Translations under genes and position numbers: made by a program
NCBI RefSeq assembly: GCF_021215455.1
Contig: NZ_JAJPWV010000003.1
Span: 496,001 to 560,000 of the forward strand
DNA from: Mucilaginibacter roseus
GTDB lineage: Bacteria > Bacteroidota > Bacteroidia > Sphingobacteriales > Sphingobacteriaceae
DNA: 64,000 bases
Reading direction: 5' to 3'
Notes under the pieces: model-generated
Databases searched by the model: none
What the model saw: only the letters and a program-made list of their open reading frames with translations
What the model was told of the DNA's origin: nothing
Shown here: positions 1 through 64,000 of the stretch, one piece after another
Layout of the letters: the number at the start of each line of letters is the position of its first letter
Position numbering within the stretch: position 1 is the first letter of the stretch

Positions 1-165
1 CGGGTAGCTTTTTATGCTTATGCTTCGGCAACAAATGGCGCTGTACCTGTATATGGTTATTACAATACACAAACCGGAGACCACTTTTATACTAAAAACC
101 AAAATGAATTTATAAACGGCACCGGTACTTATGCTTACGAAGGGGTGCAATTTTATGCCTATTAA
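1..165 (+). CDS. C-terminal end of a DUF5648-type repeat protein (partial)
   Basis: The reading frame is open from the first base and ends at TAA 163-165. The 54 residues visible include the segments VPVYGYYN, TGDHFYT and EGVQFYAY. Aromatic-rich strings of this sort (Y-x-x-x-TGDHFYT) are the signature of the DUF5648 repeat found at the C-terminus of secreted bacterial proteins, often peptidases or cell-surface proteins. The N-terminal, function-defining part lies outside the window, so the enzyme class cannot be told. It ends convergently with the epimerase gene, and a hairpin lies between them. Confidence 0.7.
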   Translation, partial: RVAFYAYASATNGAVPVYGYYNTQTGDHFYTKNQNEFINGTGTYAYEGVQFYAY

Positions 166-173
166 ATAACTTT

Positions 174-215
174 CAGCCTATGCAAAGCCAATAGTAATTA
201 GCTTTGCATAGGCTG
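174..215. terminator. Hairpin between convergent genes, probable bidirectional terminator
   Basis: Perfect 15-bp stem: 174-188 pairs with 201-215, loop of 12 nt. It fills the space between two convergent stop codons. The T-tracts on both sides are weak, so termination efficiency is uncertain. Confidence 0.6.
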
Positions 216-1175
216 TTATACAGCACAAATCTCCTTTATACTCTCGCTCACCGGCTTAAATTCTATCCCGATTGCTTTCTTTATTTTAGAATTGTCAAAA
301 TACTTGGTGGTAACGGCCGATTGAGCGGCTATTTTATCCAGCACAGGGTCTTTACCTGTTAAAGCCGCAACCAGGGCGGCCGCGCGCCAGGCCAGGTTCA
401 TCATCCAGGGTTTTGCTTCTTTGGCTGGCGCTGGTATACCGTAGCCTTGCGCTATCTCTTCAACCAGTTGCTTGTAAGCGCGATTCTCAGCATTTATTAT
501 AAAACGTTCGGCGGTGATATCACTGTTCATTAAGGCGATCATGCATTTGGCTACATCCTGCACATCAACCAGTCCGGCAGTGCCGCTGGTATAAAATTTA
601 AGGCCTTTACGTACAGTGTTAAATATTTGCCCCGTACCCTCGTCGCCGGCATTTTTGCCTATAATTAATGATGGGTTTACGATCACGGCATCCAGCCCCT
701 CTGCAATACCTCGCCAAACTTCCATCTCACTTTCCAGTTTTGATATGGCATAGCCATCCGTCTCGGTGCTTACATCTAAATGCGTATTCTCGGTAATAAC
801 CTCACCAGGTTTTGCTAAACCCAGTGCCGCTATTGAGCTTACATGCACCAACTTGCAGTTATTATCGAGACAAAGGTTTACTACATTAGCTGTGCCTGCA
901 ACGTTGGCGGCTATCATGGGATCCTTATCCTTTTGCTTTAATGATACCCATGCAGCAGCATGATACACCCGCGTTACGCCTGCAAAAGCATCCTCAAGCG
1001 CAAAAACATCCAGTATATCGGCATCAACCCACTCAATGTTTCCAGAGAAAGGCGTCAATATAGTGGGCACAACAGATGATTTACGTTTTGTGCAACGCAC
1101 ACGTTCACCCTGCTTTACTAACTGCATGGCTACTTCAGCCCCTAAAAAACCCGTTGCGCCTGTTATTAAGATCAT
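216..1175 (-). CDS. NAD-dependent epimerase/dehydratase (extended SDR)
   Basis: The product is a cytoplasmic extended short-chain dehydrogenase/reductase of about 319 residues. The N-terminus MILITGATGFLG carries the GxxGxxG Rossmann motif for NAD(P). A later YAISKLESE segment supplies the Y-x-x-x-K catalytic pair, and HVSSIAALG holds the catalytic Ser region. The frame stays open for 13 codons upstream, but the Met at 1175 puts the Rossmann motif directly at the N-terminus, as is usual in the family, so I chose it. Family members act on nucleotide sugars, dihydroflavonol-like substrates or sterols; the substrate cannot be read here. The gene is divergent from glmS with a short shared promoter region. 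Confidence 0.85.
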   Translation of the reverse strand: MILITGATGFLGAEVAMQLVKQGERVRCTKRKSSVVPTILTPFSGNIEWVDADILDVFALEDAFAGVTRVYHAAAWVSLKQKDKDPMIAANVAGTANVVNLCLDNNCKLVHVSSIAALGLAKPGEVITENTHLDVSTETDGYAISKLESEMEVWRGIAEGLDAVIVNPSLIIGKNAGDEGTGQIFNTVRKGLKFYTSGTAGLVDVQDVAKCMIALMNSDITAERFIINAENRAYKQLVEEIAQGYGIPAPAKEAKPWMMNLAWRAAALVAALTGKDPVLDKIAAQSAVTTKYFDNSKIKKAIGIEFKPVSESIKEICAV

Positions 1176-1234
1176 GCCTTTAATACTAAAAATAGATTGC
1201 GCAAAGGTGCACAATTAATTTGGCAGCCTTACAC

Positions 1235-1262
1235 TTGATTGCGCTAAACCTCGTTACATTTG
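1235..1262 (+). promoter_or_regulatory. Bacteroidetes-type promoter of glmS
   Basis: TTG at 1235-1237, a 17-bp spacer, and the -7 box TACATTTG at 1255-1262 match the Bacteroidetes sigma-A consensus (TTG, then TAnnTTTG). The box lies 33 bp before the chosen glmS ATG at 1296, which supports that start over the in-frame ATG at 1260 that would overlap the box. Confidence 0.65.
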
Positions 1263-1295
1263 CAACAATCAATCTACAAACAAAAACCTGAAACA

Positions 1296-3131
1296 ATGTG
1301 CGGAATAGTTGGATATATAGGTCACCGTGAAGCCTATTCAATAATAATAAAAGGTTTGCACCGGCTGGAATACCGCGGGTATGACAGCGCGGGCATCTCT
1401 ATATATAATGATGGTATTAAAGTTTACAAAAAAGCAGGCAAGGTAAGCGCGCTCGAAGAGTTTGCTAAAAACTTGCCGGTAACGGGCACTATCGGCATGG
1501 GCCATACCCGCTGGGCTACACACGGTGCTCCAAGCGATCGCAACTCGCATCCGCATGCCTCAAATAACCGCAAGCTAACCATCATTCATAATGGCATTAT
1601 TGAAAACTACGCTACCATTAAGGAAACACTGCTTGCAAAAGGACATGTATTTAAAAGCGATACCGACACCGAAGTTTTAATTCACCTGGTTGAAGATATT
1701 GCCACGGCTACAGGAATGGACCTGAAGGAAGCCGTACGCATTGCACTTAATAAGGTAATTGGCGCTTATGCTATTGTTATAATGAGCGAGGACGACCCCA
1801 ATCTGCTCATCGCGGCGCGCAAGGGTAGTCCGATGGTTATCGGCGTGGGTGAAGGCGAATACTTTATAGCTTCGGACGCTACGCCGATTGTGGAGTATAC
1901 CAAGAATGTAATTTACCTGAACGATAACGAGATCGCTTACCTTACCCGCGAAGAGCTACTGATAAAAAACATTGACAATACGGTACAAACACCCTACATC
2001 CAGGAACTTGACCTGAAGTTGGAAATGCTGGAAAAAGGTGGATACGATCACTTTATGCTGAAGGAGATTTACGAGCAGCCACGATCAATACGTGATTGCC
2101 TGCGTGGTCGCATTTATCCGCAGCAGGGCAATGTACAATTAGGTGGTATAAAAGAGTATGCCGATAAGCTCCGCAACCTCGACCGTATTATCATAGTAGC
2201 CTGCGGCACATCATGGCATGCCGGTTTGGTAGGCGAATATTTGATTGAGGAATACGCGCGCATACCAGTAGAGGTGGAGTACGCTTCGGAATTCAGATAC
2301 CGCAACCCGATCATTACCGAAAAAGATTTGGTGATAGCCATATCACAATCCGGAGAAACAGCTGATACCATGGCGGCTATAGAGCTGGCTAAGGAAAAAG
2401 GCGCTACCATATTTGGCGTATGTAACGTGGTGGGCGCATCTATCCCACGTATCACGCACGCGGGTGTGTATACGCATGCCGGGCCCGAAATAGGCGTTGC
2501 CTCGACCAAGGCCTTTACATCGCAGGTGACCGTGTTAACCTTGATGGCCTTTTATATGGCGCAGCAGCGCGGCGCTATAACCCAAAGCAAACTGATAGAA
2601 TACCTGACTGAACTGGACGCCATACCAACACTGATTGAAAAAGCTTTAAAAACAAACGACGAGATAAAGGAAATAGCCGCCAAGTTTAAGGATAGCCGTA
2701 ACTGCCTTTTTCTGGGCAGGGGCAGCTCGTTCCCGGTAGCACTTGAGGGAGCTTTGAAGCTTAAAGAGATATCCTACATTCATGCGGAGGGCTACCCCGC
2801 TGCCGAAATGAAACACGGGCCGATAGCATTGATTGATACCGAGATGCCGGTGGTATTTATCGCCACCAAACATTCATCATACGAGAAAGTAATCAGCAAC
2901 ATACAGGAAGTAAAGGCGCGGGGCGGCAGAGTGATCGCCATTGTAAGCGAGGGAGACACTGCCGTTAAGGATATGGCCGACTATGTAATAGAGATACCGC
3001 AAACCGGCGAGGCCTTTGTACCGCTGTTAGCTACTATACCGCTGCAGTTGCTCTCCTATCACATCGCTGTAATGCGCGGTTGTAATGTAGATCAGCCGCG
3101 GAACCTGGCAAAATCGGTAACGGTTGAATAA
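1296..3131 (+). CDS. glmS: Glutamine--fructose-6-phosphate aminotransferase (isomerizing)
   Basis: This cytoplasmic enzyme makes glucosamine-6-phosphate from fructose-6-phosphate and glutamine, the first step to UDP-GlcNAc for peptidoglycan and lipid A. The start at 1296 gives MCGIVGYIG, so that Cys2 becomes the N-terminal glutaminase nucleophile after Met removal. An upstream in-frame ATG at 1260 would bury it. Residues 2 to about 240 form the class II glutamine amidotransferase domain (GHTRWATHG). Two SIS domains follow (ACGTSWHAG and GRGSSFPVALEGALKLKEISY), and the C-terminus ends QPRNLAKSVTVE, the conserved tail of the family. At 611 residues it is full length. It is followed by a strong terminator and so is probably monocistronic. 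Confidence 0.97.
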   Translation: MCGIVGYIGHREAYSIIIKGLHRLEYRGYDSAGISIYNDGIKVYKKAGKVSALEEFAKNLPVTGTIGMGHTRWATHGAPSDRNSHPHASNNRKLTIIHNGIIENYATIKETLLAKGHVFKSDTDTEVLIHLVEDIATATGMDLKEAVRIALNKVIGAYAIVIMSEDDPNLLIAARKGSPMVIGVGEGEYFIASDATPIVEYTKNVIYLNDNEIAYLTREELLIKNIDNTVQTPYIQELDLKLEMLEKGGYDHFMLKEIYEQPRSIRDCLRGRIYPQQGNVQLGGIKEYADKLRNLDRIIIVACGTSWHAGLVGEYLIEEYARIPVEVEYASEFRYRNPIITEKDLVIAISQSGETADTMAAIELAKEKGATIFGVCNVVGASIPRITHAGVYTHAGPEIGVASTKAFTSQVTVLTLMAFYMAQQRGAITQSKLIEYLTELDAIPTLIEKALKTNDEIKEIAAKFKDSRNCLFLGRGSSFPVALEGALKLKEISYIHAEGYPAAEMKHGPIALIDTEMPVVFIATKHSSYEKVISNIQEVKARGGRVIAIVSEGDTAVKDMADYVIEIPQTGEAFVPLLATIPLQLLSYHIAVMRGCNVDQPRNLAKSVTVE

Positions 3132-3150
3132 TGAACATTTCATTTAGTTT

Positions 3151-3185
3151 AAACGGGTTGTTACAATGTAACAACCCGTTTTTTT
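3151..3185 (+). terminator. Rho-independent terminator of glmS
   Basis: A 14-bp perfect stem (3151-3164 with 3168-3181), a 3-nt loop, and a run of T to 3185. It starts 19 bp after the glmS stop codon. Confidence 0.9.
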
Positions 3186-3212
3186 ATTGTGGATAAAAAC
3201 ACAGGCAAACCA

Positions 3213-3259
3213 ATAGAATAAATCAATGATAAAATTAAATTTGCATCAATTTATTCTAT
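3213..3259 (+). promoter_or_regulatory. oxyR promoter flanked by an 11-bp inverted repeat (putative OxyR operator)
   Basis: ATAGAATAAAT at 3213-3223 and its exact reverse complement ATTTATTCTAT at 3249-3259 flank the -7 box TAAATTTG at 3236-3243. The right arm ends 3 bp before the oxyR ATG. The outer ATAG...CTAT ends recall the ATAG/CTAT ends of known OxyR sites, although the spacing differs from E. coli. Autoregulation by OxyR is an inference. Confidence 0.5.
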
Positions 3260-3262
3260 AAC

Positions 3263-4198
3263 ATGACTATTACACAGCTGGAATACATTGTAGCCGTTGA
3301 CACTTACCGCAGTTTTGTTACTGCTGCCGAAAAATGTTTTGTAACGCAACCAACCTTGAGCATGCAAATACAAAAGCTTGAGGACACTTTAGGCGTAAAA
3401 CTTTTTGACCGCACCAAGCAGCCCGTTATACCTACGGAAATAGGCATAGAGGTGATTAGCCAGGCGCGGGTTTTATTGGCCGAAAGCGAAAAGATAAAAG
3501 AGATCATCAGCGATAGACAGAAGGAACTTTCAGGTGAACTCAAAGTAGGCATTATCCCTACCATTGCGCCGTACATACTCCCTAAAATCATCACCAGCTT
3601 TATTGAGAAATATCCGCAGGTAAAGCTGGTAGTATGGGAGCAAACCACCGAGCAGATCATACAGCAATTAAAGATGGGCATGATTGATTGCGGCATCCTC
3701 TCAACACCGCTGCACGAGGCCTCACTAACAGAAATACCAGTGTTTTACGAAAACTTTGTGGCCTACGTATCGCGCGATAGCAACCTGTTTAAAAAGAAAA
3801 GCATTCAGCCTGATGACATTGATGTAGAAGAGATATGGGTACTTAACGAGGGGCACTGCATGCGTGAGCAGGTTTTGAATATTTGCCAGCGCCGAAAAAG
3901 CACACGCGGATTTCAGCATTTTGAATACAACACGGGCAGCGTTGAAACATTGAAACGCATGGTTGACCAAAACAATGGCGCTACCATACTACCAGAACTC
4001 GCCCTCGCCGATTTGACAGAGAAACAACTGGACCGCGTGCGTTACTTTAAATCGCCGGAACCGGCGCGCGAGGTGAGCATCGTTATTCCGCGCAACTTTT
4101 TAAAGCGCCGCATGATTGAGGCTCTCAAAAATGAGATACTTGACTTTATACCCAAAAGGCTAAAAACCAAGAAAAAGAAAGAGATAATGGATATATAA
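3263..4198 (+). CDS. oxyR: LysR-type hydrogen peroxide sensor/regulator OxyR
   Basis: This is a LysR-family transcription factor of 311 residues. The winged-helix DNA-binding domain occupies residues 1-60 (TQLEYIVAV, SFVTAAEKCFVTQPTLSMQI). The rest is the LysR substrate-binding fold. The segment NEGHCMREQVLNIC places cysteines at 199 and 208, the same numbers and nine-residue offset as the peroxide-sensing disulfide pair of E. coli OxyR (GHCLRDQ...C). That makes OxyR much more likely than a generic LysR activator. In the family, oxidation switches on catalase, Dps and peroxidase genes. It stands alone between two terminator/intergenic regions and has its own promoter with a symmetric repeat. 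The C-terminus is a lysine-rich tail (KTKKKKEIMDI). Confidence 0.9.
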   Translation: MTITQLEYIVAVDTYRSFVTAAEKCFVTQPTLSMQIQKLEDTLGVKLFDRTKQPVIPTEIGIEVISQARVLLAESEKIKEIISDRQKELSGELKVGIIPTIAPYILPKIITSFIEKYPQVKLVVWEQTTEQIIQQLKMGMIDCGILSTPLHEASLTEIPVFYENFVAYVSRDSNLFKKKSIQPDDIDVEEIWVLNEGHCMREQVLNICQRRKSTRGFQHFEYNTGSVETLKRMVDQNNGATILPELALADLTEKQLDRVRYFKSPEPAREVSIVIPRNFLKRRMIEALKNEILDFIPKRLKTKKKKEIMDI

Positions 4199-4331
4199 GA
4201 GGCGAGCGGTGAATGGTGAATAGTCAGTAATGAACAGTAGAGTGTTAATAGAGATTTGTACTCGCATCTAATCCATATTAACAACTACCTAACCATATAT
4301 TCACTACTTCCAACTCATCATTCACAACTCA

Positions 4332-5339
4332 CTATCCCTCTATCTCCACTTCCGTTACCGGGTGGCCGGTGCAGGTGAGTATCCAGCCTGCGGCTAAGTC
4401 TTCGGCGGTGAGTACGTCGTTACGCACCATTTCGACTTTGCCGCTTTTACAAATAACCGCGCAGGCTGAGCATACGCCTGCTTTGCAGCTGTAAGATAAT
4501 TGAATACCATTTTGCAGGGCAGCCTGTAATATGGATTGATTTTCCCCGGCTATAATATCATAACGCTCGCCCCTATAGTTAATGCCTACTTTTTGGGGCG
4601 GATAATTAAGCACAGGCGGGGCAACGGCAACCGTTTCTATTACAAAATTTTCTTTACGGATGCGCTGTGGTTCAATGCCCATATACAGCAAAGTCAACCT
4701 AAGCATACGCATATAAGCGAATGGCCCGCACAGATAGAAATCAGCATTGAGCAAACCATTAGGCGTGTGCTGCCTAACAAGCTTTTCAGCCATAATATTA
4801 TTAAGCCGGTTTGCTTCGCTGCTTAACAGGTGTATTACTTTTAACCTTTCTGGATGCATAGCAGTCAAGTCATGCAATTGCTGCTTAAAAATAATTGATA
4901 ACTCGCTAAGACTGCTATAGACAACAGTTATACTACTCTTGCCATCTCTCGCCAAATGATATTTCAGTTGCGAAAATACCGGCGTAATACCGCTCCCGGC
5001 GGCGAATATGATAATATCTTTCTTTTGTTCGGGACGACTGATAAGAAACCGGCCGGCCGGTTCAACAGCGCGCAAGACATCGCCAACCTTAACCTTGGTA
5101 AACATAAAGCGTGATATTTCGCCGTTGGGGATGCGCTTTACGGTAATAGCCAGCAATGCTTCATCAGGTGATGAACTGAGCGAGTACGATCGGCGTATTT
5201 CCTCATGATGATGATCAAATACCAGCGTAATAAACTGCCCGGCTTTATAGCTTACCTTTTCGCCGGTTACATTGCTCAGGTAAAACGTTGATGTATCAGC
5301 CGTTTCTTGTTCTATCTTCTCAACCCTTAACTGTAGCAT
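4332..5339 (-). CDS. FAD/NAD(P)-binding reductase with C-terminal [2Fe-2S] ferredoxin domain (PaaE-like)
   Basis: A 335-residue flavin reductase of the ferredoxin-NADP reductase superfamily. The N-terminal FAD domain has RRSYSLSS (R-x-Y-S/T motif), and the NAD(P) domain has AAGSGITPVFSQL. The C-terminal plant-type ferredoxin carries SYSCKAGVCSACAV plus a final TCTGHP, i.e. the C-x4-C-x2-C...C ligand set for a [2Fe-2S] cluster. The same domain order occurs in PaaE, the reductase of phenylacetyl-CoA epoxidase, and in related one-component reductases. No paaABC genes are nearby, so its electron acceptor is unknown. It is translationally coupled to the upstream oxidoreductase (TAATG, overlap of one base at 5339), and so is the second gene of a two-gene redox operon. 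Confidence 0.85.
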   Translation of the reverse strand: MLQLRVEKIEQETADTSTFYLSNVTGEKVSYKAGQFITLVFDHHHEEIRRSYSLSSSPDEALLAITVKRIPNGEISRFMFTKVKVGDVLRAVEPAGRFLISRPEQKKDIIIFAAGSGITPVFSQLKYHLARDGKSSITVVYSSLSELSIIFKQQLHDLTAMHPERLKVIHLLSSEANRLNNIMAEKLVRQHTPNGLLNADFYLCGPFAYMRMLRLTLLYMGIEPQRIRKENFVIETVAVAPPVLNYPPQKVGINYRGERYDIIAGENQSILQAALQNGIQLSYSCKAGVCSACAVICKSGKVEMVRNDVLTAEDLAAGWILTCTGHPVTEVEIEG

Positions 5340-6343
5340 TAGCCTATTCTTAACACCAACTTACCAAACTGACTTGAATCATCCATCTTCCTGATTGCTT
5401 TTTCAGCCTCAGCTAACGGAAATATTTCATCAATAACCGGTTCAATTTTATGCTCGGCGATGAATTGGAGCATCTGCTCAAATTCGGCGGGAGCGCCAAG
5501 CGTTGTACCTAATATACTGATGTGATTCCAGAATATTTTTCGACCGTTAAGCTCTGGAATACTGCCTGCGGTGCCGCCCCAAAATACGATGCGTCCACCC
5601 GGTTTGCATATGTCAATCAGCTTTTCAAAGCCCTGCCCTAACGCGCTATCCAAAATCACATCAAAACCACCACCAGATAACTGGTGCAACTGCTCCGCCC
5701 AATCCTGAGCCTTATAATTAACCCCTGCCGAAGCTCCCAACTTTCTTGCCCGTTCAATCTTTTCGGCCGAGCCGGATGTTACAAAAACCTGGCAGCCTGC
5801 AGCTAAAGCATATTGCAAGGCAAAAACCCCGGTTCCGCCGCCAACGCCGGTTATCAGCACCTTATCTTCTTTTTTTGCCTGCCCTCTGGTAAACAACGCC
5901 CGAAAGGTGGTTAAACCCGCTACGGGTAATGTTGCGGTTTGCTCAAAATCAAGATGCATGGGTTTGGCTTGTATATCGGTTACCGGTACGGCTATATACT
6001 CAGCTAAAGTGCCTTGGTCGGGCGGCAAACCTATAATGTTAAAGTCTTTTGATTGGTGTTCAGTACTCTCCCCCCAACCGCGCGCGGGGTATATTACTAC
6101 ATCCTTACCAATCCAGTTGCTGTCGGCATCACTGCCTGCTTCGACAACTGTACCCGCACCGTCAGAACCGATTACCGCAGGATAAGCTATGCCCGGATAT
6201 TTACCTTGCGTTATCCACCAATCGCGACGGTTTAATGATGCCGCTTTTAACTGCACCAGCACTTCTCCGGGTTTGGGCGTCGGTTTATCAATATCTTTTA
6301 CGGTTAATGGCTGATTCAGCCCTTCCAGTACAATGGCTTTCAT
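5339..6343 (-). CDS. Zinc-independent MDR-family quinone oxidoreductase / alcohol dehydrogenase-like protein
   Basis: A 334-residue medium-chain dehydrogenase/reductase. The N-terminal GroES-like domain (SLNRRDWWITQGKYP, VIGSDGAGTVVEAG) lacks the structural-zinc four-cysteine lobe, which points to the quinone-reductase branch. The nucleotide-binding domain shows LITGVGGGTGVFALQYA. Family members reduce quinones or enals with NADPH. It is the first gene of a two-gene operon with the ferredoxin-type reductase, with stop and start overlapping as TAATG. It is divergent from the LytS/LytTR system across 175 bp that contain a likely LytTR operator, so regulation by that system is plausible. Confidence 0.8.
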   Translation of the reverse strand: MKAIVLEGLNQPLTVKDIDKPTPKPGEVLVQLKAASLNRRDWWITQGKYPGIAYPAVIGSDGAGTVVEAGSDADSNWIGKDVVIYPARGWGESTEHQSKDFNIIGLPPDQGTLAEYIAVPVTDIQAKPMHLDFEQTATLPVAGLTTFRALFTRGQAKKEDKVLITGVGGGTGVFALQYALAAGCQVFVTSGSAEKIERARKLGASAGVNYKAQDWAEQLHQLSGGGFDVILDSALGQGFEKLIDICKPGGRIVFWGGTAGSIPELNGRKIFWNHISILGTTLGAPAEFEQMLQFIAEHKIEPVIDEIFPLAEAEKAIRKMDDSSQFGKLVLRIG

Positions 6344-6434
6344 AATTAAACTTTACTTTATATTTAGGCGGAGCAATCACTGTTCCGAAAACCCGAACTA
6401 AGCGACTATGGGGTAAAACTATCAAAATTCCGCT

Positions 6435-6477
6435 TTGGTCACATTTATCGCACTGTTGGTCACATTTTTTACTTTTG
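6435..6477 (+). promoter_or_regulatory. 12-bp direct repeat with 21-bp period (putative LytTR operator) abutting a -7 box
   Basis: TTGGTCACATTT occurs twice without mismatch, at 6435-6446 and 6456-6467, so the copies lie on the same face of the helix two turns apart. LytTR regulators typically bind two direct repeats with this 21-22 bp period. The -7 box TACTTTTG follows at 6470-6477, and no -33 TTG sits at the normal distance, which fits a promoter that depends on a bound regulator. The kinase ATG is at 6519. The other side of the spacer serves the divergent oxidoreductase operon. Confidence 0.7.
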
Positions 6478-6518
6478 GAAAACCGTGTTGCGTACCATTG
6501 CCCTAAACAAATCACCTT

Positions 6519-7988
6519 ATGCTTAAATCTCTCCAAACTAAATTAAAAACCGAAACGCTCATTGAGCTTTTATTGGTTGCACTCGTCATCTTAGCTACGT
6601 TTATTGTTCACCTGTTTGATGCAGCAGATATTGTTAAAATCAATCGTTTAAACGGCATTCCAACTACCTACGGGTTTTTGCTTGCCCCGGCTGCCTTTAA
6701 ATATGCCGTAACATTTGTATGCTATTTGTTATTGTGCGCTTACGTAGCCCCGGAGTTTAAAAAACCAGAAGGCCAATCTGCCAGGCCGGCGGTTTTAGTA
6801 TATGCGCTGATAGCAGTATCGCTGTTGCTTAACTTAATCAGCATTTACTTTGGTGCGCTTCTGGCGCTCAGATTATGGATCATCCTGTTTACACGGACTA
6901 ACAGATCAGCTACTAATGCCTTAAATTACGAAAGCGGATTACTTACCGCAAGCTGGATTTTTTTGACCGTAGCTTCTGTATTTGTTGATATAAACACAGT
7001 AATAAGGGTTTTTATTTTATTGGTAATACCCGCTTGTATCATTGTTTATCTGTACGCCATGTACCGCATATTGCCACGAAATCAACATAAAAAATGGCTT
7101 TTTTTAAACTATTTTATAAGGATTATGCCTTGTATAGCTCTTTCAACATTAGTAACTATACTAACAGTAGCTCAATTAAAAGAACACAATTACCCTTACA
7201 GTTTAAATGAAGCTTTCAGGCTCGATCTGCTAAACTTTAAAGTTCAAGGGAACGATATTGAAGCGCTGCTGGTAATATGCCTATTGACACACTTACTGTT
7301 TGTAATTCCTTTTGCCTGGAGCAATTTTAAAAGCCGTAACAGAAAATTAGACCAGCAAATAAACGAGCTTAAAACCGAACTTGGGCAAACCGATGCCAAC
7401 CTTAACTTTTTAAAATCGCAGATAAACCCGCACTTTTTATTTAACGCCTTAAATACTTTGTATGGTACCGCCTTGCAGGAAAACGCGGAACGCACCGGCG
7501 AGGGCATACAAAAGCTTGGCGATATGATGCGCCTAATGCTCCAGGAAAACATGAAAGATAAAATAGCGCTGACCATGGATATTGATTATCTCAACAACTA
7601 CATCCTGTTGCAAAAGCTACGCACCGCTACATCTGCCAATGTTGTAATTGAGGCCGAGATAAGTAATGATAATCCTGATCTGCTAATAGCGCCTATGCTG
7701 CTTATCCCTTTTGTTGAGAATGCCTTTAAGCATGGCATCAGCCTTATTAATCCTTCATTTATAAAAATGAAACTGGTAACCAGCGGCAATACCCTTTACT
7801 TTGATGTGCATAACAGCATTCACCTGAAAAGCGATAATGACCCAGAAAAGGGGCAAAGCGGCATCGGGCTCGAAAATGTGAAGCAACGCCTGAATCTGCT
7901 TTACAACAACAAGCACGAATTAATTATCCGCGAAACCGCGAAAGACTTTTTTGTACACCTTACCTTGCAGTTAGAAGATGCCGTTTAA
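6519..7988 (+). CDS. LytS/YehU-type sensor histidine kinase
   Basis: The product has 489 residues. Roughly residues 15-270 form a hydrophobic multi-helix membrane domain with no recognisable ligand-binding fold. The His_kinase domain carries LKSQINPHFLFNALNTLYG, with phospho-acceptor His305, followed by a HATPase region (MLLIPFVENAFKHG and GIGLENVKQRL). This is the arrangement of Bacteroidetes LytS-like kinases. It phosphorylates the LytTR regulator encoded 9 bp downstream. The direct repeat upstream suggests autoregulation. The stimulus is unknown. Confidence 0.9.
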   Translation: MLKSLQTKLKTETLIELLLVALVILATFIVHLFDAADIVKINRLNGIPTTYGFLLAPAAFKYAVTFVCYLLLCAYVAPEFKKPEGQSARPAVLVYALIAVSLLLNLISIYFGALLALRLWIILFTRTNRSATNALNYESGLLTASWIFLTVASVFVDINTVIRVFILLVIPACIIVYLYAMYRILPRNQHKKWLFLNYFIRIMPCIALSTLVTILTVAQLKEHNYPYSLNEAFRLDLLNFKVQGNDIEALLVICLLTHLLFVIPFAWSNFKSRNRKLDQQINELKTELGQTDANLNFLKSQINPHFLFNALNTLYGTALQENAERTGEGIQKLGDMMRLMLQENMKDKIALTMDIDYLNNYILLQKLRTATSANVVIEAEISNDNPDLLIAPMLLIPFVENAFKHGISLINPSFIKMKLVTSGNTLYFDVHNSIHLKSDNDPEKGQSGIGLENVKQRLNLLYNNKHELIIRETAKDFFVHLTLQLEDAV

Positions 7989-7997
7989 CTTTATAAC

Positions 7998-8687
7998 ATG
8001 ATTGCCATTGCCATTGATGATGAACCCATCGCGTTAGATATTGTACGCACGCATGCCCAAAAAGTACCCTTTATACAAATGGATGGTTACTTCACAAACG
8101 CTTTTGAGGCACTCGGCTATTTGCAGCGCAACAAGGTCGACCTGATATTTTTAGATATCAAGATGCCCGATATCAGCGGAATAGACTTTATGAACAGCCT
8201 TACCAGCCCGCCTATGGTGGTGTTTACAACAGCCTATTCAGAACATGCGGTAAAAAGCTTTGAGCTCAACGCGGTAGACTATCTATTAAAACCATTTTCG
8301 CTGGCGCGATTTTTAAAGGCCTGTAACAAAGCCCTCGAATTATATGAACTCAGAAACAAGCAGCATGTGACAGGTGCGCCCGAAGCTATTTTTATAAAGG
8401 ATGGCTACGAGCAAGTAAAAGTAGCTATAAATGATATCCTGTTTTTAGAAGCATCAGGAAATTATGTGAAAGTTCATCTGCATAACGATAGTTCCCTTAG
8501 TACCCGAATGACGATTGGCGATATGCTGTTGATGCTACCCTCCAAGTCCTTCATCCGCATACACCGGGCTTACGTGGTAGCCCGGAATAAAATAAGCCGG
8601 TTTGACCGCTACCAGGTGTACATTGATAAACATACGGTACCCATAGGGGCTACTTACGCGCAATGCCTGCATGATATGCAATCATAA
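7998..8687 (+). CDS. LytTR-family response regulator
   Basis: The product has 229 residues. The receiver domain runs to about residue 120, with Asp53 in DLIFLDIKMPD as phospho-acceptor, the Thr in VVFTTAYS, and the Lys in YLLKPFS. A C-terminal LytTR DNA-binding domain follows (about 130-229; IFIKDGYEQVKVAINDILFLEASGNY and SFIRIHRAYVVARNKI). It partners the kinase encoded just upstream. LytTR proteins bind paired direct repeats, and such a pair sits upstream of this operon. A bidirectional terminator follows the stop codon. Confidence 0.93.
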   Translation: MIAIAIDDEPIALDIVRTHAQKVPFIQMDGYFTNAFEALGYLQRNKVDLIFLDIKMPDISGIDFMNSLTSPPMVVFTTAYSEHAVKSFELNAVDYLLKPFSLARFLKACNKALELYELRNKQHVTGAPEAIFIKDGYEQVKVAINDILFLEASGNYVKVHLHNDSSLSTRMTIGDMLLMLPSKSFIRIHRAYVVARNKISRFDRYQVYIDKHTVPIGATYAQCLHDMQS

Positions 8688-8723
8688 AAAAGGCGGCAGG
8701 ATATAACACCCTGCCGCCTTTTT
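8687..8723. terminator. Bidirectional terminator between the response regulator and sodA
   Basis: A 14-bp stem, 8687-8700 with 8710-8723, GC-rich core GGCGGCAGG/CCTGCCGCC, flanked by A and T runs that give a U-tract on either strand. It serves both convergent genes. Confidence 0.9.
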
Positions 8724-8741
8724 ATAAAATCATTTTTGAGA

Positions 8742-9353
8742 TTAAGCGATAGCTTTGGTATAAAGCTCAGCTACTTTTTCCCAGTTAATCACATTCCAGA
8801 TAGCCGCCAGGTAATCCGGGCGACGGTTCTGGTATTTCAGGTAGTATGCATGTTCCCAAACGTCGATACCTAGAACCGGGGTACCTTTAACTTCGGCGAT
8901 ATCCATTAACGGGTTATCTTGGTTAGGGGTTGAGGTTACAGCCAGTTTTTTATCAGCAGTAACAATTAACCATGCCCAGCCCGAACCAAAACGGGTAGCG
9001 CCGGCGTCAGCAAGTTTAGTTTTCAATTCATCAAATGAGCCGAAAGTGCTGTTGATTGCTTCAGCCAAAGCTCCTGTTGGCGTACCGCCGGCATTAGGCG
9101 CTAACAACGTCCAAAACAGGGAGTGGTTATAGTGGCCACCACCGTTGTTGCGTACTGCGGCAGGGTATTTTGATATGTTGGCAACAATCTCTTCAATGCT
9201 GGCATCAGCCTCCGGTTTGCCTTCAAGCGCTTTGTTCAAATTAGTAACATAAGCCTGGTGGTGCTTGCCGTGGTGAATCTCCATGGTAGCTTTATCAATG
9301 TGCGGTTCTAATGCCTCGGGTGCGTATGGTAACGCAGGTAGTGTAAAAGCCAT
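8742..9353 (-). CDS. sodA: Superoxide dismutase, Fe/Mn type
   Basis: A 203-residue cytoplasmic enzyme that converts superoxide to hydrogen peroxide and oxygen. Metal ligands are visible: His27 in [13 protein letters not shown], the His of NHSLFW, and the Asp and His of [27 protein letters not shown] is the usual active-site strand. The length is normal and no signal peptide is present. Sequence alone does not decide Fe versus Mn versus cambialistic use. It has its own promoter box about 40 bp upstream of the start and ends at a bidirectional terminator. The OxyR gene lies 4.5 kb away; any regulatory link is only a guess. Confidence 0.95.
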
Positions 9354-9392
9354 GATTATTAGTTTTAAAGTTTACTATTGTAGTTGTACCAG

Positions 9393-9400
9393 CAAATATA
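9393..9400 (-). promoter_or_regulatory. -7 box of sodA
   Basis: On the minus strand this reads TATATTTG, a perfect TAnnTTTG box, 39 bp upstream of the sodA ATG. No convincing -33 TTG is seen at the usual spacing. Confidence 0.5.
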
Positions 9401-9452
9401 AGTCCGTAAGCGGCATATTGTTCTAAATAAATGTCATTTGTTGGTCTGTATT

Positions 9453-9565
9453 GTCTTGAACCGGAATTTGCAGAATTAATGAATGAGCAGAATTAGAATA
9501 TCAACGTATTCTGTAAATTCTATATTCCCTAAATTCTGGTTCAAGAACACATTCCGGTTCAAGAC
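9453..9565. repeat. Extragenic palindromic element between tadA and sodA
   Basis: GTCTTGAACCGGAAT (9453-9467) and its exact complement (9551-9565) bound a 113-bp unit. Inside, a less exact pair is visible (AGAATTA.. and AAATTCTGGTTCAAG at 9531-9545), so the whole could fold as a long interrupted hairpin. Elements built on CTTGAACC...GGTTCAAG are a common family of intergenic repeats in Sphingobacteriaceae. The right arm covers the last codons and stop of tadA. Confidence 0.7.
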
Positions 9566-10032
9566 TTCCGCTTACTTTTAAAAAAATTCCGCACCAGTTC
9601 AGCACATTCATTTTCGCGTATGCCTCCTGTTATTTCTGTTTTAGGGTGAGTGATCTTTTGGTTTAACCGCCCGAAACCCATACGCTGATCATACGCGCCG
9701 AAAACAATGCGCGCCACCTGGAACCAATAGGATGCGCCCGCGCACATTACACAGGGCTCCAGCGTTACGTAAAGTGTACAGTCCTGTAAATACTTGCCGC
9801 CCATATAATTGGCAGCAGCGGTTAACGCCTGCATTTCGGCATGTGCCGATACATCATTAAGCCGCTCGGTTAGGTTATGCCCCCTGCCAATTATCTTGCC
9901 CTTGCAAACTACAATAGCACCAATGGGTATCTCATCTTCGGCCAGCGCCTGCTTAGCCTCATTGAGCGCCTCGTTCATAAAAAAATCATCGGGTGATATA
10001 GTGGGTTCACCCTCAAAGTTGATGTATCGCAT
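9559..10032 (-). CDS. tadA: tRNA-specific adenosine deaminase / nucleoside deaminase
   Basis: A zinc-dependent deaminase of 157 residues that in most bacteria converts A34 to inosine in tRNA-Arg(ACG). The CDA fold shows HAEMQAL, with its zinc His and proton-shuttle Glu, and PCVMCAGA, with two zinc cysteines. FGAYDQRMGFG follows. The start at 10032 overlaps the stop of the upstream SdpI gene as TAATG. A second Met 18 codons later (MNEALNEAKQAL) matches the usual N-terminus of the family and is an alternative start. The final codons (KSKRKS) are supplied by the arm of an extragenic palindrome. Guanine or cytosine deaminases share these motifs, so the substrate is likely but not proven. Confidence 0.85.
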   Translation of the reverse strand: MRYINFEGEPTISPDDFFMNEALNEAKQALAEDEIPIGAIVVCKGKIIGRGHNLTERLNDVSAHAEMQALTAAANYMGGKYLQDCTLYVTLEPCVMCAGASYWFQVARIVFGAYDQRMGFGRLNQKITHPKTEITGGIRENECAELVRNFFKSKRKS

Positions 10033-10406
10033 TATAGTTTGTTATCAAATTTGCGTGATAAATGTTTTTCGGTTGATACCATCAGCGCGACACAAAAGCC
10101 TATGGCTGATGGTATAAGCAATATGGAATTCACGAACATAAAAGTTTCGTGTTCTAAATTAACCGCGCTTAAAACAGCCGTTGTGACGATGCCGACAAGC
10201 AACAACACAAATCCCCAACGCATCATATACCGGGCGGCGTAATGGTTAGCCTCATTCCAGGTTTCCTGGTTTTTCATAGAGCTGGGCATACGGTAGCCGT
10301 AAAGCCCGTTAATTTTTTTTGGTGGAAAACGCTTTTGAATATATCCTGCAAGAATAAAGATTATACCGATCAACTGCGGGACAATTATCCAGCTAAGCAA
10401 ATCCAT
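10032..10406 (-). CDS. SdpI/YhfL-family membrane protein
   Basis: A 124-residue protein with a hydrophobic helix at 5-25, then the family signature INGLYGYRMPSSMKNQETWNEANHYAARYM, followed by two hydrophobic helices (about 67-85 and 92-110). The GYR-P-S-M-K-N-ETW-N-Y block is the SdpI domain, first known from the immunity protein for the SdpC killing factor in Bacillus. Most stand-alone members have no known role. It is the middle gene of a csaA-sdpI-tadA operon with one-base gaps or overlaps. No SdpC-like gene is present, so an immunity role is not supported here. Confidence 0.8.
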   Translation of the reverse strand: MDLLSWIIVPQLIGIIFILAGYIQKRFPPKKINGLYGYRMPSSMKNQETWNEANHYAARYMMRWGFVLLLVGIVTTAVLSAVNLEHETFMFVNSILLIPSAIGFCVALMVSTEKHLSRKFDNKL

Positions 10407-10407
10407 A

Positions 10408-10743
10408 TTAAATTAATTTTTGGCCATTTGGGACCGGCCGCTCGAGTGCGGCTAATACAATATCGCCGTTTTCATCGGCAAAGCCGGTAACCAGAAACTC
10501 CGACATGAATTTACCGATCTGCTTTTTGGGAAAATTGATCACACCGACGATCTGCCGGCCAACTAACTCTTCCTTTAAATAGTGTTTGGTGATCTGGGCG
10601 CTCGACCACTTGATGCCGAACTCCCCAAAATCAACCCGAACCTTGTAGGCAGGTTTGCGGGCCTCCGGGTAATCAGCCGCTTCGAGTATAGTGCCCACCC
10701 GTAGTTCTACCTTTTCAAAATCATTCCAGGATATCGTTTCCAT
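10408..10743 (-). CDS. csaA: tRNA-binding protein / export chaperone CsaA
   Basis: A 111-residue OB-fold protein of the tRNA-binding domain family. Visible motifs are [11 protein letters not shown] near the N-terminus, [32 protein letters not shown] and the closing [13 protein letters not shown]. The length and motifs match bacterial CsaA, a homodimer first described as a secretion-related chaperone that resembles the C-terminal domain of MetRS. It leads the csaA-sdpI-tadA operon. Its promoter lies almost on its start codon, so the transcript may be leaderless. Confidence 0.9.
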
Positions 10744-10748
10744 ACCTG

Positions 10749-10776
10749 CAAAGGTAAAAAAAGCGTGTTACCGCAA
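10749..10776 (-). promoter_or_regulatory. csaA promoter with almost no leader
   Basis: Minus-strand TTG (complement of 10774-10776), a 17-bp spacer, then a perfect -7 box TACCTTTG (complement of 10749-10756). Only 5 bp separate the box from the csaA ATG at 10743, so transcription should begin at or within a few bases of the start codon. The -33 element lies inside the 3' end of the upstream gene. Confidence 0.6.
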
Positions 10777-12702
10777 AAGCGTAACGTAGCCTGCTACTTT
10801 TGGTGTATTATTCTTAAGGTCGATGATGTAGTAATAGGTACCTACCGGCAAACGTGAGCTGTTAAAGGTGCCATCCCACGGCGTGGTATAACCAATGCTG
10901 CGGAATATCTGTTGCCCGTTGCGGTTAAATATCAAAGTTTCGCTTGCCGGATAGGTTGACAACGCCGCGATATTCCATACATCGTTAATACCATCTCCGT
11001 TTGGCGTAAACGTGTTTGGCACCTGTATTTTTTGATAAACGCGTACAAAAACGCTGGCCGTGTCAATACCGCAAGGTCCCGTTACGGTTACGGTGTAGCG
11101 CGTATCCTCAGTTGCAGTTATACCTGGGTTTGGATCAGTTGGGTTATCCAGCCCATCCTCAGGCCACCATTTGTAGGTGGCGATAGCACCTGCGTAAACC
11201 GGATCAAGTTTTATAGTTGCGCCCTCCAGCATCTCCCGTCTCGGGCTAACGGTCACGTCGGGCGGCTCAATAATATTTACGGTTACCGTATCGGTGTAAC
11301 TGCACGCGCCGTTGCTAACATTTACCGTGTAGGTTGTTGTTTGCGTGGGGCTCGCTATAGGGTTGACAATGTCTGCTTGGCTAAGCCCTGCTGATGGCGA
11401 CCAGCTATAGGTATAGGTGTCGGATACGTCGGTTGAAACATTAAGCTGCGCCGACTCGCCACGGCATATACCTGTTTTATCTGTTTCGGCATCCGCTACA
11501 AACTTCGGTTTCACATTGATTTGAAAAGTTTGCGGATCGCTCAAACACCCTTCGGCGGATACTGCGTATGCAGTATATGACCATCCGCTGGGTGGATCAG
11601 GTTTTTGAAAGGTATATTGTGAATTTGTGGTTTCGGCACTGAATCCGTCAGGACCAAGCAACCGGTAACGCACCCCTCCAGAGAGATTGATGGTTACATC
11701 TTCGCCACGGCAAATAGTGACGCTATTGATAGGAGCCAATACCGGCCGGGCGTAGATGGTTATGCTTTGCGGTAAGGAGTAAATCCGGCATTTCTCTGAC
11801 CCCAAATTACCAGCCCTTGCAGCTGCTACCCTGTACTGGTGCACCGCCGCTACTGAAAGATCGATATTGGCCGTGTATTGTGTACCGTTTTGTCCGGCTA
11901 TATCTTCCCACTTATTGTTTACAAATTGCTGCCATTGAAAAACATAACCCGGTTGAGATGCCGTTCTTAACGTAAAGTTTCGCCTGCCGCTGCTAACACA
12001 ATCTGCAAAGTCCTGCGCCGAGCCATCAATAGTGCTGCTTAATTGTGGTCCGCAGGCCCGAAAGGCAAAGTCATCCAAAATAAAATCGTTACCGTAACCC
12101 CCTTCAGCATCGTTAAAGATTTTCAAGGTAACGCTATCGGTATTAGGTGTAGTACGGAATGTTACGCCCCGCTTTATAAATTCAGGCCCCGCTGTAGGCC
12201 TTATGGCTATGGTGGTATCGCGTATGGTGCTGTCTTTGTCATCCACAATTAAGAACCGCAGTGCCGGGTGCCGAACATCCGGCGACTCAATATCAAGCCG
12301 CATCAAATCAAGTATATACACTGAAAGTTCGTAAACCGTATTACCGCACAAACCGGTCACCTTTTTCTCAAAAAACTGACTTTTGGCGTATGATGCATTT
12401 ACCACCATCATGTAACCGCCATTACCCGTATTATCCGACGGAACGGAATGCCAGGTACCCGCATTACAGGGCGGCGGGGCGTAAGTGCGAACAATGGTAT
12501 ATTGCCCATCCTGCGGGCATGTATTAGTAGTGAATTGTATAATCTGCGCTTGCCCATTTGGTAATGCTCCGCCCTGATTAAAACTTTCTGACACTACCGG
12601 ATCGCCCAGGCTACCGTCACAAACCTGTGCCGTTACCTTGCCTGATAAAAAAGCAATAAACAACACACATATAAAGCCGTGAAAAAAGCGCCGCATGAAC
12701 AA
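10768..12702 (-). CDS. Secreted multidomain protein with type IX (type B) sorting domain
   Basis: A 644-residue exported protein. The N-terminus (MRRFFHGFICVLFIAFLSGKVTAQ) is a Sec signal peptide. An N-terminal region of about 200 residues resembles a carbohydrate-binding or lectin-like jelly roll (LDDFAFRACGP). Ig/PKD-like repeats follow, with recurrent YTVNV, YTYSWSPSAGLS and TPTQTTTYTV elements. The last 85 residues form the gliding-motility-associated C-terminal domain: VPNTFTPNGDGINDVW, then IFNRNGQQIF and WDG..., then LPVGTYYYIIDL. That domain directs export by the type IX secretion system with type B sorting. The cargo function, adhesion or polymer binding, is inferred. No catalytic motif is visible. 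Confidence 0.85.
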   Translation of the reverse strand: MFMRRFFHGFICVLFIAFLSGKVTAQVCDGSLGDPVVSESFNQGGALPNGQAQIIQFTTNTCPQDGQYTIVRTYAPPPCNAGTWHSVPSDNTGNGGYMMVVNASYAKSQFFEKKVTGLCGNTVYELSVYILDLMRLDIESPDVRHPALRFLIVDDKDSTIRDTTIAIRPTAGPEFIKRGVTFRTTPNTDSVTLKIFNDAEGGYGNDFILDDFAFRACGPQLSSTIDGSAQDFADCVSSGRRNFTLRTASQPGYVFQWQQFVNNKWEDIAGQNGTQYTANIDLSVAAVHQYRVAAARAGNLGSEKCRIYSLPQSITIYARPVLAPINSVTICRGEDVTINLSGGVRYRLLGPDGFSAETTNSQYTFQKPDPPSGWSYTAYAVSAEGCLSDPQTFQINVKPKFVADAETDKTGICRGESAQLNVSTDVSDTYTYSWSPSAGLSQADIVNPIASPTQTTTYTVNVSNGACSYTDTVTVNIIEPPDVTVSPRREMLEGATIKLDPVYAGAIATYKWWPEDGLDNPTDPNPGITATEDTRYTVTVTGPCGIDTASVFVRVYQKIQVPNTFTPNGDGINDVWNIAALSTYPASETLIFNRNGQQIFRSIGYTTPWDGTFNSSRLPVGTYYYIIDLKNNTPKVAGYVTLLR

Positions 12703-12833
12703 TAAGAATGTAATTGGTTATAACGGGGTATAAGGTAGCACATTAACCTTAATATGCCAAGTAACGATTTAGAGCTGAGCCAAACAAATAATTTTCATAG
12801 TAGTTAAATAAGTGTTTTAAAATACATCTACCT

Positions 12834-14156
12834 ATGAAAAACAGATATTCAGCATATTTTTTAGCCTTGGGCATATTGGCCGCGGGCTGTGGCGGCGATA
12901 AAAAAGCCAATCATAACGATGCCGATACCGTAACCAATAAAAGCAACCAACAGGTAAATCTGCCCGCACCTTACGAAACGGAATCAACCACCAAATTCAG
13001 CCAAGTTTTGGGTTGGCCTAAAGATAAGATGCCTACAGCGCCCGAGGGTTTTGAGGTAAGCCTTTTTGCCGATAGCCTGCGCAACCCGCGTAATATTTAT
13101 GTGGCGCCTAATGGCGATATCTTCGTATCGGAAGCCAATACCGAATCAAAAAGCCCCAAAAAGAAAGCTGAAGACCTGGTAACCGGTCGTGACAAATCAC
13201 AAAACATGGGCAAAAGTGCTAATGACGTGATTCTCTTTCGCGATACCAATGGCGATGGCAAATATGATTTACGCACTATATTTTTAGGCAAATTGAACCA
13301 GCCCTATGGTATATTGGTACTTGGTGATTGGTTTTACGTAGCCAATACCGATGGATTGTGGCGTTACCCATATAAAACCGGCCAAACTGAAATTACCGCG
13401 AAAGGCACCAAGATACTCGACCTGCCCGCGGGTGGTTACAACAACCACTGGACACGTAACCTGATTGCAAGTAAGGATGGTAAAAAGATTTTCATTTCTG
13501 TAGGCTCCGGCAGTAATGTTGCCGAGCACGGCCTGAACAATGAGATACGCCGGGCGAACATACTGGAGATCAACCCTGACGGATCAGGCGAGCGCATTTA
13601 TGCCTCGGGCTTGCGCAACCCTGTGGGCACTGATTGGGAACCTAAAACAGGCAAACTGTTTACCGTGGTTAACGAGCGCGACAAATTAGGCGATGGCTTG
13701 GTACCTGATTACCTGACAGGCGTTAAAGAAGGTGGCTTTTACGGTTGGCCTTATGCGTACTTCGGTCAGCATGAAGATCCATCGGTAAAGCAAAAGAATC
13801 CGGAGATGGTGAAAAAGACATTGGTACCCGACCTGGCTTTAGGACCGCATACGGCATCATTAGGACTGGCGTTTTATACCGGCAATAAATTTCCGCAGCA
13901 ATACCGCGGTGGTGCCTTCATTGCGCAGCATGGCTCATGGAACAGTTCAAAACTTGTAGGTTATAAAGTTATGTATGCACCCTTTGCCAACGGTAAACCA
14001 ACCGGCCAACTACAGGACTTTTTAACCGGCTTTGTTGCTGATCTTGAAAAAGGAGATGTTTACGGCCGCCCGGTTGATGTAGCGGTTTTGAAAGACGGAT
14101 CAATACTGGTAAGTGATGACTCAGCCAATAAAATATGGCGCGTGGCCGCTAAATAG
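12834..14156 (+). CDS. PQQ-type sugar (sorbosone/glucose) dehydrogenase lipoprotein
   Basis: A 440-residue predicted lipoprotein: signal LALGILAAGC with the acylated Cys at about position 19, then a low-complexity linker. From residue 60 onward the sequence fits the six-bladed beta-propeller of soluble aldose/sorbosone dehydrogenases: NPRNIYVAPNGDIFVSE, GLRNPVGTDWEP, GGFYGWPYAYFG, FIAQHGSWN and DGSILVSDDSANKIWRV. Members oxidise sugars in the periplasm with PQQ, although some bind no PQQ, and cofactor use cannot be proved here. It has its own terminator downstream. A TonB receptor follows in the same direction. Confidence 0.85.
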   Translation: MKNRYSAYFLALGILAAGCGGDKKANHNDADTVTNKSNQQVNLPAPYETESTTKFSQVLGWPKDKMPTAPEGFEVSLFADSLRNPRNIYVAPNGDIFVSEANTESKSPKKKAEDLVTGRDKSQNMGKSANDVILFRDTNGDGKYDLRTIFLGKLNQPYGILVLGDWFYVANTDGLWRYPYKTGQTEITAKGTKILDLPAGGYNNHWTRNLIASKDGKKIFISVGSGSNVAEHGLNNEIRRANILEINPDGSGERIYASGLRNPVGTDWEPKTGKLFTVVNERDKLGDGLVPDYLTGVKEGGFYGWPYAYFGQHEDPSVKQKNPEMVKKTLVPDLALGPHTASLGLAFYTGNKFPQQYRGGAFIAQHGSWNSSKLVGYKVMYAPFANGKPTGQLQDFLTGFVADLEKGDVYGRPVDVAVLKDGSILVSDDSANKIWRVAAK

Positions 14157-14175
14157 CTTCATTTATTAATTTAAT

Positions 14176-14209
14176 AAATAGCCCTCTATTCAGTTAAAGG
14201 GCTATTTTT
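14176..14209 (+). terminator. Terminator after the sugar dehydrogenase gene
   Basis: AAATAGCCCT (14176-14185) pairs with AGGGCTATTT (14198-14207), followed by T residues. The tail also contains TATTTTTG (14203-14210), which fits a -7 box for the TonB receptor whose start lies at 14228, so the element may end one transcript and begin the next. Confidence 0.8.
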
Positions 14210-14227
14210 GTTTTATACTACTATACC

Positions 14228-16282
14228 GTGAAAAAACTTTTCATCACAATATTCGCCCTTGGCAGCGGCTTGGGCTTTGCCTCTGCTCAAACTATCGACA
14301 CTACAAAAACACTAAAACAGGTAACGATAAAAGGCTATTTAAGCGAGCAGCCGGTATTGAGTACACCAGCATCGGTAGGGGTAGTAAGCTCAGCGCAATT
14401 GCAGTTGCAGCCATTGGCCTCATTTGTACCGGCTTTAAATACTGTACCGGGCATCAGGGCTGAAGAGCGATCTCCGGGAAGTTACCGCCTATCCGTTAGG
14501 GGAAGCCTGCTACGCTCGCCCTTTGGCGTGCGTAACATTAAGATGTATTACGATGAAATACCGCTTACCGATGCCGGCGGCAACACTTACTTAAATGCAC
14601 TCGATTTTAACAGCATCCGCAATATCGAAATATTAAAAGGGCCTGATGGCAGCTTGTTTGGCGCCAACACCGGTGGCGTTGTGCTGTTAAACACATCATC
14701 ACCAAATGACAACAGCATCTCTGCCGGGATAAATGCGGGCTCGTATGGCTTGTTTCATGAAAATGCCGGTTTGCAGCAGCAATGGGGCAATTACGGGCTG
14801 TCTGTAAATCAGGCCTACCAAAGCTACGGGGGTTACCGGCAAAACAGTTATATGTACAGGCATTTTGTAAATACAACCAACCGGCTTAAATATGGCACAG
14901 GCAACGAGGTAAAGGCTATTGCTTTTTTCTCCGATTTAAATTACCAAACTCCCGGTGGGCTTAATCTGGCGCAAATGGAAGCCAACCCGCAATCGGCACG
15001 TCTGCCAACGGCTACACTGCCCGGGGCTTTACAGCAAAAAATCGGCATCAGGCAAAAAATATATTTCGGTGGGCTGGTAAATAACTGGCAGATTAATGAC
15101 CGGCTGAAAAATGTAGCTGCCGTATTTGGCAATCATGTGGACTTTGCCAACCCGTTCATCACCAATTATGAATTCAGGAACGAGGACACATACGGCCTGC
15201 GCACATACTTTGAACTTAACTCCGTCAGGAAAACAAACTTTAACTGGAAGCTCGACCTTGGTGTAGAGTGGCAGCAAACCAATTCAACCATTGCCAATTA
15301 CGATAATAACGGCGGCACCCGCGGCGATGTGCAGGCTACCGACCGGCTGAACAGCAACCAGCATTTTGTTTTTACCCGCTATGCAGCCACGTTATTTGAC
15401 CGTTTTAATGTTGAGGCCGCAATAAGCCTTAATTACTTTAAATACCGCTTTAAAAACATTGCCCCAGCCAATGAGGCTGATTTTAGCGAGCGCAATTTTG
15501 ACGCGCAACTAATGCCGCGGCTGGCCTTATCGTATCTTATTAACAATAATTTCAGCTGGCGGGCATCAGTAAGCCGGGGTTACTCCTCGCCTACCAACCT
15601 TGAAGTGCGCCCGAGCAACAACATAGTAAATACCACGCTGAACGCCCAAACCGGCTGGAACTATGAAAGTGGCTTCCGCTTGCGTAACAATGACGAAAGT
15701 ACTTACCTGGATGTGTCGGCATTTTATTTCAGGATGCAAAATACCATTGTGCCCCGCCGTTTAGAGAATGAAACTGAATATTATGTAAACGCTGGCGGCA
15801 CCAACCAACCGGGTGCCGAAATTTATTTTAGCAGCTGGCTGCTGCGCAAAGGAACCGGATTTGTAAAGGGCTTGCAATTTAACACCGCTTATACTTTTAG
15901 CAAGTACATCTTCAGGAGTTATAGCGCTGCCGATGCAGATTTTTCGGGCAACAGGCTTACCGGTATTCCGCGTAATGTAGTAGTGAGCAATGTACAGGTA
16001 CTGTTACCCCAATCAGTATCGGTATTTGTGCAGCACAACTTTACCGACCGCATTCCGCTTAACGATGGCAATACCGTTTTCGCGCCCGAATATCACCTGT
16101 TACAGGCGCGGGTAAGCTGGCAGCACCGCATAGGCAAAACAAGGCTGGAAATATTTGCCGCTGCCGATAACCTGCTGAACGAAAGATACAGCCTGGGTAA
16201 CGATCTGAACGCGGTAGGGAACCGCTACTATAACCCGGCACCGTTACGAAATTATTACGCCGGACTAAACGTAGCGCTGTAA
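14228..16282 (+). CDS. TonB-dependent outer-membrane receptor
   Basis: The product has 684 residues and starts with GTG. A signal peptide (MKKLFITIFALGSGLGFASAQ) is followed by a plug domain (VKKVTIKGYL-like start, VPGIRAEERSPGSYRLSVRGS, NIEILKGPDGSLFGANTGGVVLL) and a 22-strand barrel that ends with an aromatic-rich strand. It lacks both the N-terminal carboxypeptidase-regulatory-like domain and SusC features, and so resembles the vitamin/siderophore class rather than glycan importers. Substrate is unknown. The next gene begins 2 bp after the stop codon, which implies a two-gene operon with an SRPBCC protein. No Fur-like box is seen upstream, unlike the receptor at 46359. Confidence 0.88.
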   Translation: MKKLFITIFALGSGLGFASAQTIDTTKTLKQVTIKGYLSEQPVLSTPASVGVVSSAQLQLQPLASFVPALNTVPGIRAEERSPGSYRLSVRGSLLRSPFGVRNIKMYYDEIPLTDAGGNTYLNALDFNSIRNIEILKGPDGSLFGANTGGVVLLNTSSPNDNSISAGINAGSYGLFHENAGLQQQWGNYGLSVNQAYQSYGGYRQNSYMYRHFVNTTNRLKYGTGNEVKAIAFFSDLNYQTPGGLNLAQMEANPQSARLPTATLPGALQQKIGIRQKIYFGGLVNNWQINDRLKNVAAVFGNHVDFANPFITNYEFRNEDTYGLRTYFELNSVRKTNFNWKLDLGVEWQQTNSTIANYDNNGGTRGDVQATDRLNSNQHFVFTRYAATLFDRFNVEAAISLNYFKYRFKNIAPANEADFSERNFDAQLMPRLALSYLINNNFSWRASVSRGYSSPTNLEVRPSNNIVNTTLNAQTGWNYESGFRLRNNDESTYLDVSAFYFRMQNTIVPRRLENETEYYVNAGGTNQPGAEIYFSSWLLRKGTGFVKGLQFNTAYTFSKYIFRSYSAADADFSGNRLTGIPRNVVVSNVQVLLPQSVSVFVQHNFTDRIPLNDGNTVFAPEYHLLQARVSWQHRIGKTRLEIFAAADNLLNERYSLGNDLNAVGNRYYNPAPLRNYYAGLNVAL

Positions 16283-16284
16283 TT

Positions 16285-16767
16285 ATGAATACGCTCATCA
16301 CCATTGTTATTCAAACACCAATAAGTGCGCCGGTGGAGCGGGTATTTGATTTGGCACGCAGTATTGATTTGCATATACAATCAACAAAACATACCGGCGA
16401 GCAGGCCATTGCCGGGCGTACCAGCGGATTGATCGGCATGGGTGAAACCGTTACCTGGAGAGCGAAGCACTTCGGCATCAGGCAAACACTCACCTCCAAA
16501 ATAACGGCGTTTAACCGGCCATGGCATTTTACCGATGAGATGGTTCGGGGCGCTTTTAAAAGCTTCAGGCATGAGCATTGGTTTACACAAACCAACGGAC
16601 ATACCACCATGAAGGATATATTCGCCTTTGAAGCGCCGCTCGGCTGGATTGGCTGGCTGGTTGGCAAGTGGATATTGAAAGCCTACCTTACCAACCTGCT
16701 CATTAAGCGTAATGAAGTTATAAAACAGGTTGCAGAATCAAGCGACTATAACCTAACGGCTAACTAA
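16285..16767 (+). CDS. SRPBCC (START-like) family protein
   Basis: A 160-residue cytoplasmic protein with the helix-grip layout: an N-terminal strand TIVIQTPISAPVERVFDLARSID, a central MGETVTWRAKHFGIRQTLTSKIT, then FTDEMVRGAFKSFRHEHWF, and a long C-terminal helix ending in LLIKRNEVIKQVAE. These are typical of SRPBCC ligand-binding domains of the CDP-like or polyketide-cyclase type. The ligand cannot be read from sequence. The 2-bp gap to the TonB receptor implies co-transcription, and a shared hydrophobic ligand is conceivable but only inferred. Confidence 0.75.
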   Translation: MNTLITIVIQTPISAPVERVFDLARSIDLHIQSTKHTGEQAIAGRTSGLIGMGETVTWRAKHFGIRQTLTSKITAFNRPWHFTDEMVRGAFKSFRHEHWFTQTNGHTTMKDIFAFEAPLGWIGWLVGKWILKAYLTNLLIKRNEVIKQVAESSDYNLTAN

Positions 16768-16796
16768 GCCCACGCATCTAACTTAAAAAACAGCAA

Positions 16797-16825
16797 AGCC
16801 GGCAAGCATAATAAGCAGGCCGGCT
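16797..16825 (-). terminator. Possible terminator of the TM2 gene
   Basis: AGCCGGC (16797-16803) pairs with GCCGGCT (16819-16825). On the minus strand the stem is followed by TTGCTGTTTTTT, a fair U-tract. The loop is long (15 nt), so confidence is moderate. Confidence 0.45.
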
Positions 16826-16878
16826 ATTATTAAGTATTTTACCAGTACCGCTGTTGAGCGGCATGGTTGCAAGTATAT

Positions 16879-17241
16879 TTATTGGTACATTTTAGCAATC
16901 TGGAAACTTTCGTAAGCCATTTGCTTATTGTACTCGTTTGTGAGGTTTTTATGATTAACCAGGTCAACAATGGTGCCTATAAAGCACAACCCTGCAGTAA
17001 AGAAATATAAAAGGCCCATGCCTATCTGCCCCAACATAAAACGTTGTATACCGGCAAATCCCACAAAACCCAACAAGCTTACCAGCAATATATCCTGCGG
17101 ATTTTTACGCTTGGTTGAGTAGATACCGTAAAAGCGGTTTTTCTGCTGTTCGTCAAGCTCGGCAGTGGCTTGCTGTAAAAACAGAACCTCTTCAGGGGTA
17201 ATACCTGAGAATGTATAGTATGGATTGTTAGGAGCGTACAT
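16879..17241 (-). CDS. TM2 domain-containing membrane protein
   Basis: A 120-residue protein. After a charged N-terminus (about 1-48) comes the TM2 domain: KNPQDILLVSLLGFVGFAGIQRFMLGQIGMGLLYFFTAGLCFIGTIVDLVNH. Two hydrophobic helices flank a short turn with the G-x-x-x-R-F-x-L-G motif of the family. TM2 proteins are widespread in Bacteroidetes, and their bacterial role is not established. It is a single gene with its own promoter and a weak terminator. Confidence 0.85.
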   Translation of the reverse strand: MYAPNNPYYTFSGITPEEVLFLQQATAELDEQQKNRFYGIYSTKRKNPQDILLVSLLGFVGFAGIQRFMLGQIGMGLLYFFTAGLCFIGTIVDLVNHKNLTNEYNKQMAYESFQIAKMYQ

Positions 17242-17279
17242 GGCTTTCAGTTTTTAGTGATTTGATTAATTTGTTGATA

Positions 17280-17310
17280 TAAAGGTACGTTGCCCACCAA
17301 CATTAGCCAA
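17280..17310 (-). promoter_or_regulatory. Promoter of the TM2 gene
   Basis: Minus-strand TTG (complement of 17308-17310), a 20-bp spacer, and TACCTTTA (complement of 17280-17287), one base off the TAnnTTTG consensus, 38 bp upstream of the ATG. Confidence 0.5.
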
Positions 17311-17489
17311 TGTAAAATAGGTTAACGTGTTAAGGTAGTCGGTAAGTGTGGTTTTTTTGGCGGTGAAAAGAGGGGAGCTCAAGGGTATTATTAGGCAAAG
17401 TATAACACACTTTCATCTGTATTTAATAACAATTATCTATTTTGTAATGGGAAACAACGTCTCGTTGGCAAACACATAAAAAAATCATA

Positions 17490-18197
17490 ATGAATTTCAT
17501 CCGCATTATTCAAGAAACTGTTACATGGATAGAAAAGGTAAATCCTGACTTTGAAGTCAATCTATACCGGAGCCAGGAGCTATCTCCCAAAAGCTATTAC
17601 CATCAGATCCCTGATTATTTGAAGGGGAATGTTTTAAATGACCTGATCAGTAAACGCTCAAAATTATTACAAACAGCAAGAGTTGAGCTGATTCCAATTC
17701 CAGACTTAGGAGATTACGGGCGAATTATGTTTTTTGAAGCCAATGAAACGGTATTAGATGGTGCACCTGAAGATGTAAGCGCTTTTTTCATCGATATTGG
17801 CGATGCCCCTCCCTGGGATACCTGGCTTGCTATCGGATCTCAACTAAACGCAATTAATTTTCATCGGGCCGGTCACGAGTTAAATAGCGATCTTCTTATT
17901 GCCTGGGTGCCGAAAGCACAGTATTATTACGCTCAACAAGCATGTGAGGTGGCCCTTTTAGATAATTTTGCATGGCCAGCTAATGAATTTATTAGCGATG
18001 AGTTCAACGCTGTGAATAGTCTATTCCAAAAACCGGATAACATTATCCAACCCGAAGAACGCATTGATTTTGAGAACATACTAAAACAGTCAAAGATAAT
18101 AATGAGTGAAATAGAGGAAAATTCAAAATCGTACTATGAAAAACTACTTAGCGAAAATTCTAAGAAACCCTTTTGGAAAAGAATGTTTAAGCGTTGA
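17490..18197 (+). CDS. Hypothetical protein, 235 aa
   Basis: I do not recognise this gene. The product is soluble and acidic, without signal peptide or membrane segment, and ends in a basic patch (SENSKKPFWKRMFKR). A central region alternates strands and loops (ARVELIPIPDLGDYGRIMFFEANETVLDGAPEDVSAFFIDIGDAPPWDTWLAIG ... LLIAWVP in pieces), which recalls the small alpha/beta proteins annotated as immunity or SUKH-like. No diagnostic motif supports that. It is more AT-rich than the flanking genes and stands alone, followed by a broken DUF1304 gene. Coding status rests on the long uninterrupted frame with sensible composition. Confidence 0.7.
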   Translation: MNFIRIIQETVTWIEKVNPDFEVNLYRSQELSPKSYYHQIPDYLKGNVLNDLISKRSKLLQTARVELIPIPDLGDYGRIMFFEANETVLDGAPEDVSAFFIDIGDAPPWDTWLAIGSQLNAINFHRAGHELNSDLLIAWVPKAQYYYAQQACEVALLDNFAWPANEFISDEFNAVNSLFQKPDNIIQPEERIDFENILKQSKIIMSEIEENSKSYYEKLLSENSKKPFWKRMFKR

Positions 18198-18295
18198 AGG
18201 TTAATGGTTTGGCTCGAACCTAAAGAAGAATGCGATTATGGAGCTTTGATATTAATATTACCGCCGTATAATTGGCTTTAAGTGAGCATAGAACC

Positions 18296-18662
18296 TTATT
18301 TACTCAACCAAACAAACAACATCGCCAGCAGTGCCGGCATCGCCTGCATAAAAAATATCTTTCTTGATGCGGTAAGCGCACCAAAAATGCCTGCAACCGC
18401 TACACAGCCTAAAAAGAACAAACGGATGTTAATAGCATTCTGTGTCGTCAATCAAAAAAGACCATGTTAACCCCGCAACCAGGAAGCCATTGTAAAGGCC
18501 CTGATTAGCGGCCAAACGCTTTGTGGGTGTAAATAATTTCTTTGGCAAAGAAGTAGAGAACACCCTTTTACCTACGGTTTCCCAGGCAAACATTTCCATC
18601 CACAAAATGTAACAATGCTCTATTGCTACAAACGCGGTCAACACAATTGATAAAGTAACCAT
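18296..18662 (-). pseudogene. Frameshifted DUF1304 family membrane protein
   Basis: The first frame (18429-18662) gives the DUF1304 N-terminal signature: FVAIEHCYILWMEMFAWETVGKR and LAANQGLYNGFLVAGLTWSF. It stops at ECY. The second half of the same family is intact in a different frame: NIRLFFLGCVAVAGIFGALTASRKIFF, then QAMPALLAMLF, ending at a stop codon at 18296-18298. The frame changes within about 18428-18440. An intact DUF1304 protein of about 120 residues would have four membrane helices. The cause may be a recent one-base indel or a sequencing error. Confidence 0.85.
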
Positions 18663-18768
18663 TGTAATTTTTTTAATGTTCCGGTTCGACTTAAAAGCAT
18701 TGAATTTAAGCTTTTATTTTGACGGGCCGCCTGAATGTCTCTTTATTTTTAAATTTCATCCCAAGCTA

Positions 18769-18871
18769 TATATTTGCACTCCCTTCGGGATGTAGCGTAG
18801 CCCGGTATCGCGCCAGCATGGGGTCTTCGCTTCGCTCTCAATGCTTGCCTGTCGGCAATCATTGCTGGAGG
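18769..18871 (+). pseudogene. Interrupted 5' half of tRNA-Pro with its native promoter (left attachment end)
   Basis: Bases 18784-18824 are identical over 41 nt to 27912-27952. They cover 2 nt of leader and the tRNA-Pro from its 5' end through the whole anticodon loop. The match then breaks. After 38 unrelated bases, TGCTGGAGG (18863-18871) matches the next 9 bases of the tRNA, and the rest is lost. A perfect -7 box TATATTTG lies at 18769-18776, 10 bp before the tRNA start, so this looks like the original tRNA promoter left with a non-functional gene fragment. Confidence 0.75.
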
Positions 18872-18905
18872 CTAAAGATGCTTATATAAGTGCTCTTTCT
18901 TCAGA

Positions 18906-18940
18906 TTGTTTACTGTTTTGTTTACTACCGATCTGATACC
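18906..18940 (+). repeat. Left integrase-arm-like repeats
   Basis: TTGTTTAC (18906-18913) and TGTTTACTACCGAT (18919-18932), start-to-start distance 13 bp, then ATCTGATACC (18931-18940). The same pair with the same 13-bp offset recurs at the right end of the element. Confidence 0.6.
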
Positions 18941-19002
18941 ATAACGTTCAGTTATGGCATCAATTGCAGTAGTGTTGAACTCTACAAGAAAATTAACAAA
19001 CA

Positions 19003-19416
19003 ATGAGTACTCCGTCTCTTTAAGAGTACTCATGAAAGACAAAGTCGCTATTACTCCTTAAGCAACCTTTTAGTAAATCAAACTTGTAGATGGAGGTGTA
19101 AAGCAGATGATTGGAAACCTGCTTCAATAGAAGACAATGGGTTAGGTAGATTCCGTAAAACGTTTAAAGCTTATAAAGAGTGTAATGCAATAATAGAAGC
19201 TAAACTATCAGAAGCCCAGGCCACCTTGAAACGTTACGATGCCGAAGGTTTAGCTTTTAGCCTTGAATAGTTCGAGATTGACCTTAAGAAGAAAGAGCGA
19301 CCACAAATAACAAAACTTCAAGACTACTACGATTCCCTTATAAAGACATTAGATGAGCAAGGGAGGGCTGGCCTCTCCGGTTTGTATCTTGAAAATAAAC
19401 GTATTCTAACCATGTT
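19003..19416 (+). pseudogene. Tyrosine recombinase (integrase) remnant
   Basis: The start at 19003 gives MSTPSL, then a 2-nt shift is needed to read RVLMKDKVA, and another shift to reach CRWRCKADDWKPASIEDN. From about 19150 one frame reads RKTFKAYKECNAIIEAKL, then SEAQATLKRYDAEGLAFSLE, a TAG stop where a Gln codon is expected, and then FEIDLKKKERPQITKLQDYY, DSLIKTLDEQGRAGLSG and LYLENKRIL. This is the N-terminal SAM-like DNA-binding half of a Bacteroidetes phage-type integrase. The whole catalytic domain (R-H-R-Y) is missing; similarity stops at about 19416, where the next gene ends on the other strand. Confidence 0.85.
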
Positions 19417-19420
19417 TTTG

Positions 19421-20011
19421 TCACTGATAATAATTAGCATCTGCATTGACACTATTTACAGCTTTCAGTGTTTCCTCTAACGACGGGTTATTTGATAACA
19501 AGGCTGCTATAAAGGTGTTCCACTTTGCTTGGATATGGACATCAGCTCCATGATTTGCTTGGGTATCGTACACATGATGCATTTTGTTTAATTGCAATTC
19601 ATACTTATCGTAAATCGCTTTCACTTCTTCATTTACCTTTTTAGTATAACGAGCCGACTCCAATGCTAATTTGAGCTGCCTGGCAAAGTATTCGCATATA
19701 TTAAAGTGCCCCTGTTCGTGATTTAACAGCGGCGGGCATTCCCGCTCCTTCATCGACCATGATTTGGTAGGATCAACATAACTGTACACCTCAAACTTAG
19801 CAGTATAGCCGCTATCCTTAACCGAAGGATAATATCGGTAACTGTATTTCATTCCGCAATATACAACGGCCGATACACCACGGTTTGGTTCAATAGGTCC
19901 TCTAAAATTATTCCAGGTGAGCAGGGAATCCTTTTGCCATTTTATTTCTTGCGAAAGAACAGATGAGGTTTTGAAGAGTAGAATTAAAAAAAACACGTAA
20001 ATGTATTTCAT
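19421..20011 (-). CDS. DUF922 family secreted zinc-peptidase-like protein
   Basis: The product has 196 residues with a signal peptide (MKYIYVFFLILLFKTSSVLSQ). WQKDSLLTWNNFRGPI is the typical opening of DUF922 proteins, and LLNHEQGHFNICEYFARQL holds an HExxH zinc motif (His98, Glu99, His102). A conserved tail W...TFI lies near the C-terminus. The family is predicted to be exported metallopeptidases, with no known substrate. It is the last of a run of minus-strand genes inside the integrated element, and its 3' end abuts the integrase remnant, so the element was probably trimmed at this junction. Confidence 0.8.
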   Translation of the reverse strand: MKYIYVFFLILLFKTSSVLSQEIKWQKDSLLTWNNFRGPIEPNRGVSAVVYCGMKYSYRYYPSVKDSGYTAKFEVYSYVDPTKSWSMKERECPPLLNHEQGHFNICEYFARQLKLALESARYTKKVNEEVKAIYDKYELQLNKMHHVYDTQANHGADVHIQAKWNTFIAALLSNNPSLEETLKAVNSVNADANYYQ

Positions 20012-20175
20012 ATACCAATTGTTTAAATCGCATATATAATTTTATAAAACCTGGTGTATGAATTAGTAAGTGCAGCACGCTAAACATAGCAGGTTGCACT
20101 TACTTAATTAGGTGTTAAGAAATTTAGAAAAATAAAGCGCTTTTGAATTCGGTGCTAATAGTCATTTTTTCTGCC

Positions 20176-20631
20176 TTATAAACCATAATTTAAAAAAGCT
20201 TTTCCACCTTTAAATCTGATCCAGGAATCAATCTTATCGTCAGTAAAATGAAAATAATGCATAAAGCCGTTATCATTTAAAGCTATATAGGCTCCTTCTG
20301 CTGCATTTTGATTAAGAGCCATTACCTGTAAGCTATCAGGAGCTTCGCTATATTTTAAAATCTTCAAGGATTGAATATCTAAGGTGCGCAATTGCTGGCT
20401 TAACTCGTTTAAGCTTTTCATATATATTGCGCGCATTTCTTTATAATCACTGCTTTCCTTGTTATGTAATTTATCTCTGTTATTTTTGATAAAATGCTCG
20501 TATGCAATACTGTCAAAATCCCAGTTGCTTTCTTGTATATCCGAAAGAAAAGACTTCAGAACATTTTTCTGTGGTTGAGCACCTACTTTGACGCTCCAAA
20601 ACATTATGGCAAAAAATAAGATATATTTCAT
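20176..20631 (-). CDS. Hypothetical exported protein, 151 aa
   Basis: Unrecognised. It has a clear signal peptide (MKYILFFAIMFWSVKVGAQ), whose first residues resemble those of the neighbouring DUF922 protein. The mature part is mostly helical and charged (SFLSDIQESNWDFDSIAYEHFIKNN ... MRAIYMKSLNELSQQLRTLDIQ) and ends with an alternating strand region (GFMHYFHFTDDKIDSWIRFKGG). It lies in the cargo of the integrated element, between the JAMM-lipoprotein gene pair and the DUF922 gene. A partner or immunity role is conceivable from position only. Confidence 0.65.
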   Translation of the reverse strand: MKYILFFAIMFWSVKVGAQPQKNVLKSFLSDIQESNWDFDSIAYEHFIKNNRDKLHNKESSDYKEMRAIYMKSLNELSQQLRTLDIQSLKILKYSEAPDSLQVMALNQNAAEGAYIALNDNGFMHYFHFTDDKIDSWIRFKGGKAFLNYGL

Positions 20632-20740
20632 AGCATAAATTTTTAATTATTGACAAGAGCCAGTATTGCCCGGAGCATTTCCTGCTGTTGTTGCAGCACC
20701 CGATTGTCAATCTAACATTCTGACGTATAGATTAAATTCA

Positions 20741-21358
20741 CTATGGATTAATGTTATAATTAATTAAATACTCTCCGGTATTTGATATATAAATCGAAGT
20801 GGTAAATCCCCAATAAATTAAAGTTAGATCGGAGTTTTTTATTTTTTTGGTAGCTGGCATGCCTTGTCTTTTTTTAGCCTCTATGAAATCATTGATTATT
20901 TCTTTGGATTGACGTTTTTGTTCGGGATCAATTGATTTTGCTATCAAGCCTAAAATTTTTTTTCGCGAAGTCCGATTATAGTGAAGATTTATATATTTTT
21001 TTAATCCGCTATCATAAATCAATACTAACTTTTTGTTCACAAACGTGTAAAAAGGAGGAAGCATGCTATCTTCATCCAACTCCTGAATCGCTGGGGTCAG
21101 CAGGTATCTTGCGCTCATGTTATCTTTTAAAGCAGTCGAATAATCAACGATTATATATCCATAACCTCTTTTGAATGCAGAGTCTAACTTTACGCGTGTG
21201 TCAATCAGTTTCTCAATTTCTTGTTTTACAACCGAATCAGTCAATGATACCTGTTGTATTTTAAGACTATCAGATTGAACGGAGCAGCTTGAATATACTA
21301 TACCGAATACAATTAGATGTAATCTCGTTAAATATTTAATTATTGGACTATTGTGCAT
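20741..21358 (-). CDS. Hypothetical exported protein or lipoprotein, 205 aa
   Basis: Unrecognised. The N-terminus has a hydrophobic stretch (LHLIVFGIVYSSCSVQ) with a Cys at position 25; the residues before it make only a poor lipobox, so either lipoprotein or Sec-cleaved export is possible. The mature protein mixes helix and strand: RYLLTPAIQELDEDSMLPPFYTFVNKKLVLIYDS in pieces, then a C-terminal LTLIYWGFTTSIYIS. Its start overlaps the end of the upstream JAMM-lipoprotein gene by 19 bp, so the two are translated from one transcript and probably act together. By position it is the best candidate for a cognate partner or immunity protein. Confidence 0.7.
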   Translation of the reverse strand: MHNSPIIKYLTRLHLIVFGIVYSSCSVQSDSLKIQQVSLTDSVVKQEIEKLIDTRVKLDSAFKRGYGYIIVDYSTALKDNMSARYLLTPAIQELDEDSMLPPFYTFVNKKLVLIYDSGLKKYINLHYNRTSRKKILGLIAKSIDPEQKRQSKEIINDFIEAKKRQGMPATKKIKNSDLTLIYWGFTTSIYISNTGEYLINYNINP

Positions 21359-22749
21359 AATTGATTATTGCTCCCTTGCTGTTCAAGTTGTGGGTGTTCA
21401 CTATTTTTTGTAAAACTACCAAGTGCATAACAACCCAAAATATAATTTCTAAGAGTCGGAAATTTTACAGCCATATCATGATCTGATGAGCTTAGATTAT
21501 ACCCTGTTACGCCATCAGTACTTTCAGTTGTATTACAGGGATGTGTATGTAAAGTAGCCTTAACAGGAATGTAATATCGCGGACCTCCAGATATTATACC
21601 TTGATACTGCTGACCCGGAGCACCATCAGTAGATGGGTAATAATAATATACAATTCCAGTATCTGGATCTCTAATCAAACCTTTAAAACTCCCTCCATTG
21701 GGTCCAGTGACAGCAATAACCATTAATTTTCCATCCTGACTAACAAGAGCGATAACCTCTTTACTATGATTCTGGGATAGCGATTCTACACTCGAAATAC
21801 CATTACAAACTGAGCTATATTCAAATAATGGCTTGTTTCCGGGTGCCACATAATTTGTTAGTAGTAAGTTGTCAAGTCTTGCAGATACAGAATTGTTTCC
21901 ACCTGTTGTACCCCCTCCTGTATTAGGCGGCGGATTACCACCTGGACCAGTAGTACCACCAGTATTAGTTCCACCGCCACCACCTGCAGTGCTTGTAACA
22001 TTAACTACAGACAAATCTCCGCCCATTCCGCTGGTAACTCCGCTTCCGCTCCCATCAGCCGCTACACGCAACCTGCCACTTGGTGTAAACAAGTATTTGT
22101 AGTTAGTAATTGTAAAGCTGCCTGTGCTTGTTTTACTCAACGTACTTAAATACAAAGGTATTTTTTCAACTGAGGCGGGTTCGGCAAATGTTACTTTTCG
22201 GGTAATGGCTGCATTAGTAAGTTTAACTGCGCCATCTTCAAAAATACTTCCACCCTTCCAGCGGTAATTTAAATCGTAGTGAATTATCGCGCCATTAAAA
22301 CCGCTGATGGATGTATTTTTATTGTTCAGGATCAGCTTGTCCTGCTCTCTTTCAACACTGTAGTTTAGGCCTACAAATTCAGTTATTTCAGCATTTTCTA
22401 CTTCGTCCCCACTCATTTCAAATAAAAACAGCCTGCTAATAGTAACATTTAGCTGATCAATGTAATCAATAGCGGTGGGCACGGCTACATATTCATTACC
22501 TCCTGCGGCTTTCAACGTCCAGGCCTGATCCCACAGCGGGTTAAGCGTTACAAAACCCGGTTGCTTTGAATTTTCGGTAAGGTGTTTGGCAATAAACTTC
22601 GCGTTATAAATTTTGGCCGATTCTAATTTTACGGCGGATACCTTTGGTATTTCGGTATCAATAATTTGCCCAATTTCTTTCCGGCAGGCAAAAAGCACCA
22701 AACATAGTGCGCACACTAAGCTGAGCAATGATAAACTTCGCTTTTTCAT
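21340..22749 (-). CDS. Lipoprotein with Gly-rich linker and C-terminal JAMM/JAB-like domain
   Basis: The product has 469 residues. The signal ends in a good lipobox (LVLFAC, Cys22). Residues 30 to about 245 form a beta-rich region (KFIAKHLTENSKQPGF, PLWDQAWTLK, YDLNYRWKGG). A Gly/Thr/Pro-rich linker of about 40 residues (GGTNTGGTTGPGGNPPPN) follows. The C-terminal domain has an early Glu (SKEVIALVSQDG), then LHTHP with His401 and His403, then SSSDHDMA with Ser420 and Asp423. That order matches the zinc-binding JAMM set, as in JAB/DUF4329-type domains. Linker plus terminal enzyme domain recalls polymorphic effectors. The activity, peptidase or other, is not proven. It overlaps the next gene by 19 bp. 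Confidence 0.75.
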   Translation of the reverse strand: MKKRSLSLLSLVCALCLVLFACRKEIGQIIDTEIPKVSAVKLESAKIYNAKFIAKHLTENSKQPGFVTLNPLWDQAWTLKAAGGNEYVAVPTAIDYIDQLNVTISRLFLFEMSGDEVENAEITEFVGLNYSVEREQDKLILNNKNTSISGFNGAIIHYDLNYRWKGGSIFEDGAVKLTNAAITRKVTFAEPASVEKIPLYLSTLSKTSTGSFTITNYKYLFTPSGRLRVAADGSGSGVTSGMGGDLSVVNVTSTAGGGGGTNTGGTTGPGGNPPPNTGGGTTGGNNSVSARLDNLLLTNYVAPGNKPLFEYSSVCNGISSVESLSQNHSKEVIALVSQDGKLMVIAVTGPNGGSFKGLIRDPDTGIVYYYYPSTDGAPGQQYQGIISGGPRYYIPVKATLHTHPCNTTESTDGVTGYNLSSSDHDMAVKFPTLRNYILGCYALGSFTKNSEHPQLEQQGSNNQLCTIVQ

Positions 22750-22883
22750 TTAAGTGTTTAGATAAGGCTTACTTATAGGTTAGATAAGGAAGCGGTAAGG
22801 TTAATTTAAGGTTTGTTGTTTGTTTAATTACGCCAATTGGTTATATGAAGATATTAACTTTAAAATAAAAACCACGATAAAAG

Positions 22884-23093
22884 TTAATATCTTTTTGAAG
22901 GATCAAATAATTCCATAGGATGACTTTGCTGGTAAAAGAACAGCGGAATTTTAATAGTTTGTAAAAAATAGAAATTGAATGCAATTATCAGGTTGGCTAT
23001 TATTATTATCATTAATAATAATAGCCCAAGCTTTGTATGCACACTTTTGTTGCCGGCTATTATATTATTAAGTCTATTGCACGTCATAGTCAC
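22884..23093 (-). CDS. Possible small membrane protein, 69 aa
   Basis: The frame opens 20 bp inside the end of the upstream glycosyltransferase gene and holds one strong hydrophobic helix (LGLLLLMIIIIANLIIAFNFYFL) followed by a polar tail. No family is recognised. AT-rich DNA often yields such frames by chance, so the call rests only on the coupling overlap and a plausible single-helix layout. Confidence 0.3.
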   Translation of the reverse strand: MTMTCNRLNNIIAGNKSVHTKLGLLLLMIIIIANLIIAFNFYFLQTIKIPLFFYQQSHPMELFDPSKRY

Positions 23094-24351
23094 CTCTTTT
23101 AATTATTTCGTTTCGCATTTTTTGCTTTAGCTCAACAGCGTTTTGCCATACCCAAAGATGTACAGACGTGTAAGTTAAAAAGTAAATGATATATATAGCG
23201 AAAAGGCCCTTGTAATATAACTTTTGCACCCTGCGGGCCTTATTTAATAGCTCACTGCCAGCAACGCAAAGCAGCCACAATAAACCTATTGATGCGATGT
23301 AGGCATATCTATCGGCAACTATGGAGTGGCGCGACAAAGATACCAGGTTACAAACCATTATAATGTGTGCAAAAAAAAAGCCTGCTCCAAAAAGAACGTG
23401 CTTTTGGAGCAATATGTGCCTTAAAAAATATGTTGCTAATATGATACATACCGGAAACAACCATAACCACATTGGTGGACTGTTACCCGGAAGAAAAGGA
23501 AATGGATAAACGTAACAGAGATTTACCGGCAATAATATTTGGGTAAAATATTCTGATACTGTGTAAAATGATAACAGCAACCTATCCGTTAATTCATAAC
23601 TTTCCGTAGAAATAAACACAAAACGGCCTTGCGACTGAAACGAGGCCAGCACGAAAAGAAATGACAACAACAACGGCGGCATTTTTTCCCACCAAAGCAG
23701 GGCCCTTTTAAACTCGCGGCCGTATAAGTTATCCAAAAGCAGCATAGCAAGCGGCAGCGTTAGGGCTTGCTCTTTAGCAGCGAATGATAGTATAAAGCAT
23801 ACAAGCGTATAATAGTAGTATTTTGAACATACCGACTTAATATACTTTACATAAAATATTAGTGATAACAGATAAAAAAAAGCGTATATAAGTACTTTTG
23901 ATGCTGCTATCCAGGCAACAGGTTCAAGGTTTATCGGGGCAATTAAAAATAGCAGTGCGGTTATAAAGGAAATATGCTTCTTGCCGGATGCTTCTGTAAA
24001 TAATTTCTCTGTTATTTGATTAACAAACAGGTATACAAGCACACTGTTTGCGATATGTATAACCATGCTGCACGCATGAAAATAAGCTGGTTTATATCCA
24101 AAAAATTCAAAAATAGCTGAATAATAAAGTTGATTTAAAGGAGCATATTGGCTATAATAAAATTCGGTTATTATTGCTATTATGTTCTTAATTGCCAGGC
24201 CACTCTCAGTATATCGGTTTAATACATAAATTTGGTCGTCCCAACCAATTAAAAAACTAAAAGTTAATAATGGCGCAAATACAACTATGCCTGCCAGGCA
24301 TAGTTGGGTTATATGATGGCTGAAAAAGTTTTTAAGTAATTTAGCGTTCAT
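23074..24351 (-). CDS. GT-C type membrane glycosyltransferase, TMTC/PMT-like
   Basis: The product has 425 residues with about ten membrane helices. The first external loop starts with GWDDQIYV (Asp38-Asp39), the acidic pair typical of GT-C enzymes that use polyprenyl-phosphate sugars. SQYAPLNQLYYSAIFEFFGYKPAYFHACSMVIHIANSVLVY in pieces matches the opening of TMTC-type O-mannosyltransferase-like proteins. NLEPVAWIAASK and a conserved RYAYIASIGLLWLL loop lie later. It lacks the TPR repeats of larger relatives. It is divergent from another GT-C gene 18 bp from its start region, inside the tRNA-Pro element. Sugar and acceptor are unknown; protein or lipid glycosylation at the inner membrane is likely. 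Confidence 0.75.
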   Translation of the reverse strand: MNAKLLKNFFSHHITQLCLAGIVVFAPLLTFSFLIGWDDQIYVLNRYTESGLAIKNIIAIITEFYYSQYAPLNQLYYSAIFEFFGYKPAYFHACSMVIHIANSVLVYLFVNQITEKLFTEASGKKHISFITALLFLIAPINLEPVAWIAASKVLIYAFFYLLSLIFYVKYIKSVCSKYYYYTLVCFILSFAAKEQALTLPLAMLLLDNLYGREFKRALLWWEKMPPLLLSFLFVLASFQSQGRFVFISTESYELTDRLLLSFYTVSEYFTQILLPVNLCYVYPFPFLPGNSPPMWLWLFPVCIILATYFLRHILLQKHVLFGAGFFFAHIIMVCNLVSLSRHSIVADRYAYIASIGLLWLLCVAGSELLNKARRVQKLYYKGLFAIYIIYFLTYTSVHLWVWQNAVELKQKMRNEIIKRGDYDVQ

Positions 24352-24407
24352 TTAGGTAAAGGTTAGGCTTGCTTTACAAAATTGTATATTTTAGTTATTT
24401 ATACAAC

Positions 24408-25952
24408 ATGAAACCTAAACTATTTTCACTTAAAGCAAATTGGCCTTTCTTTGCATGCAGTATCTTACTTTGTTATTTACTATGCTGCTGGATTTATAAA
24501 TTAGGTACCTTGCCCGGATTACACGGAGATGAGGCATGGTTTGGTTTAGATGCATGCAGCATGATGGCCAAGCCTTCAACCCGGCTTAACGGCATGAATT
24601 ACTACACGGGTATCTTACAAACTTTAATAACCAAGTTCGCCTTTACTATTGCAGGCATTAGCGTTTTCAATCTCAGAATAAGCGGTGTCATTTTCAATTT
24701 ATTGGGCATTTTAATAATATGCCGCGTTCTCTGGCAAAATTTATCTGCTAAACAAGCTGTTATTTTTTTACTGTTTACCAGTCAATCTGCTTTGCTTATC
24801 TGCTCTCCTAAGGTAGCTTGGGAGGTAAATACATTCACTGTACTTTTTTCCTCAATATTGTTGACAGCAATTGTCCAGCTTTTAAAAAATGAGAATTCTC
24901 CGCCAATATGGATTTTTATTTCGCTGTTTATTAGTGTACTCGGCTCTTATAACCATATTATTTTCTCTGCAGTTCCTGTTGCCTTAATGGTGGCTTTTGG
25001 AGCGGGTTACTTGCATTACAAAAGAAAAGTATATGGAAAGCTGTCTGCGTTGTTTGCTCTATCTGTAATTGACATCTCGTTACAGTTGTTATTTTTTAAG
25101 TACGGTGAAGATCAGTTAATCCCGAACTTGATGATTTATTTAACAGGGGTCAGCTTATTGCTTCTTTTTCAAACTTATCTTGTATCTACATTAAAATTTG
25201 ATTTCTTAAATTCCCTTAGAATTAATATCAATAAAAAGCTTGTAGCGGCAATAGCATTCGGAATTACTATTCCATTCCTTTATTATCATGGCAAAGCATT
25301 TTTTGAGGTATTGGCCGGTTATAAAATTTACATGCAGCAATATTCTATTGAAAGCGGCAAATTGATTATTGTGTCATGCGGTTTTATAGCCAGCTCAATT
25401 GTACTTTACTTAGCAGTTAAATTACGTACTTATCTTTTTTCGGGGGTAGATAAATATTTACCGGCAATATTTATTTTAAGCTACATCGGCGTTTTCAGCT
25501 TGTACACAACATTTAATTCTTACAGGTATTACCTGGAACTAAGTTTAATATTTGCCCTGTTCATCGCGCTTACTTTTAATAATTTTAGCGATTTAGCAGT
25601 ACTTAACAAGGCGTTAATTTATACACTCGCTATTTCATTAGCTATAACGCTTTACGTTCAAATAAAACTATTAAATGTAAATCACCAAAAAGCACTAACT
25701 TTCAGTATCGGAAAAGGTTATCAGGAAACCTCCGCCCATTTTATTACAAAAGGCCCGCTGGTGGAATTTTTAACCGCAAATAAAATTGACTCTTTGGTTA
25801 TTTTGAACAGTCAGCCTTACTTTATTAAAATGCCTGTTGATTTTTATAAAAAAGTGAAGCCCTGGCCCGTAACACCTGGGGCAAAAGCTGTGATCATGTA
25901 TCAAAGCACTGATATAAACAAGGATGGAATTTTGTGCTTTATTGCCGAGTAG
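24408..25952 (+). CDS. GT-C type membrane glycosyltransferase, ArnT/PMT-like
   Basis: The product has 514 residues with many membrane helices. After the first helix comes GLHGDEAWFGLDA (Asp41-Glu42), the periplasmic acidic motif of family-39/83-like transferases. I chose the ATG at 24408 (MKPKLFSLK) because it places a normal positive segment before the first helix; the frame is open for 13 further codons upstream. The C-terminal periplasmic part (DSLVILNSQPYFIKMPVDFYKKVKPW) is short. It overlaps the convergent GT22-like gene by 14 bp at the 3' end. Substrate unknown. Confidence 0.75.
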   Translation: MKPKLFSLKANWPFFACSILLCYLLCCWIYKLGTLPGLHGDEAWFGLDACSMMAKPSTRLNGMNYYTGILQTLITKFAFTIAGISVFNLRISGVIFNLLGILIICRVLWQNLSAKQAVIFLLFTSQSALLICSPKVAWEVNTFTVLFSSILLTAIVQLLKNENSPPIWIFISLFISVLGSYNHIIFSAVPVALMVAFGAGYLHYKRKVYGKLSALFALSVIDISLQLLFFKYGEDQLIPNLMIYLTGVSLLLLFQTYLVSTLKFDFLNSLRININKKLVAAIAFGITIPFLYYHGKAFFEVLAGYKIYMQQYSIESGKLIIVSCGFIASSIVLYLAVKLRTYLFSGVDKYLPAIFILSYIGVFSLYTTFNSYRYYLELSLIFALFIALTFNNFSDLAVLNKALIYTLAISLAITLYVQIKLLNVNHQKALTFSIGKGYQETSAHFITKGPLVEFLTANKIDSLVILNSQPYFIKMPVDFYKKVKPWPVTPGAKAVIMYQSTDINKDGILCFIAE

Positions 25953-27489
25953 AGTATTCTAATTTTTTTTCAAAAAGATATGTTTGCTGCGCTTTTAAAT
26001 CAGGATTGTAGAAATTATAGATGAATAACGTAAGCTCAGGAATATTTTGATATACCTTTTTAAAACCCAAACTCCTGAGATATTCAAGTTCTTTAGGGCC
26101 AGCCACCTCGTTCGCTTTTATCAGTAAAATCTGTTTCTTATTTAATTCATTGTTTCTGTTAAATATTCCTTGTTGCCAAATGTTTACCGCACGATCTATG
26201 TGATAACCTTTACTGCTGTAGTAACTATTCTGTATAGTGCCCCAATCAATAAATGGGAAAGCTCCGCCAACCACTATTATTTCTATATGCTCTTTGTTAT
26301 AACGATGGTGTATATAGTCAGCAATAGAAAATTTACCGGATGCAGCACTTGTAGTGGATATAGCATAAAGTCCCGACATATTTATTACTAAGAAGGCACA
26401 ACCTACCAAAACCGTGAAACCAAGCTTTAATTTTTTATTATATGAATTCTTATACAATAAATGTATTGCCTTTTGATAAGCAATTATTAATATGAAAGGA
26501 CAAAGATTTATCAACGGAAATAAAAAGCGTAACTCTTTATGAGGGATAATCGAGTGTACAAACAGGAAAGGTACACACATCCATACAATTAAATTTTTAG
26601 GATAAAAACAAACGACAAAGATAAATGATGCTAATATAAATATGCCCAACACTCCCGGAGCTCTAACTACATATACCAGATACTGGTAAAAAGGCTCAGT
26701 GCCAAAATTGCTTGCCACACCCTTAATAATATTAGCATCAAAATAGTTAAGGGCAGTAATTGTCCATTCGTTATAAAGCCAGTGGTCAATTAATATTCCT
26801 AAAAGTAACATCGATATTATTCCGGCAAACAGATTAAGGATTTTTACATGTTTTGTTTTTTTTACAAACAGTAGCCAAAACACAAGTCCGGCTATCGCTA
26901 ACATTATTTGGTATCGAAATAGAGCTGCACCACCTAAAGCTAAACCTGTAACAAATGTCAGTTTTCGATCTTCGCCATATCCAGCTTTTTCAAAAATCGA
27001 TAATGACAAAATCACCATCAACCCTGACAGGTTTTCAGAGGTAAATCGAATGTTCAGGTACGGCAAGAACCATAGTAAAAAAGAAATAATTACAAAAATC
27101 CCCTTCAACGAAGGTGCAATGTATTTCTTGTAGCTACTAATAAAAGCAGTTATTACATAAATTGATAGTAAGCCAGTGATAGCTCTTAGCAAAAAGGCAC
27201 GATCATAACCATCATTTACTCCAAATAGATTTGCGACTTTAAAGATAACATAGCAAATAAATGGTTGAAATCCGGATCTGACTTGCGCTTCAAATTCCCA
27301 TGCCAGCTTATTTTCAGTAACCAATCCGAGTTTGTAATTGGCAAATTCAATTATCTGATAATGTTCATCCTCCTGTAAATAACCAGAACTTTTACAGGCA
27401 CAAAATACATAGAACACAGCAATTATAAATGGTAATAGTAAATTATAGAATTTACTATAATGAAAGATTTTGAAAAAAAAAGCAATCAC
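25939..27489 (-). CDS. GT22-like (Alg9/PIG-B type) mannosyltransferase
   Basis: The product has 516 residues and is polytopic. YLQEDEHYQIIEFA near residue 40 supplies the acidic pair of the first loop. A later IPHKELRFLFPL, at about residue 316, is the HKE-x-RF hallmark of GT22 mannosyltransferases, which use dolichol- or polyprenyl-phosphate-mannose. ENLSGLMVILSLSIFE lies in between, as in the family. It is the third large GT-C gene of the integrated element and its 3' end overlaps the plus-strand GT-C gene. The start at 27489 is the first Met of the hydrophobic N-terminus. A role in surface glycan or glycoprotein modification is inferred. Confidence 0.8.
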   Translation of the reverse strand: MIAFFFKIFHYSKFYNLLLPFIIAVFYVFCACKSSGYLQEDEHYQIIEFANYKLGLVTENKLAWEFEAQVRSGFQPFICYVIFKVANLFGVNDGYDRAFLLRAITGLLSIYVITAFISSYKKYIAPSLKGIFVIISFLLWFLPYLNIRFTSENLSGLMVILSLSIFEKAGYGEDRKLTFVTGLALGGAALFRYQIMLAIAGLVFWLLFVKKTKHVKILNLFAGIISMLLLGILIDHWLYNEWTITALNYFDANIIKGVASNFGTEPFYQYLVYVVRAPGVLGIFILASFIFVVCFYPKNLIVWMCVPFLFVHSIIPHKELRFLFPLINLCPFILIIAYQKAIHLLYKNSYNKKLKLGFTVLVGCAFLVINMSGLYAISTTSAASGKFSIADYIHHRYNKEHIEIIVVGGAFPFIDWGTIQNSYYSSKGYHIDRAVNIWQQGIFNRNNELNKKQILLIKANEVAGPKELEYLRSLGFKKVYQNIPELTLFIYNFYNPDLKAQQTYLFEKKLEYSTRQ

Positions 27490-27911
27490 ATTGAAAAGAT
27501 TTTAGGTTATCAATTTTAATAATAAGAATTGTATTTTTCTGGGATAGATAACAAATTTATCTTTGAATAGAACACAAGGCAAGGAACTACGACTTAAACA
27601 CAGCCTCTCCACAACCCCTTCATTTATTCCGTTTCTCCTTGGCTTAATTCAGCCTAGCCTATGTAGAGCTTTATAATCAATAACACTATTAGCAACACAG
27701 CAAATCACTTCCCACAGAATTACTACTTACAATTGTAAGTTACTATTACTTCGGTTATCTTTGAAGCCGAATTTGTTTACAACTCTGTTTACTACCGATG
27801 GCTATTCGGTAAACAATGGACACAAATCACTATTTGTTTAACTCGGTATCAGATTATCGTAAGCGACACAAAACAATTGGTTATATCTTGTGATATAGCC
27901 TTTGAAAACAA
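27490..27911. other. Gene-free right end of the integrated element
   Basis: No credible gene is seen. The stretch holds a 16-bp perfect palindrome ACTTACAATTGTAAGT (27725-27740), the arm-like repeats TTGTTTAC (27773-27780) and TGTTTACTACCGAT (27786-27799), a further GGTAAACA (27808-27815), and GGTATCAGAT (27845-27854), which is the inverse of a left-end word. Just before the tRNA, TAGCCTTTG resembles a -7 box with one extra base and could drive the restored tRNA. Confidence 0.6.
27773..27854 (+). repeat. Right integrase-arm-like repeats
   Basis: TTGTTTAC (27773-27780) and TGTTTACTACCGAT (27786-27799) repeat the left-end pair with the same 13-bp offset, and GGTATCAGAT (27845-27854) is the reverse complement of the left-end ATCTGATACC. 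Shared sites at both ends fit the arm sites of a tyrosine integrase. Confidence 0.6.
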
Positions 27912-27913
27912 TT

Positions 27914-27987
27914 CGGGATGTAGCGTAGCCCGGTATCGCGCCAGCATGGGGTGCTGGAGGTCGGAGGTTCGAATCCTCTCATCCCGA
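27914..27987 (+). tRNA. tRNA-Pro (anticodon GGG)
   Basis: Acceptor stem CGGGATG (27914-27920) pairs with CATCCCG (27980-27986), discriminator A at 27987. Anticodon stem CCAGC (27941-27945) pairs with GCTGG (27953-27957); the loop ATGGGGT gives anticodon GGG at 27948-27950. T arm GGAGG-TTCGAAT-CCTCT is at 27963-27979. CCA is not encoded. The 5' half, through the anticodon loop, is duplicated at 18784-18824. Confidence 0.95.
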
Positions 27988-28104
27988 CTACAACAAAGCA
28001 TGTTTGAGCGGTTTTATAACTGGCCTCGCACGCTTTTTCAAGTTATAAAGGTTTGCTGCTTTGTTTATACCCGTGTTTACCCCTTCAAGTATTAACGAAT
28101 AAAA

Positions 28105-28464
28105 TTATGCTATGGGGTCAATATTCAGCGGATTGGGATAATTGTCACTCTGGTCTTCTTCGGTGTTATCTAAGCATTGAAAGTCTTTCTCAACCAGTAA
28201 ATAAAAATCAGGTGTGCGATTTTCAAAGCCAACTTTGTCGGTATTTATCCATTCGGCACGCATAGAAGCGGGCATGAACAGGGTTATTTTGTTGTTTTCA
28301 AAACTGGCCCAAAGTTCATCTGCTGCTGATATTTTTAAAGCATAAACAAGCCGGGTAGCACCAAAATCAGTTACATTTTCTAAATAACCCTCACAGCCAA
28401 AGCGTTCTACCTCTGACCGAGTGAGGCGGTAACGCAACGAGTTTCCTTTTATGCGTATTTTCAT
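28105..28464 (-). CDS. Conserved small protein of the nitrate locus, 119 aa
   Basis: A soluble 119-residue protein that begins MKIRIKGNSLRYRLTRSEVERFGCEGYLENVTDFG, followed by a strand-rich core (LVYALKISAADELWASFENNKITLFMPASMRAEW in pieces) and an acidic C-terminal tail. No catalytic motif is visible. I recall similar short proteins next to Bacteroidetes nitrate-assimilation genes but cannot name the family with certainty. Its ATG overlaps the cobA stop codon (4 bp, ATGA-type), so the two are co-translated, divergent from the nir-nas operon. A role in the siroheme or nitrite reductase branch is inferred from position. Confidence 0.75.
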   Translation of the reverse strand: MKIRIKGNSLRYRLTRSEVERFGCEGYLENVTDFGATRLVYALKISAADELWASFENNKITLFMPASMRAEWINTDKVGFENRTPDFYLLVEKDFQCLDNTEEDQSDNYPNPLNIDPIA

Positions 28465-29216
28465 AACAATGAATTTAGATTGACCACCTGGCCTATGATA
28501 ATTATAGAAGGGTAGGTTAGTTGATGTTCTTCGGCAAGGGCGGGCATATCTTTAATTAGCCCTTTAATTGATTTTTGTTGCGGAAGCGAGGCGTGCTGAA
28601 TAATAGCTGCCGGGGTATCGCCCTGGTTTTCTTTAATGTAAGTGTCGGTAATAACAGGCAGCTGTTTCATACCCATATATATAGCTACAGTGGCATTGCT
28701 CTGCATAGCCAGCCGTAAATCGGCCGATAGGGTGCCATCTTTTTTAGTGCCGGTTACCATCCATACCCCTTCACTTATAGCCCGGTGGGTTAACGGAATA
28801 TCTTCAAATCCAGAAGCCTGCATACTGGTAATACCCGGCACAAAAGTTGTTCGAATGCCTTGGCTGCGTGCATACATAATTTCTTCATAACCTCTGCCGA
28901 ATATGAATGGGTCTCCACCTTTTAATCGTATTACCGAACCATATTCAAAAGCATATTTTTTTATCAGTCCGTTTATTTCGTCCTGCGAGGCATAGCGTTC
29001 GTACGGGCGTTTACCTACGTACACCTTTAAGCAAGATGGTTTTGTTAATTCCAGCAATTGTTGGTTGGCAAGGTTGTCATATAATATCACATCGGCCTGT
29101 TGCAATAGCCTATAACCCTTTAAAGTGATCAATTCCGGGTCGCCCGGACCTGCTCCTAATACAATAAGTTCAGGCTCAGCATAATTTTTACTAAAATTTC
29201 CACTATTTGAAATCAT
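28461..29216 (-). CDS. cobA: Uroporphyrinogen-III C-methyltransferase (SUMT)
   Basis: The enzyme adds two methyl groups from S-adenosylmethionine to uroporphyrinogen III to make precorrin-2, the branch point to siroheme. At 251 residues it is a stand-alone SUMT, without the CysG dehydrogenase/ferrochelatase domain. Motifs seen are LIVLGAGPGDPELITLKGYRLLQQADVILYDNL in pieces, VRLKGGDPFIFGRGYEE, and VPGITSMQASGFEDIPLTHR, all standard for the tetrapyrrole methylase fold. The nitrite reductase NirB encoded divergently needs siroheme, which explains its place. The final dehydrogenase and ferrochelatase steps are not encoded in this window. Confidence 0.95.
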   Translation of the reverse strand: MISNSGNFSKNYAEPELIVLGAGPGDPELITLKGYRLLQQADVILYDNLANQQLLELTKPSCLKVYVGKRPYERYASQDEINGLIKKYAFEYGSVIRLKGGDPFIFGRGYEEIMYARSQGIRTTFVPGITSMQASGFEDIPLTHRAISEGVWMVTGTKKDGTLSADLRLAMQSNATVAIYMGMKQLPVITDTYIKENQGDTPAAIIQHASLPQQKSIKGLIKDMPALAEEHQLTYPSIIIIGQVVNLNSLL

Positions 29217-29416
29217 AAATATGACGATAATCGTATATGCGTCTAAAAATAATCACTATTTGTCAATATCAACATGATTTATCTGTTATAATATTAATAA
29301 AAATTAATATGTAACGTCATTTATTATTGCGTAAATCATAAAAATATTAAAAAAAGCCAAAATTTTATGCCTATTTTTTGAATTTTACATGGCTAATTAG
29401 TTATTATTGTTAAAAT

Positions 29417-29476
29417 GATTTTCACTTCGGTCGCAAAAAGAAGAAAAAATCAGGTTCAGTTGCTTTAACAAATTAA
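29417..29476 (+). promoter_or_regulatory. nirB leader element: hairpin with GGTCGCA loop plus TTGCTTTAACAAATTAA
   Basis: Bases 29417-29428 pair with 29440-29451 (10 of 12 pairs, one 2x2 internal loop) around a loop that begins GGTCGCA at 29429. The 17-nt word TTGCTTTAACAAATTAA follows at 29460-29476, 9 bp before the nirB ATG. The same loop heptamer and the same 17-mer, in the same order and nearly the same spacing, precede the porin gene at 32482. The rest of the 268-bp spacer is AT-rich and shows no perfect TAnnTTTG box. Confidence 0.6.
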
Positions 29477-29485
29477 TTTAACCAC

Positions 29486-31972
29486 ATGAAACCCACCATT
29501 GTAGTGGTAGGAAATGGCATGGTAGGATATAAGTTTTGCGAAAAGCTTATATCTAAGTCATCGGCTTACCAAATTATCGTTTTTGGCGAAGAAACACGCC
29601 GCGCTTACGACCGCGTACATTTGAGCGAGTATTTTGCAGGTAAAACCGCCGAAGACCTATCTATGTCTTCAGCATCGTGGTATGCAGATAACGGCATACA
29701 ATTGCACTTGGGCGATGCCGTTCAGGAAATCAACCTTTATCAAAAAAAGATTCATACCCAAAGCGGGCTTGTAGTAAAATACGATTACCTCGTGCTGGCC
29801 ACAGGTTCAGGAGCGTTTGTGCCCGATTTGCCGGGTGTTGAAAAGCAAGGCGTATATGTATACCGCAGCATTGATGATCTTGACCATATTAAAGCCTATG
29901 CAACCAATGCCAAAAGCGGTGTAGTAATGGGCGGTGGCTTGCTGGGTTTGGAGGCTGCAAAAGCCCTTATTGATTTAGGCATCCAACAAACCCATGTAAT
30001 TGAGTTTGCACCACGCTTAATGCCCCGTCAAATTGATGCGGCGGGCAGCGCTATGCTACAGTCCAAATTAGGGCAACTGGGGTTGCAAATTCATCTCAAT
30101 AAAAGCACCTCAACAATTGAGGGCAATGGCCACATAACCGGTTTGCGATTTAATGATGACAGTGTACTGGAAACCGATATGCTGGTTATATCGGCTGGTA
30201 TACGCCCACGCGATGAGTTGGCCCGTTTGGCTGGTTTAGAAGTAGGCACCCGTGGCGGCATTGTGGTAAACTCTCAAATGCAAACCAGTCACCCCGATGT
30301 TTTTGCTATTGGTGAATGTGCGCTGTATGAGGGCATGATATACGGCTTGGTTGCTCCCGGTTATGAAATGGCCGAGGTGGTGGCAGCCCAACTGGCCGGC
30401 ACCAACAAGCTATTTAAAGGCTTTGACATGAGCACCAAGCTCAAACTAATAGGTGTAGATGTAGCCAGCTTTGGCGATGCTTTCATTAGCGAACCTGCCT
30501 GCCGCACCATTGTTTTTGAAGATACGCACAAAGGAATTTACAAACGCATCAATATAAGTAACGATGGTAAGTTATTGCTGGGCGGAATCCTTATTGGTGA
30601 AGCCGAAGCTTACAACATGTTGCTGCAAACGGTAAATAACAAAGTTGCCCTGCCCCCTAACCCTGAAGATATGATACTGGGCGCCCGTGGCGGCGAGCAA
30701 GCCGAAGGCGCAGGCGTAATGAGTTTGCCCGATGATGCGCTGATATGCTCATGCGAGGCGGTAAGCAAAGGCGATATATGCTGCTCGGTAAATGATGGCG
30801 CGCTCAGCCTCGATGCCGTGAAGAAATGTACCAAAGCCGGAACCGGTTGCGGCGGCTGCGTGCCGATGGTAAAAGACCTTATTGCAGGTACTATGAAAGC
30901 CAACGGGCAGTATGTTAAAAACGTGATTTGCGAGCATTTTGAATATTCAAGGCAAGAGTTGTTCGACCTCGTAAAAATTAACAAACTCAAAAATTACGAC
31001 CTTATTCTCGATCATTATGGCAAAGGCGATGGCTGCGAGGTGTGCAAGCCGCTTGTGGCCAGTATACTGTCGAGCCTGTGGAACGATTTGGTAGTTAAGC
31101 AAGATACTATTCAGGATAGTAACGACCGCTATTTGGCCAACATACAAAAGGGCGGCACCTACTCGGTAGTGCCGCGCATACCTGGCGGTGAAATTACGCC
31201 CGAAAAGCTGATCGTTATTGGGCAAGTAGCTCAAAAATATGGCCTGTACACCAAAATTACCGGCGGACAGCGTATAGACCTCTTCGGCGCTCACGTAAGC
31301 GATCTGCCTAATATTTGGGAGGAGTTAGTGAATGCCGGTTTCGAGAGCGGCCATGCTTATGGTAAATCGTTGCGTACGGTTAAAAGTTGTGTGGGCAGCA
31401 CCTGGTGCAGGTTTGGTTTACATGATAGCGTTTCATTCGCCATCGAGATTGAGGAGCGTTATAAAGGTGTTCGTTCTCCGCATAAATTAAAGGGAGGTGT
31501 AAGCGGCTGTATACGCGAGTGCGCCGAAGCGCAGGGCAAAGATTTTGGCATTATTGCCACCGAAAAAGGCTGGAATTTATATGTGTGCGGCAACGGCGGC
31601 TCCAAGCCACAGCATGCTCAGCTCCTCGCGGCGGATATTGACAGCAAAACCCTCATCCAATACCTTGACCGTTTCTTGATGTTTTACATTAAAACAGCCG
31701 ACCCGCTTACCCGTACCGCAACCTGGCTTAATAAGCTCGAAGGCGGCATGAGCTACGTAAAAAACGTGGTAGTGAACGATAGCCTGGGCATAGCTACCCA
31801 GTTGGAGGAAGAAATGCAGCTACTGGTTGATAGCTTTCATTGCGAATGGAAAGAGGTGGTAAACAATCCGCAATTGCGCAAACGCTTTACCCACTTTGTA
31901 AACGCTCCAACTGAAAAAGACCCGAGCGTGAAATTTGAGAGTATGCGCCAGCAGGTAAAAGCTATCTGGTAA
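29486..31972 (+). CDS. nirB: Nitrite reductase (NADH), large subunit
   Basis: A cytoplasmic six-electron reductase, nitrite to ammonium, of 828 residues. An N-terminal FAD/NAD module (VVVGNGMVGYKFCEKL at about 5-20, GVVMGGGLLGLEAAKAL at about 150) is followed by a BFD-like [2Fe-2S] domain (ICSCEAVSKGDI...CTKAGTGCGGCVP, about 418-465) and a second, partial BFD-like unit (GCEVCKPLV). The siroheme/[4Fe-4S] module carries Cys635, Cys641, Cys675 and Cys679, i.e. the C-x5-C...C-x3-C set. All catalytic elements are present. It is the first gene of an operon with nirD, porin, transporter, nitrate reductase and a rubredoxin-like gene. Confidence 0.96.
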   Translation: MKPTIVVVGNGMVGYKFCEKLISKSSAYQIIVFGEETRRAYDRVHLSEYFAGKTAEDLSMSSASWYADNGIQLHLGDAVQEINLYQKKIHTQSGLVVKYDYLVLATGSGAFVPDLPGVEKQGVYVYRSIDDLDHIKAYATNAKSGVVMGGGLLGLEAAKALIDLGIQQTHVIEFAPRLMPRQIDAAGSAMLQSKLGQLGLQIHLNKSTSTIEGNGHITGLRFNDDSVLETDMLVISAGIRPRDELARLAGLEVGTRGGIVVNSQMQTSHPDVFAIGECALYEGMIYGLVAPGYEMAEVVAAQLAGTNKLFKGFDMSTKLKLIGVDVASFGDAFISEPACRTIVFEDTHKGIYKRINISNDGKLLLGGILIGEAEAYNMLLQTVNNKVALPPNPEDMILGARGGEQAEGAGVMSLPDDALICSCEAVSKGDICCSVNDGALSLDAVKKCTKAGTGCGGCVPMVKDLIAGTMKANGQYVKNVICEHFEYSRQELFDLVKINKLKNYDLILDHYGKGDGCEVCKPLVASILSSLWNDLVVKQDTIQDSNDRYLANIQKGGTYSVVPRIPGGEITPEKLIVIGQVAQKYGLYTKITGGQRIDLFGAHVSDLPNIWEELVNAGFESGHAYGKSLRTVKSCVGSTWCRFGLHDSVSFAIEIEERYKGVRSPHKLKGGVSGCIRECAEAQGKDFGIIATEKGWNLYVCGNGGSKPQHAQLLAADIDSKTLIQYLDRFLMFYIKTADPLTRTATWLNKLEGGMSYVKNVVVNDSLGIATQLEEEMQLLVDSFHCEWKEVVNNPQLRKRFTHFVNAPTEKDPSVKFESMRQQVKAIW

Positions 31973-32003
31973 CAATCAAAATCATCAATATAAAAACAAA
32001 CAC

Positions 32004-32354
32004 ATGGAAGTATTAGCAGATATTGAGTGGGTACTGGCCTGTTACGCCGATGATGTACCCGAAAATGGCGGCGCCTGTATGAAGCACGGTGATGAGCAGA
32101 TAGCAATCTATAACTTCAGTCGCCGCGGAGAGTGGTATGCCACCCAAAACCTTTGTCCGCACAAACAGCAAATGGCTTTGTCGCGCGGGATGATAGGGAG
32201 CGCAGGCGAAGGCTGTGAGCCCAAAGTGGCTTGCCCTTTCCACAAAAAAACGTTCTCATTAATATCGGGCGATTGCCTTTCGGGCGATGATTATCAGATA
32301 AAAACTTACCCCGTAAAGGTAATGGAGGGGAAGGTGTATGTGGGAATTGCTTAG
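32004..32354 (+). CDS. nirD: Nitrite reductase (NADH), small subunit, Rieske-type
   Basis: A 116-residue Rieske-fold subunit of the assimilatory nitrite reductase. NLCPHKQQM and ACPFHKKTFSL supply both Cys-x-His and Cys-x-x-His ligand pairs, so a [2Fe-2S] cluster should be bound, as in Bacillus NasE and unlike E. coli NirD, which lacks the ligands. It is 31 bp downstream of nirB. The GC-rich hairpin after its stop codon separates it from the porin gene. Confidence 0.92.
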   Translation: MEVLADIEWVLACYADDVPENGGACMKHGDEQIAIYNFSRRGEWYATQNLCPHKQQMALSRGMIGSAGEGCEPKVACPFHKKTFSLISGDCLSGDDYQIKTYPVKVMEGKVYVGIA

Positions 32355-32408
32355 TTGTACGGGTAAGAATTAGTAATACTTACGTAAGAACAGTGCTAAA
32401 TAAAAAGC

Positions 32409-32469
32409 CCCGCCGGGAGGTCGCATTCCCGGACAGGGTTATCAGTTCTCAATTGCTTTAACAAATTAA
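32409..32469 (+). promoter_or_regulatory. Porin leader element: hairpin with GGTCGCA loop plus TTGCTTTAACAAATTAA
   Basis: CCGGGA (32413-32418) pairs with TCCCGG (32427-32432) around the loop GGTCGCAT. A lower CCC/GGG stem (32409-32411 with 32436-32438) sits beyond an internal loop. The 17-mer TTGCTTTAACAAATTAA is at 32453-32469, 12 bp before the porin ATG. The stem sequence differs completely from that at nirB while the loop word is kept, which suggests a conserved RNA structure. No U-tract follows, so it is not a simple terminator. Confidence 0.6.
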
Positions 32470-32481
32470 AAAACCAAACAA

Positions 32482-34020
32482 ATGTACAAAAATGTATCTA
32501 AACAATACAGGATTGTTCTCATTGGGTTAGGCCTTGGATTATGCGCTCAGCAGGGTAATGCACAAATTACCTTTACCGGGCAATTAAGGCCAAGGGCAGA
32601 ATTGCGCGACGGATTTGGAACTTTAAAACCCAAAAACAATAAAGCTGCAGCCTTCATTTCGCAACGAATGAGGCTTATTTTCAATTACAGATCGAATCGA
32701 TTAATTTTTCAAACCACGTTGCAGGATGTGCGGGTTTGGGGGCAGGATGCATCAACCATTAGCGTAAACGACGGTAACCGCCTTAGTGTGCACGAAGCCT
32801 GGGCCGAGTTGGTGTTAGCCAATAAAAACGATACATCCTTTAAATACTCGCCCGTAGATTATTTATCTTTAAAAGCAGGCCGGCAAGAGTTGGTTTATGA
32901 TGATGAGCGCCTCTTGGGCAACCTCGACTGGCTGCAACAAGGCCGCAGGCACGATGCCCTGGTGCTTAAAGGTTTCAACAAAGGCTGGCAATTTGATTTA
33001 GGCGCGGCATTTAACCAAAACACTGATGCCATTAATTACAATGGCACCCTCTATACCCCGGCAAATGTACCAGCAACGGTAAAGGATAGTAATGGTAATT
33101 TAGTAAACACTCCTTCAGGAATGATTCCATTGGTGGGGAGCACAGGTAACAGCAACAAAAACGGCAGCGCGGTACTGTTAAGCCCGGCAGGCACCAATGG
33201 CGCTACGCAAAATTATAAAGCATTACAATATCTTTATATATCTAAAAAGGTTAATAAAACTAAAATATCGGGTCTGTTTTTAACCGATCAGTTTAGTAAG
33301 TATGCCATCGATTCGGTAAAGAACACTGCCGGTACCGATGTAGGTTATGTTTATGGTTACCGTTACAACCAACCAGGTGTAAACCTAAGGTACACCACAG
33401 GACTATTCATCAATCCGATATTGGGGAGTAAAAACCGATGGGCATTAACCGGTGGCTATTACTATCAGGGCGGCCGCAGCCGCGATGGTTTAAAGCAAAG
33501 CGCCTGGATGCTAAACCTTTCAGCAGCGTACAACCCAGGCAAATGGAGTTACACGGCAGGGTGGGATTATCTTTCGGGTAACGATGCCTTTTCGTCGTCA
33601 ACTACCAATCACCGGTTCGACCCACTGTATGGTACACCGCATAAGTTTTGGGGGTTGATGGATTACTTCTATGCACCAACCGGTTCGCCAACGGGCGGGC
33701 TGAATAACCCGTATGCCAAAATAAAATATACATCGGCCAATAAACGGCTAAGCGCCGAGCTGGCTAATCACTACTTTCTGCTCGCGGCCGACCAAAAGGA
33801 CATTACAGGTGCCGCTGTTGACCGGTATTTGGGTGCCGAGTTTGATATTACCACGGCTTACAGGCTCAATAAGTTTGCGCTGGCCAGCCTGGGCGTATCG
33901 TACATGGCCGCAACACAAAGCATGGAATACGCCAAAAACGTAACGCCCGGCACATCGGCTTTACACCCAGTGTGGGCATACGTGCAATTGAACATCACCC
34001 CCGAATTTTTAGTTAAGTAA
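32482..34020 (+). CDS. Outer-membrane porin of the alginate-export family, probable nitrate channel
   Basis: The product has 512 residues. A signal peptide (IVLIGLGLGLCAQQGNAQ) is followed by a beta-barrel of the alginate_exp type: FTGQLRPRAELRDGF, FISQRMRLIFNYRS, LSLKAGRQELVYDDERLLGNLDW in pieces, then HDALVLKGFNKGWQFDLG. The family name comes from AlgE, but members in nitrate clusters of Bacteroidetes are taken to be passive anion channels. Its position between nirD and the NarK-type transporter supports nitrate/nitrite entry across the outer membrane. A structured leader shared with nirB precedes it. Confidence 0.82.
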   Translation: MYKNVSKQYRIVLIGLGLGLCAQQGNAQITFTGQLRPRAELRDGFGTLKPKNNKAAAFISQRMRLIFNYRSNRLIFQTTLQDVRVWGQDASTISVNDGNRLSVHEAWAELVLANKNDTSFKYSPVDYLSLKAGRQELVYDDERLLGNLDWLQQGRRHDALVLKGFNKGWQFDLGAAFNQNTDAINYNGTLYTPANVPATVKDSNGNLVNTPSGMIPLVGSTGNSNKNGSAVLLSPAGTNGATQNYKALQYLYISKKVNKTKISGLFLTDQFSKYAIDSVKNTAGTDVGYVYGYRYNQPGVNLRYTTGLFINPILGSKNRWALTGGYYYQGGRSRDGLKQSAWMLNLSAAYNPGKWSYTAGWDYLSGNDAFSSSTTNHRFDPLYGTPHKFWGLMDYFYAPTGSPTGGLNNPYAKIKYTSANKRLSAELANHYFLLAADQKDITGAAVDRYLGAEFDITTAYRLNKFALASLGVSYMAATQSMEYAKNVTPGTSALHPVWAYVQLNITPEFLVK

Positions 34021-34044
34021 CGCTCTTAAAAATATCAACTCAAA

Positions 34045-35331
34045 ATGGAAAATCAACTCGCCAAACTCAATATATTTACGGTTAAGGGCGTGCAAATGCG
34101 CACCTTCCATATCACATGGTTAATGTTCTTTGTTTGCTTTTTCGGCTGGTTCGGGTTGGCGCCGCTTATGCCAACCATTCGTACCGAACTGGCTTTAACC
34201 AAAGCTCAAATCGGCAATATCATGATCGGGTCAGTTGGTTCAACTATACTTGCCCGCTTAATTATAGGCCGCCTGTGCGATAGCTGGGGGCCGCGCAAAA
34301 CTGCTGTGAGGCTGCTGTTGGCAGGTTCTCTGCCAGTATTTTTAGTGGGGCTGGCTAATGACTATACCACGTTTTTGTTATTTCGTATGGCTATCGGCAT
34401 TATTGGGGCATCATTTGTAATTACCCAGTTTCATACCTCTATGATGTTTGCACCCGGCATAAAAGGTACGGCCAATGCGGTAACCGGCGGCTGGGGCAAC
34501 TTAGGTGGGGGTGTAACCAATATGGTAATGCCGCTCATTTTTGCTGCTATAGTTGGCTTTGGTTATTCGCCTGCGCAAGCCTGGCGGTATGCCATGATAG
34601 TGCCCGGTGTCATGATGCTGTTTATTGCCTGGCTATACTATAAATACACTACCGATACGCCCAATGGCAATTACACTGAAATAGGCCATACCACCAAAAA
34701 TACCAAAACGGATTGGAGCATACTGGCCGACTGGCGCGTGTGGGCGCTAACCATGGCATACGCCATGTGCTTTGGTATGGAAGTAACTTTTGATAACGTA
34801 GCCTCACTGCACTTTGTAGATACCTTTAAATTATCACAAAGCTCGGCCGGTTTTTGGGCAGGCATATTTGGTTTCATGAACATTTTTGCCCGTGCCCTGG
34901 GCGGTTGGGTGTCTGACAAGGTTGGTAAAAAATATGGCATGCGCGGTAAAGGCCTATTGCTCGCCGGTGTATTGCTACTCGAAGGTTTGGGCCTGTTACT
35001 ATTTGCACAGGCGGGCACTCTGATGGCGGCTATTTCGGCCATGTTAACCTTTGCCCTGTTCCTCAAAATGTCTAATGGGGCTACTTATGGTATTGTGCCT
35101 TTTGTTAACCAAAAAAACGTGGGTTTAGTAAGCGGCATTGTTGGTGCCGGTGGCAATTTGGGCGGTATGCTGTTTGGCTTTCTGTTTAAATCGAGCACTA
35201 TTACTTATGGCGAAGCATTTACTTACATAGGATATACGGTGGTAGCGGTGGCCGTAATTGTACTAATAACGCGTTTTAAGCGCGAGCCCGAAGGCGTTGC
35301 ACAACCGGCAGCATCAGTTAGTATTGCTTAA
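34045..35331 (+). CDS. NarK/NasA-type nitrate/nitrite MFS transporter
   Basis: An inner-membrane protein of 428 residues with 12 predicted helices. Family features of nitrate/nitrite porters are clear: the FFGWFGLAPLMPTIRTEL opening with a substrate-binding Arg helix, GRLCDSWGPRKT in the first cytoplasmic loop, and the glycine-rich nitrate signatures GGWGNLGGGVTNMVMP and GIVGAGGNLGGMLFGF. It is 24 bp downstream of the porin and 28 bp upstream of the nitrate reductase. It should bring nitrate in for assimilation; proton symport or nitrite exchange is possible. Confidence 0.93.
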   Translation: MENQLAKLNIFTVKGVQMRTFHITWLMFFVCFFGWFGLAPLMPTIRTELALTKAQIGNIMIGSVGSTILARLIIGRLCDSWGPRKTAVRLLLAGSLPVFLVGLANDYTTFLLFRMAIGIIGASFVITQFHTSMMFAPGIKGTANAVTGGWGNLGGGVTNMVMPLIFAAIVGFGYSPAQAWRYAMIVPGVMMLFIAWLYYKYTTDTPNGNYTEIGHTTKNTKTDWSILADWRVWALTMAYAMCFGMEVTFDNVASLHFVDTFKLSQSSAGFWAGIFGFMNIFARALGGWVSDKVGKKYGMRGKGLLLAGVLLLEGLGLLLFAQAGTLMAAISAMLTFALFLKMSNGATYGIVPFVNQKNVGLVSGIVGAGGNLGGMLFGFLFKSSTITYGEAFTYIGYTVVAVAVIVLITRFKREPEGVAQPAASVSIA

Positions 35332-35359
35332 TTACGTCCCTTTCGGTTAAACTCAGCGC

Positions 35360-38300
35360 ATGCAAACATCTGGAAAGCATATTCAAGCCTACACCTCAAC
35401 CTGCTGTTACTGCGGTGTAGGGTGCGGTGTTATTGTGAAAAAGGAAAAAAATGGCAGTATTACCGTTGAAGGGAACAAAGATTATCCGGTAAATAAAGGC
35501 ATGCTTTGCAGCAAAGGGTTAAATTTGCACTATACCGCAAACGATAAAACCGACCGCCTGCTGTACCCACAAATGCGCTATAATAAAAGCATGCCTCTGC
35601 AACGCGTAACCTGGGATGCCGCCTTAGAACGCACGGCTGCCGTTTTTAATACCTTCATTGATAAATATGGCCCTGAATCGGTAGCATTCTACGCTTCCGG
35701 ACAGTGCTTAACCGAGGAATATTATGTGGTGAACAAGCTCATTAAAGGATTTATTGGCAGTAACAACATCGATACCAATTCGCGCTTATGTATGAGCAGC
35801 GCCGTAGCGGCCTATAAACTCGCTTTGGGCGAAGACACCGTTCCGGTTTGTTATGATGATATAGAACTGGCCGACTGCTTTTTGGTGACAGGTGCCAACC
35901 CGGCCTGGTGCCACCCTATTTTATGGCGCAGGGTGGAGGCCCATAAAGCAGCTAATCCACACGTAAAAATTATAGTGGTTGATCCGCGCGCTACCGACAC
36001 CTGCAGCGTGGCCGACCTGCATCTGCAAATTAATCCTGGAACAGATATTGTCCTTAACCATGCCATCGGTCGCTTATTGATTGAGAACGGTGATATCGAC
36101 ATCGATTTCATTCGCAACCATGCCGAAGGCTTTGCCGCCTATAGCGCACTGGTTTTTAAGCGAAGCCTTGCCGAAGCCGCTCAAATTTGCGGAGTAAGCG
36201 AGTTTGATATACAGCTGGCCGCTAACTATATTGCTGAGGCCAAAGGCTTTATAACCATGTGGACCATGGGGCTTAATCAAAGCTCCGTTGGCGTAAACAA
36301 GAATTTGAGCCTTATAAACCTCAACCTTATTACCGGGCATATCGGCAAACCGGGGTCGGGGCCATTTTCATTAACTGGCCAGCCCAATGCCATGGGCGGG
36401 CGCGAGGTAGGAGGCTTATCAAACCTTTTGCCCGCTCACCGCAATCTGAATAATCCTGTGCATCGTGAGGAAGTGCAAAAATTATGGAACAGCAAACCTA
36501 TCAATCCCCTGCCGGGCTTAACCGCTACCGAGATGTTCGAAGCACTGGAGAGTGGCAAGCTGAAAGCCATCTGGATTATGTGTACCAACCCGCTTACAAG
36601 TTTGCCAAATGCACGGCAGGCCGAGCAAGCGCTCAAAAAGGCAAAGTTCGTGGTTGTGCAGGAAATAAGCAATAAGCCCGAAACCATAGCTTATGCTGAC
36701 GTAATACTACCTGCCGCCGCCTGGGCTGAAAAAGAGGGCACCATGACCAATTCTGAACGGCGCATCAGCTACCTGAACAAGGTAACCGAACCACCCTGCG
36801 AAGCCCTGCCCGATGCCGAAATTATTTGTCGCTTTGCACAAAAAATGGGTTACAAGGGTTTTGATTTTAAGGATGCCGCCGCCATTTATGCCGAACATGT
36901 AAAGCTAACGGCAAATACCAATATTGAGGCTACAGGCGTAAGTTATGAAGTATTGAAAGAACAAAAATCGGTACAATGGCCGTTTAATAAACGCAACCGT
37001 AAAGTGGGTACACCACGGTTGTTTACCGATAAAAAGTTCTATACCCCATCAGGTAAAGCTATCATTCATGCTGTACCCGATACCCTGAACAGCGAACTAC
37101 CTGATTCAGATTATCCTTTCATTCTTACTACCGGCCGCATACGCGACCAATGGCACACCATGAGCAAAACCGGTAAGGTAAATAAGCTCAATCAACACAT
37201 CAAAGAGTCATTTGTTGAAGTTAACCCGCACGATGCACTCGCCTTGCAGGTAAACGATGGTGATGTAATGTTGGTAAGATCCCGAAGGGGCGAAGTGCAG
37301 GTAAAAGCCAAAGTGACTTCAACCATAAAGCAGGGTGTACTATTTATACCTATGCACTGGGGTAAACTATTAGGTAACGATTTGCACCGGGTTAATAATT
37401 TAACTAATGATGTACTCGATCCGATATCAAAGGAACCAGATTTTAAATACTGTGCGGTAAGCATTCAAAAGTATGAAAAGCCTTTTCAGCGCATTGTAAT
37501 TATCGGAGCCGGAGCCGGCGCTTACGGATTCATAAAATCGTACCGTGAGTTAAACGCGCGCGACCGCATTACCGTTTTTAGCAAGGAAGACTTTCCGTTT
37601 TATAACCGGGTGATGCTACCCGATTACATAAGCGGCGAGCAGCAATGGGAGCAGCTCATTAAAATGAAAGACGAGGAAGAGCCTCAATACAAAATAAACC
37701 TGTTACGCGGCGTAAGTGTAGAAAAGGTAAACCGGCAAAAAAAGCAGGTAACCGATTCGCGAGGTATTGTTACGCCGTACGATATATTAATAATGGCAAC
37801 CGGCAGTCGAGCGGCTGTTCCGCGTAATGTCCCTGCGTTACCTGGTATTTTCTCCATGCGCAGCCGTACCGATGCCGACAATTTTAAAAGGCATTTGCCA
37901 AAAAACGGGCACGTGGTTATAGTAGGCGGTGGTTTGCTGGGGCTGGAAATGGCGGCATCGCTGCGTGAGATAGGCATAAAAATTACTATCATTCAGCGTA
38001 CCTCCGCCTTTTTAAACCGGCAGTTGGATGCTCTGGGTAGCCAACTGTTGCACGAAGAAATGGTTGATCAGGGCTGCGATATTTATTATAACGATGAGGT
38101 GCAACTGTATTACGGGCGTAACAAGCTTACAGGCGTTGGGCTGGCAAGCGGCCGTAAAATAAACTGCGATGCCATGATTATTGCCATCGGTACATCGCCC
38201 AACCTTGAGCTGGCCCGCGATTGCGGACTGGAATGCAAGCGTGGTGTTGTAGTAAACGAGCGCCTGCAAACCAGCGATCCCGATATTTATGCCATTGGCG

Positions 38301-38872
38301 AAATTGCCGAATTTAACGGCACACTTTATGGCATTACCGCTGCCGCCGAGCAGCAGGCTGCCGTTGTTGCCGCTTACATGAACGGCGACGTAGGCAGCTA
38401 TTACAAGGGTAGCATATTTATGAATATTATTAAAATTCATGGGTTTGACCTGTGCAGTATTGGCCTGCCTGAATGCCCCGACGACCCGGAATATGAAGAA
38501 GTGGTGTTTATTGATAAAGCCAAACGCTATTACAAAAAATGCATCATTCATCAAGACAAGTTGGTGGGCACTATTCTTATTGGCGATAAAAGTGAGTTAC
38601 TGGAGTTTAAAGAACTTATAGCCAATAAAACCGAGCTAAGCGAAAAACGCCTGCAACTGCTACGCAGCGGCGGCAAGGCCAACCCGGTACTGGGTAAACT
38701 GGTGTGCAGCTGTAATAACATCGGCAGCCAAAATATCATCAATAAAATAAACGAGGGCTGCGATAACATGACGGCCTTGTGTTCAGCATCAGGTGCGGGT
38801 ATGGGTTGCGGATCTTGCAGGCCCGAGGTGAAGCGTTTGTTAGAAGAAGAACTTAAAAAGATAACCGCATGA
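35360..38872 (+). CDS. Assimilatory nitrate reductase fused to its FAD/NAD and [2Fe-2S] electron-input module
   Basis: A 1170-residue cytoplasmic enzyme for nitrate to nitrite. Residues 1 to about 700 are a molybdopterin oxidoreductase: an N-terminal [4Fe-4S] set in CCYCGVGCGV...GMLCSKG, TNSRLCMSSAVAAYK, GLNQSSVGVNK and a C-terminal MGD-binding domain (LTTGRIRDQWHTMSKTG). From about 710 a NirB-like pyridine nucleotide-disulfide oxidoreductase follows (IVIIGAGAGAYGF and VVIVGGGLLGLEMA). The C-terminus, from about 1113, is a BFD-like [2Fe-2S] domain (LVCSCNNIG...GMGCGSCRPEV). In Bacillus these are two proteins, NasC and NasB. The fusion should let the enzyme take electrons directly from NAD(P)H. 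Its stop codon overlaps the next start (ATGA). Confidence 0.93.
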   Translation: MQTSGKHIQAYTSTCCYCGVGCGVIVKKEKNGSITVEGNKDYPVNKGMLCSKGLNLHYTANDKTDRLLYPQMRYNKSMPLQRVTWDAALERTAAVFNTFIDKYGPESVAFYASGQCLTEEYYVVNKLIKGFIGSNNIDTNSRLCMSSAVAAYKLALGEDTVPVCYDDIELADCFLVTGANPAWCHPILWRRVEAHKAANPHVKIIVVDPRATDTCSVADLHLQINPGTDIVLNHAIGRLLIENGDIDIDFIRNHAEGFAAYSALVFKRSLAEAAQICGVSEFDIQLAANYIAEAKGFITMWTMGLNQSSVGVNKNLSLINLNLITGHIGKPGSGPFSLTGQPNAMGGREVGGLSNLLPAHRNLNNPVHREEVQKLWNSKPINPLPGLTATEMFEALESGKLKAIWIMCTNPLTSLPNARQAEQALKKAKFVVVQEISNKPETIAYADVILPAAAWAEKEGTMTNSERRISYLNKVTEPPCEALPDAEIICRFAQKMGYKGFDFKDAAAIYAEHVKLTANTNIEATGVSYEVLKEQKSVQWPFNKRNRKVGTPRLFTDKKFYTPSGKAIIHAVPDTLNSELPDSDYPFILTTGRIRDQWHTMSKTGKVNKLNQHIKESFVEVNPHDALALQVNDGDVMLVRSRRGEVQVKAKVTSTIKQGVLFIPMHWGKLLGNDLHRVNNLTNDVLDPISKEPDFKYCAVSIQKYEKPFQRIVIIGAGAGAYGFIKSYRELNARDRITVFSKEDFPFYNRVMLPDYISGEQQWEQLIKMKDEEEPQYKINLLRGVSVEKVNRQKKQVTDSRGIVTPYDILIMATGSRAAVPRNVPALPGIFSMRSRTDADNFKRHLPKNGHVVIVGGGLLGLEMAASLREIGIKITIIQRTSAFLNRQLDALGSQLLHEEMVDQGCDIYYNDEVQLYYGRNKLTGVGLASGRKINCDAMIIAIGTSPNLELARDCGLECKRGVVVNERLQTSDPDIYAIGEIAEFNGTLYGITAAAEQQAAVVAAYMNGDVGSYYKGSIFMNIIKIHGFDLCSIGLPECPDDPEYEEVVFIDKAKRYYKKCIIHQDKLVGTILIGDKSELLEFKELIANKTELSEKRLQLLRSGGKANPVLGKLVCSCNNIGSQNIINKINEGCDNMTALCSASGAGMGCGSCRPEVKRLLEEELKKITA

Positions 38873-40305
38873 GCACGCAGCACGTAGTTAAAATAAACCT
38901 CCCGGGCGGCTATGTATCGGCAGGCGATTTGTATGAAATGCTGGCAGTAGCCGAAGATGCAGGCGCCGTTGATGTGCGTTTTGGCAACCGTCAGCAACTG
39001 TATTTTACAGTTGATAGCGCCATGCTTGAAGACATGGAAACCGATATGCTACGCGCCGGAATTGATTTCGAGTTGGATGCCGAAAATTACCCAAACATCA
39101 TCAGCTCGTATGTGTGCGATAGCATTTTTTCGCAGGAGAGCTGGCTGCGCGAGGGCGTGTACCGCGATATTTTCGACTTATTTAATTACAAGCCGCGGCT
39201 AAAAATCAATGTTGTAGACAGGCATCAAACCTTTGTGTCCTTCTTTAGCGGTAATTTTAACTTCATTAGTTCGGAGGTAAGCAATTACTGGTATTGGTAT
39301 ATCCGCTTTCCTAAAACAAGCAAGTTTTACTGCTGGCCGGCGCTTATTTACTCGGAAGATATACCGCTGGTAAGTCAACAAGCCGAAAAGCTGATATTCG
39401 AAAACAAAAGCTTATTTTATGATAAAGCCCATGCCGATGAGCAGCTGTTTTACATAATGCTATCAAAGCTGCTTGAGGTATCAACCCAAGCCATAACTGA
39501 GCCGCTGCAATTACCAGATTTTTATTTGCCCTATTACGAGGGTTTTAATAAGTATACAAACAAATATTGGCTGGGTATATATCGCCGCAACGAGTTGTTT
39601 TCTATCAGCTTTTTAAAGGATGTTTGCAGCCTGTGTATACAAAACAGGATAGGCCAAATATACACCACGCCCTGGAAATCCATCATCATTAAAAGCATCG
39701 AAACCAACCAACGCGCTGATTGGGGGCTTATGCTTGACAAATACCGCCTCAACATCAAGCATGCCGCAAACGAACTTAACTGGCAAATTGAAGACCTCTG
39801 CGCCGAAGGCCTTGTGTTAAAGCAACAGTTGGTACGCGAGTTCGAGGAAGCCGACCTGCGTACGTACCGCTTGAGCTTTGTGATAAAAACAAGGCCCAAA
39901 ACCGGGCTCATGGGTTCAGTGGTTATTAAAGTTAATCCATTGGGTACTTTTGAATTGTTGCATACGCCTAACTTCAATCCAAACTCAAAGGTTTACATTA
40001 GCTGCAAAAAGAGGGTTACGCGCGGCCGCCTGACCGAAGAATTAGCAGCAATTTGCAACACCTTTTACGAAAACAAATTAAAGAGTGCAACTAAGGTGGA
40101 GGCTGCTGAGGATGATGAAAAAACCGAGGTGTTATCTACTCAAGATATTTTTAGTTGCAAGCATTGTAAAACATTATATGACCCCCGGTATGGAGATGAA
40201 CTAAATGGCATATCTGTTGGGACAAGGTTTGACCAGATAACCAACGCCTACACATGTTCCGTATGCTCGGCTTCAAAATCTGCTTTTGAAAAGGTAGAGG
40301 CCTAA
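38869..40305 (+). CDS. Rubredoxin fused to a cluster-less nitrite/sulfite-reductase-like scaffold
   Basis: The product has 478 residues. The N-terminus (INLPGGYVSAGDLYEMLAVAEDAGAVDVRFGNRQQLYFTV in pieces) matches the ferredoxin-like half domain of sulfite and nitrite reductases, and SYVCDSIFSQESWL corresponds to the siroheme-domain start. A second half-domain repeats at about 210-260. The C-x5-C...C-x3-C set for siroheme/[4Fe-4S] is absent. The C-terminus is a rubredoxin: Cys430-x2-Cys433 and Cys463-x2-Cys466, with the 30-residue spacing normal for rubredoxin. Its ATG overlaps the nitrate reductase stop codon, so it probably passes electrons to, or helps assemble, that enzyme. Function unproven. 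Confidence 0.8.
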   Translation: MSTQHVVKINLPGGYVSAGDLYEMLAVAEDAGAVDVRFGNRQQLYFTVDSAMLEDMETDMLRAGIDFELDAENYPNIISSYVCDSIFSQESWLREGVYRDIFDLFNYKPRLKINVVDRHQTFVSFFSGNFNFISSEVSNYWYWYIRFPKTSKFYCWPALIYSEDIPLVSQQAEKLIFENKSLFYDKAHADEQLFYIMLSKLLEVSTQAITEPLQLPDFYLPYYEGFNKYTNKYWLGIYRRNELFSISFLKDVCSLCIQNRIGQIYTTPWKSIIIKSIETNQRADWGLMLDKYRLNIKHAANELNWQIEDLCAEGLVLKQQLVREFEEADLRTYRLSFVIKTRPKTGLMGSVVIKVNPLGTFELLHTPNFNPNSKVYISCKKRVTRGRLTEELAAICNTFYENKLKSATKVEAAEDDEKTEVLSTQDIFSCKHCKTLYDPRYGDELNGISVGTRFDQITNAYTCSVCSASKSAFEKVEA

Positions 40306-40582
40306 CGGTTTGGTTTTAGTTGTTAGTTAAAGTACCATTTTGCATTTACCTTATAGTCCACTAATTATCGTATGTAATTTCAGCTTAAATTGAATGTACC
40401 CATTCAGTGCCGGATTTTTCTTATTAGTACTGCGTAACATCAACCAATAGCCATGAAAACTTCATGTAATATTTTTATGGCGGATATAGCTTTTTTGCGA
40501 ATTTAACTGATATTTGAAAAGAGCGGCCGCCGTCTTTCGCGACTGTTAAACCAATTTGTACCTATTACTTGATCCTTAACCT

Positions 40583-41938
40583 ATGGAAAAATCCCGTCGT
40601 AACTTTATCAGGCAGGCTTCATTGGCCGGTGCCGGCATCTTAATCAGCAAAACAGGGTGGACCGCCAAAAGCTATAAACGCATTATCGGCGCTAATGATC
40701 GTGTTCGCGTGGGCGTGGTAGGCTTTGCCGACAGGCACCGCAGCTCGCACATCCCGGCTTTTATGAATCACTACAAAGAACTCAACTTTGAAGTGGTTGC
40801 CGTGTCAGACATCTGGAACAAACGCCGTGAAGAAGGCGCCGCCATCTGGAAGCAAAAAATGCAGAACGATGTAAAGGCCTACCGCAACAACGAGGAAATG
40901 TATAACGCCAAGGTGGTTGACGCGGTATTCATTGCCACAGCCGATTTTCAGCATGCGCGCCATACCATTGAAGCCGTGAGGGCCGATTGCGATGCGTATG
41001 TTGAAAAACCCTTTGCCGAAACCATGGAGGATAACCGTGCCGCCCTTAAAGCCGTTAAGGAAAGTGGCAAAATAGTGCAAATAGGTTCGCAACGCCGCAG
41101 CGGTACCAACTATCATGCGGCAAATGAGTTTATCCGCTCCGGCAAATTCGGGCCGATCACTATGGTTGAGCTTACCTGGAACGTAAACCAGCCCGGCCGC
41201 TGGCGCCGTCCCGACCTGCTGCCTCAGTTAAAGGAATCGGATACCGACTGGAAGCGCTTTATTATGAACCGCCCTTACGAGGCTTTTGATCCGAGGATAT
41301 ACCTGGAGTACCGCCTGTTCTGGCCATACTCATCGGGCTTGCCCGGGCAGTGGATGAGCCACCAGATTGATACCGTACACTGGTTTACCGGCTTAAAGCA
41401 CCCACGCAGTGTGGTGGCCAATGGCGGCATTTACCAATGGAAGGATGGCCGCCGCAACTGGGATACGCTGATGGCTGCATTTGACTATGGCCCACTGGAT
41501 GATATGAGCAAAGGCTTCCAGGTAACGTTTGGATCGAGGATGCATAATGGCGATGAAAATCCGGCCGAGATCTATTACTCAAACGGCGGTGAACTTAACC
41601 TTATCACCAACAAAATATCACCAAAAGGCGGCCTGACCGAGAAAATGGCCGCTGCCATGGGCATGAAGGCTAACTTACTGCCAGAGATGGATTTAAAAAG
41701 CAGCGAAAAGGTGGTGGCATCAGCCAATACGGGTGGCGATGTTTTGACCTCAAACCACATACGTAACTGGATGGAATGTGTACGTAGCCGTAAGGAGCCC
41801 AACGCGCCGGTTGAGGCGGGTTACAGCCACTCCATTGCCAACATCATGACCACCGCTGCCGCCCACACAGGCTCAAGGGCTACGTTTGATGAGGCTAAGC
41901 AGGAAGTAATGGCTAATGGTAAAGTATTCAAATACTAA
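40583..41938 (+). CDS. Gfo/Idh/MocA family oxidoreductase with Tat-type signal
   Basis: The product has 451 residues. MEKSRRNFIRQASLAGAGILIS is a twin-arginine signal, so the enzyme is probably exported already folded. The NAD(P)-binding fold begins at about 35 (VRVGVVGFADRH). DAVFIATADFQHARHTIEAV and YVEKPFAE carry the family signature, with the EKP lysine. The C-terminal domain has HQIDTVHWFTG. Members act on sugars or inositols, and exported ones in Bacteroidetes often belong to glycan use. It shares an operon with a DUF6807 protein that begins 10 bp after its stop codon. Confidence 0.88.
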   Translation: MEKSRRNFIRQASLAGAGILISKTGWTAKSYKRIIGANDRVRVGVVGFADRHRSSHIPAFMNHYKELNFEVVAVSDIWNKRREEGAAIWKQKMQNDVKAYRNNEEMYNAKVVDAVFIATADFQHARHTIEAVRADCDAYVEKPFAETMEDNRAALKAVKESGKIVQIGSQRRSGTNYHAANEFIRSGKFGPITMVELTWNVNQPGRWRRPDLLPQLKESDTDWKRFIMNRPYEAFDPRIYLEYRLFWPYSSGLPGQWMSHQIDTVHWFTGLKHPRSVVANGGIYQWKDGRRNWDTLMAAFDYGPLDDMSKGFQVTFGSRMHNGDENPAEIYYSNGGELNLITNKISPKGGLTEKMAAAMGMKANLLPEMDLKSSEKVVASANTGGDVLTSNHIRNWMECVRSRKEPNAPVEAGYSHSIANIMTTAAAHTGSRATFDEAKQEVMANGKVFKY

Positions 41939-41948
41939 ACCAGTAGCC

Positions 41949-42983
41949 ATGAGCGTAATTAAAAAGGCCGTTTTTGGCATTGGTGCTACACTACTGTCAA
42001 TAAGCGCAATGGCACAACAGGTGAGTGTTGTTCCATTGCCCGCACAAAAAAAGGTGGATGTTAAAATTAACGGCAAGCTATTCACCAGTTTTCTGTACCC
42101 GGATACGCTGGAAAAACCGGTGCTTTACCCTCTGCATACGGCCGATGGACTGGTGGTTACCCGAAGTTTTCCGCTGGATAAACGCAAAGGCGACCCGACA
42201 GATCACCCGCATCACATCGGGCTATGGTTTAATTTTGAGAATTTAAACGGGCTGGATTTTTGGAACAACAGCTACGCTATTCCGGCTGATCGTAAAAAGC
42301 AATACGGTTGGATCCGTACTGATAAGATCATCAAAGCTCAAAGCGGCAAAACCGGCGTGTTGGAGTATCATGCCAACTGGACCAATCAAGCCAAAGAGGT
42401 TATTTTAGAAGAAACTACCCGGTTTGAATTCAGTGGTTCGGCTAACCAGCGTGTGGTCGACCGCATTACTACGTTAAAAGCCGTGCAGGATGCTGCATTT
42501 AAAGATGCCAAGGACGGCCTGCTTGGTTTGCGCCTGGCACATGAACTGCAAATACCTACAAAGGAAGATCAGAAATTTACCGATGATAAAGGTATTGAAA
42601 CCGTTGTAAAAGGCGGCACCGATAAGCTGGCCAACGGCAACTACCTCACCAGCGAAGGTAAAACCGGTGATGCCGCCTGGAGTACCCGCGCGGCATGGTG
42701 TAAAGTATTCGGTAAAATAGGTGCCGACTCGGTAAGTGTATCTATTATTGATCATCCTAAAAATGTGAATTACCCTACGTTTTGGCACGCCCGGGGTTAC
42801 GGCCTTTTTGCGGCTAACCCGCTTGGCGAAAAGGTGTTTACCAACGGCAAGTCAGAAAAGAACCTTACGCTTAAAAAAGGCGAATCGGTAACGTTTAAAT
42901 ATCGTGTGGTTATCAGCAATGGCAACCAAACATTGAGCCCTGCACAGCTTAACGCCTTAGCGGCTGGTTTCGCAAAAAAATAA
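41949..42983 (+). CDS. DUF6807 (PmoA-like) family exported protein
   Basis: The product has 344 residues. I chose the ATG at 41949 since it opens a normal signal peptide (MSVIKKAVFGIGATLLSISAMAQQ); the frame is open upstream into the previous gene. The segment KRKGDPTDHPHHIGLWFNFENLNGLDFWNN, given here in pieces as DHPHHIGLWF and GLDFWNN, is the hallmark of the family labelled methane oxygenase PmoA in databases. It has nothing to do with methane monooxygenase and is usually found beside sugar oxidoreductases. A periplasmic role with the Gfo/Idh/MocA partner is inferred. Confidence 0.8.
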   Translation: MSVIKKAVFGIGATLLSISAMAQQVSVVPLPAQKKVDVKINGKLFTSFLYPDTLEKPVLYPLHTADGLVVTRSFPLDKRKGDPTDHPHHIGLWFNFENLNGLDFWNNSYAIPADRKKQYGWIRTDKIIKAQSGKTGVLEYHANWTNQAKEVILEETTRFEFSGSANQRVVDRITTLKAVQDAAFKDAKDGLLGLRLAHELQIPTKEDQKFTDDKGIETVVKGGTDKLANGNYLTSEGKTGDAAWSTRAAWCKVFGKIGADSVSVSIIDHPKNVNYPTFWHARGYGLFAANPLGEKVFTNGKSEKNLTLKKGESVTFKYRVVISNGNQTLSPAQLNALAAGFAKK

Positions 42984-43006
42984 GTTTGTCAGGGTGATGA
43001 AAGCGC

Positions 43007-44278
43007 TTAGGTATTCATCACCCCAATACGGCTGCCTTTCCAATCCGGGAAAAGTACTTTGTCGTTTTTAAGGAGCAGATGCTTGTCAGCCACCTCACTG
43101 AACACGCTACGGAAATCGGTTGTAACAGCAAGGTCGCGGCCATCTTCCAGGTTTTCAACAGCCAGGGCATCTACCTTGCCATGCACTTTGCCACCTGCAA
43201 CATCGTTACCCAAAATAAAGTTACATGATGCACGGCCATGATCGGTACCGCCGGTACCATTTTGGTGCACAGTGCGGCCAAATTCGGTCATGCTCATTAC
43301 TACCACATCATCCTGCAAAGCACCGATATCATGCCAAAAGGCCATAATGCTATCACTCAAATCAGTTACATTGCGGGCGAAAACCCCGTTGGCTGTGCCC
43401 TGGTTAAAGTGGGTGTCCCAGCCATTTGATTCGGCAAAGGCGATCTCCAGCCCTACGTTCATCTTGATAAGCTGCGCAATTTGTTTAAGCGAGTTTCCTA
43501 ATGCTGAGGTTGGATAAACCACGCCGTTTGCGGGTTTATAATTTTTTACATTGGTCTTTTGCAGCATTTTAACCGCCTCAAAACTTTCGCGCCCGGTTTG
43601 CTGCAACAAGCCCGACGCGGTTTGATCGTACAGGTCCTCAAAGCTTTTCGCTGCCAGGTTAGCGCCTGCCGGGTTGCCGCGCATCTGTATAGCAAAATCC
43701 TGCAGGCTGCTTATGGCTAATGCCGGGTTATCGCCGTAAAATGAGCGTGGCATGGCAGAGGTAAGGCTTACCGCCGTAAAAGGCGTAGCAGCATCATGCC
43801 CCAGCAAACCCGCGGCACGGTTGAGCCAGCCGCTTGAGGTACTTTTGCTGAATGGCGTGCCCGACTCCATGTAATCCTGCGCGTCAAAATGCGAGCGGGT
43901 GGTATTAGGCGAACCTATGCCGTGCACTATGGCCAGCTGCTTATCCAAAAACGCGCGTTCAAAACTTTTCATGCCCGGGTGCAGGCCAAAGCGGCCGTCC
44001 AAATCAATTAACGAACCGTTGCCGCCGCTTTTAGCGGCCGACATAAACAGGTCGGGCCGCGCTTTTTTCAGATATTCGTCGGTAAATGGCGTTACAGCCA
44101 TCAGGCCGTCCATCGCGCCGCGCTGAAATATACATACCAGCACTTTTTTGCCTTTGTACAGTTGCGATTGCTTTTCGCTTGCGGCGGCTTCCGCTATAAA
44201 CGCCGGTATGCCGCCCATCAGCCCTATACCGAATAACGACAGGCCGCCTGCTTTTAAAAATCCTCTGCGTGTTAACAT
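43007..44278 (-). CDS. DUF1501 family exported protein
   Basis: The product has 423 residues. MLTRRGFLKAGGLSLFGIGLMGG is a Tat-type signal with RRGF. VLVCIFQRGAMDGLMAVTPF, GLHPGMKSFERAF and LAIVHGIGSPNTTRSHFDAQDYMESG are typical of DUF1501, whose fold is related to sulfatase/alkaline phosphatase enzymes. FGRTVHQNGTGGTDHGRASCNFILG gives the conserved TDHG metal-site region. No substrate is known. It lies 15 bp downstream of the DUF1800 gene; the two families nearly always co-occur and are taken to act together in the periplasm. Confidence 0.88.
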   Translation of the reverse strand: MLTRRGFLKAGGLSLFGIGLMGGIPAFIAEAAASEKQSQLYKGKKVLVCIFQRGAMDGLMAVTPFTDEYLKKARPDLFMSAAKSGGNGSLIDLDGRFGLHPGMKSFERAFLDKQLAIVHGIGSPNTTRSHFDAQDYMESGTPFSKSTSSGWLNRAAGLLGHDAATPFTAVSLTSAMPRSFYGDNPALAISSLQDFAIQMRGNPAGANLAAKSFEDLYDQTASGLLQQTGRESFEAVKMLQKTNVKNYKPANGVVYPTSALGNSLKQIAQLIKMNVGLEIAFAESNGWDTHFNQGTANGVFARNVTDLSDSIMAFWHDIGALQDDVVVMSMTEFGRTVHQNGTGGTDHGRASCNFILGNDVAGGKVHGKVDALAVENLEDGRDLAVTTDFRSVFSEVADKHLLLKNDKVLFPDWKGSRIGVMNT

Positions 44279-44293
44279 GGTGTTTCTCCTTAA

Positions 44294-46192
44294 CTATCGC
44301 CGCTGGTATTCGGGCGAGCCTATAATAATGCCTGCAACCTGTGCCAGCATGGCGCTGTTGCCATTGCTCGCCTGCATTACAGCCTGGTTTTGCTTTTTGG
44401 TTTCGCGGCGAATGGTACTATCCGCCCCGGTAATGGCATCGGTAGTTTTAGGCGCAACCTTTGCCGAAGCATTGTTCACCTTAGTTACCAGTTGCGGGTC
44501 GTTCAGTAACGGCGTAAGCCGTTTAATGGTCGCTGCCGGGTCGCGCTCAGGCAATATCAGTTTACAATAAGTGGCCAGCGCCGCCTTGGCACTCTCCGGC
44601 TCATGATTATTGTTTAGCGCCTTTAAGTTAACCTTTACACCCGGTATGCGGCCCGATGTTAAAGCAAGCCCGAAGTTCATGCGGCTAAGTAACGAGCCGG
44701 TATTGATCCAGAATTGCCCCTTGTCCGGAAAGCCGGTTGGCGCCTGGTAGTAATATGCCTTCTCGCCCATTTTATTTATCCAGTTATACAGCTGGTAAGG
44801 CTGTGTTACGGTAGCATCAAGCCCACGTACCGCGCTAATGGCCAGCTCAAATGGCGATTTCGTTTTTTCGCGAACGGCATCTTTTGCCCAAAACTCGGGT
44901 GCGTTCACCATGGTGGTCAGCACCTGTTTTATATTTCCGTTGGTAGACAGAAATGTTTTGGCCATCTTATCAACCAGTGTTTGGGGCGGGTTATCGCTCA
45001 CAAAACGCACGGCCAGCTTGCGCGATATAAACTTTGCGGTTGATGGATGGTGGGCGAGCATTTCCAACAACTCAACGCCTTCTTCATAACCACCCCCTGC
45101 TTTGAATTTTTTGCCTAAAACAACTTTTGCGGCATCATCGTGTTTATTGGCAGCAAACAAAAAATCGCCCTCGTGTACAAAGCCTCGTTTTTGCAACTGA
45201 TCTTCGCTCAAATTAGTAAGCGCGTTTTTAGCCTGACCGCCATATTGCCCAAAAGGATAAATAGTCCACCCGGTAAGTATGCGGGCCGCCTCGGTTACAT
45301 CTTTTTGTGTATAACCACCATCAACACCAAGCGTATGCAGTTCCATCACCTCACGGGCGTAGTTTTCATTTAGCCCACGGTTGTTCTTCTTTTTAGGTGG
45401 CCTTACCATCATTGCCGTAGTATCAGCGCTCATACGCTTTGGGCGCTGGTTAGTCATGCGCGGTGCCTTTTCGCCCACGCTGCTAAAATTGTCGAGGTAA
45501 TAAAGCATGGCCGGGGCTTTAGCTGTTGCCAGCAGCAGATCGCCAAAGTTGCCCAAGGCGTTAGGGCGTATCACATCCCGCTCATAAGCCGGAACAAACT
45601 GCGCGCAATTGCCTTTGGTTATGGATACATTAAAGTGATTAAACCAAAACGAGGTCATCACTTCCTGTAATTGGTTATTGGTACAGGTGGCGCGCAACAC
45701 TTTTTGGTTAATAAACTGTCTGAACAGTTCTCGTTCAGGCTTCAGGCCATTCTTCTCCATGTAAGCGGCAAGCGAATCGCGGTAACCTTTGCGGTCAGTT
45801 TTTACTGAATCTTTATTAAGTGAGCCATCTTTAACGGCCATGCGCAATACCTGGCCATTTTTAGGGTACTGTTTTAATACCTCTGCATTGCTCAACTTCA
45901 GCGCGTCATAATTATTCAGTAATGCCGATAGAGAATCGTCAGGCAGCCTGGCTTCCAATTGCTTGGCAAACCAGTTTTCCAGGCCCTCGTTGGCAACTTT
46001 TTCTATCTCGCCCGGTGTCGCTCCATAAGTAAACCTGCTAAGCAGATGGGCGGCGGCCTCATTTTTTGTGAGATGCGCTGCTACATATGGAAACCGGAGA
46101 CTGTTAGCATCTTTCGCAGTAAAAAATGCCGCTAAAGGCATAATTAATAAAGCGGCAATTATGCCGTTGGCATATCTCATCATTGTTTTCAT
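44294..46192 (-). CDS. DUF1800 family exported protein
   Basis: The product has 632 residues from the ATG at 46192, chosen because it opens a signal peptide (MKTMMRYANGIIAALLIMPLAAFFTA); the frame extends 23 codons further upstream without a good signal. AAHLLSRFTYGATPGEIEKVANEG, FWFNHFNVSITKG, NENYAREVMELHTLGVDGGYTQKDVTEAARILTGWT in pieces, and FISRKLAVRFVSDNPP are family landmarks. It pairs with the DUF1501 gene downstream. A strong Fur-like palindrome lies about 80 bp upstream of this start, shared with the divergent siderophore receptor. Confidence 0.88.
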   Translation of the reverse strand: MKTMMRYANGIIAALLIMPLAAFFTAKDANSLRFPYVAAHLTKNEAAAHLLSRFTYGATPGEIEKVANEGLENWFAKQLEARLPDDSLSALLNNYDALKLSNAEVLKQYPKNGQVLRMAVKDGSLNKDSVKTDRKGYRDSLAAYMEKNGLKPERELFRQFINQKVLRATCTNNQLQEVMTSFWFNHFNVSITKGNCAQFVPAYERDVIRPNALGNFGDLLLATAKAPAMLYYLDNFSSVGEKAPRMTNQRPKRMSADTTAMMVRPPKKKNNRGLNENYAREVMELHTLGVDGGYTQKDVTEAARILTGWTIYPFGQYGGQAKNALTNLSEDQLQKRGFVHEGDFLFAANKHDDAAKVVLGKKFKAGGGYEEGVELLEMLAHHPSTAKFISRKLAVRFVSDNPPQTLVDKMAKTFLSTNGNIKQVLTTMVNAPEFWAKDAVREKTKSPFELAISAVRGLDATVTQPYQLYNWINKMGEKAYYYQAPTGFPDKGQFWINTGSLLSRMNFGLALTSGRIPGVKVNLKALNNNHEPESAKAALATYCKLILPERDPAATIKRLTPLLNDPQLVTKVNNASAKVAPKTTDAITGADSTIRRETKKQNQAVMQASNGNSAMLAQVAGIIIGSPEYQRR

Positions 46193-46272
46193 AGCGGTAT
46201 CTGCTAACAGGATAACGTTTAAGACTGCCTGATTATCATTTGGTTTAAAAATTATTCTCAATAGATAATGAA

Positions 46273-46297
46273 TTTATTTAGATTATTTCTAAATAAA
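46273..46297. promoter_or_regulatory. Fur-box-like palindrome between DUF1800 and the siderophore receptor
   Basis: Two perfect 10-bp arms, TTTATTTAGA (46273-46282) and TCTAAATAAA (46288-46297), with a 5-bp centre. TTTAGA-n-TCTAAA cores resemble iron-regulator (Fur) boxes of Bacteroidetes. It ends 3 bp before the -33 TTG (46300-46302) of the receptor promoter, whose -7 box is the near-consensus TTTCTTTG (46323-46330, 20-bp spacer). Confidence 0.65.
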
Positions 46298-46336
46298 GGT
46301 TGACAATGCTATGATATTTACTTTTCTTTGCGGCTG

Positions 46337-46357
46337 ATTTAGACTTATTCCAAATAA
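46337..46357 (+). promoter_or_regulatory. Second, imperfect Fur-box-like site next to the receptor start codon
   Basis: ATTTAGACTTATTCCAAAT is a diverged copy of the upstream palindrome with the same TTTAGA...AAAT halves. It runs up to the start codon (ATG at 46359), so a bound regulator would block the transcription start region. Confidence 0.5.
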
Positions 46358-46358
46358 A

Positions 46359-48740
46359 ATGAAAAAACTTTTTACCCTATTTACAATCTTACTCGCATTT
46401 GCTTCAGCTTTTGGCCAGCAGCAATATGGCAGTGTAAGTGGTACGGTAACCACCCGCGACGGGAGTCCGGCCGTTTATGTTTCTGTTGGTGTTAAAGACC
46501 ACGGGAACGGCAGCATGACTAATGACAGAGGCCAATATCGTATCGGCCGTTTAAGAGCAGGCACTTATACCATTGTTGTTTCTGCCATCAACCTGGGCAA
46601 ACAAGAAAAGGAAGTTGTTATTAAAGCAGGCGAAAACACCGTCGAAAATTTTGTGCTTGACATCAACAACGCGCAGCTACAGGAGGTGGAGATCAAGGAA
46701 AAAAATAACAAACTTAAAATCGACAATCCTTCGTCTTCATTACGCCTGAACGAGCCGGTGCTTGAAGCTGCGCAGAACATCCAAATCGTATCAAACACCG
46801 CGTTGCGCGATCAGCAGATCATCAGTATGAGCGACGGCTTGATACGTAACGTGAGCGGTGCCGTACGCCTGGAGCACTGGGGCGACCTGTATACCAACAT
46901 CACCATGCGTGGCTCGCAAATACAGGCTTTCCGTAACGGTTTCAATGTAGTAAACTCCTATTGGGGACCGTTAACTGAGGACATGAGTTTTGTTGACCAC
47001 ATCGAGTTTGTTAAAGGCCCGGCAGGTTTCATGGTATCAAACGGTGATCCGGCTGGTTTATACAACGTGGTAACCAAAAAACCTACAGGACAAGAAAAAG
47101 GTGAATTTACGTTAACCGCCGGTAGCTTTGGTTTATATCGCAGCACGCTTGACCTGGACGGTAAGCTGAGTAAAGATGGCAAATTTTTATACCGCTTAAA
47201 CCTGGCCGCTCAAAAAAGAGGCTCACACCGCCCTTATGAAGATAACAATCGCATTGTTATCGCGCCGGTAGTTTCTTATCAGTTTGATGATAAAACGAAA
47301 TTGACTGCAGAATATACTTACCAAAATGCCCGCATGACCAACGTAGGTTCATACTACGTATTTGGTACCGAGTATGCCAAATATCCGGTTGATTTTACAC
47401 AATACCAGCCAGGACTGCCTCTAACTAATATCAATGATCATAGCTTATTCCTAAAATTAGACCATAAGCTTAGTGATAACTGGAATTTTGCCGCAGAGGC
47501 ATCTTATTTTAACTATGGCCAAAACGGCGCTTCAATGTGGCCCGACTCTGTAAAAGGCGACAAGATTTACCGTTACGTAGGTTTGTGGGACGCGAAAAGC
47601 GAGATGACCATGGCACGCGGTACCTTAACCGGCGACATTACTACAGGCGCTGTCCGTCATCGCATTTTAGGTGGTATTGACGTAGGCACTAAAACTTATT
47701 TTGCCGATTGGGGCCAATCGCACTCGCTTGATACGCTGAGCGCCCCTTTCGATAACCTAAATCCTAATTATGGCACGCCTTCTAACGGCTTCCCGGTTTG
47801 GGATCGTACACAAAACCTGGAAGCCCGTGCGGTAAAAGCCGGTGGTACGCAAAACCAGGAATATGCCGGCTTTTATGCTCAGGATGAATTAGGCTTTCTG
47901 GATAACATGATCCGCTTAACAGTAGCTGGTCGTTACACCTATGTAAAACAAAGCTCATTTGGCGGCGCTCCTCAAAGTGCTAAAAAATTCACCCCCCGTT
48001 TAGGTTTAAGCGTCTCAGTTGATAAGCAAACTTCGGTATATGGTTTATATGACCAGGCCTTCACACCACAAGCCGGTGCAAGGTTGATAAATGGCGGTAC
48101 AGTTAAACCGATAACCGGTAACAATATTGAATTTGGTATTAAGCGCGATTGGTTTGGCGGCCAGTGGAACACTACTGTTGCCGTATACCAGATCACCAAG
48201 AACAATGAAGCTACGCCAACTTCAAACAGTACTCCGGGCAACCCTATCAGCATGTTGTTAGGCCAGCGCCGTGCCAAAGGCTTTGAGTTTGACTTACGTG
48301 GCGAAATTGTATCAGGCCTGACCCTGACAGCCAACTACGCCTACACCGACTCAAAAGTTACCAGCGTTGGCGATGTTACCGATGGTTCTGTAAAAGTTGG
48401 TGATGTTGTACCAGGCTTTTCAAAACACACTATTAACGGCTGGTTAAACTACAAACTGCAAAGCGGCCCGTTAAAAGGTTCGGGGGTATCAGCTGGTTTT
48501 ACCGGTTTGCTTGATCGCGCTACCGATACCTGGAGCCCGTCAACCGTGCGCCTGCCTGACTATTTTAAAATTGATGGCGGCCTGTTTTGGGAAGGCAGCA
48601 AAATGCGTATCAGCGCTAACGTGTACAACGTTGCCAATAAATATCTGTACAGTGGCTCATACTACAGCTGGCTAAATGCCTACTACTGGCAAACAGAAGC
48701 GCCGCGTAACTACCGCGTTACGGTTTCATACCGTTTCTAA
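46359..48740 (+). CDS. TonB-dependent siderophore receptor
   Basis: The product has 793 residues. The signal peptide (MKKLFTLFTILLAFASAFG) is followed by a carboxypeptidase-regulatory-like domain (GSVSGTVTTRDGSPAVYVSVGVKD, about 22-110), then a plug (NVSGAVRLEHWGDLYTNITMRGSQ, VDHIEFVKGPAGFMVSNGDPAGLYNVVTKKP in pieces) and a barrel ending YRVTVSYRF. The plug motifs match ferrichrome/ferric-coprogen-type receptors. Two Fur-box-like sites around its promoter support iron-repressed expression. Alone among plus-strand genes here, it ends with its own strong terminator. The exact siderophore is not predictable. Confidence 0.9.
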   Translation: MKKLFTLFTILLAFASAFGQQQYGSVSGTVTTRDGSPAVYVSVGVKDHGNGSMTNDRGQYRIGRLRAGTYTIVVSAINLGKQEKEVVIKAGENTVENFVLDINNAQLQEVEIKEKNNKLKIDNPSSSLRLNEPVLEAAQNIQIVSNTALRDQQIISMSDGLIRNVSGAVRLEHWGDLYTNITMRGSQIQAFRNGFNVVNSYWGPLTEDMSFVDHIEFVKGPAGFMVSNGDPAGLYNVVTKKPTGQEKGEFTLTAGSFGLYRSTLDLDGKLSKDGKFLYRLNLAAQKRGSHRPYEDNNRIVIAPVVSYQFDDKTKLTAEYTYQNARMTNVGSYYVFGTEYAKYPVDFTQYQPGLPLTNINDHSLFLKLDHKLSDNWNFAAEASYFNYGQNGASMWPDSVKGDKIYRYVGLWDAKSEMTMARGTLTGDITTGAVRHRILGGIDVGTKTYFADWGQSHSLDTLSAPFDNLNPNYGTPSNGFPVWDRTQNLEARAVKAGGTQNQEYAGFYAQDELGFLDNMIRLTVAGRYTYVKQSSFGGAPQSAKKFTPRLGLSVSVDKQTSVYGLYDQAFTPQAGARLINGGTVKPITGNNIEFGIKRDWFGGQWNTTVAVYQITKNNEATPTSNSTPGNPISMLLGQRRAKGFEFDLRGEIVSGLTLTANYAYTDSKVTSVGDVTDGSVKVGDVVPGFSKHTINGWLNYKLQSGPLKGSGVSAGFTGLLDRATDTWSPSTVRLPDYFKIDGGLFWEGSKMRISANVYNVANKYLYSGSYYSWLNAYYWQTEAPRNYRVTVSYRF

Positions 48741-48759
48741 TCTGATCAATTTTTAACAC

Positions 48760-48786
48760 GGCCCCGGCATTGCGCCCGGGGCTTTG
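48760..48786 (+). terminator. Terminator of the siderophore receptor gene
   Basis: GCCCCGG (48761-48767) pairs with CCGGGGC (48776-48782), loop of 8 nt, followed by TTTGTTGTTT. Confidence 0.8.
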
Positions 48787-48814
48787 TTGTTTATTACAAA
48801 CCCACATAAATAAC

Positions 48815-48822
48815 TATATTTG
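48815..48822 (+). promoter_or_regulatory. -7 box of the yebC-rsmI unit
   Basis: TATATTTG, a perfect TAnnTTTG box, 43 bp upstream of the yebC start. It supports the start at 48866 rather than the in-frame codon at 48770, which lies before the box. Confidence 0.55.
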
Positions 48823-48865
48823 CACGCAAAAAACTCCTGTATTACAACAGGCTTTTATATATACC

Positions 48866-49591
48866 ATGGGAAGAGCATTTGAATTCCGTAAAGAGAGAAA
48901 ATTTAAGCGCTGGGCCAAAATGGCGGTGCAGTTTACCCGTTTAGGCAAAGAGATTGTGATGGCAGTAAAGGCCGGTGGCCCTAATGTTGAAACCAATTCG
49001 CGCCTGCGTACCGCTGTGCAAAATGCCAAAGCCGTAAACATGCCTAAAGACAGGGTTGAAGCCGCTATTAAACGCGCCTCAAGCCGCGATGAAAAGGATT
49101 ACGATGAGCTGGTGTATGAGGGCTATGCTCCGCACGGCATTGCTATATTGGTTGAAACGGCTACTGATAATACTAACCGCACGGTTGCCAACGTACGCAG
49201 CTACTTTACCAAACATGGTGGTACGCTGGGTAAAACCGGCTCGCTTGATTTTGTATTCAACCGCAAATCGGTATTTACATTTGAGCCGGGCGACCGAGAT
49301 CTGGAAGAACTGGAGTTTGAACTGATTGACGCCGGTTTGGAAGATTTATTTGTGGAGGCTGACGAAGAAGGAAAAGATATTGCTGTTATACACACTGCTT
49401 TTGAGGATTTTGGCAAGATGCAGAAAGCTCTTGAGGAGCTGGGCATCGAAACCAAATCAGCTAAACTGGAGCGTATACCGGTTACTACTGTTGATGTAAC
49501 CGAGGAACAAGCCGTTGACGCGCTTAAGATAGTTGACAAACTGGAAGAAGATGACGACGTACAGGCCGTTTACCATAATATAGCGGGCTAA
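48866..49591 (+). CDS. yebC: YebC/PmpR-family (TACO1-like) transcriptional/translation regulator
   Basis: The product has 241 residues. The start at 48866 gives MGRAFEFRKERKFKRWAKMAVQFTRLGKEI, the canonical N-terminus; upstream in-frame codons belong to the terminator and promoter region. KAGGPNVETNSRLRTAVQNAKAVNMPKDRVEAAIKRA and YEGYAPHGIAILVETATDN, given in pieces, are family signatures. YebC proteins bind DNA in some species and relieve ribosome pausing at proline-rich stretches in others, so the exact role is open. rsmI follows 14 bp downstream. Confidence 0.93.
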   Translation: MGRAFEFRKERKFKRWAKMAVQFTRLGKEIVMAVKAGGPNVETNSRLRTAVQNAKAVNMPKDRVEAAIKRASSRDEKDYDELVYEGYAPHGIAILVETATDNTNRTVANVRSYFTKHGGTLGKTGSLDFVFNRKSVFTFEPGDRDLEELEFELIDAGLEDLFVEADEEGKDIAVIHTAFEDFGKMQKALEELGIETKSAKLERIPVTTVDVTEEQAVDALKIVDKLEEDDDVQAVYHNIAG

Positions 49592-49605
49592 GCCTGCATA
49601 AGCAT

Positions 49606-50280
49606 ATGACAGGTAAGCTTTTTTTAGTCCCCACACCCATAGGTAACCTGGAGGACATTACCCTCCGGGCTTTACGTGTACTCAAAGAAGCTGACCTGCT
49701 GCTTGCTGAAGATACCCGTACTTCGGCACCGATGCTCAAGCATTTTGATATCCATCAAAAGGTTTTTGCACATCATCAGCATAACGAGCACCAGTCATCA
49801 AACGAGATCATCCGGTTTTTAAAGGAAGGTAAAAATATCGCCCTTATATCAGATGCCGGTACACCCGCTATATCCGATCCGGGATTTTACCTGGTGCGAG
49901 AGGCGCTTAAACATGACATAGCCATTGAGTGCCTGCCCGGTGCCACGGCTTTCGTCCCTGCGCTGGTGAACTCCGGTTTCCCTACGGACAGGTTTTGCTT
50001 TGAGGGATTTTTGCCGTTAAAAAAAGGGCGCCAAACGCGCTATAAATTTTTAGCTAACGAGGAGCGCACCATTATACTGTATGAGTCGCCGCACCGTTTA
50101 ATTAAAACGCTTGACGAAATGGCCGAGCATTTTGGTGCCGACAGGCTGATCTCCGTATCGCGCGAGTTGACCAAGATGTTCGAGGAAACGGTACGCGGTA
50201 CAGTAACCGAAGTAAAAACACATTTTGAAACGCATACCGTAAAAGGTGAGTTTGTAATATGTGTTAAGGGGAAGGAGTAA
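49606..50280 (+). CDS. rsmI: 16S rRNA (cytidine(1402)-2'-O)-methyltransferase
   Basis: The product has 224 residues and belongs to the tetrapyrrole-methylase-fold superfamily. It uses S-adenosylmethionine to methylate the 2'-OH of C1402 in the ribosomal P site. Landmarks: LFLVPTPIGNLEDITLRALRVLKEADLLLAEDTRTS in pieces, ALISDAGTPAISDPGFYLVREA, and PGATAFVPALVNSGFPTDRFCFEGFLP. It lacks the C-terminal extension of longer homologues, as is common in Bacteroidetes. It is probably co-transcribed with yebC. Confidence 0.93.
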   Translation: MTGKLFLVPTPIGNLEDITLRALRVLKEADLLLAEDTRTSAPMLKHFDIHQKVFAHHQHNEHQSSNEIIRFLKEGKNIALISDAGTPAISDPGFYLVREALKHDIAIECLPGATAFVPALVNSGFPTDRFCFEGFLPLKKGRQTRYKFLANEERTIILYESPHRLIKTLDEMAEHFGADRLISVSRELTKMFEETVRGTVTEVKTHFETHTVKGEFVICVKGKE

Positions 50281-50302
50281 TAGCCCTCTTATAAAAAACT
50301 CC

Positions 50303-50386
50303 TTGTCATATCGAACGAGGAACGAGGAGAAACTGTCGTTTTGCCAAGAACGCAGAGAGATTTCTCGCTATCGCTCGAAATGACAA
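50303..50386. repeat. Extragenic palindrome, TTGTCAT type
   Basis: Arms TTGTCATATCGA (50303-50314) and TCGAAATGACAA (50375-50386) pair at 11 of 12 positions. The inside carries GAACGAGGAACGAGGAG and a TTTCTCGCTATCGCTCG segment. This is a well-known style of interspersed repeat in Bacteroidetes intergenic DNA. Confidence 0.65.
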
Positions 50387-50400
50387 ACGTAAACATAAGC

Positions 50401-50476
50401 GTCATTGCGGGGTACGAAGCAATCTCTTCAGGATGTTGTTCTTCAGACAAGTCGCTCATTGATTGCTTCGTACCCG
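50401..50476. repeat. Extragenic palindrome, GTCATTGCG type
   Basis: GGGTACGAAGCAATC (50410-50424) and its exact complement GATTGCTTCGTACCC (50461-50475), with a GTCATTGCG start on the left. It lies directly after the first palindrome, so two unrelated repeat families are stacked in the rsmI-lnt spacer. Confidence 0.7.
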
Positions 50477-50534
50477 TTAATGAAGGAATATATCAGCCAG
50501 GCAACAATAAAGCTAACTAACCAGTAGCATCTCC

Positions 50535-52178
50535 ATGAAAAAAAATATACTCCTTTCCATATTATCAGGCCTGTTACTTTGGATAGCCTGGCCGCCCACA
50601 TCATATACCACATTTCTGCTATTTGCAGGCTTTGTGCCTATGCTGCTCGCAATGGAAAACATCATCCAATCAGCAACTGCTAATAAAGGCAAAAAGCTGT
50701 ATTGGACAACCTTTCTGGGGTTCTTTATATGGAACACCCTATCCATATACTGGGTTTACAATTCATTGAAAGACGCCGGTACAGTTGCGGCGGTATTTAT
50801 AAGCCTGGTGCCTTACTCATTAGGTCCGTTGCTTATGTCTTTGGCTTGCTGGTTATATTACCGGGTACGCCTAAAAATGTCACGAGGTAAGGCGTTGACC
50901 GGTTTGGTTATTTTTTGGATGGGATATGAATACCTACATCAAACCTGGGATTTAAATTTCCCGTGGATGACCTTAGGCAATGGCTTCGCCGTATCGCATA
51001 GTTGGATTCAATGGTACGAGTATACCGGCGTTTATGGCGGCACCATTTGGATATGGATTATAAACATTCTGCTGTTTTTGATTTACATAAGCTTTGCGGA
51101 AAATATGAACGGCAAAGCACGGCTGAAATTAGGAGCTACTGCATTGGCCATTTTGTTGTTGCCCCTATCTTTTTCGCTATACAGCTATTACAACTATCAG
51201 GAGCAGAAAAACCCATCGAATATTGTGGTAGTGCAACCTAATATTGACCCTTACGGCAAATCAGGCAATATACCCCATGCTGAGCAATTGAGGATATTAA
51301 CCCACCTGTCTGATTCGCTGGCGCAACCGAATACGGAGTATTTTATATGGCCCGAAACCGCTCTTGCCGAAAATATGGATGAGGATGCTATCCGCCATAA
51401 CCTACAGTTTGAAAAGGTGCAGCAGTTCATCAGCAAATACCGTAATGGTAACGTGTTAACAGGCGCCGAAACCCATAAATTGTACAACACCCGTAAAACT
51501 ACTTCAGCACGTCCGGCAGACCCAAAGGGAACGTTGTTTTTTGATAGCTTTAATACGGCCTTAAATATTGAAAATTCTGCACAGGTACAGATATACCATA
51601 AGTCGAAACTGGTACCCGGCGCCGAGGAGTTACCTTTTGAAAATTACCTTTCATTTTTGAAGCCGGTGTTTGAGCACCTGGGCGGCAGCACCGGCAGTTA
51701 CGGCAAGCAGGCCGAGGCAGGCGTATTCTATTCGCAAAGCGGTATAGGCGTTGACCCGGTTATATGTTATGAATCCATCTGGGGAGAGTACGTGGCGCAA
51801 TCCGTGAAAAAAGGCGCACAATTCATTGCCATTATCACCAATGATGGCTGGTGGGAAAACACATCAGGCAAAGATCAGCACCTGGATTATGCCAAGCTAC
51901 GTGCTATTGAAACCCGGCGTTGGGTAGCGCGGTCTGCCAATACGGGTATTTCGGCGTTTATTAACCAGCGTGGCGATATAGTGCAGCATAGCGGCTGGTG
52001 GGTGCAGTCCGCGCTTAAGCAAGACATCAATCTTAACTCCGATTTGACATTCTATGCCCGCTTTGGCGATTACCTGCCAAAAGCAGCAAGCCTGTTAACA
52101 ATTATCGGAATATTTTACGTAATTTTTAATCTTAAATTTAGGAAGCGAATCAATCCAACTGCTCCTGTTCTCGGGTAA
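50535..52178 (+). CDS. lnt: Apolipoprotein N-acyltransferase
   Basis: An inner-membrane enzyme of 547 residues that adds the third acyl chain to lipoproteins. Several N-terminal helices are followed by a periplasmic nitrilase domain. WPETALAEN holds the catalytic Glu, YHKSKLVPGAEELPFE the Lys, and VICYESIWGE the Cys (Cys411). ITNDGWWENTSGKDQHLDYAKLRAIETRRWVARSANTG in pieces is the family tail. It is monocistronic as far as visible; its 3' end overlaps the convergent kinase gene by 29 bp. Confidence 0.93.
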   Translation: MKKNILLSILSGLLLWIAWPPTSYTTFLLFAGFVPMLLAMENIIQSATANKGKKLYWTTFLGFFIWNTLSIYWVYNSLKDAGTVAAVFISLVPYSLGPLLMSLACWLYYRVRLKMSRGKALTGLVIFWMGYEYLHQTWDLNFPWMTLGNGFAVSHSWIQWYEYTGVYGGTIWIWIINILLFLIYISFAENMNGKARLKLGATALAILLLPLSFSLYSYYNYQEQKNPSNIVVVQPNIDPYGKSGNIPHAEQLRILTHLSDSLAQPNTEYFIWPETALAENMDEDAIRHNLQFEKVQQFISKYRNGNVLTGAETHKLYNTRKTTSARPADPKGTLFFDSFNTALNIENSAQVQIYHKSKLVPGAEELPFENYLSFLKPVFEHLGGSTGSYGKQAEAGVFYSQSGIGVDPVICYESIWGEYVAQSVKKGAQFIAIITNDGWWENTSGKDQHLDYAKLRAIETRRWVARSANTGISAFINQRGDIVQHSGWWVQSALKQDINLNSDLTFYARFGDYLPKAASLLTIIGIFYVIFNLKFRKRINPTAPVLG

Positions 52179-53019
52179 GTACAAAGTCGAGCAAATCATT
52201 TATTGGCTGCTTAATTATCTTACCTGTTTTGATGTTGTTTTCAGCCAGCAAAGCTGTTAGCTCATCGGCAAATACAAAAGCTACCGAGCCAACAAAATGG
52301 CATTTGTAGCGATGATGCTGCGGATAAGGTTTAATGTTGGTATCGATAAAATCCTGCAACAATCGCCTGATCAGGTCCTGTGCATAATCCGTTGTGCGTA
52401 CTTTGTATAAAAAACGGGTGAATGAGGCGAGATATGAGTTTGGCTTAGGCATGCGGTACACATTTTTAATCACGCTCGCCTTGGTCAACTTATAAGTATC
52501 CTTAAATAACGTATGTACTTCTGCAGGCATGTTACCATACAGGTAATCGGTTATCAGCGCTTTACCAAAGGCTGTTCCTGATCCCTCATCGCCCAAAACG
52601 TAGCCAAGCCCGTGTTGCCCTTCGTGGATATCGGTACCGTCAAAAAAAGAAATATTTGACCCAGTACCCAACACACAGCAGAGCCCCTTTTCGTGGCCGC
52701 AGGTAGCATAGGCTGACCCTAAAAGGTCGCTGTCCACACTTACATAAGCATCCGGAAAAAGTTGGCTCAAGGCATTTGATACAATCTCATGCCGGTCAGG
52801 ACTGGAACATCCCGCTCCAAAAAAGTATATTTCTTTTATATCGGGTGCATAGCTAAGCAGGCTTTCGGCCTGGCTTTGCATGATCTTTACGATCTCCTTT
52901 TCCGATAAAAAATATGGGTTTAGTCCGTCGGTTTTAAATGGTTTGGGGTCCTTACCCGGAATAGCCAATAGCCAATCCGTTTTTGAGGAACCGCTATCAG
53001 CAACTAATATCATGTACAA
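52150..53019 (-). CDS. BadF/BadG-type ATPase, probable N-acetylglucosamine kinase
   Basis: A cytoplasmic ASKHA-fold kinase of 289 residues. The phosphate-1 loop VADSGSSKTDWLL opens the protein, SVDSDLLGSAYATCG and CCVLGTGSNISFFDG give phosphate-2 and adenosine contacts, and LGYVLGDEGSGTAFGK is the conserved GDEGS loop of GlcNAc kinase-like members. In Bacteroidetes these recycle amino sugars from peptidoglycan. The start overlaps the 3' end of an upstream receiver-domain gene by 10 bp, an unusual pairing. The 3' end overlaps lnt. Confidence 0.85.
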   Translation of the reverse strand: MYMILVADSGSSKTDWLLAIPGKDPKPFKTDGLNPYFLSEKEIVKIMQSQAESLLSYAPDIKEIYFFGAGCSSPDRHEIVSNALSQLFPDAYVSVDSDLLGSAYATCGHEKGLCCVLGTGSNISFFDGTDIHEGQHGLGYVLGDEGSGTAFGKALITDYLYGNMPAEVHTLFKDTYKLTKASVIKNVYRMPKPNSYLASFTRFLYKVRTTDYAQDLIRRLLQDFIDTNIKPYPQHHRYKCHFVGSVAFVFADELTALLAENNIKTGKIIKQPINDLLDFVLTREQEQLD

Positions 53020-53390
53020 ATATCCTCGAGTACCTGGAAGGTAAGCGGCTTATGAATAAATTGTGTTATGTATTTATTATCGGTTGATTTACGGATATCC
53101 GTCGGGTCGAGCGATGACGAAAGCATATATAATTTGATGTTATCTTTATCGATACCCAGCTTATCATACTCCTGCAAAAACTCAAACCCGCTCATTACAG
53201 GCATGCGTATATCCAAAAATATCACATCGGGTTTTACCTTGCCATCCCTGAGCGCGTCAATAGCCTCTGATGGCGACTGGTATACCACTATCTTTTCAGC
53301 AAAGTTTGCCGACTCCAACATTCTGGTCGTAACGAAATTATCGATGTAATTATCGTCAATCAATAAACATAATTTGAAAGGGGCAAACAT
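53010..53390 (-). CDS. Stand-alone CheY-like receiver protein
   Basis: The product has 126 residues and consists only of a receiver domain: acidic IDDN at 11-14, phospho-acceptor Asp60 in DVIFLDIRMPVMSGFEF, LSSS for the switch Ser/Thr, and HKPL for the conserved Lys. It has no output domain, so it must act by protein contact, as single-domain regulators of Bacteroidetes do with hybrid kinases. No kinase lies nearby. It is upstream of, and overlaps, the GlcNAc-kinase-type gene. Confidence 0.9.
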   Translation of the reverse strand: MFAPFKLCLLIDDNYIDNFVTTRMLESANFAEKIVVYQSPSEAIDALRDGKVKPDVIFLDIRMPVMSGFEFLQEYDKLGIDKDNIKLYMLSSSLDPTDIRKSTDNKYITQFIHKPLTFQVLEDICT

Positions 53391-53430
53391 TAACCAAATT
53401 TAATGTTTTAAAATAATATCTTATAAATTT

Positions 53431-54753
53431 TTATTTAATATCTACCCTGTTAGTCAGCTGTTTCAACGTTATTTCGGCCAGTTTTGATTGATATTGCGCG
53501 GCCGAAAAGCGCGATTGCGCATCCAGGTAAGCGCGTTGAGCCTCACGTATTTCCAGCGGGGTTATATTGCCCAGGCGGTATTTTTCAAGCGAGAGTTCCA
53601 GGTTCCGTTTAGCCAGATCCTTATTGGCTTGCCCTATCTTGATCAACTCAAGCCCCGAAGCATAACTGATAAAAAAGTTGCTGATAGTTGCCTCTATATC
53701 CTGCTGCCTTTGCTTAAAATTCAGTTCGGCGTTTTGTATCTCCAACTTTGCATTGCGTTCGCGCCGCCATTGGTTAAAGCCATCAAAAATGTTTAATGAG
53801 GCGGTTACACCATAATTAAAGCCTCGCGCGTTTTGCACCCTGGCAAAACCGGCCGGGTTCCTGCTATCACTTATAGTATAGCCCGATGTAACGGCAATTT
53901 GCGGATAACGGGTAGCTTTCACCTGCCGCAAATTTATTTCGGCTAAACGCTTATTAATCTGCCCGGCTAATATCGCCGGGTTTTGGGTTTGTGCTTCATT
54001 AATAATATCAGCAAGTTTCAGGCTCTCGTCAACAATAATAGTATCAGCCACCACAAATTCGGTTTGTACATCCCGAACCAATAACTGGTTGAGCTGAATT
54101 TTGGTGTACCTGAACTGCTGTATCTGGTTTATTAAGTTGGCGGTATCTAAATTGGCATTTACAAGCGCGGTGTTAAGCTCCAGCCGCGACGCGCTGCCCA
54201 CCTGGTACCTGTCATTGGCATATCGCGCCTGCGTGCGCGAGGTTGATAGTACGCCATTCAGCGCCCTGATCTGCGCGTCCTGGCTTATTAAACTGTAATA
54301 GGTAGTTATTACATTGGCTACCATGCTTTGCACTGTATCGCGTAAACGAAGCTGGCCTAATTTATCCAGTTCCTTTAACTCATCATAATTGGCAAACATG
54401 GCAAAACCGTCAAAAATAGTCCAATCGAGGTTTACGCCATAGGTAATACCGGTGTTACGTGCATTAGTAATGTTATTTATGGTGCCATCGGCACGTGTTT
54501 GCCGGGTGGTTTGTATACTGTTGCTTGAGGTTACATCAGCAGTAACAAACGGCAACATGCCTGCATTACCAACACTTACATTGTTTTTGGCTATAGCGGC
54601 GTTGTTTTGCGATAGCTTAATGTTAAAATTATTTTTCAACGCTAACTCCACTGCTTCCTGCAACGTAAGCTTAGGCGGCGCCTGCTGTGCAGTTAACCGG
54701 GCTGCACACAGTATGAATAAAAACAATAAACCTAATCTTTTCATCGTAATCAT
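53431..54753 (-). CDS. TolC family outer-membrane efflux protein
   Basis: The product has 440 residues with signal peptide (MKRLGLLFLFILCAARLTAQ). LTLQEAVELALKNNFNIKLSQNN and the internal repeat with SLEKYRLGNITPLEIREAQRAYLDAQSRFSAAQYQSKLAEITLKQLT in pieces define the TolC/OEP fold: a 12-strand barrel and helical tunnel formed as a trimer. It is the last gene of an adaptor-permease-channel operon; its start overlaps the RND stop codon as TAATG. A second ATG lies three codons in. Confidence 0.92.
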   Translation of the reverse strand: MITMKRLGLLFLFILCAARLTAQQAPPKLTLQEAVELALKNNFNIKLSQNNAAIAKNNVSVGNAGMLPFVTADVTSSNSIQTTRQTRADGTINNITNARNTGITYGVNLDWTIFDGFAMFANYDELKELDKLGQLRLRDTVQSMVANVITTYYSLISQDAQIRALNGVLSTSRTQARYANDRYQVGSASRLELNTALVNANLDTANLINQIQQFRYTKIQLNQLLVRDVQTEFVVADTIIVDESLKLADIINEAQTQNPAILAGQINKRLAEINLRQVKATRYPQIAVTSGYTISDSRNPAGFARVQNARGFNYGVTASLNIFDGFNQWRRERNAKLEIQNAELNFKQRQQDIEATISNFFISYASGLELIKIGQANKDLAKRNLELSLEKYRLGNITPLEIREAQRAYLDAQSRFSAAQYQSKLAEITLKQLTNRVDIK

Positions 54754-57700
54754 TACAGGTTCTCTATAAGTTTAGGTTGATGTATGGGTTCCTCTTCGGG
54801 TTCGTGGTCAGGGTCGCGGCGCTTTTTAGGTGCCATAATGAGGTACATGGTAGGTATGACATACAGCGTGAGTATCAATGAGAACAACATGCCCCCCATA
54901 ATAACAATTCCTAACGAAACGCGGCTTTTTGCACCCGCTCCCAGTGCAAAGGCAATAGGCACCACACCTAAAATAACGGCTAAACTGGTCATCAAAATCG
55001 GGCGCAGGCGTGAGGTTGCGGCTTCAACAATGGCCTCATATTTTGACACGCCGTGCTCCATACGCTGGTTGGCAAATTCTACGATCAGGATACCGTTTTT
55101 AGTTACCAGGCCCACGAGTGTAATGATACCTATCTGCCCGAAGATATTATAGGTTTGATCAAAAAGCCATAAGCAAAGCATAGCACCGGCCAAAGCCATT
55201 GGTACGGTAAACATAACAATCAACGGATCAAGGAAACTCTCAAATTGCGCGGCAAGCACCAGGTATATAAGCACCAGCGCAAAGCCGAACGCGAACAGAA
55301 TGCCCGAACCACCTTCGGCATAATCTCTTGAAGGGCCGCTAAGTGCGGTGCTAAACGTAGGGTCGAGATATTTTTTTGCGATGCGATCCATTTCTTCCAA
55401 ACCGTCACCAATGGTTTTACCCGGTGCCAGCCCTGCCTGTACCGTAGCCGACTTATAACGATTAAAGTGATAGATGGATGGCGGCGCAGAACTTTCGGCA
55501 ACCTGTACCACGTTATCCAACTGCACCAAGCTGCCGCGCGCGCTACGCACGTATACCGATTTCATATCAAGCGGCTGATCGCGGTTAGCACGGTCAACCT
55601 GTGCTATTACCTCGTACTGTTTACCGTTCATTAAAAAGTAATCGAGCCGCCCGGCACTGTAATAAAGTTGCAGCGTTTGCGCGATATCGGCTACCGAAAC
55701 TCCCAGGTCGCGCGCACGGTCACGGTCGGTATTTACCCGTAATTCGGGCTTGGTGAATTTCAGGTTAACATCGGTACCCTGAAAAACGGGGCTGCGTTGT
55801 ACTTCGGCAAAAAAGTCGGGCAGTACCTTACGGATCTTTTCAAAATCCTGGTTTTGGATAACATATTGCACCGGCAATGAGTTACGGGCGCCGCTACCGC
55901 CGCCGCTTATGGTTTGCTCCTGCGATACAAGGGCACGCGCATCGGGCATTTTAGCAAGCTTGGCGTTGAGCCAGTCGGCAATTTCCTGCTGCGATCGTTC
56001 CCGCTCGTCGGGCAGCACCAAGCCTATCCTGCCAAAACCTGAGTTGGCAGATCCGGCCCCACCACGTGACGGCGAAATGACCTCCAGGTTAACATTGGCT
56101 TCGGGTATGGAATCGGTGATCAGCTGCGCCACCTTATCCATATACTTGGTCATGTACTCATAAGTAGCGCCCTCCACGGCGGTAACGTTATAGCGCAGCA
56201 TGCTGCGGTCATCCAACGGGGCAAGTTCTGACGGGATGGTTTTTGATGTCAGGAAAAACACAGCGATGCCTACAGATGCCACCAATACCGCCACGGCTAC
56301 CCATTTACGTTTCATAAAGTTGATCAGCGTTTCAGTATAGCCACTGGTCATCTTTTCGAAGAACGGCTCGGTTTTTAAGTAAAAGTTTGATTTCTTCTGA
56401 TCCTTACGTATCATGATCACGCTCAGCATTGGTGTTAACGATAGCGATACAAAAGCTGATATCAGCACAGCACATGCTACCACCACTGCAAACTCACGGA
56501 ACAAACGCCCGGTAAACCCTTGCAGAAATATAATGGGAAGGAACACCGCAGCAAGCGTTATTGAGGTTGATATAACCGCGAACAATATTTCTTTTGAGCC
56601 CTCGAAAGCGGCTTTACGAACCGCCATGCCTTCTTCAATCTTCTTAAAGATATTTTCGGTTACCACAATACCATCATCCACCACTAAACCGGTTGCCAGT
56701 ACAATACCCAGCAGGGTAAGTATGTTGATAGAATATCCAAGGGTATACATTACAAAGAACGTACCTACCAGTGACACCGGTATATCAATCAGCGGACGGA
56801 AAGCAATGAGCCAGTCGCGGAAGAAAAGGTAGATGATGATTACCACCAGTATGAACGACAGGATCAGCGTTTCTTCCACCTCTTTGATAGATTGCTTGAT
56901 AAACTTGGTATTATCCATCGTTACCTTAAGCTGAATATCCGGCGGCACATCCTTTTTGATCTGCTCCAGGCGGCGGTAAAATTCGTCGGCTATCTCCACG
57001 TAGTTTGCGCCGGGCTGCGGCACCAGGCCAAGGCCTACTTTGGGTACGCCATCCTCCTTAAGTGCGGTTTGCTCGTTAGATGAGCCTAAAACGGCGTAAC
57101 CAATATCGCGCAAGCGTATCACCTTGTTGCTATCGGCACGGATGATCATGTTATTAAAGTCATCCTGCGTGCGTAATTTACCAATGGCACGTATGGTAAC
57201 CTCAGTGTTATTGCCCTCCAGTTTACCGGCAGGCAGCTCCACGTTCTCCTGCGCGAGCGCTGTGCTGATATCAGTAGCGGCAAGCCCCATTGCCGTTAGC
57301 TTGTTGGGATCGATCCACAAACGCATAGCATACTGGCGCTGACCTAAAATGTTGATGGAGCTTACTCCGGGGATAGTCTGCAAAGCCTCCTGAAGGTCGT
57401 TCTCCGCGTAATCATTTATTTGCATAATGTTACGCGTATTGCTGCTTACAATCAGGGTGATAATATTGTCGGCATTAGCATCGGCCTTGGTAACCACCGG
57501 CGGCGCGTTGATATCCTGCGGTAGCTGGCGCTGTGCCTGCGATACCTTGTCGCGCACGTCGTTGGCAGCGGTTTCCAGGTCGGCGTCCAGGTCAAACTCT
57601 ACGGTAATATTGCTTGAACCTACCGAACTGGTTGATGATATGTTACGGATTCCCTGCACGCCATTAATAGCTTTTTCGAGCGGCTCGGTTATTTGCGATT

Positions 57701-57878
57701 CTATAACATCCGAGTTAGCTCCCGAATAAGAAGTGGATACGGAGATGATCGGCGGATCGACAGAAGGAAAATCGCGCACGCCCAGGTAACGGTAGCCCAC
57801 AATACCAAATATCACAATGGTTACCGACATTACGGCCGCCAGTACCGGCCTTTTTATACTTACCGACGATAAACTCAT
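54753..57878 (-). CDS. RND (HAE1-type) efflux permease
   Basis: An inner-membrane proton-driven exporter of 1041 residues. SIKRPVLAAVMSVTIVIFGIVGY is the first helix; two large periplasmic loops, then LGIVLATGLVVDDGIVVTENIFKKI carries the paired Asp of helix 4 needed for proton relay, and the Lys of helix 10 is expected in the TLVGLVTKNGILIVEFANQRM region. FLQGFTGRLFREFA is also conserved. The substrate range is not predictable. It overlaps the adaptor gene by 4 bp and the TolC gene by 1 bp. Confidence 0.95.
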   Translation of the reverse strand: MSLSSVSIKRPVLAAVMSVTIVIFGIVGYRYLGVRDFPSVDPPIISVSTSYSGANSDVIESQITEPLEKAINGVQGIRNISSTSSVGSSNITVEFDLDADLETAANDVRDKVSQAQRQLPQDINAPPVVTKADANADNIITLIVSSNTRNIMQINDYAENDLQEALQTIPGVSSINILGQRQYAMRLWIDPNKLTAMGLAATDISTALAQENVELPAGKLEGNNTEVTIRAIGKLRTQDDFNNMIIRADSNKVIRLRDIGYAVLGSSNEQTALKEDGVPKVGLGLVPQPGANYVEIADEFYRRLEQIKKDVPPDIQLKVTMDNTKFIKQSIKEVEETLILSFILVVIIIYLFFRDWLIAFRPLIDIPVSLVGTFFVMYTLGYSINILTLLGIVLATGLVVDDGIVVTENIFKKIEEGMAVRKAAFEGSKEILFAVISTSITLAAVFLPIIFLQGFTGRLFREFAVVVACAVLISAFVSLSLTPMLSVIMIRKDQKKSNFYLKTEPFFEKMTSGYTETLINFMKRKWVAVAVLVASVGIAVFFLTSKTIPSELAPLDDRSMLRYNVTAVEGATYEYMTKYMDKVAQLITDSIPEANVNLEVISPSRGGAGSANSGFGRIGLVLPDERERSQQEIADWLNAKLAKMPDARALVSQEQTISGGGSGARNSLPVQYVIQNQDFEKIRKVLPDFFAEVQRSPVFQGTDVNLKFTKPELRVNTDRDRARDLGVSVADIAQTLQLYYSAGRLDYFLMNGKQYEVIAQVDRANRDQPLDMKSVYVRSARGSLVQLDNVVQVAESSAPPSIYHFNRYKSATVQAGLAPGKTIGDGLEEMDRIAKKYLDPTFSTALSGPSRDYAEGGSGILFAFGFALVLIYLVLAAQFESFLDPLIVMFTVPMALAGAMLCLWLFDQTYNIFGQIGIITLVGLVTKNGILIVEFANQRMEHGVSKYEAIVEAATSRLRPILMTSLAVILGVVPIAFALGAGAKSRVSLGIVIMGGMLFSLILTLYVIPTMYLIMAPKKRRDPDHEPEEEPIHQPKLIENL

Positions 57879-58951
57879 TTCTTCACCACCTTTTGTACCT
57901 TAACAGGCGCTTTCTGCCTCAACTGTATAATGCCCGATACAATTACGCTGTCGCCATTTTTAAGACCTTCGGTAATCTCAATCTGCGTATCGGTACGCAA
58001 ACCTGTTTTAACTTCGCGCTGTACCGACATTCCGCTATCCACTACGAAAACATAATTGGTTTTTATATCCGGAATTACGCTTTGCGTTGGCACCATAAAG
58101 GTTTTAGGTATCTGGTTTAGCGCTAGGCTTATTTTTGCGAAGCTGCCTGCGGTAAGTTCGTTATCCGGATTGGCAGCCCTTGCACGCACGGTTATTGTAC
58201 GCGAGTTTACATCAACCGAAGGCTCGATGGCATAAACCGTAGCATTATATGTTTTTGAGGCACTCTCGGTAGTAAACTTTACTTTGTTACCCACCTTAAC
58301 CAACGAAAGGTATTTTTCAGGAACCGAAAAGGTAAGCTTGGCCGGATCAATGTTTACCAGCGTAGCTATTGGCGTTTGCGGCGATATATAACCACCCGGG
58401 CTAATATTACGCAAACCAATAGTGCCGGAAAATGGCGCCCTTACTTCGGTGCGTTTTATTTGTGCGTTTATAGCATCGCTTTGTGCTTTAAGCGCATTGT
58501 ATGACGCCAGCGAGGTTTGGTATTCCTGCTTGCTTATCGCTTCCTTTTCAAAAAGCTGGCGGTTGCGGTTTTCGTTTTCGCGGGCCAGCGTTACATTGTA
58601 GTTATTTTGTGCCAGCGACGCCTGCAGATCCTGGTTATAAATTTTCACCAGCAGTTGTCCCTTTTTTACACGGCTGCCCTCGTTAAAATAAATGCCGGTT
58701 ACATCTCCCGATGCCTGGGCAACCAGGTTTACCTGCTCATTAGCGCTTATAGTTCCGGTAATATCAATAACGGTATTAAGGGTGGTATCATGAGCCAGCA
58801 AAACGTTAACCGGCACTGGTCCGCCCTTACGGCTTCCCTTAGCTCCGCCTGCGCCTTCTTTTTTCGACGCCCCTTCGCCAAAAAACTTGTTGTACAATAA
58901 ATAGCCTACCAGCAGTACCAGCAGGGTATAAATAATATATCTGATCTTCAT
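57875..58951 (-). CDS. RND efflux periplasmic adaptor (MFP) subunit
   Basis: The product has 358 residues. One N-terminal helix (YIIYTLLVLLVGYLLYNKFF) anchors it, followed by a Gly/Ser/Lys-rich stretch, then the lipoyl/barrel-sandwich halves (VNLVAQASGDVTGIYFNEGSRVKKGQLLVKIYNQD in pieces and RTEVRAPFSGTIGLRNISPGGYISPQTPI), a coiled hairpin between them, and a C-terminal beta domain (VPTQSVIPDIKTNYVFVVDSG). It links the permease and TolC channel. It is the first gene of the operon, divergent from the M61 peptidase. Confidence 0.93.
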   Translation of the reverse strand: MKIRYIIYTLLVLLVGYLLYNKFFGEGASKKEGAGGAKGSRKGGPVPVNVLLAHDTTLNTVIDITGTISANEQVNLVAQASGDVTGIYFNEGSRVKKGQLLVKIYNQDLQASLAQNNYNVTLARENENRNRQLFEKEAISKQEYQTSLASYNALKAQSDAINAQIKRTEVRAPFSGTIGLRNISPGGYISPQTPIATLVNIDPAKLTFSVPEKYLSLVKVGNKVKFTTESASKTYNATVYAIEPSVDVNSRTITVRARAANPDNELTAGSFAKISLALNQIPKTFMVPTQSVIPDIKTNYVFVVDSGMSVQREVKTGLRTDTQIEITEGLKNGDSVIVSGIIQLRQKAPVKVQKVVKK

Positions 58952-59131
58952 AATTTACAATGTGCCTCAAAGGCTTAGCGAAAGTTGATATTGAGGCTGT
59001 TCCATGTACCAGAATACCTCCGGCAAAATAATCGCAATTGGCGCATAAAAGGTTTTATGTATCAACCATTTTACATCTCATTTGTGTTACAAAAACTTTA
59101 TGGCGCAGGGCAATTTTTTATAAATTGCCGG

Positions 59132-60928
59132 ATGAAAAATTTTCTATCATTAGTTTATACTTTTTTAATACTGAATTTAATGAGCATTACGGCCGACGCG
59201 GCACCCGCGGCTAAAATCAGCTACACGGTTTCTTTTCCTGAAGCGCAGGCGCATTACGTTGATATTGAGATGAACATCAGCGGCCTGGCGCAAAAAACAA
59301 CTAACCTTAAAATGCCGGTTTGGACACCCGGATCATACCTGGTACGCGAATTTGCCAAGAACGTTGAAGGCTTTACCGCCTGGAACGGCGGCAAAGAAAT
59401 ACCGGCCGGAAAAGTAAATAAAAACACCTGGCGTATAAATACCGCGGGCATAGGAACGCTTAAAGTGAAGTATCGCGTTTACGCTAATGAAATATCGGTA
59501 CGTACCGCTTTTATTGATGCATCGCACGCTTTCCTGTCAACTTCAGGGTTATTTCTTTACCCGCAGGGAATGCTTAACCAGCCATCAACCATCAAAATAG
59601 TGCCCTACAAAGGCTGGACAACCGTATCAACCAGTTTAGAAACCGTAGGCGGTGACCAGTTTACGGTGACGGCGCCTAATTATGATATCTTGTTTGATTC
59701 GCCGATAGAAGTTGGCACGCAGGACGTTTTTGGCTTTAAGGTAGGCAATGTAAACTACGAGGTGGCCATGTATGGCGGCGGCAATTACGACAAGGAACGC
59801 CTTAAAGTAGATATGCCGAAAGTGATAGAGCAGCACACCAAAACGTTTGGCGAGAACCCGAACAAGCGCTATGTATTCATTGTGCACAATTTTCAACGCG
59901 GTGGTGGCGGCCTGGAGCACCTGAGCTCTACTGTATTAGGCGCTTCGCGCGATGCTTATAGCACAGAGCGCGGCTACCTTGGCTTCCTGGAACTGGTATC
60001 GCACGAGCATTTCCACCTCTGGAATGTAAAACGCCTGCGCCCGATAGCGCTTGGTCCGTTTGATTATGAGAACGAAAACTACACCACCAACCTTTGGATA
60101 GCCGAGGGCTTTACCGCTTATTACGAGGCTAAGGCCATGCGCCATGCCGGTTTATTACCTGCGGATGGTTATGTAAATACATTGGCAACCAGCCTGAGTA
60201 ACCACGACAATCAGCCGGGCAGTAAGATCCAATCGGCGGCAGAATCAAGCTTTGATGCCTGGATCAAGTTTTATCGCCCTAACGAAAACTCGAATAACTC
60301 AACCATATCTTATTATGGCAAGGGCGCTATCATTGCCTACATGCTCGACTTGGAAATTATCAACAGCTCAAACGGCAAATACTCGCTTGACGATGTGATG
60401 AAATACATGTACAACGAGTACTACAAAGTGAAAAAGCGTGGTTACACCGATGCGGAGTTTAAGCTTGGCCTTGAAAAATTCGCCGGTAAAAACCTGGACG
60501 ACTTTTATAAAAAATATGTTAATGGCGTTGAACTGCCCGACAATGCACTTTACTTAGGTTATGCCGGTTATAAAGTTACCGATGAGCTTGCCGGTAGTAA
60601 CACACCTGCGTTGGGCGTGGCTACTTCAACAGCAAATAACCACATCATGATAACGGCCGTTAGCCGAGGTTCATCTGCCTGGGTTGATGGATTAAATGTG
60701 AATGATGAAATTACAGCTATTGACGGTAGCCCGGTTACGGATATGCAATCGTTAATTAACAGCAAAAAGGTAGGCGACAAAGTAAACTTTACCGTTACAC
60801 GCGATGGCAAGCAATTGGTACTGCCTGTTACCCTGTTAAAAAGTACCCGCGTTAAATATAAAGTTGAACCGGCAGATAATGCTACCGAGAAACAGTTAGC
60901 TGTTAGAAAGAAATGGCTTAATCTGTAA
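59132..60928 (+). CDS. M61 family metallopeptidase with C-terminal PDZ domain
   Basis: The product has 598 residues from the ATG at 59132, which opens a signal peptide (MKNFLSLVYTFLILNLMSITADA); the frame is open 49 codons upstream but with no signal. SHEHFHLWNVKRLRP holds the HExxH zinc site (His291, Glu292, His295), and WIAEGFTAYYEAKAM gives the third ligand, Glu. The N-terminal domain has MPVWTPGSYLVREFAKNVEGF, typical of glycyl-aminopeptidase-like M61. A PDZ domain follows near 500-570 (AVSRGSSAWVDGLNVNDEITAIDG). It is a periplasmic peptidase of unknown substrate with a strong terminator. Confidence 0.92.
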   Translation: MKNFLSLVYTFLILNLMSITADAAPAAKISYTVSFPEAQAHYVDIEMNISGLAQKTTNLKMPVWTPGSYLVREFAKNVEGFTAWNGGKEIPAGKVNKNTWRINTAGIGTLKVKYRVYANEISVRTAFIDASHAFLSTSGLFLYPQGMLNQPSTIKIVPYKGWTTVSTSLETVGGDQFTVTAPNYDILFDSPIEVGTQDVFGFKVGNVNYEVAMYGGGNYDKERLKVDMPKVIEQHTKTFGENPNKRYVFIVHNFQRGGGGLEHLSSTVLGASRDAYSTERGYLGFLELVSHEHFHLWNVKRLRPIALGPFDYENENYTTNLWIAEGFTAYYEAKAMRHAGLLPADGYVNTLATSLSNHDNQPGSKIQSAAESSFDAWIKFYRPNENSNNSTISYYGKGAIIAYMLDLEIINSSNGKYSLDDVMKYMYNEYYKVKKRGYTDAEFKLGLEKFAGKNLDDFYKKYVNGVELPDNALYLGYAGYKVTDELAGSNTPALGVATSTANNHIMITAVSRGSSAWVDGLNVNDEITAIDGSPVTDMQSLINSKKVGDKVNFTVTRDGKQLVLPVTLLKSTRVKYKVEPADNATEKQLAVRKKWLNL

Positions 60929-60947
60929 TTACAACTAAAGTGTTTAC

Positions 60948-60984
60948 AAAAAAGGCCGTTAGCTAAGCGCTAACGGCCTTTTTT
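60948..60984 (+). terminator. Terminator of the M61 peptidase gene
   Basis: Stem 60948-60963 with 60969-60984 (16 bp, core GGCCGTTAGC/GCTAACGGCC), loop of 5 nt, run of six T. Confidence 0.92.
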
Positions 60985-61072
60985 GCTATCGAATACGCTT
61001 AAAAGCAGTTTCGGCACAGTTTATGGTATTAAACCAATATCTATCTATGTTTAACTATAAAAATAAAAAACT

Positions 61073-61228
61073 ATGAGATCTCTACTGTATATTATTGCTG
61101 TGATCATGATAATTGGTTGGGCAATTGGCGTATTCGCTTACACTGCAACAGGTTTAATCCACGCTTTATTAGTAATTGCTGTTATAGCGTTGTTACTAGG
61201 TATTATCCGCAGAGATACGGCGGTGTAA
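61073..61228 (+). CDS. lmo0937-type small membrane protein, 51 aa
   Basis: The protein reads MRSLLYIIAVIMIIGWAIGV, then FAYTATGLIHALLVIAVIAL and LLGIIRRDTAV. It has two hydrophobic helices with a short GWAIGVF turn and ends in IIRR, matching the lmo0937 / DUF5670 family of tiny membrane proteins. These are common in Bacteroidetes and Firmicutes and often stress related, but the function is unknown. It has its own terminator directly downstream. Confidence 0.85.
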   Translation: MRSLLYIIAVIMIIGWAIGVFAYTATGLIHALLVIAVIALLLGIIRRDTAV

Positions 61229-61249
61229 ACCATCGCTAAATAACATTAG

Positions 61250-61277
61250 AAAAGGGAGCAAATGCTCCCTTTTTTTA
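61250..61277 (+). terminator. Terminator of the small membrane protein gene
   Basis: AAAAGGGAGC (61250-61259) pairs with GCTCCCTTTT (61264-61273), loop AAAT, then T residues. Confidence 0.9.
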
Positions 61278-61315
61278 TTACCGATATTTATATCAATCAG
61301 AACGACTTGCTTCAA

Positions 61316-61344
61316 CAAAAAAGCCGCTCCTGTTTAGAAGCGGC
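61316..61344 (-). terminator. Terminator of the DUF892 gene
   Basis: GCCGCT (61323-61328) pairs with AGCGGC (61339-61344); on the minus strand the stem is followed by six T. Confidence 0.8.
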
Positions 61345-61372
61345 CCCTCATAAATCAAATTAATCGCTAAAA

Positions 61373-61930
61373 CTATTTCTTTTCGCTTTTAGCATTTTGG
61401 TTGATACCCGCTTCCGCAAGTTCGGTTAACAAACCATCAGTCTTTTTCTCTTCCTGCAAGGTAGCGTCCAGCAGTTCAACTGCTTCATCATAACCTAACG
61501 TTGCGGCAAGGGTTCTTAACGTACCGTAAGACGCAATTTCATAATGCTCAATTTTTTGAGCAGCCGAGATCAAACCTGCGTCGCGTGTGATGCTGCCATC
61601 CTCTGTATCTTTAATTATCGATTCCCCTTCTTTTATCAAACCTTCCATCGCATCACATTTCTTGGCGGCCGCTTTTTCGTCAACCGACTCAAAAACAGAT
61701 TCCAGGCGGGTTATCTGGTTTTCGGTTTCTTCAAGGTGTGTTTCAATGGCGGCGCGCAACTCATCAGATGTTGCAGCTTTGGCCATTTTAGGCAGCGCCT
61801 TTGCAAGGTGTTTCTCTGCCCAGTAAATATCTTTTAACTCGTCAATAAATAATTCGTTCAATGCTGATTCTTCCGCAATCTCTGTGGTTTCGGTTTCAGC
61901 TTTTTTTGATTTTGCTTTTGTGGTTGCCAT
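61373..61930 (-). CDS. DUF892 (YciE/YciF) ferritin-like protein
   Basis: A soluble helical protein of 185 residues. ALNELFIDELKDIYWAEKHLAKALPKMAKAATSDELR in pieces, HLEETENQITRLESVF, KCDAMEGLIKEGE and AQKIEHYEIASYGTLRTLA give the four helices with the E/H ligands of a ferritin-like di-iron fold, as in YciE and YciF. A Lys/Glu-rich tail at each end (TKAKSKKAETETTE and NQNAKSEKK) is low-complexity. The family is stress induced in enterobacteria. A terminator follows. Confidence 0.88.
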   Translation of the reverse strand: MATTKAKSKKAETETTEIAEESALNELFIDELKDIYWAEKHLAKALPKMAKAATSDELRAAIETHLEETENQITRLESVFESVDEKAAAKKCDAMEGLIKEGESIIKDTEDGSITRDAGLISAAQKIEHYEIASYGTLRTLAATLGYDEAVELLDATLQEEKKTDGLLTELAEAGINQNAKSEKK

Positions 61931-62108
61931 AATTGATAGATGTTATTTACCATAGCATCAGCTAATTTTATGCCACACAATTAACTATTAGGATAAATTT
62001 TGAATTATCTTTACAAAGCACCATTGTCTCAATATTTTATATTTGATAACCTGCGCTGTCGAAATGATCTGTATGTTATATTCTACATAGTTGTAGCCGA
62101 TCAATTAA

Positions 62109-62879
62109 TTATGCACCTTTTTTTGCTTTAAGGCTTCCCATCAATTGTTCATACAAATCGGTTCCCTTAGTTTTCTGTGGTTTTAGCTTTTTGATGGTTG
62201 GCCGCTTGCCTTTGGCTTTTGCCTGAATGATCTTCAGCAGCTCCTCATGGTATTCATCTTTGAATTTAGACACATCAAAATCCTCAGCATATTGGTTGAT
62301 TAGCGCCAAGCCCACATCCAGCTCCTTCTTGCTCACTTTTACGTCATCGGCAATGTTAAGGTCTTCCGTGCTGCGTATTTCCTGCCCGAAACGGATCTTG
62401 GTTACCACCAGCACGTTTTCAACTGGGTGCACAATACAAAGCGTTTCGGTACTGCGTAATACGAAACGGGCAAGCCCGGCTTTTTTTGATTTAACCAATG
62501 CCTGCATCAGCAGGGCGTAAGCCTTGTTATTCTTGGTATCGGGCTCGGTGTAGTACGATGTTTCGTAGAACATCGGGTTAACGTCGGCAATATCCACAAA
62601 ACTCTCAATCTCAATCACCTTACTTTTTTCGGGCGCTGCATCTTCAAAATCACGCTCTTCAAGTATTATATAATCCTCATCCAGTTTATAGCCCTTTACA
62701 ATTTTATCGTAGGGAACTTCCTTATGTGTTTTCTCGTTTACGCGCTGGTATTTAATACGTGAGTGGTCTCGCCCGTCGAGCATATCCAGATCAAGCGAAC
62801 TACTTTGCACAGCCGAATATAATTTAACCGGAATGCTTACCAACCCAAAGCCTATCGAACCTTTCCATATTGATCTCAT
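62109..62879 (-). CDS. ku: Non-homologous end-joining protein Ku
   Basis: A DNA-end-binding protein of 256 residues. I chose the ATG at 62879 (MRSIWKGSIGFGLVSIPVKLYSAV), which is the canonical bacterial Ku start; 21 codons upstream are open but carry no family residues. RDHSRIKYQRVNEKTHKEVPYDKIVKGY in pieces, YIILEERDFEDA, and VVTKIRFGQEIR are core-domain landmarks. The C-terminal lysine-rich tail (KAKGKRPTIKKLKPQKTKG) is usual. It works with the ligase LigD, which is not in this window. Confidence 0.95.
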   Translation of the reverse strand: MRSIWKGSIGFGLVSIPVKLYSAVQSSSLDLDMLDGRDHSRIKYQRVNEKTHKEVPYDKIVKGYKLDEDYIILEERDFEDAAPEKSKVIEIESFVDIADVNPMFYETSYYTEPDTKNNKAYALLMQALVKSKKAGLARFVLRSTETLCIVHPVENVLVVTKIRFGQEIRSTEDLNIADDVKVSKKELDVGLALINQYAEDFDVSKFKDEYHEELLKIIQAKAKGKRPTIKKLKPQKTKGTDLYEQLMGSLKAKKGA

Positions 62880-63163
62880 AACAAAGCTATTAATGCAATG
62901 ATATAACTTTTGCACACAACAAAGGGTTTTAAAGCAGGGCATTTAATTAAGTTGGCATCTGCTTAATAGTTGCCCGGTGAGCCATTTTTCAAAACCCATA
63001 ATGCCCTTTAAACTATCTTAGAGCCTAATTAGTGAATAACAAATGGGTAATTAAAACCAATTCAGTCGCTACATGTTAAGCTGTACCAACCCTGTTGGCA
63101 ATTTTATCGTAGTTTATTACGTTTACTTCTTGATCTGCGGATTATTCAACTTACTACCATAGC

Positions 63164-63961
63164 ATGATTAAAAAATTCAGCACGCTGCTATTCGTACTTA
63201 CCTTGTTGGCAGCAGGCATTACCCGCGCGCAGGATAAAACTGCTTTTGATAAAGGGCTTTACGCCGAAAAAAGCGACACCCTCCGCTACCGTATATTGTT
63301 CCCGGTTCAGTTTGACCCCAACACCAAATACCCGTTAATAATTGTTTTACATGGCGCCGGTGAGCGCGGCAGTAACAATGAAGCGCAGCTGGCGTACGGC
63401 ACCAAGCTCTTTCTATCGCAGGAAGTGAGACAGCAGCACCAGGCTATTGTGGTTTACCCGCAATGCCCGGCGGACAGCTATTGGTCAAACGTCGATATCA
63501 GGAAAGACTCATTATCCGGCAAGCGCAAGTTTTATTTTCAGGATGCCAAGGCCGAACCTACCAAGGCCATGAAAGCGCTGATGGGTTTAACAGAAGAATT
63601 GCTGGATAAGCCATATGTAAACAAAAAGCAGGTATACATTGGCGGCCTCTCAATGGGAGGCATGGGCACATTCGAGATGCTGCGCCGCAAGCCTAAAGTA
63701 TTTGCCGCCGCGTTTGCTATTTGCGGTGGAGATAATACGCTTAATGCAAAAATCTATGCTAAAAAAGTTCCTTTATGGATATTCCACGGCGCTAAGGACA
63801 ATGTTGTGCCGCCGGATCACTCCGAAGTGATGGTAGCCGCTATCCGCGAAGCAGGCGGCGACCCGCGCTATACGGTATACCCAACTGCCATGCACGACAG
63901 CTGGACACAGGCTTTTGCCGAGCCGGACCTGCTGCCATGGTTATTCTCGCATAAAAAATAA
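63164..63961 (+). CDS. Exported alpha/beta hydrolase (esterase / prolyl-oligopeptidase-like)
   Basis: The product has 265 residues with a signal peptide (MIKKFSTLLFVLTLLAAGITRAQ). YPLIIVLHGAGERGSNNEAQL supplies the oxyanion region, IGGLSMGGMGTFEML the nucleophile elbow (G-x-S-x-G), WIFHGAKDNVVPPDHSEVM the acid, and AMHDSW the His. It resembles the PHB-depolymerase-like or PET-esterase-like branch used on plant or polymer esters. It is periplasmic or secreted. The substrate is not predictable. A gene ends convergently just after it. Confidence 0.85.
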   Translation: MIKKFSTLLFVLTLLAAGITRAQDKTAFDKGLYAEKSDTLRYRILFPVQFDPNTKYPLIIVLHGAGERGSNNEAQLAYGTKLFLSQEVRQQHQAIVVYPQCPADSYWSNVDIRKDSLSGKRKFYFQDAKAEPTKAMKALMGLTEELLDKPYVNKKQVYIGGLSMGGMGTFEMLRRKPKVFAAAFAICGGDNTLNAKIYAKKVPLWIFHGAKDNVVPPDHSEVMVAAIREAGGDPRYTVYPTAMHDSWTQAFAEPDLLPWLFSHKK

Positions 63962-64000
63962 TTACTGGGCCGATGTTATCCACCAGGTGTTGCCGAACGG
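63962..64000 (-). CDS. C-terminal end of an unidentified gene (partial)
   Basis: On the minus strand the window edge reads PFGNTWWITSAQ followed by TAA at 63962-63964, one base after the end of the convergent hydrolase gene. Twelve codons are too few to name a family; the aromatic-rich tail would suit an exported carbohydrate-active or surface protein, but that is a guess. Confidence 0.5.
   Translation of the reverse strand, partial: PFGNTWWITSAQ

Follow-up and report, generated by a model that had tools for sequence, protein, structure and literature searches.

A repeat pair of 21-bp period, probably a LytTR operator, at a fixed distance from the predicted start of a kinase-regulator operon in Mucilaginibacter roseus and its relatives

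Why should the same 12-bp word stand twice, letter for letter, in the short gap that separates a histidine kinase gene from its divergent neighbour? The question is raised by a window of 64,000 nucleotides, the whole stretch of DNA analysed, from Mucilaginibacter roseus. Between the start of a quinone oxidoreductase gene (5339 to 6343, minus strand) and that of the kinase gene, a gap of 175 bp, the word TTGGTCACATTT is found on the plus strand at 6435 to 6446 and again at 6456 to 6467; these are termed below the distal and the proximal half-site. Both copies are exact and their period is 21 bp, just as the first-pass annotation of this DNA had described them. Taken singly the word is banal, with eight matches in the window at up to two mismatches against 7.9 expected, so that the unusual part is the pairing. 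Among exact direct repeats of at least 12 bp with a period of 13 to 40, this pair is the only one in the window, and 40 first-order Markov simulations of the window produced a mean of 0.175 such repeats at any of these periods and of 0.025 at periods 20 to 23. The whole genome (4,193,356 bp in 12 contigs) contains two exact copies of TTGGTCACATTT, namely these two. A search of the genome for the paired motif, which the annotation had suggested, thus recovers the exact pair at its own locus, but it yields no further targets: pairs of TCACATTT with up to three mismatches number 65 (67 in the reversed control) and pairs of TTGGTCA with up to three mismatches number 621 (644 in the control), with no excess in either case. 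Five of the TCACATTT pairs of this genome have two mismatches.

The genes found immediately downstream suggest what might bind there. The first gene of the operon (6519 to 7988, plus strand) codes for a LytS-type membrane histidine kinase of 489 residues (PF06580, E 3.8e-22). Nine base pairs after its stop codon comes, on the same strand, the gene of a 229-residue response regulator (7998 to 8687), which combines a receiver domain (PF00072, E 2e-18) with a LytTR domain (PF04397, E 7.1e-17; 61.9 bits for a cut-off of 22.6, residues 139 to 224) and is the presumed ligand of the repeats. When solved structures were searched with the regulator, receiver-domain matches came on top among the best 60 of 187 matches, and the three structure alignments inspected included no LytTR-domain alignment. 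Direct repeats of 21-bp period are typical of LytTR proteins, as documented in three papers (PMC11347149, PMC6193735, PMC4847170), and the period is exactly that of YpdB (PMC4847170). Together with the Pfam families His_kinase, Response_reg and LytTR identified here, this supports the view of the first annotation that we are dealing with a LytTR-type operator placed at the promoter of its own kinase and regulator.

Building on this, we consider it very probable that the repeat pair is the operator of the LytTR regulator encoded at 7998 to 8687, which, once phosphorylated by its kinase, would bind there for positive autoregulation, an interpretation that comparison of sequences suggests. The membrane kinase would phosphorylate the regulator, a step presumably needed for what follows. 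The regulator would then occupy the two half-sites, two turns apart on the same side of the helix, and the two bound molecules would sit immediately before RNA polymerase; the promoter comprises a -7 box, TACCATTG, and no -33 element. There the bound regulator would activate its own kinase-regulator operon, creating a positive feedback loop. A positive autoregulation of this type, acting through such repeats, has been demonstrated for HdrR; according to the same source, LytTR systems that regulate themselves have repeats departing from the broad LytTR consensus that has been published (PMC6193735).

The pair and its spacing are conserved. Of 149 genus genomes, 32 have the exact pattern TCACATTT-N13-TCACATTT, which makes 35 sites, compared with three for a control using the reversed pattern. 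When the spacer was allowed to vary from N6 to N20, the genus displayed 47 pairs, 35 of which have the N13 spacing; the remaining 12 fall on eight other spacings, none of which has more than three pairs, and the excess at N13 has a probability of about 2e-31 under uniform spacing. Among 300 genomes of the order, 106 have a pattern made slightly more stringent, against four control matches. The family consensus of the half-site can be written TTC[G/A]TCACATTTTT. In a sample of the phylum the exact pattern was present in 15 of 395 genomes; among the 24 places listed, five come from the family of M. roseus itself, and of the 19 others many are nothing more than (TCACATT)n tandem runs, which implies that the exact site is rare outside the family.

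The conserved distance that separates the pair from a promoter box locates the putative operator more precisely. The first-pass annotation had the proximal copy ending 2 bp before a -7 box, TACTTTTG (6470 to 6477, plus strand). This candidate had to be rejected, as it is not conserved in relatives, whereas TACCATTG (6493 to 6500, plus strand), located 25 bp past the proximal half-site, is conserved. The latter is a variant of TAnnTTTG, given as the -7 consensus of the phylum in two studies (PMC7366714, PMC9723704). In the genus, a sequence TAnn[A/C/T]TTG begins 24 to 26 bp past the proximal half-site at 28 of 30 sites, the distance being exactly 25 bp in 24; further afield in the family, a TAnnnTTG box was found 23 to 27 bp past it at 46 of 60 additional sites. 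In Flavobacterium psychrophilum the -7 box occupies positions -12 to -5 (PMC9723704). If this placement holds here, transcription is predicted to start near 6505 on the plus strand, with a 14-nt leader, and the half-sites would span about -70 to -59 and -49 to -38, a position where an activator would sit. In related soil bacteria, too, the repeat pair is found at a fixed distance from the predicted transcription start, and the putative operator lies just upstream of the promoter. As for the claim that a -33 element is missing, none is indeed conserved between half-site and box in the alignment of the sites, but this absence is not telling by itself, since in Flavobacterium johnsoniae no -33 motif was identifiable either (PMC7366714). 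It is this geometry that points to a regulator raising the expression of its own operon. In a further observation, 10 of the 31 box-bearing genus sites (L060, L062, L065, L070, L072, L075, L085, L086, L111 and L112) have an ATG exactly 4 nt past the -7 box, which is where transcription is expected to start, so that the kinase mRNAs made from these ten may be leaderless.

The association of the site with the kinase was then read in both directions. Starting from the site, a kinase homologue lies just downstream at 29 of 30 genus loci, a subset of the 35 genus sites. Starting from the kinase, and retaining the 37 genus genomes covered in both searches (a kinase being counted at E <= 1e-60), the exact site is present in 9 of the 17 genomes that have the kinase and in none of the 20 that lack it (Fisher P 2e-4). 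The other eight kinase-bearing genomes have diverged forms at all eight loci: six display words resembling TTCATCCCA whose spacing is the same or nearly so, and two have mixed or weak forms. The regulator follows suit. In the kinase-regulator sets that we fetched, its gene is found either directly 3' of the kinase gene or past a gene for a thioredoxin-fold protein; in two of them (L142 and L175) this intervening protein has roughly 500 residues, and it may be part of the sensing step. Upstream of the kinase relatives at L162 to L167, the repeats are TTCATCCCA or mixtures, not TTCRTCACA, and the corresponding regulators look like a subgroup of their own as regards the LytTR domain. At L064/L147 the site is retained ahead of a broken kinase frame, whose beginning resembles that of the kinase of L195; no full-length frame was found at L064.

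In the family at large the site also precedes genes of other kinds. We picked by hand 60 family sites and scored the first gene with an automatic kinase motif: a kinase comes first at 33 of them, and since L195 and L236 proved on reading to be kinases as well, the count rises to 35 of 60. Elsewhere the first genes code for outer-membrane beta-barrel proteins, alpha/beta hydrolases (about 296 residues), two DUF4932 proteins and one thioredoxin-fold protein. At two sites no target is convincing: L240 lacks, within range, any reading frame of at least 100 residues, and L241 has an unassigned frame only and no box in range. Longer stretches were read for 17 loci chosen among those with a non-kinase first gene, and four of these (L249, L250, L252 and L264) have a barrel, an ABC ATPase and an ABC permease in a row. 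The site heads a barrel-kinase-regulator set at L259, and a kinase-regulator-barrel set at L195. Within the genus, the second site of one genome (G066, at L177) precedes a barrel and a GLPGLI-type (Porph_ging) protein.

Can these observations be accounted for otherwise? The best surviving rival keeps both operator and regulator and reverses the sign of the control, the bound regulator blocking its own promoter. There is a precedent in CoxC, a LytTR protein that represses from repeats overlapping a -35 box (PMC11347149), and the proximal half-site of M. roseus reaches to about -38, near the place that a -33 element would take. However, the half-sites are both clear of the -7 box and of the predicted start, and the lack of a conserved -33 element is what would be expected if an activator made up for it. 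The same layout is moreover seen ahead of effector-like genes, the barrels and the hydrolase, and this suits induction. Negative autoregulation seems unlikely to us for these reasons, and positive autoregulation remains our preferred reading.

The binder might also be another transcription factor, of the LytTR type or not, controlling the kinase-regulator operon from outside. The 4.2-Mb genome codes for ten LytTR proteins, so that a paralogue could bind the operator, and several loci with the site have neither kinase nor regulator in the stretch read. Against this stand the absence of the exact site from all 20 genus genomes deprived of the kinase, the organization of L259 and L195, where kinase and regulator themselves lie behind the site, and the fact that the sole copy of the pair in the M. 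roseus genome is at a kinase-regulator pair. We hold control by an outside factor to be quite improbable, and keep the regulator of the operon as the likely ligand. The paralogues are informative in their own right. Some LytTR operons of this genome, not all, carry what looks like a 21-bp operator of their own, with a different word. At L102 (contig 2, near 909,340), TTCGTCGAAGAA-N9-TTCATCGAAAAA has a period of 21 and lies about 190 bp before the kinase of that locus. Of the 149 genus genomes, six have pairs of this type, TTCRTCGAA-N12-TTCRTCGAA, for which the control gave no match, and a kinase motif is present downstream in all six (L242 to L247). As judged by eye, genes resembling an ABC permease and an ABC ATPase lie upstream of the L102 kinase, in the opposite orientation. 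The remaining eight of the nine other LytTR loci of the genome have weak upstream repeats or none, which shows that the 21-bp layout is not universal.

A third alternative is that the operator serves mainly the divergent quinone-reductase/ferredoxin-reductase operon, as an element of redox control. The intergenic region is shared, to be sure, and one close relative keeps the arrangement. To weigh this we compared eight named loci with clear relatives of the kinase (L030 to L037, mostly from Mucilaginibacter), leaving out a distant match, L038. The pair of divergent genes is kept in one of the eight, that of Mucilaginibacter sp. UR6-1 (L030), where quinone reductase and ferredoxin reductase are 86-87% identical to those of the window; there the repeat pair is kept as well, differing from the consensus by three mismatches, and is followed exactly 25 bp further on by a TAATATTG box. 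Loss of the repeat in a relative with the same gene order would have spoken against the operator first proposed, and UR6-1, which retains genes, pair and box, behaves in the opposite way. In total, the pair or a degraded form of it lies upstream of the kinase at seven of the eight loci, each time with TAnnnTTG exactly 25 bp past the proximal half-site; Filimonas zeae (L036) retains the box and the distal half-site, but the proximal one is degenerate, and no site was seen at L037, whose kinase match is partial. Yet the divergent genes are absent from the locus in seven of the eight relatives, and six of these seven still keep the site. Furthermore, the conserved -7 box is oriented towards the kinase, and 6344 to 6470 contains no CAAnnnTA, the form that such a box takes on the minus strand. 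The notion that the divergent operon is the natural second target must consequently be given up: it is unlikely to be a target of the regulator, its genes are probably mere neighbours of the site, and an operator devoted mainly to them is highly improbable. Finally, a chance repeat or a decayed satellite, which the chance-level frequency of single-word near-matches in the window might evoke, hardly deserves consideration, given that the family conserves the pair, its spacing and the geometry of the promoter.

LytTR operators with autoregulation are already known as a kind of system, and several members of the class may be set beside the present one. Closest in layout is YpdB/YpdA of Escherichia coli, where a LytS-type kinase and a LytTR regulator likewise go with two direct repeats of 21-bp period, of 10 bp in the case of YpdB, GGCATTTCAT-N11-GGCATTTCAT as read from an oligonucleotide (PMC4847170); its sites, however, are at a separate target gene, yhjX, the repeat sequence is unrelated, and the promoters are of the sigma-70 type, not of the TAnnTTTG type. 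HdrRM and BrsRM of Streptococcus mutans have direct repeats immediately before the promoter that drives their own operon and a positive feedback, as we propose here (PMC6193735), but their regulators are paired with an inhibitory membrane protein in place of a histidine kinase, and the repeats, of 9 bp with a 12-bp spacer, have another sequence. AgrA of Staphylococcus aureus also brings a LytTR domain onto two direct repeats upstream of its own operon promoter (PMC4227749); unlike here, the proximal repeats are centred near -60, the promoters have -35 and -10 boxes, the function is quorum sensing and the sequence differs. CoxC and RcoM1, involved in CO oxidation, share direct repeats two helical turns apart, bound there by LytTR (PMC11347149), but these are three repeats of 8 bp, the regulators are one-component proteins, and CoxC is a repressor. 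In our searches of open-access papers we did not find the operator sequence, the fixed promoter geometry or the family-wide targets: a query with GTCACATTT returned nothing on the subject among the matches listed, and no open-access paper was found that deals with LytTR together with Pedobacter or Mucilaginibacter.

What the system might be for is a matter for more tentative thoughts. It is possible that the Sphingobacteriaceae possess an undescribed regulon, governed by a LytS/LytTR system that amplifies itself and whose operon often includes an envelope protein of thioredoxin fold. This system would induce outer-membrane barrels together with an ABC exporter, as well as DUF4932 proteins and secreted alpha/beta hydrolases, plausibly when the envelope comes under attack, and paralogous LytTR systems would read TTCRTC followed by ACA, CCA or GAA at the same 21-bp period. 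If this were true, related words at a common period would amount to a code from which the specificity of LytTR domains could be read, an idea that comes from one alignment inspected by eye. LytTR systems are common in the phylum, as the ten proteins of this single genome illustrate, and an operator whose geometry is fixed and whose specificity is high identifies target genes across more than a hundred genomes. It also points to a promoter worth fusing to a reporter in a hunt for the signal and, with the paralogues, provides natural pairs of LytTR domains and sites for understanding how a beta-sheet domain chooses its DNA.

The named relatives provide two minor observations. In strain OK268 (L031, upstream of position 4000), a stretch with TTCGTCACATTTTT is duplicated further upstream, creating a third half-site. 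Compared with its counterpart in UR6-1, the regulator of the window is 86% identical and the kinase only about 60%, which indicates that change is much faster in the sensor than in the regulator.

Follow-up and report, generated by a model that had tools for sequence, protein, structure and literature searches.

The nitrate assimilation genes of the window

The window analyzed in this study is a stretch of 64,000 nucleotides from Mucilaginibacter roseus. It contains a co-directional row of genes for NirB, NirD, an outer-membrane protein, NarK, NasA, and, as the last gene of the row, a protein that we call RubSIR. The genes of this locus are listed below.

28461..29216, − strand: tetrapyrrole methylase, probably CobA/SUMT for siroheme, located upstream of NirB and divergent from it
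29486..31972, + strand: NirB, large subunit of the siroheme nitrite reductase
32004..32354, + strand: NirD, Rieske small subunit of the nitrite reductase
32482..34020, + strand: outer-membrane protein of the Alginate_exp type, within the nitrate operon
34045..35331, + strand: nitrate/nitrite transporter of the NarK type
35360..38872, + strand: NasA, fused assimilatory nitrate reductase, 1170 aa, whose stop codon overlaps the start codon of RubSIR
38869..40305, + strand: RubSIR, 478 aa, with a predicted SiR/NirA-fold body and a C-terminal rubredoxin (based on the open reading frame, Pfam, AlphaFold2, and Foldseek)

The open reading frame of RubSIR is intact, with an ATG at 38869 and a stop codon that ends at 40305. 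The initial annotation had described an overlap between this start codon and the stop codon of the fused nitrate reductase; the coordinates were exact, and the overlap comprises 4 nt (ATGA). NasA carries in one chain a Mo/4Fe-4S catalytic part, a NirB/NorW-like FAD module, and a BFD [2Fe-2S] domain, with the NAD(P)H/FAD module at its end. The closest named relative of the NasA in the window is from Mucilaginibacter (87% identity), and the fusion of NasA to a NirB-like NAD(P)H/FAD/[2Fe-2S] module is the usual form in these Bacteroidota. The outer-membrane protein of the Alginate_exp type (32482–34020) is retained in the nitrate operons of many relatives and is perhaps a nitrate porin.

Domains, predicted fold, and conserved sites of RubSIR

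The following features were located within RubSIR.

38881..39012, + strand: first NIR_SIR_ferr half domain, residues 5–48, with the presumed siroheme-site motif FGNRQQ and the invariant R41
39541..39741, + strand: second ferredoxin-like half domain, about residues 225–291, from the secondary structure of the model and from conservation
39757..39792, + strand: remade cluster-loop region, KHAANELNWQIE, residues 297–308, without cysteine
40105..40146, + strand: linker of low confidence, about residues 413–426, with pLDDT < 50 at residues 414–423
40150..40287, + strand: rubredoxin domain, residues 428–473, with Cys430, Cys433, Cys463, and Cys466

Pfam matched a rubredoxin (PF00301, E = 2.5e-12, residues 428–473) and one NIR_SIR_ferr half domain (E = 7e-6, residues 5–48) in RubSIR, and both were matched in 60 of the 60 relatives scanned. 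There was no Pfam match to PF01077, the NIR_SIR 4Fe-4S domain, in RubSIR. Its second half domain, which contains a CxxC in a helix (residues 253 and 256) and a TPWKS motif at residues 267–271, was also not detected by Pfam, and the repeated two-half architecture is apparent in the AlphaFold2 model, for which 60 relatives were used as input (mean pLDDT, 90.6; pTM, 0.78). When this model was compared with the PDB using Foldseek, the best match was NirA of M. tuberculosis (1zj8, E = 2.1e-17), followed by E. coli SiRHP, maize SiR, and the tobacco and spinach nitrite reductases over ~450 columns, and then by rubredoxins. The whole chain aligned with NirA, SiRHP, and plant nitrite reductase at E values of 2e-17 to 1e-11, in agreement with the repeated, reductase-like body proposed in the initial annotation. 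Judging from the model, RubSIR securely belongs to the sulfite/nitrite-reductase fold class, although the placement of its domains is less certain because the TM-scores were about 0.5 with a large rmsd. Additionally, some RubSIR members show a weak likeness (E about 1e-3) to the precorrin-3B synthase CobG in both half domains, with the TPWK/R-like region among the similar parts. We rejected the assignment of RubSIR as CobG, because the score was 17.5 bits against a curated cut-off of 234.8, the cluster cysteines are absent, and the gene lies in a nas operon, not in a cobalamin operon.

No C-x5-C or C-x3-C pair is present in RubSIR. In HHalign, the RubSIR family was colinear with the CysI/NirA profile over 398 columns (E = 1.5e-5), and the cluster cysteines of CysI were aligned to non-cysteine residues or deletions, the second half of this alignment being of low confidence. 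The separate halves gave no significant score against CysI; the full-length alignment was significant, mainly via the first half domain. However, the loss of the cluster cysteines holds whatever the exact register, because no cysteine pair of the needed spacing is conserved there in the family. The cysteines of the [4Fe-4S]/siroheme cluster are conserved in none of the aligned relatives, and the earlier statement that no cluster set remains was thus borne out. Among 87 distinct relatives, the only well-conserved scaffold cysteines were C253 and C256, which lie off the cluster position, and C396 was retained in 75 of the 87. The helical CxxC formed by C253 and C256 (39625–39636) was retained in 108 and 114 of 116 sequences, respectively. 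RubSIR shares the two-repeat fold of the body and a half domain with a TTRQ-like motif with NirA, CysI, and the plant nitrite reductases, but it differs from them in the absence of the cluster cysteines and of PF01077, in the loss of the presumed substrate Arg, and in the addition of a rubredoxin. RubSIR combines a cluster-less SiR-fold body with a rubredoxin tail; lacking the cluster that defines them, it falls outside the siroheme reductases.

We also examined residue conservation around the former siroheme/cluster site. Identity across the relatives drops to about 28–40%. In 116 RubSIR sequences, R41, N76, N114, H298, E302, L303, N304, K318, and T332 were essentially invariant, K112 was found in 113, and W305 and K275 were each found in 114; position 8 keeps a basic residue (K8 or R8), and R41 is the Arg in the RQ motif of the half domain. 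The segment H298–E308 sits roughly where the first cluster loop would be expected. Two changes are seen in the family: at position 75, P, A, N, or Q stands in place of the Arg of the RNV motif, and the RKFK motif has lost one Lys. The roles of these residues in siroheme and substrate contacts are presumed from E. coli SiRHP. The scaffold had been described as degenerate and catalytically dead; this wording is too strong, because the replacement region is near-invariant. The old cluster region appears to have been rebuilt and kept, which argues that the scaffold is not merely dead. With H298, E302, L303, N304, and W305 near-invariant and R41 and K112 of the presumed siroheme/anion site kept, the protein may possess a rebuilt ligand site.

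It is conceivable that RubSIR works as an enzyme by means of a rebuilt site and would reduce NO, hydroxylamine, or leaked nitrite. The old pocket would then hold siroheme, haem, or another cofactor, bound for example by the invariant His298 in place of the cluster cysteine, and the rubredoxin would stand in for the lost [4Fe-4S] as the electron feed. The near-invariant residues, including R41 and K112, favor such an enzyme, as do the NorV-like layout of a body with a C-terminal rubredoxin, the NorW-like reductase next door in NasA, and the NO-detoxifying haemoglobin encoded in the nas operon of Bradyrhizobium (PMC4724949). Nevertheless, we consider this rather unlikely, given that the RNV Arg is replaced, one Lys of the anion site is deleted, and the axial Cys is gone. 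The basic residues retained at the anion site (K8 or R8, R41, and K112) could also serve a nitrate/nitrite sensor or allosteric regulator, in which the old pocket would bind nitrite and the tail would report the redox state. This role is improbable, because RubSIR has no DNA- or RNA-binding domain and is strictly tied to an enzyme gene, not to regulators.

The C-terminal rubredoxin was recognized as complete in the initial annotation, and both the PF00301 match and the conservation of its cysteines in the family agree with this. Cys430, Cys433, Cys463, and Cys466 were invariant in the 87 distinct relatives, except for one truncation at a contig end, and were retained in 113–114 of the 116 sequences when 29 more divergent members were added. 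In two loci (L099 and L123), the rubredoxins are strongly shortened and the loop between the cysteines has shrunk, yet all four cysteines are retained. A Gly after each CxxC is typical of rubredoxins but does not strictly define them. In the RubSIR family, the first of these (position 434) is replaced by L, F, K, M, and other residues, and the second (position 467) was found in only 20 of 113 sequences; the rubredoxin of NorV likewise lacks these glycines, and it has a low potential. By its two CxxC knuckles in a rubredoxin fold, the tail is a rubredoxin, with a predicted bound metal. Furthermore, the flavorubredoxin model NF003954 matched the tail only (residues 402–477), and it matched the tail in 60 of the 60 RubSIR proteins scanned. 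The flavorubredoxin NorV and its reductase NorW resemble RubSIR and NasA in having a C-terminal rubredoxin on a larger body and a NorW-like FAD module in the partner, and NorW reduces the rubredoxin domain of NorV. In contrast to NorV, RubSIR has no diiron/beta-lactamase or flavodoxin domain and its body has the predicted SiR fold, and the counterpart of NorW is here fused to the nitrate reductase in NasA. Two homologs without a rubredoxin were observed. A paralog of 421 aa in Parapedobacter (G208; L158:2459-3724) adjoins a gene for an outer-membrane protein, ~13 kb away from the NasA–RubSIR pair. The other (L102:267-1553), near a contig end, has F in place of W305 and is one stray case, with neither the fused NasA nor NirB detected in its genome (G422).

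Distribution of RubSIR and its linkage to NasA

In a survey of presence and absence together with the nitrate reductase, as had been proposed in the initial annotation, RubSIR and the fused NasA were found in the same 112 of the 301 genomes of the order. A contig search for RubSIR gave 65 loci, all from Bacteroidota according to their titles, and NasA lay upstream of RubSIR in all 65, as far as the contigs extend. In a sample of the phylum (395 genomes), 33 genomes had the fused NasA, 28 of them with NirB; RubSIR accompanied the two in all 28, and it was absent from the five genomes that have NasA but no NirB. Instead of NirB, these five have a NirA-type reductase beside NasA. In a subset of the order (141 genomes), RubSIR was detected in all 47 genomes with NasA and NirB, but in none of the six with NirB and no fused NasA. 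Across both samples (about 525 genomes), RubSIR was present in 73/73 genomes that combine NirB with the fused NasA, against 0/11 with one alone, i.e., the six NirB-only genomes and the five with NirA in place of NirB, with the caveat that related genomes in these counts are not independent. In the six NirB-only genomes, NirBD is followed by a putative nitrite channel, as judged by inspection of the sequence. In a NasA tree, the five NasA proteins without RubSIR grouped in a single clade, apart from all of the 36 positives (100/100 support), so the apparent dependence of RubSIR on NirBD represents a single contrast, and perhaps one event. In this sister clade of fused NasA (L155:11672-15619, L156, and L153), NirA is followed by a flavodoxin and an FNR-like protein as a separate pair, and the two have a PFTxxQRAWLN motif in common at their N-termini. 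In G349, one of the five genomes with NirA in place of NirB, the NirA-type reductase lies by NasA together with a flavodoxin and an FNR-like flavoprotein.

The carriers of RubSIR are soil and water Bacteroidota. A restriction to one genus was ruled out, since RubSIR occurs in many families of Bacteroidota, on plasmids of Cytophagales, and in a family outside the class (f24). In a limited search beyond Bacteroidota, no full-length RubSIR was found in plasmids. The tie of RubSIR to nitrate assimilation is tight and near-exclusive, and it fits a dedicated partner.

RubSIR directly follows NasA on its 3' side, in the same orientation, in 78 of 78 loci; the genes overlap in 32 of these, and they are ≤ 100 nt apart in 61. 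The correlation of distance matrices was higher between RubSIR and NasA (r = 0.91) than between RubSIR and NarK (r = 0.74). Among the open frames reported in the genome samples, there were no fusions of RubSIR with NasA or NirB. Where a gene intervenes between NasA and RubSIR, it is in some cases a NarM-like Nitr_red_assoc gene (PF09655), for example in Pedobacter-type and Thermoflexibacter genomes (L162:5762-6268 and L087:8493-8948). PF09655 was found only in Synechococcus among 14 control genomes, and it is absent from the genome of the window.

The one-to-one tie and the overlap with NasA would also suit a maturation or assembly factor (chaperone) for this NasA clade, or a factor that delivers siroheme to NirB, with the tail as a structural Zn/Fe knuckle. 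The nitrate-reductase-associated NarM in the same slot in some relatives and the missing Gly after the first CxxC point in the same direction. On the other hand, the sister clade of fused NasA has no RubSIR, and by its score the tail has a genuine rubredoxin fold, so we regard a chaperone as unlikely. A role in the maturation of NirBD, including siroheme supply to NirB, is likewise unlikely, because the six NirB-only genomes lack RubSIR.

A possible role of RubSIR in nitrate assimilation

We tentatively favor an explanation in which one clade of fused NasA in Bacteroidota has RubSIR as its obligate partner, which is co-translated with it and serves in redox transfer and docking. The analysis itself covers the domain layout and fold of RubSIR, the loss of its cluster cysteines, the conservation of the rubredoxin site, its place in the operon, and its strict co-occurrence with NasA. 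This explanation is preferred because RubSIR and NasA occur in the same 112/301 genomes, the 3' position is constant (78/78), the distance matrices agree (r = 0.91), and RubSIR is in 73/73 genomes with NasA and NirB against 0/11 with one alone. It is also preferred because NasA has a NorW-like FAD module while the tails match the flavorubredoxin model, and because the four rubredoxin cysteines are kept even where the loop has shrunk (L099 and L123). The relatives of the FAD module are NirB, the NADH:flavorubredoxin reductase NorW, and rubredoxin reductase.

An ancestral protein resembling a siroheme nitrite/sulfite reductase may have lost its [4Fe-4S] ligands but kept the fold. It would have kept part of the residues that face the anion and the tetrapyrrole, and would have become a docking body with a tethered rubredoxin. 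In the simplest electron path, electrons would pass from NAD(P)H to the FAD of the NorW-like module in NasA and then to the rubredoxin of RubSIR. The rubredoxin would pass on single electrons within an assembly of NasA, RubSIR, and NirBD, and would couple the nitrate and nitrite steps, which would limit free nitrite and NO. The rubredoxin may thus offer the electrons a further exit from NasA, which would lead to NirBD, in the manner of NasG, or to a site rebuilt within the SiR body. We infer the direction of electron flow, the formation of a complex, and the coupling to NirBD in this scheme. A precedent is NasG of Paracoccus, which has been proposed to supply both reductases with electrons from the NADH site in the nitrite reductase, so as to prevent a build-up of nitrite (PMC4724949). 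The Rieske carrier NasG/NirD would have the same role as that proposed for RubSIR, a shared one-electron carrier for nitrate and nitrite reduction. However, its fold and metal site are unrelated, RubSIR has no match to the Rieske domains PF00355 and PF13806, and the operon has its own NirD besides.

Four observations count against the preferred explanation. First, NasA needs no extra relay, because the ligands of its own cofactors (FAD, [2Fe-2S], [4Fe-4S], and Mo) are all retained in clades with and without RubSIR. For the same reason, the idea that the rubredoxin replaces a lost relay of NasA was ruled out, the ligands of the [4Fe-4S], the Mo-Cys, and the BFD domain being intact in both. Second, some genomes of the same genera have NirBD but neither the fused NasA nor RubSIR. 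Third, all NasA proteins without RubSIR belong to a single clade, so that only one evolutionary contrast supports the link to NirBD. Fourth, with the Gly after the first CxxC replaced, the rubredoxin may have an unusual potential, and it may hold Zn in place of Fe. The initial annotation had suggested a dedicated electron donor, docking subunit, or nitrite-handover protein. A dedicated partner fits the tight tie to NasA, but the chemistry does not call for an electron donor to the nitrate reductase, because NasA has its own cofactors and the sister clade has no RubSIR. Nitrite handover, or a coupling of NasA to NirBD, would be compatible with the pattern of co-occurrence. In more specific terms, RubSIR would be a coupling subunit between NasA and NirBD, retained only where this clade of fused NasA and NirBD are both present and derived from a nitrite reductase by loss of the cluster and gain of a rubredoxin, or it would itself be a reductase that is fed by its rubredoxin and has a rebuilt metal site free of the cluster; we consider this pair of roles somewhat doubtful.

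Assimilatory nitrate reduction is usually described in terms of NasA/NasC-type, NasB/NirB-type, and NirA-type enzymes. In more than one third of the sampled genomes of the order, there is an apparently obligatory third protein. The NCBI pipeline labels this family "rubredoxin" (e.g., on Hymenobacter and Spirosoma plasmids), under which it has been hidden, and no published description was found in the open-licence literature. RubSIR represents a multielectron reductase fold from which the catalytic cluster has been stripped, while the old site is strongly conserved and a one-electron tail has been added. It is probably a required and undescribed partner in turning nitrate into ammonia. If RubSIR couples nitrate and nitrite reduction, it would bear on how nitrite and NO are avoided during nitrate assimilation.
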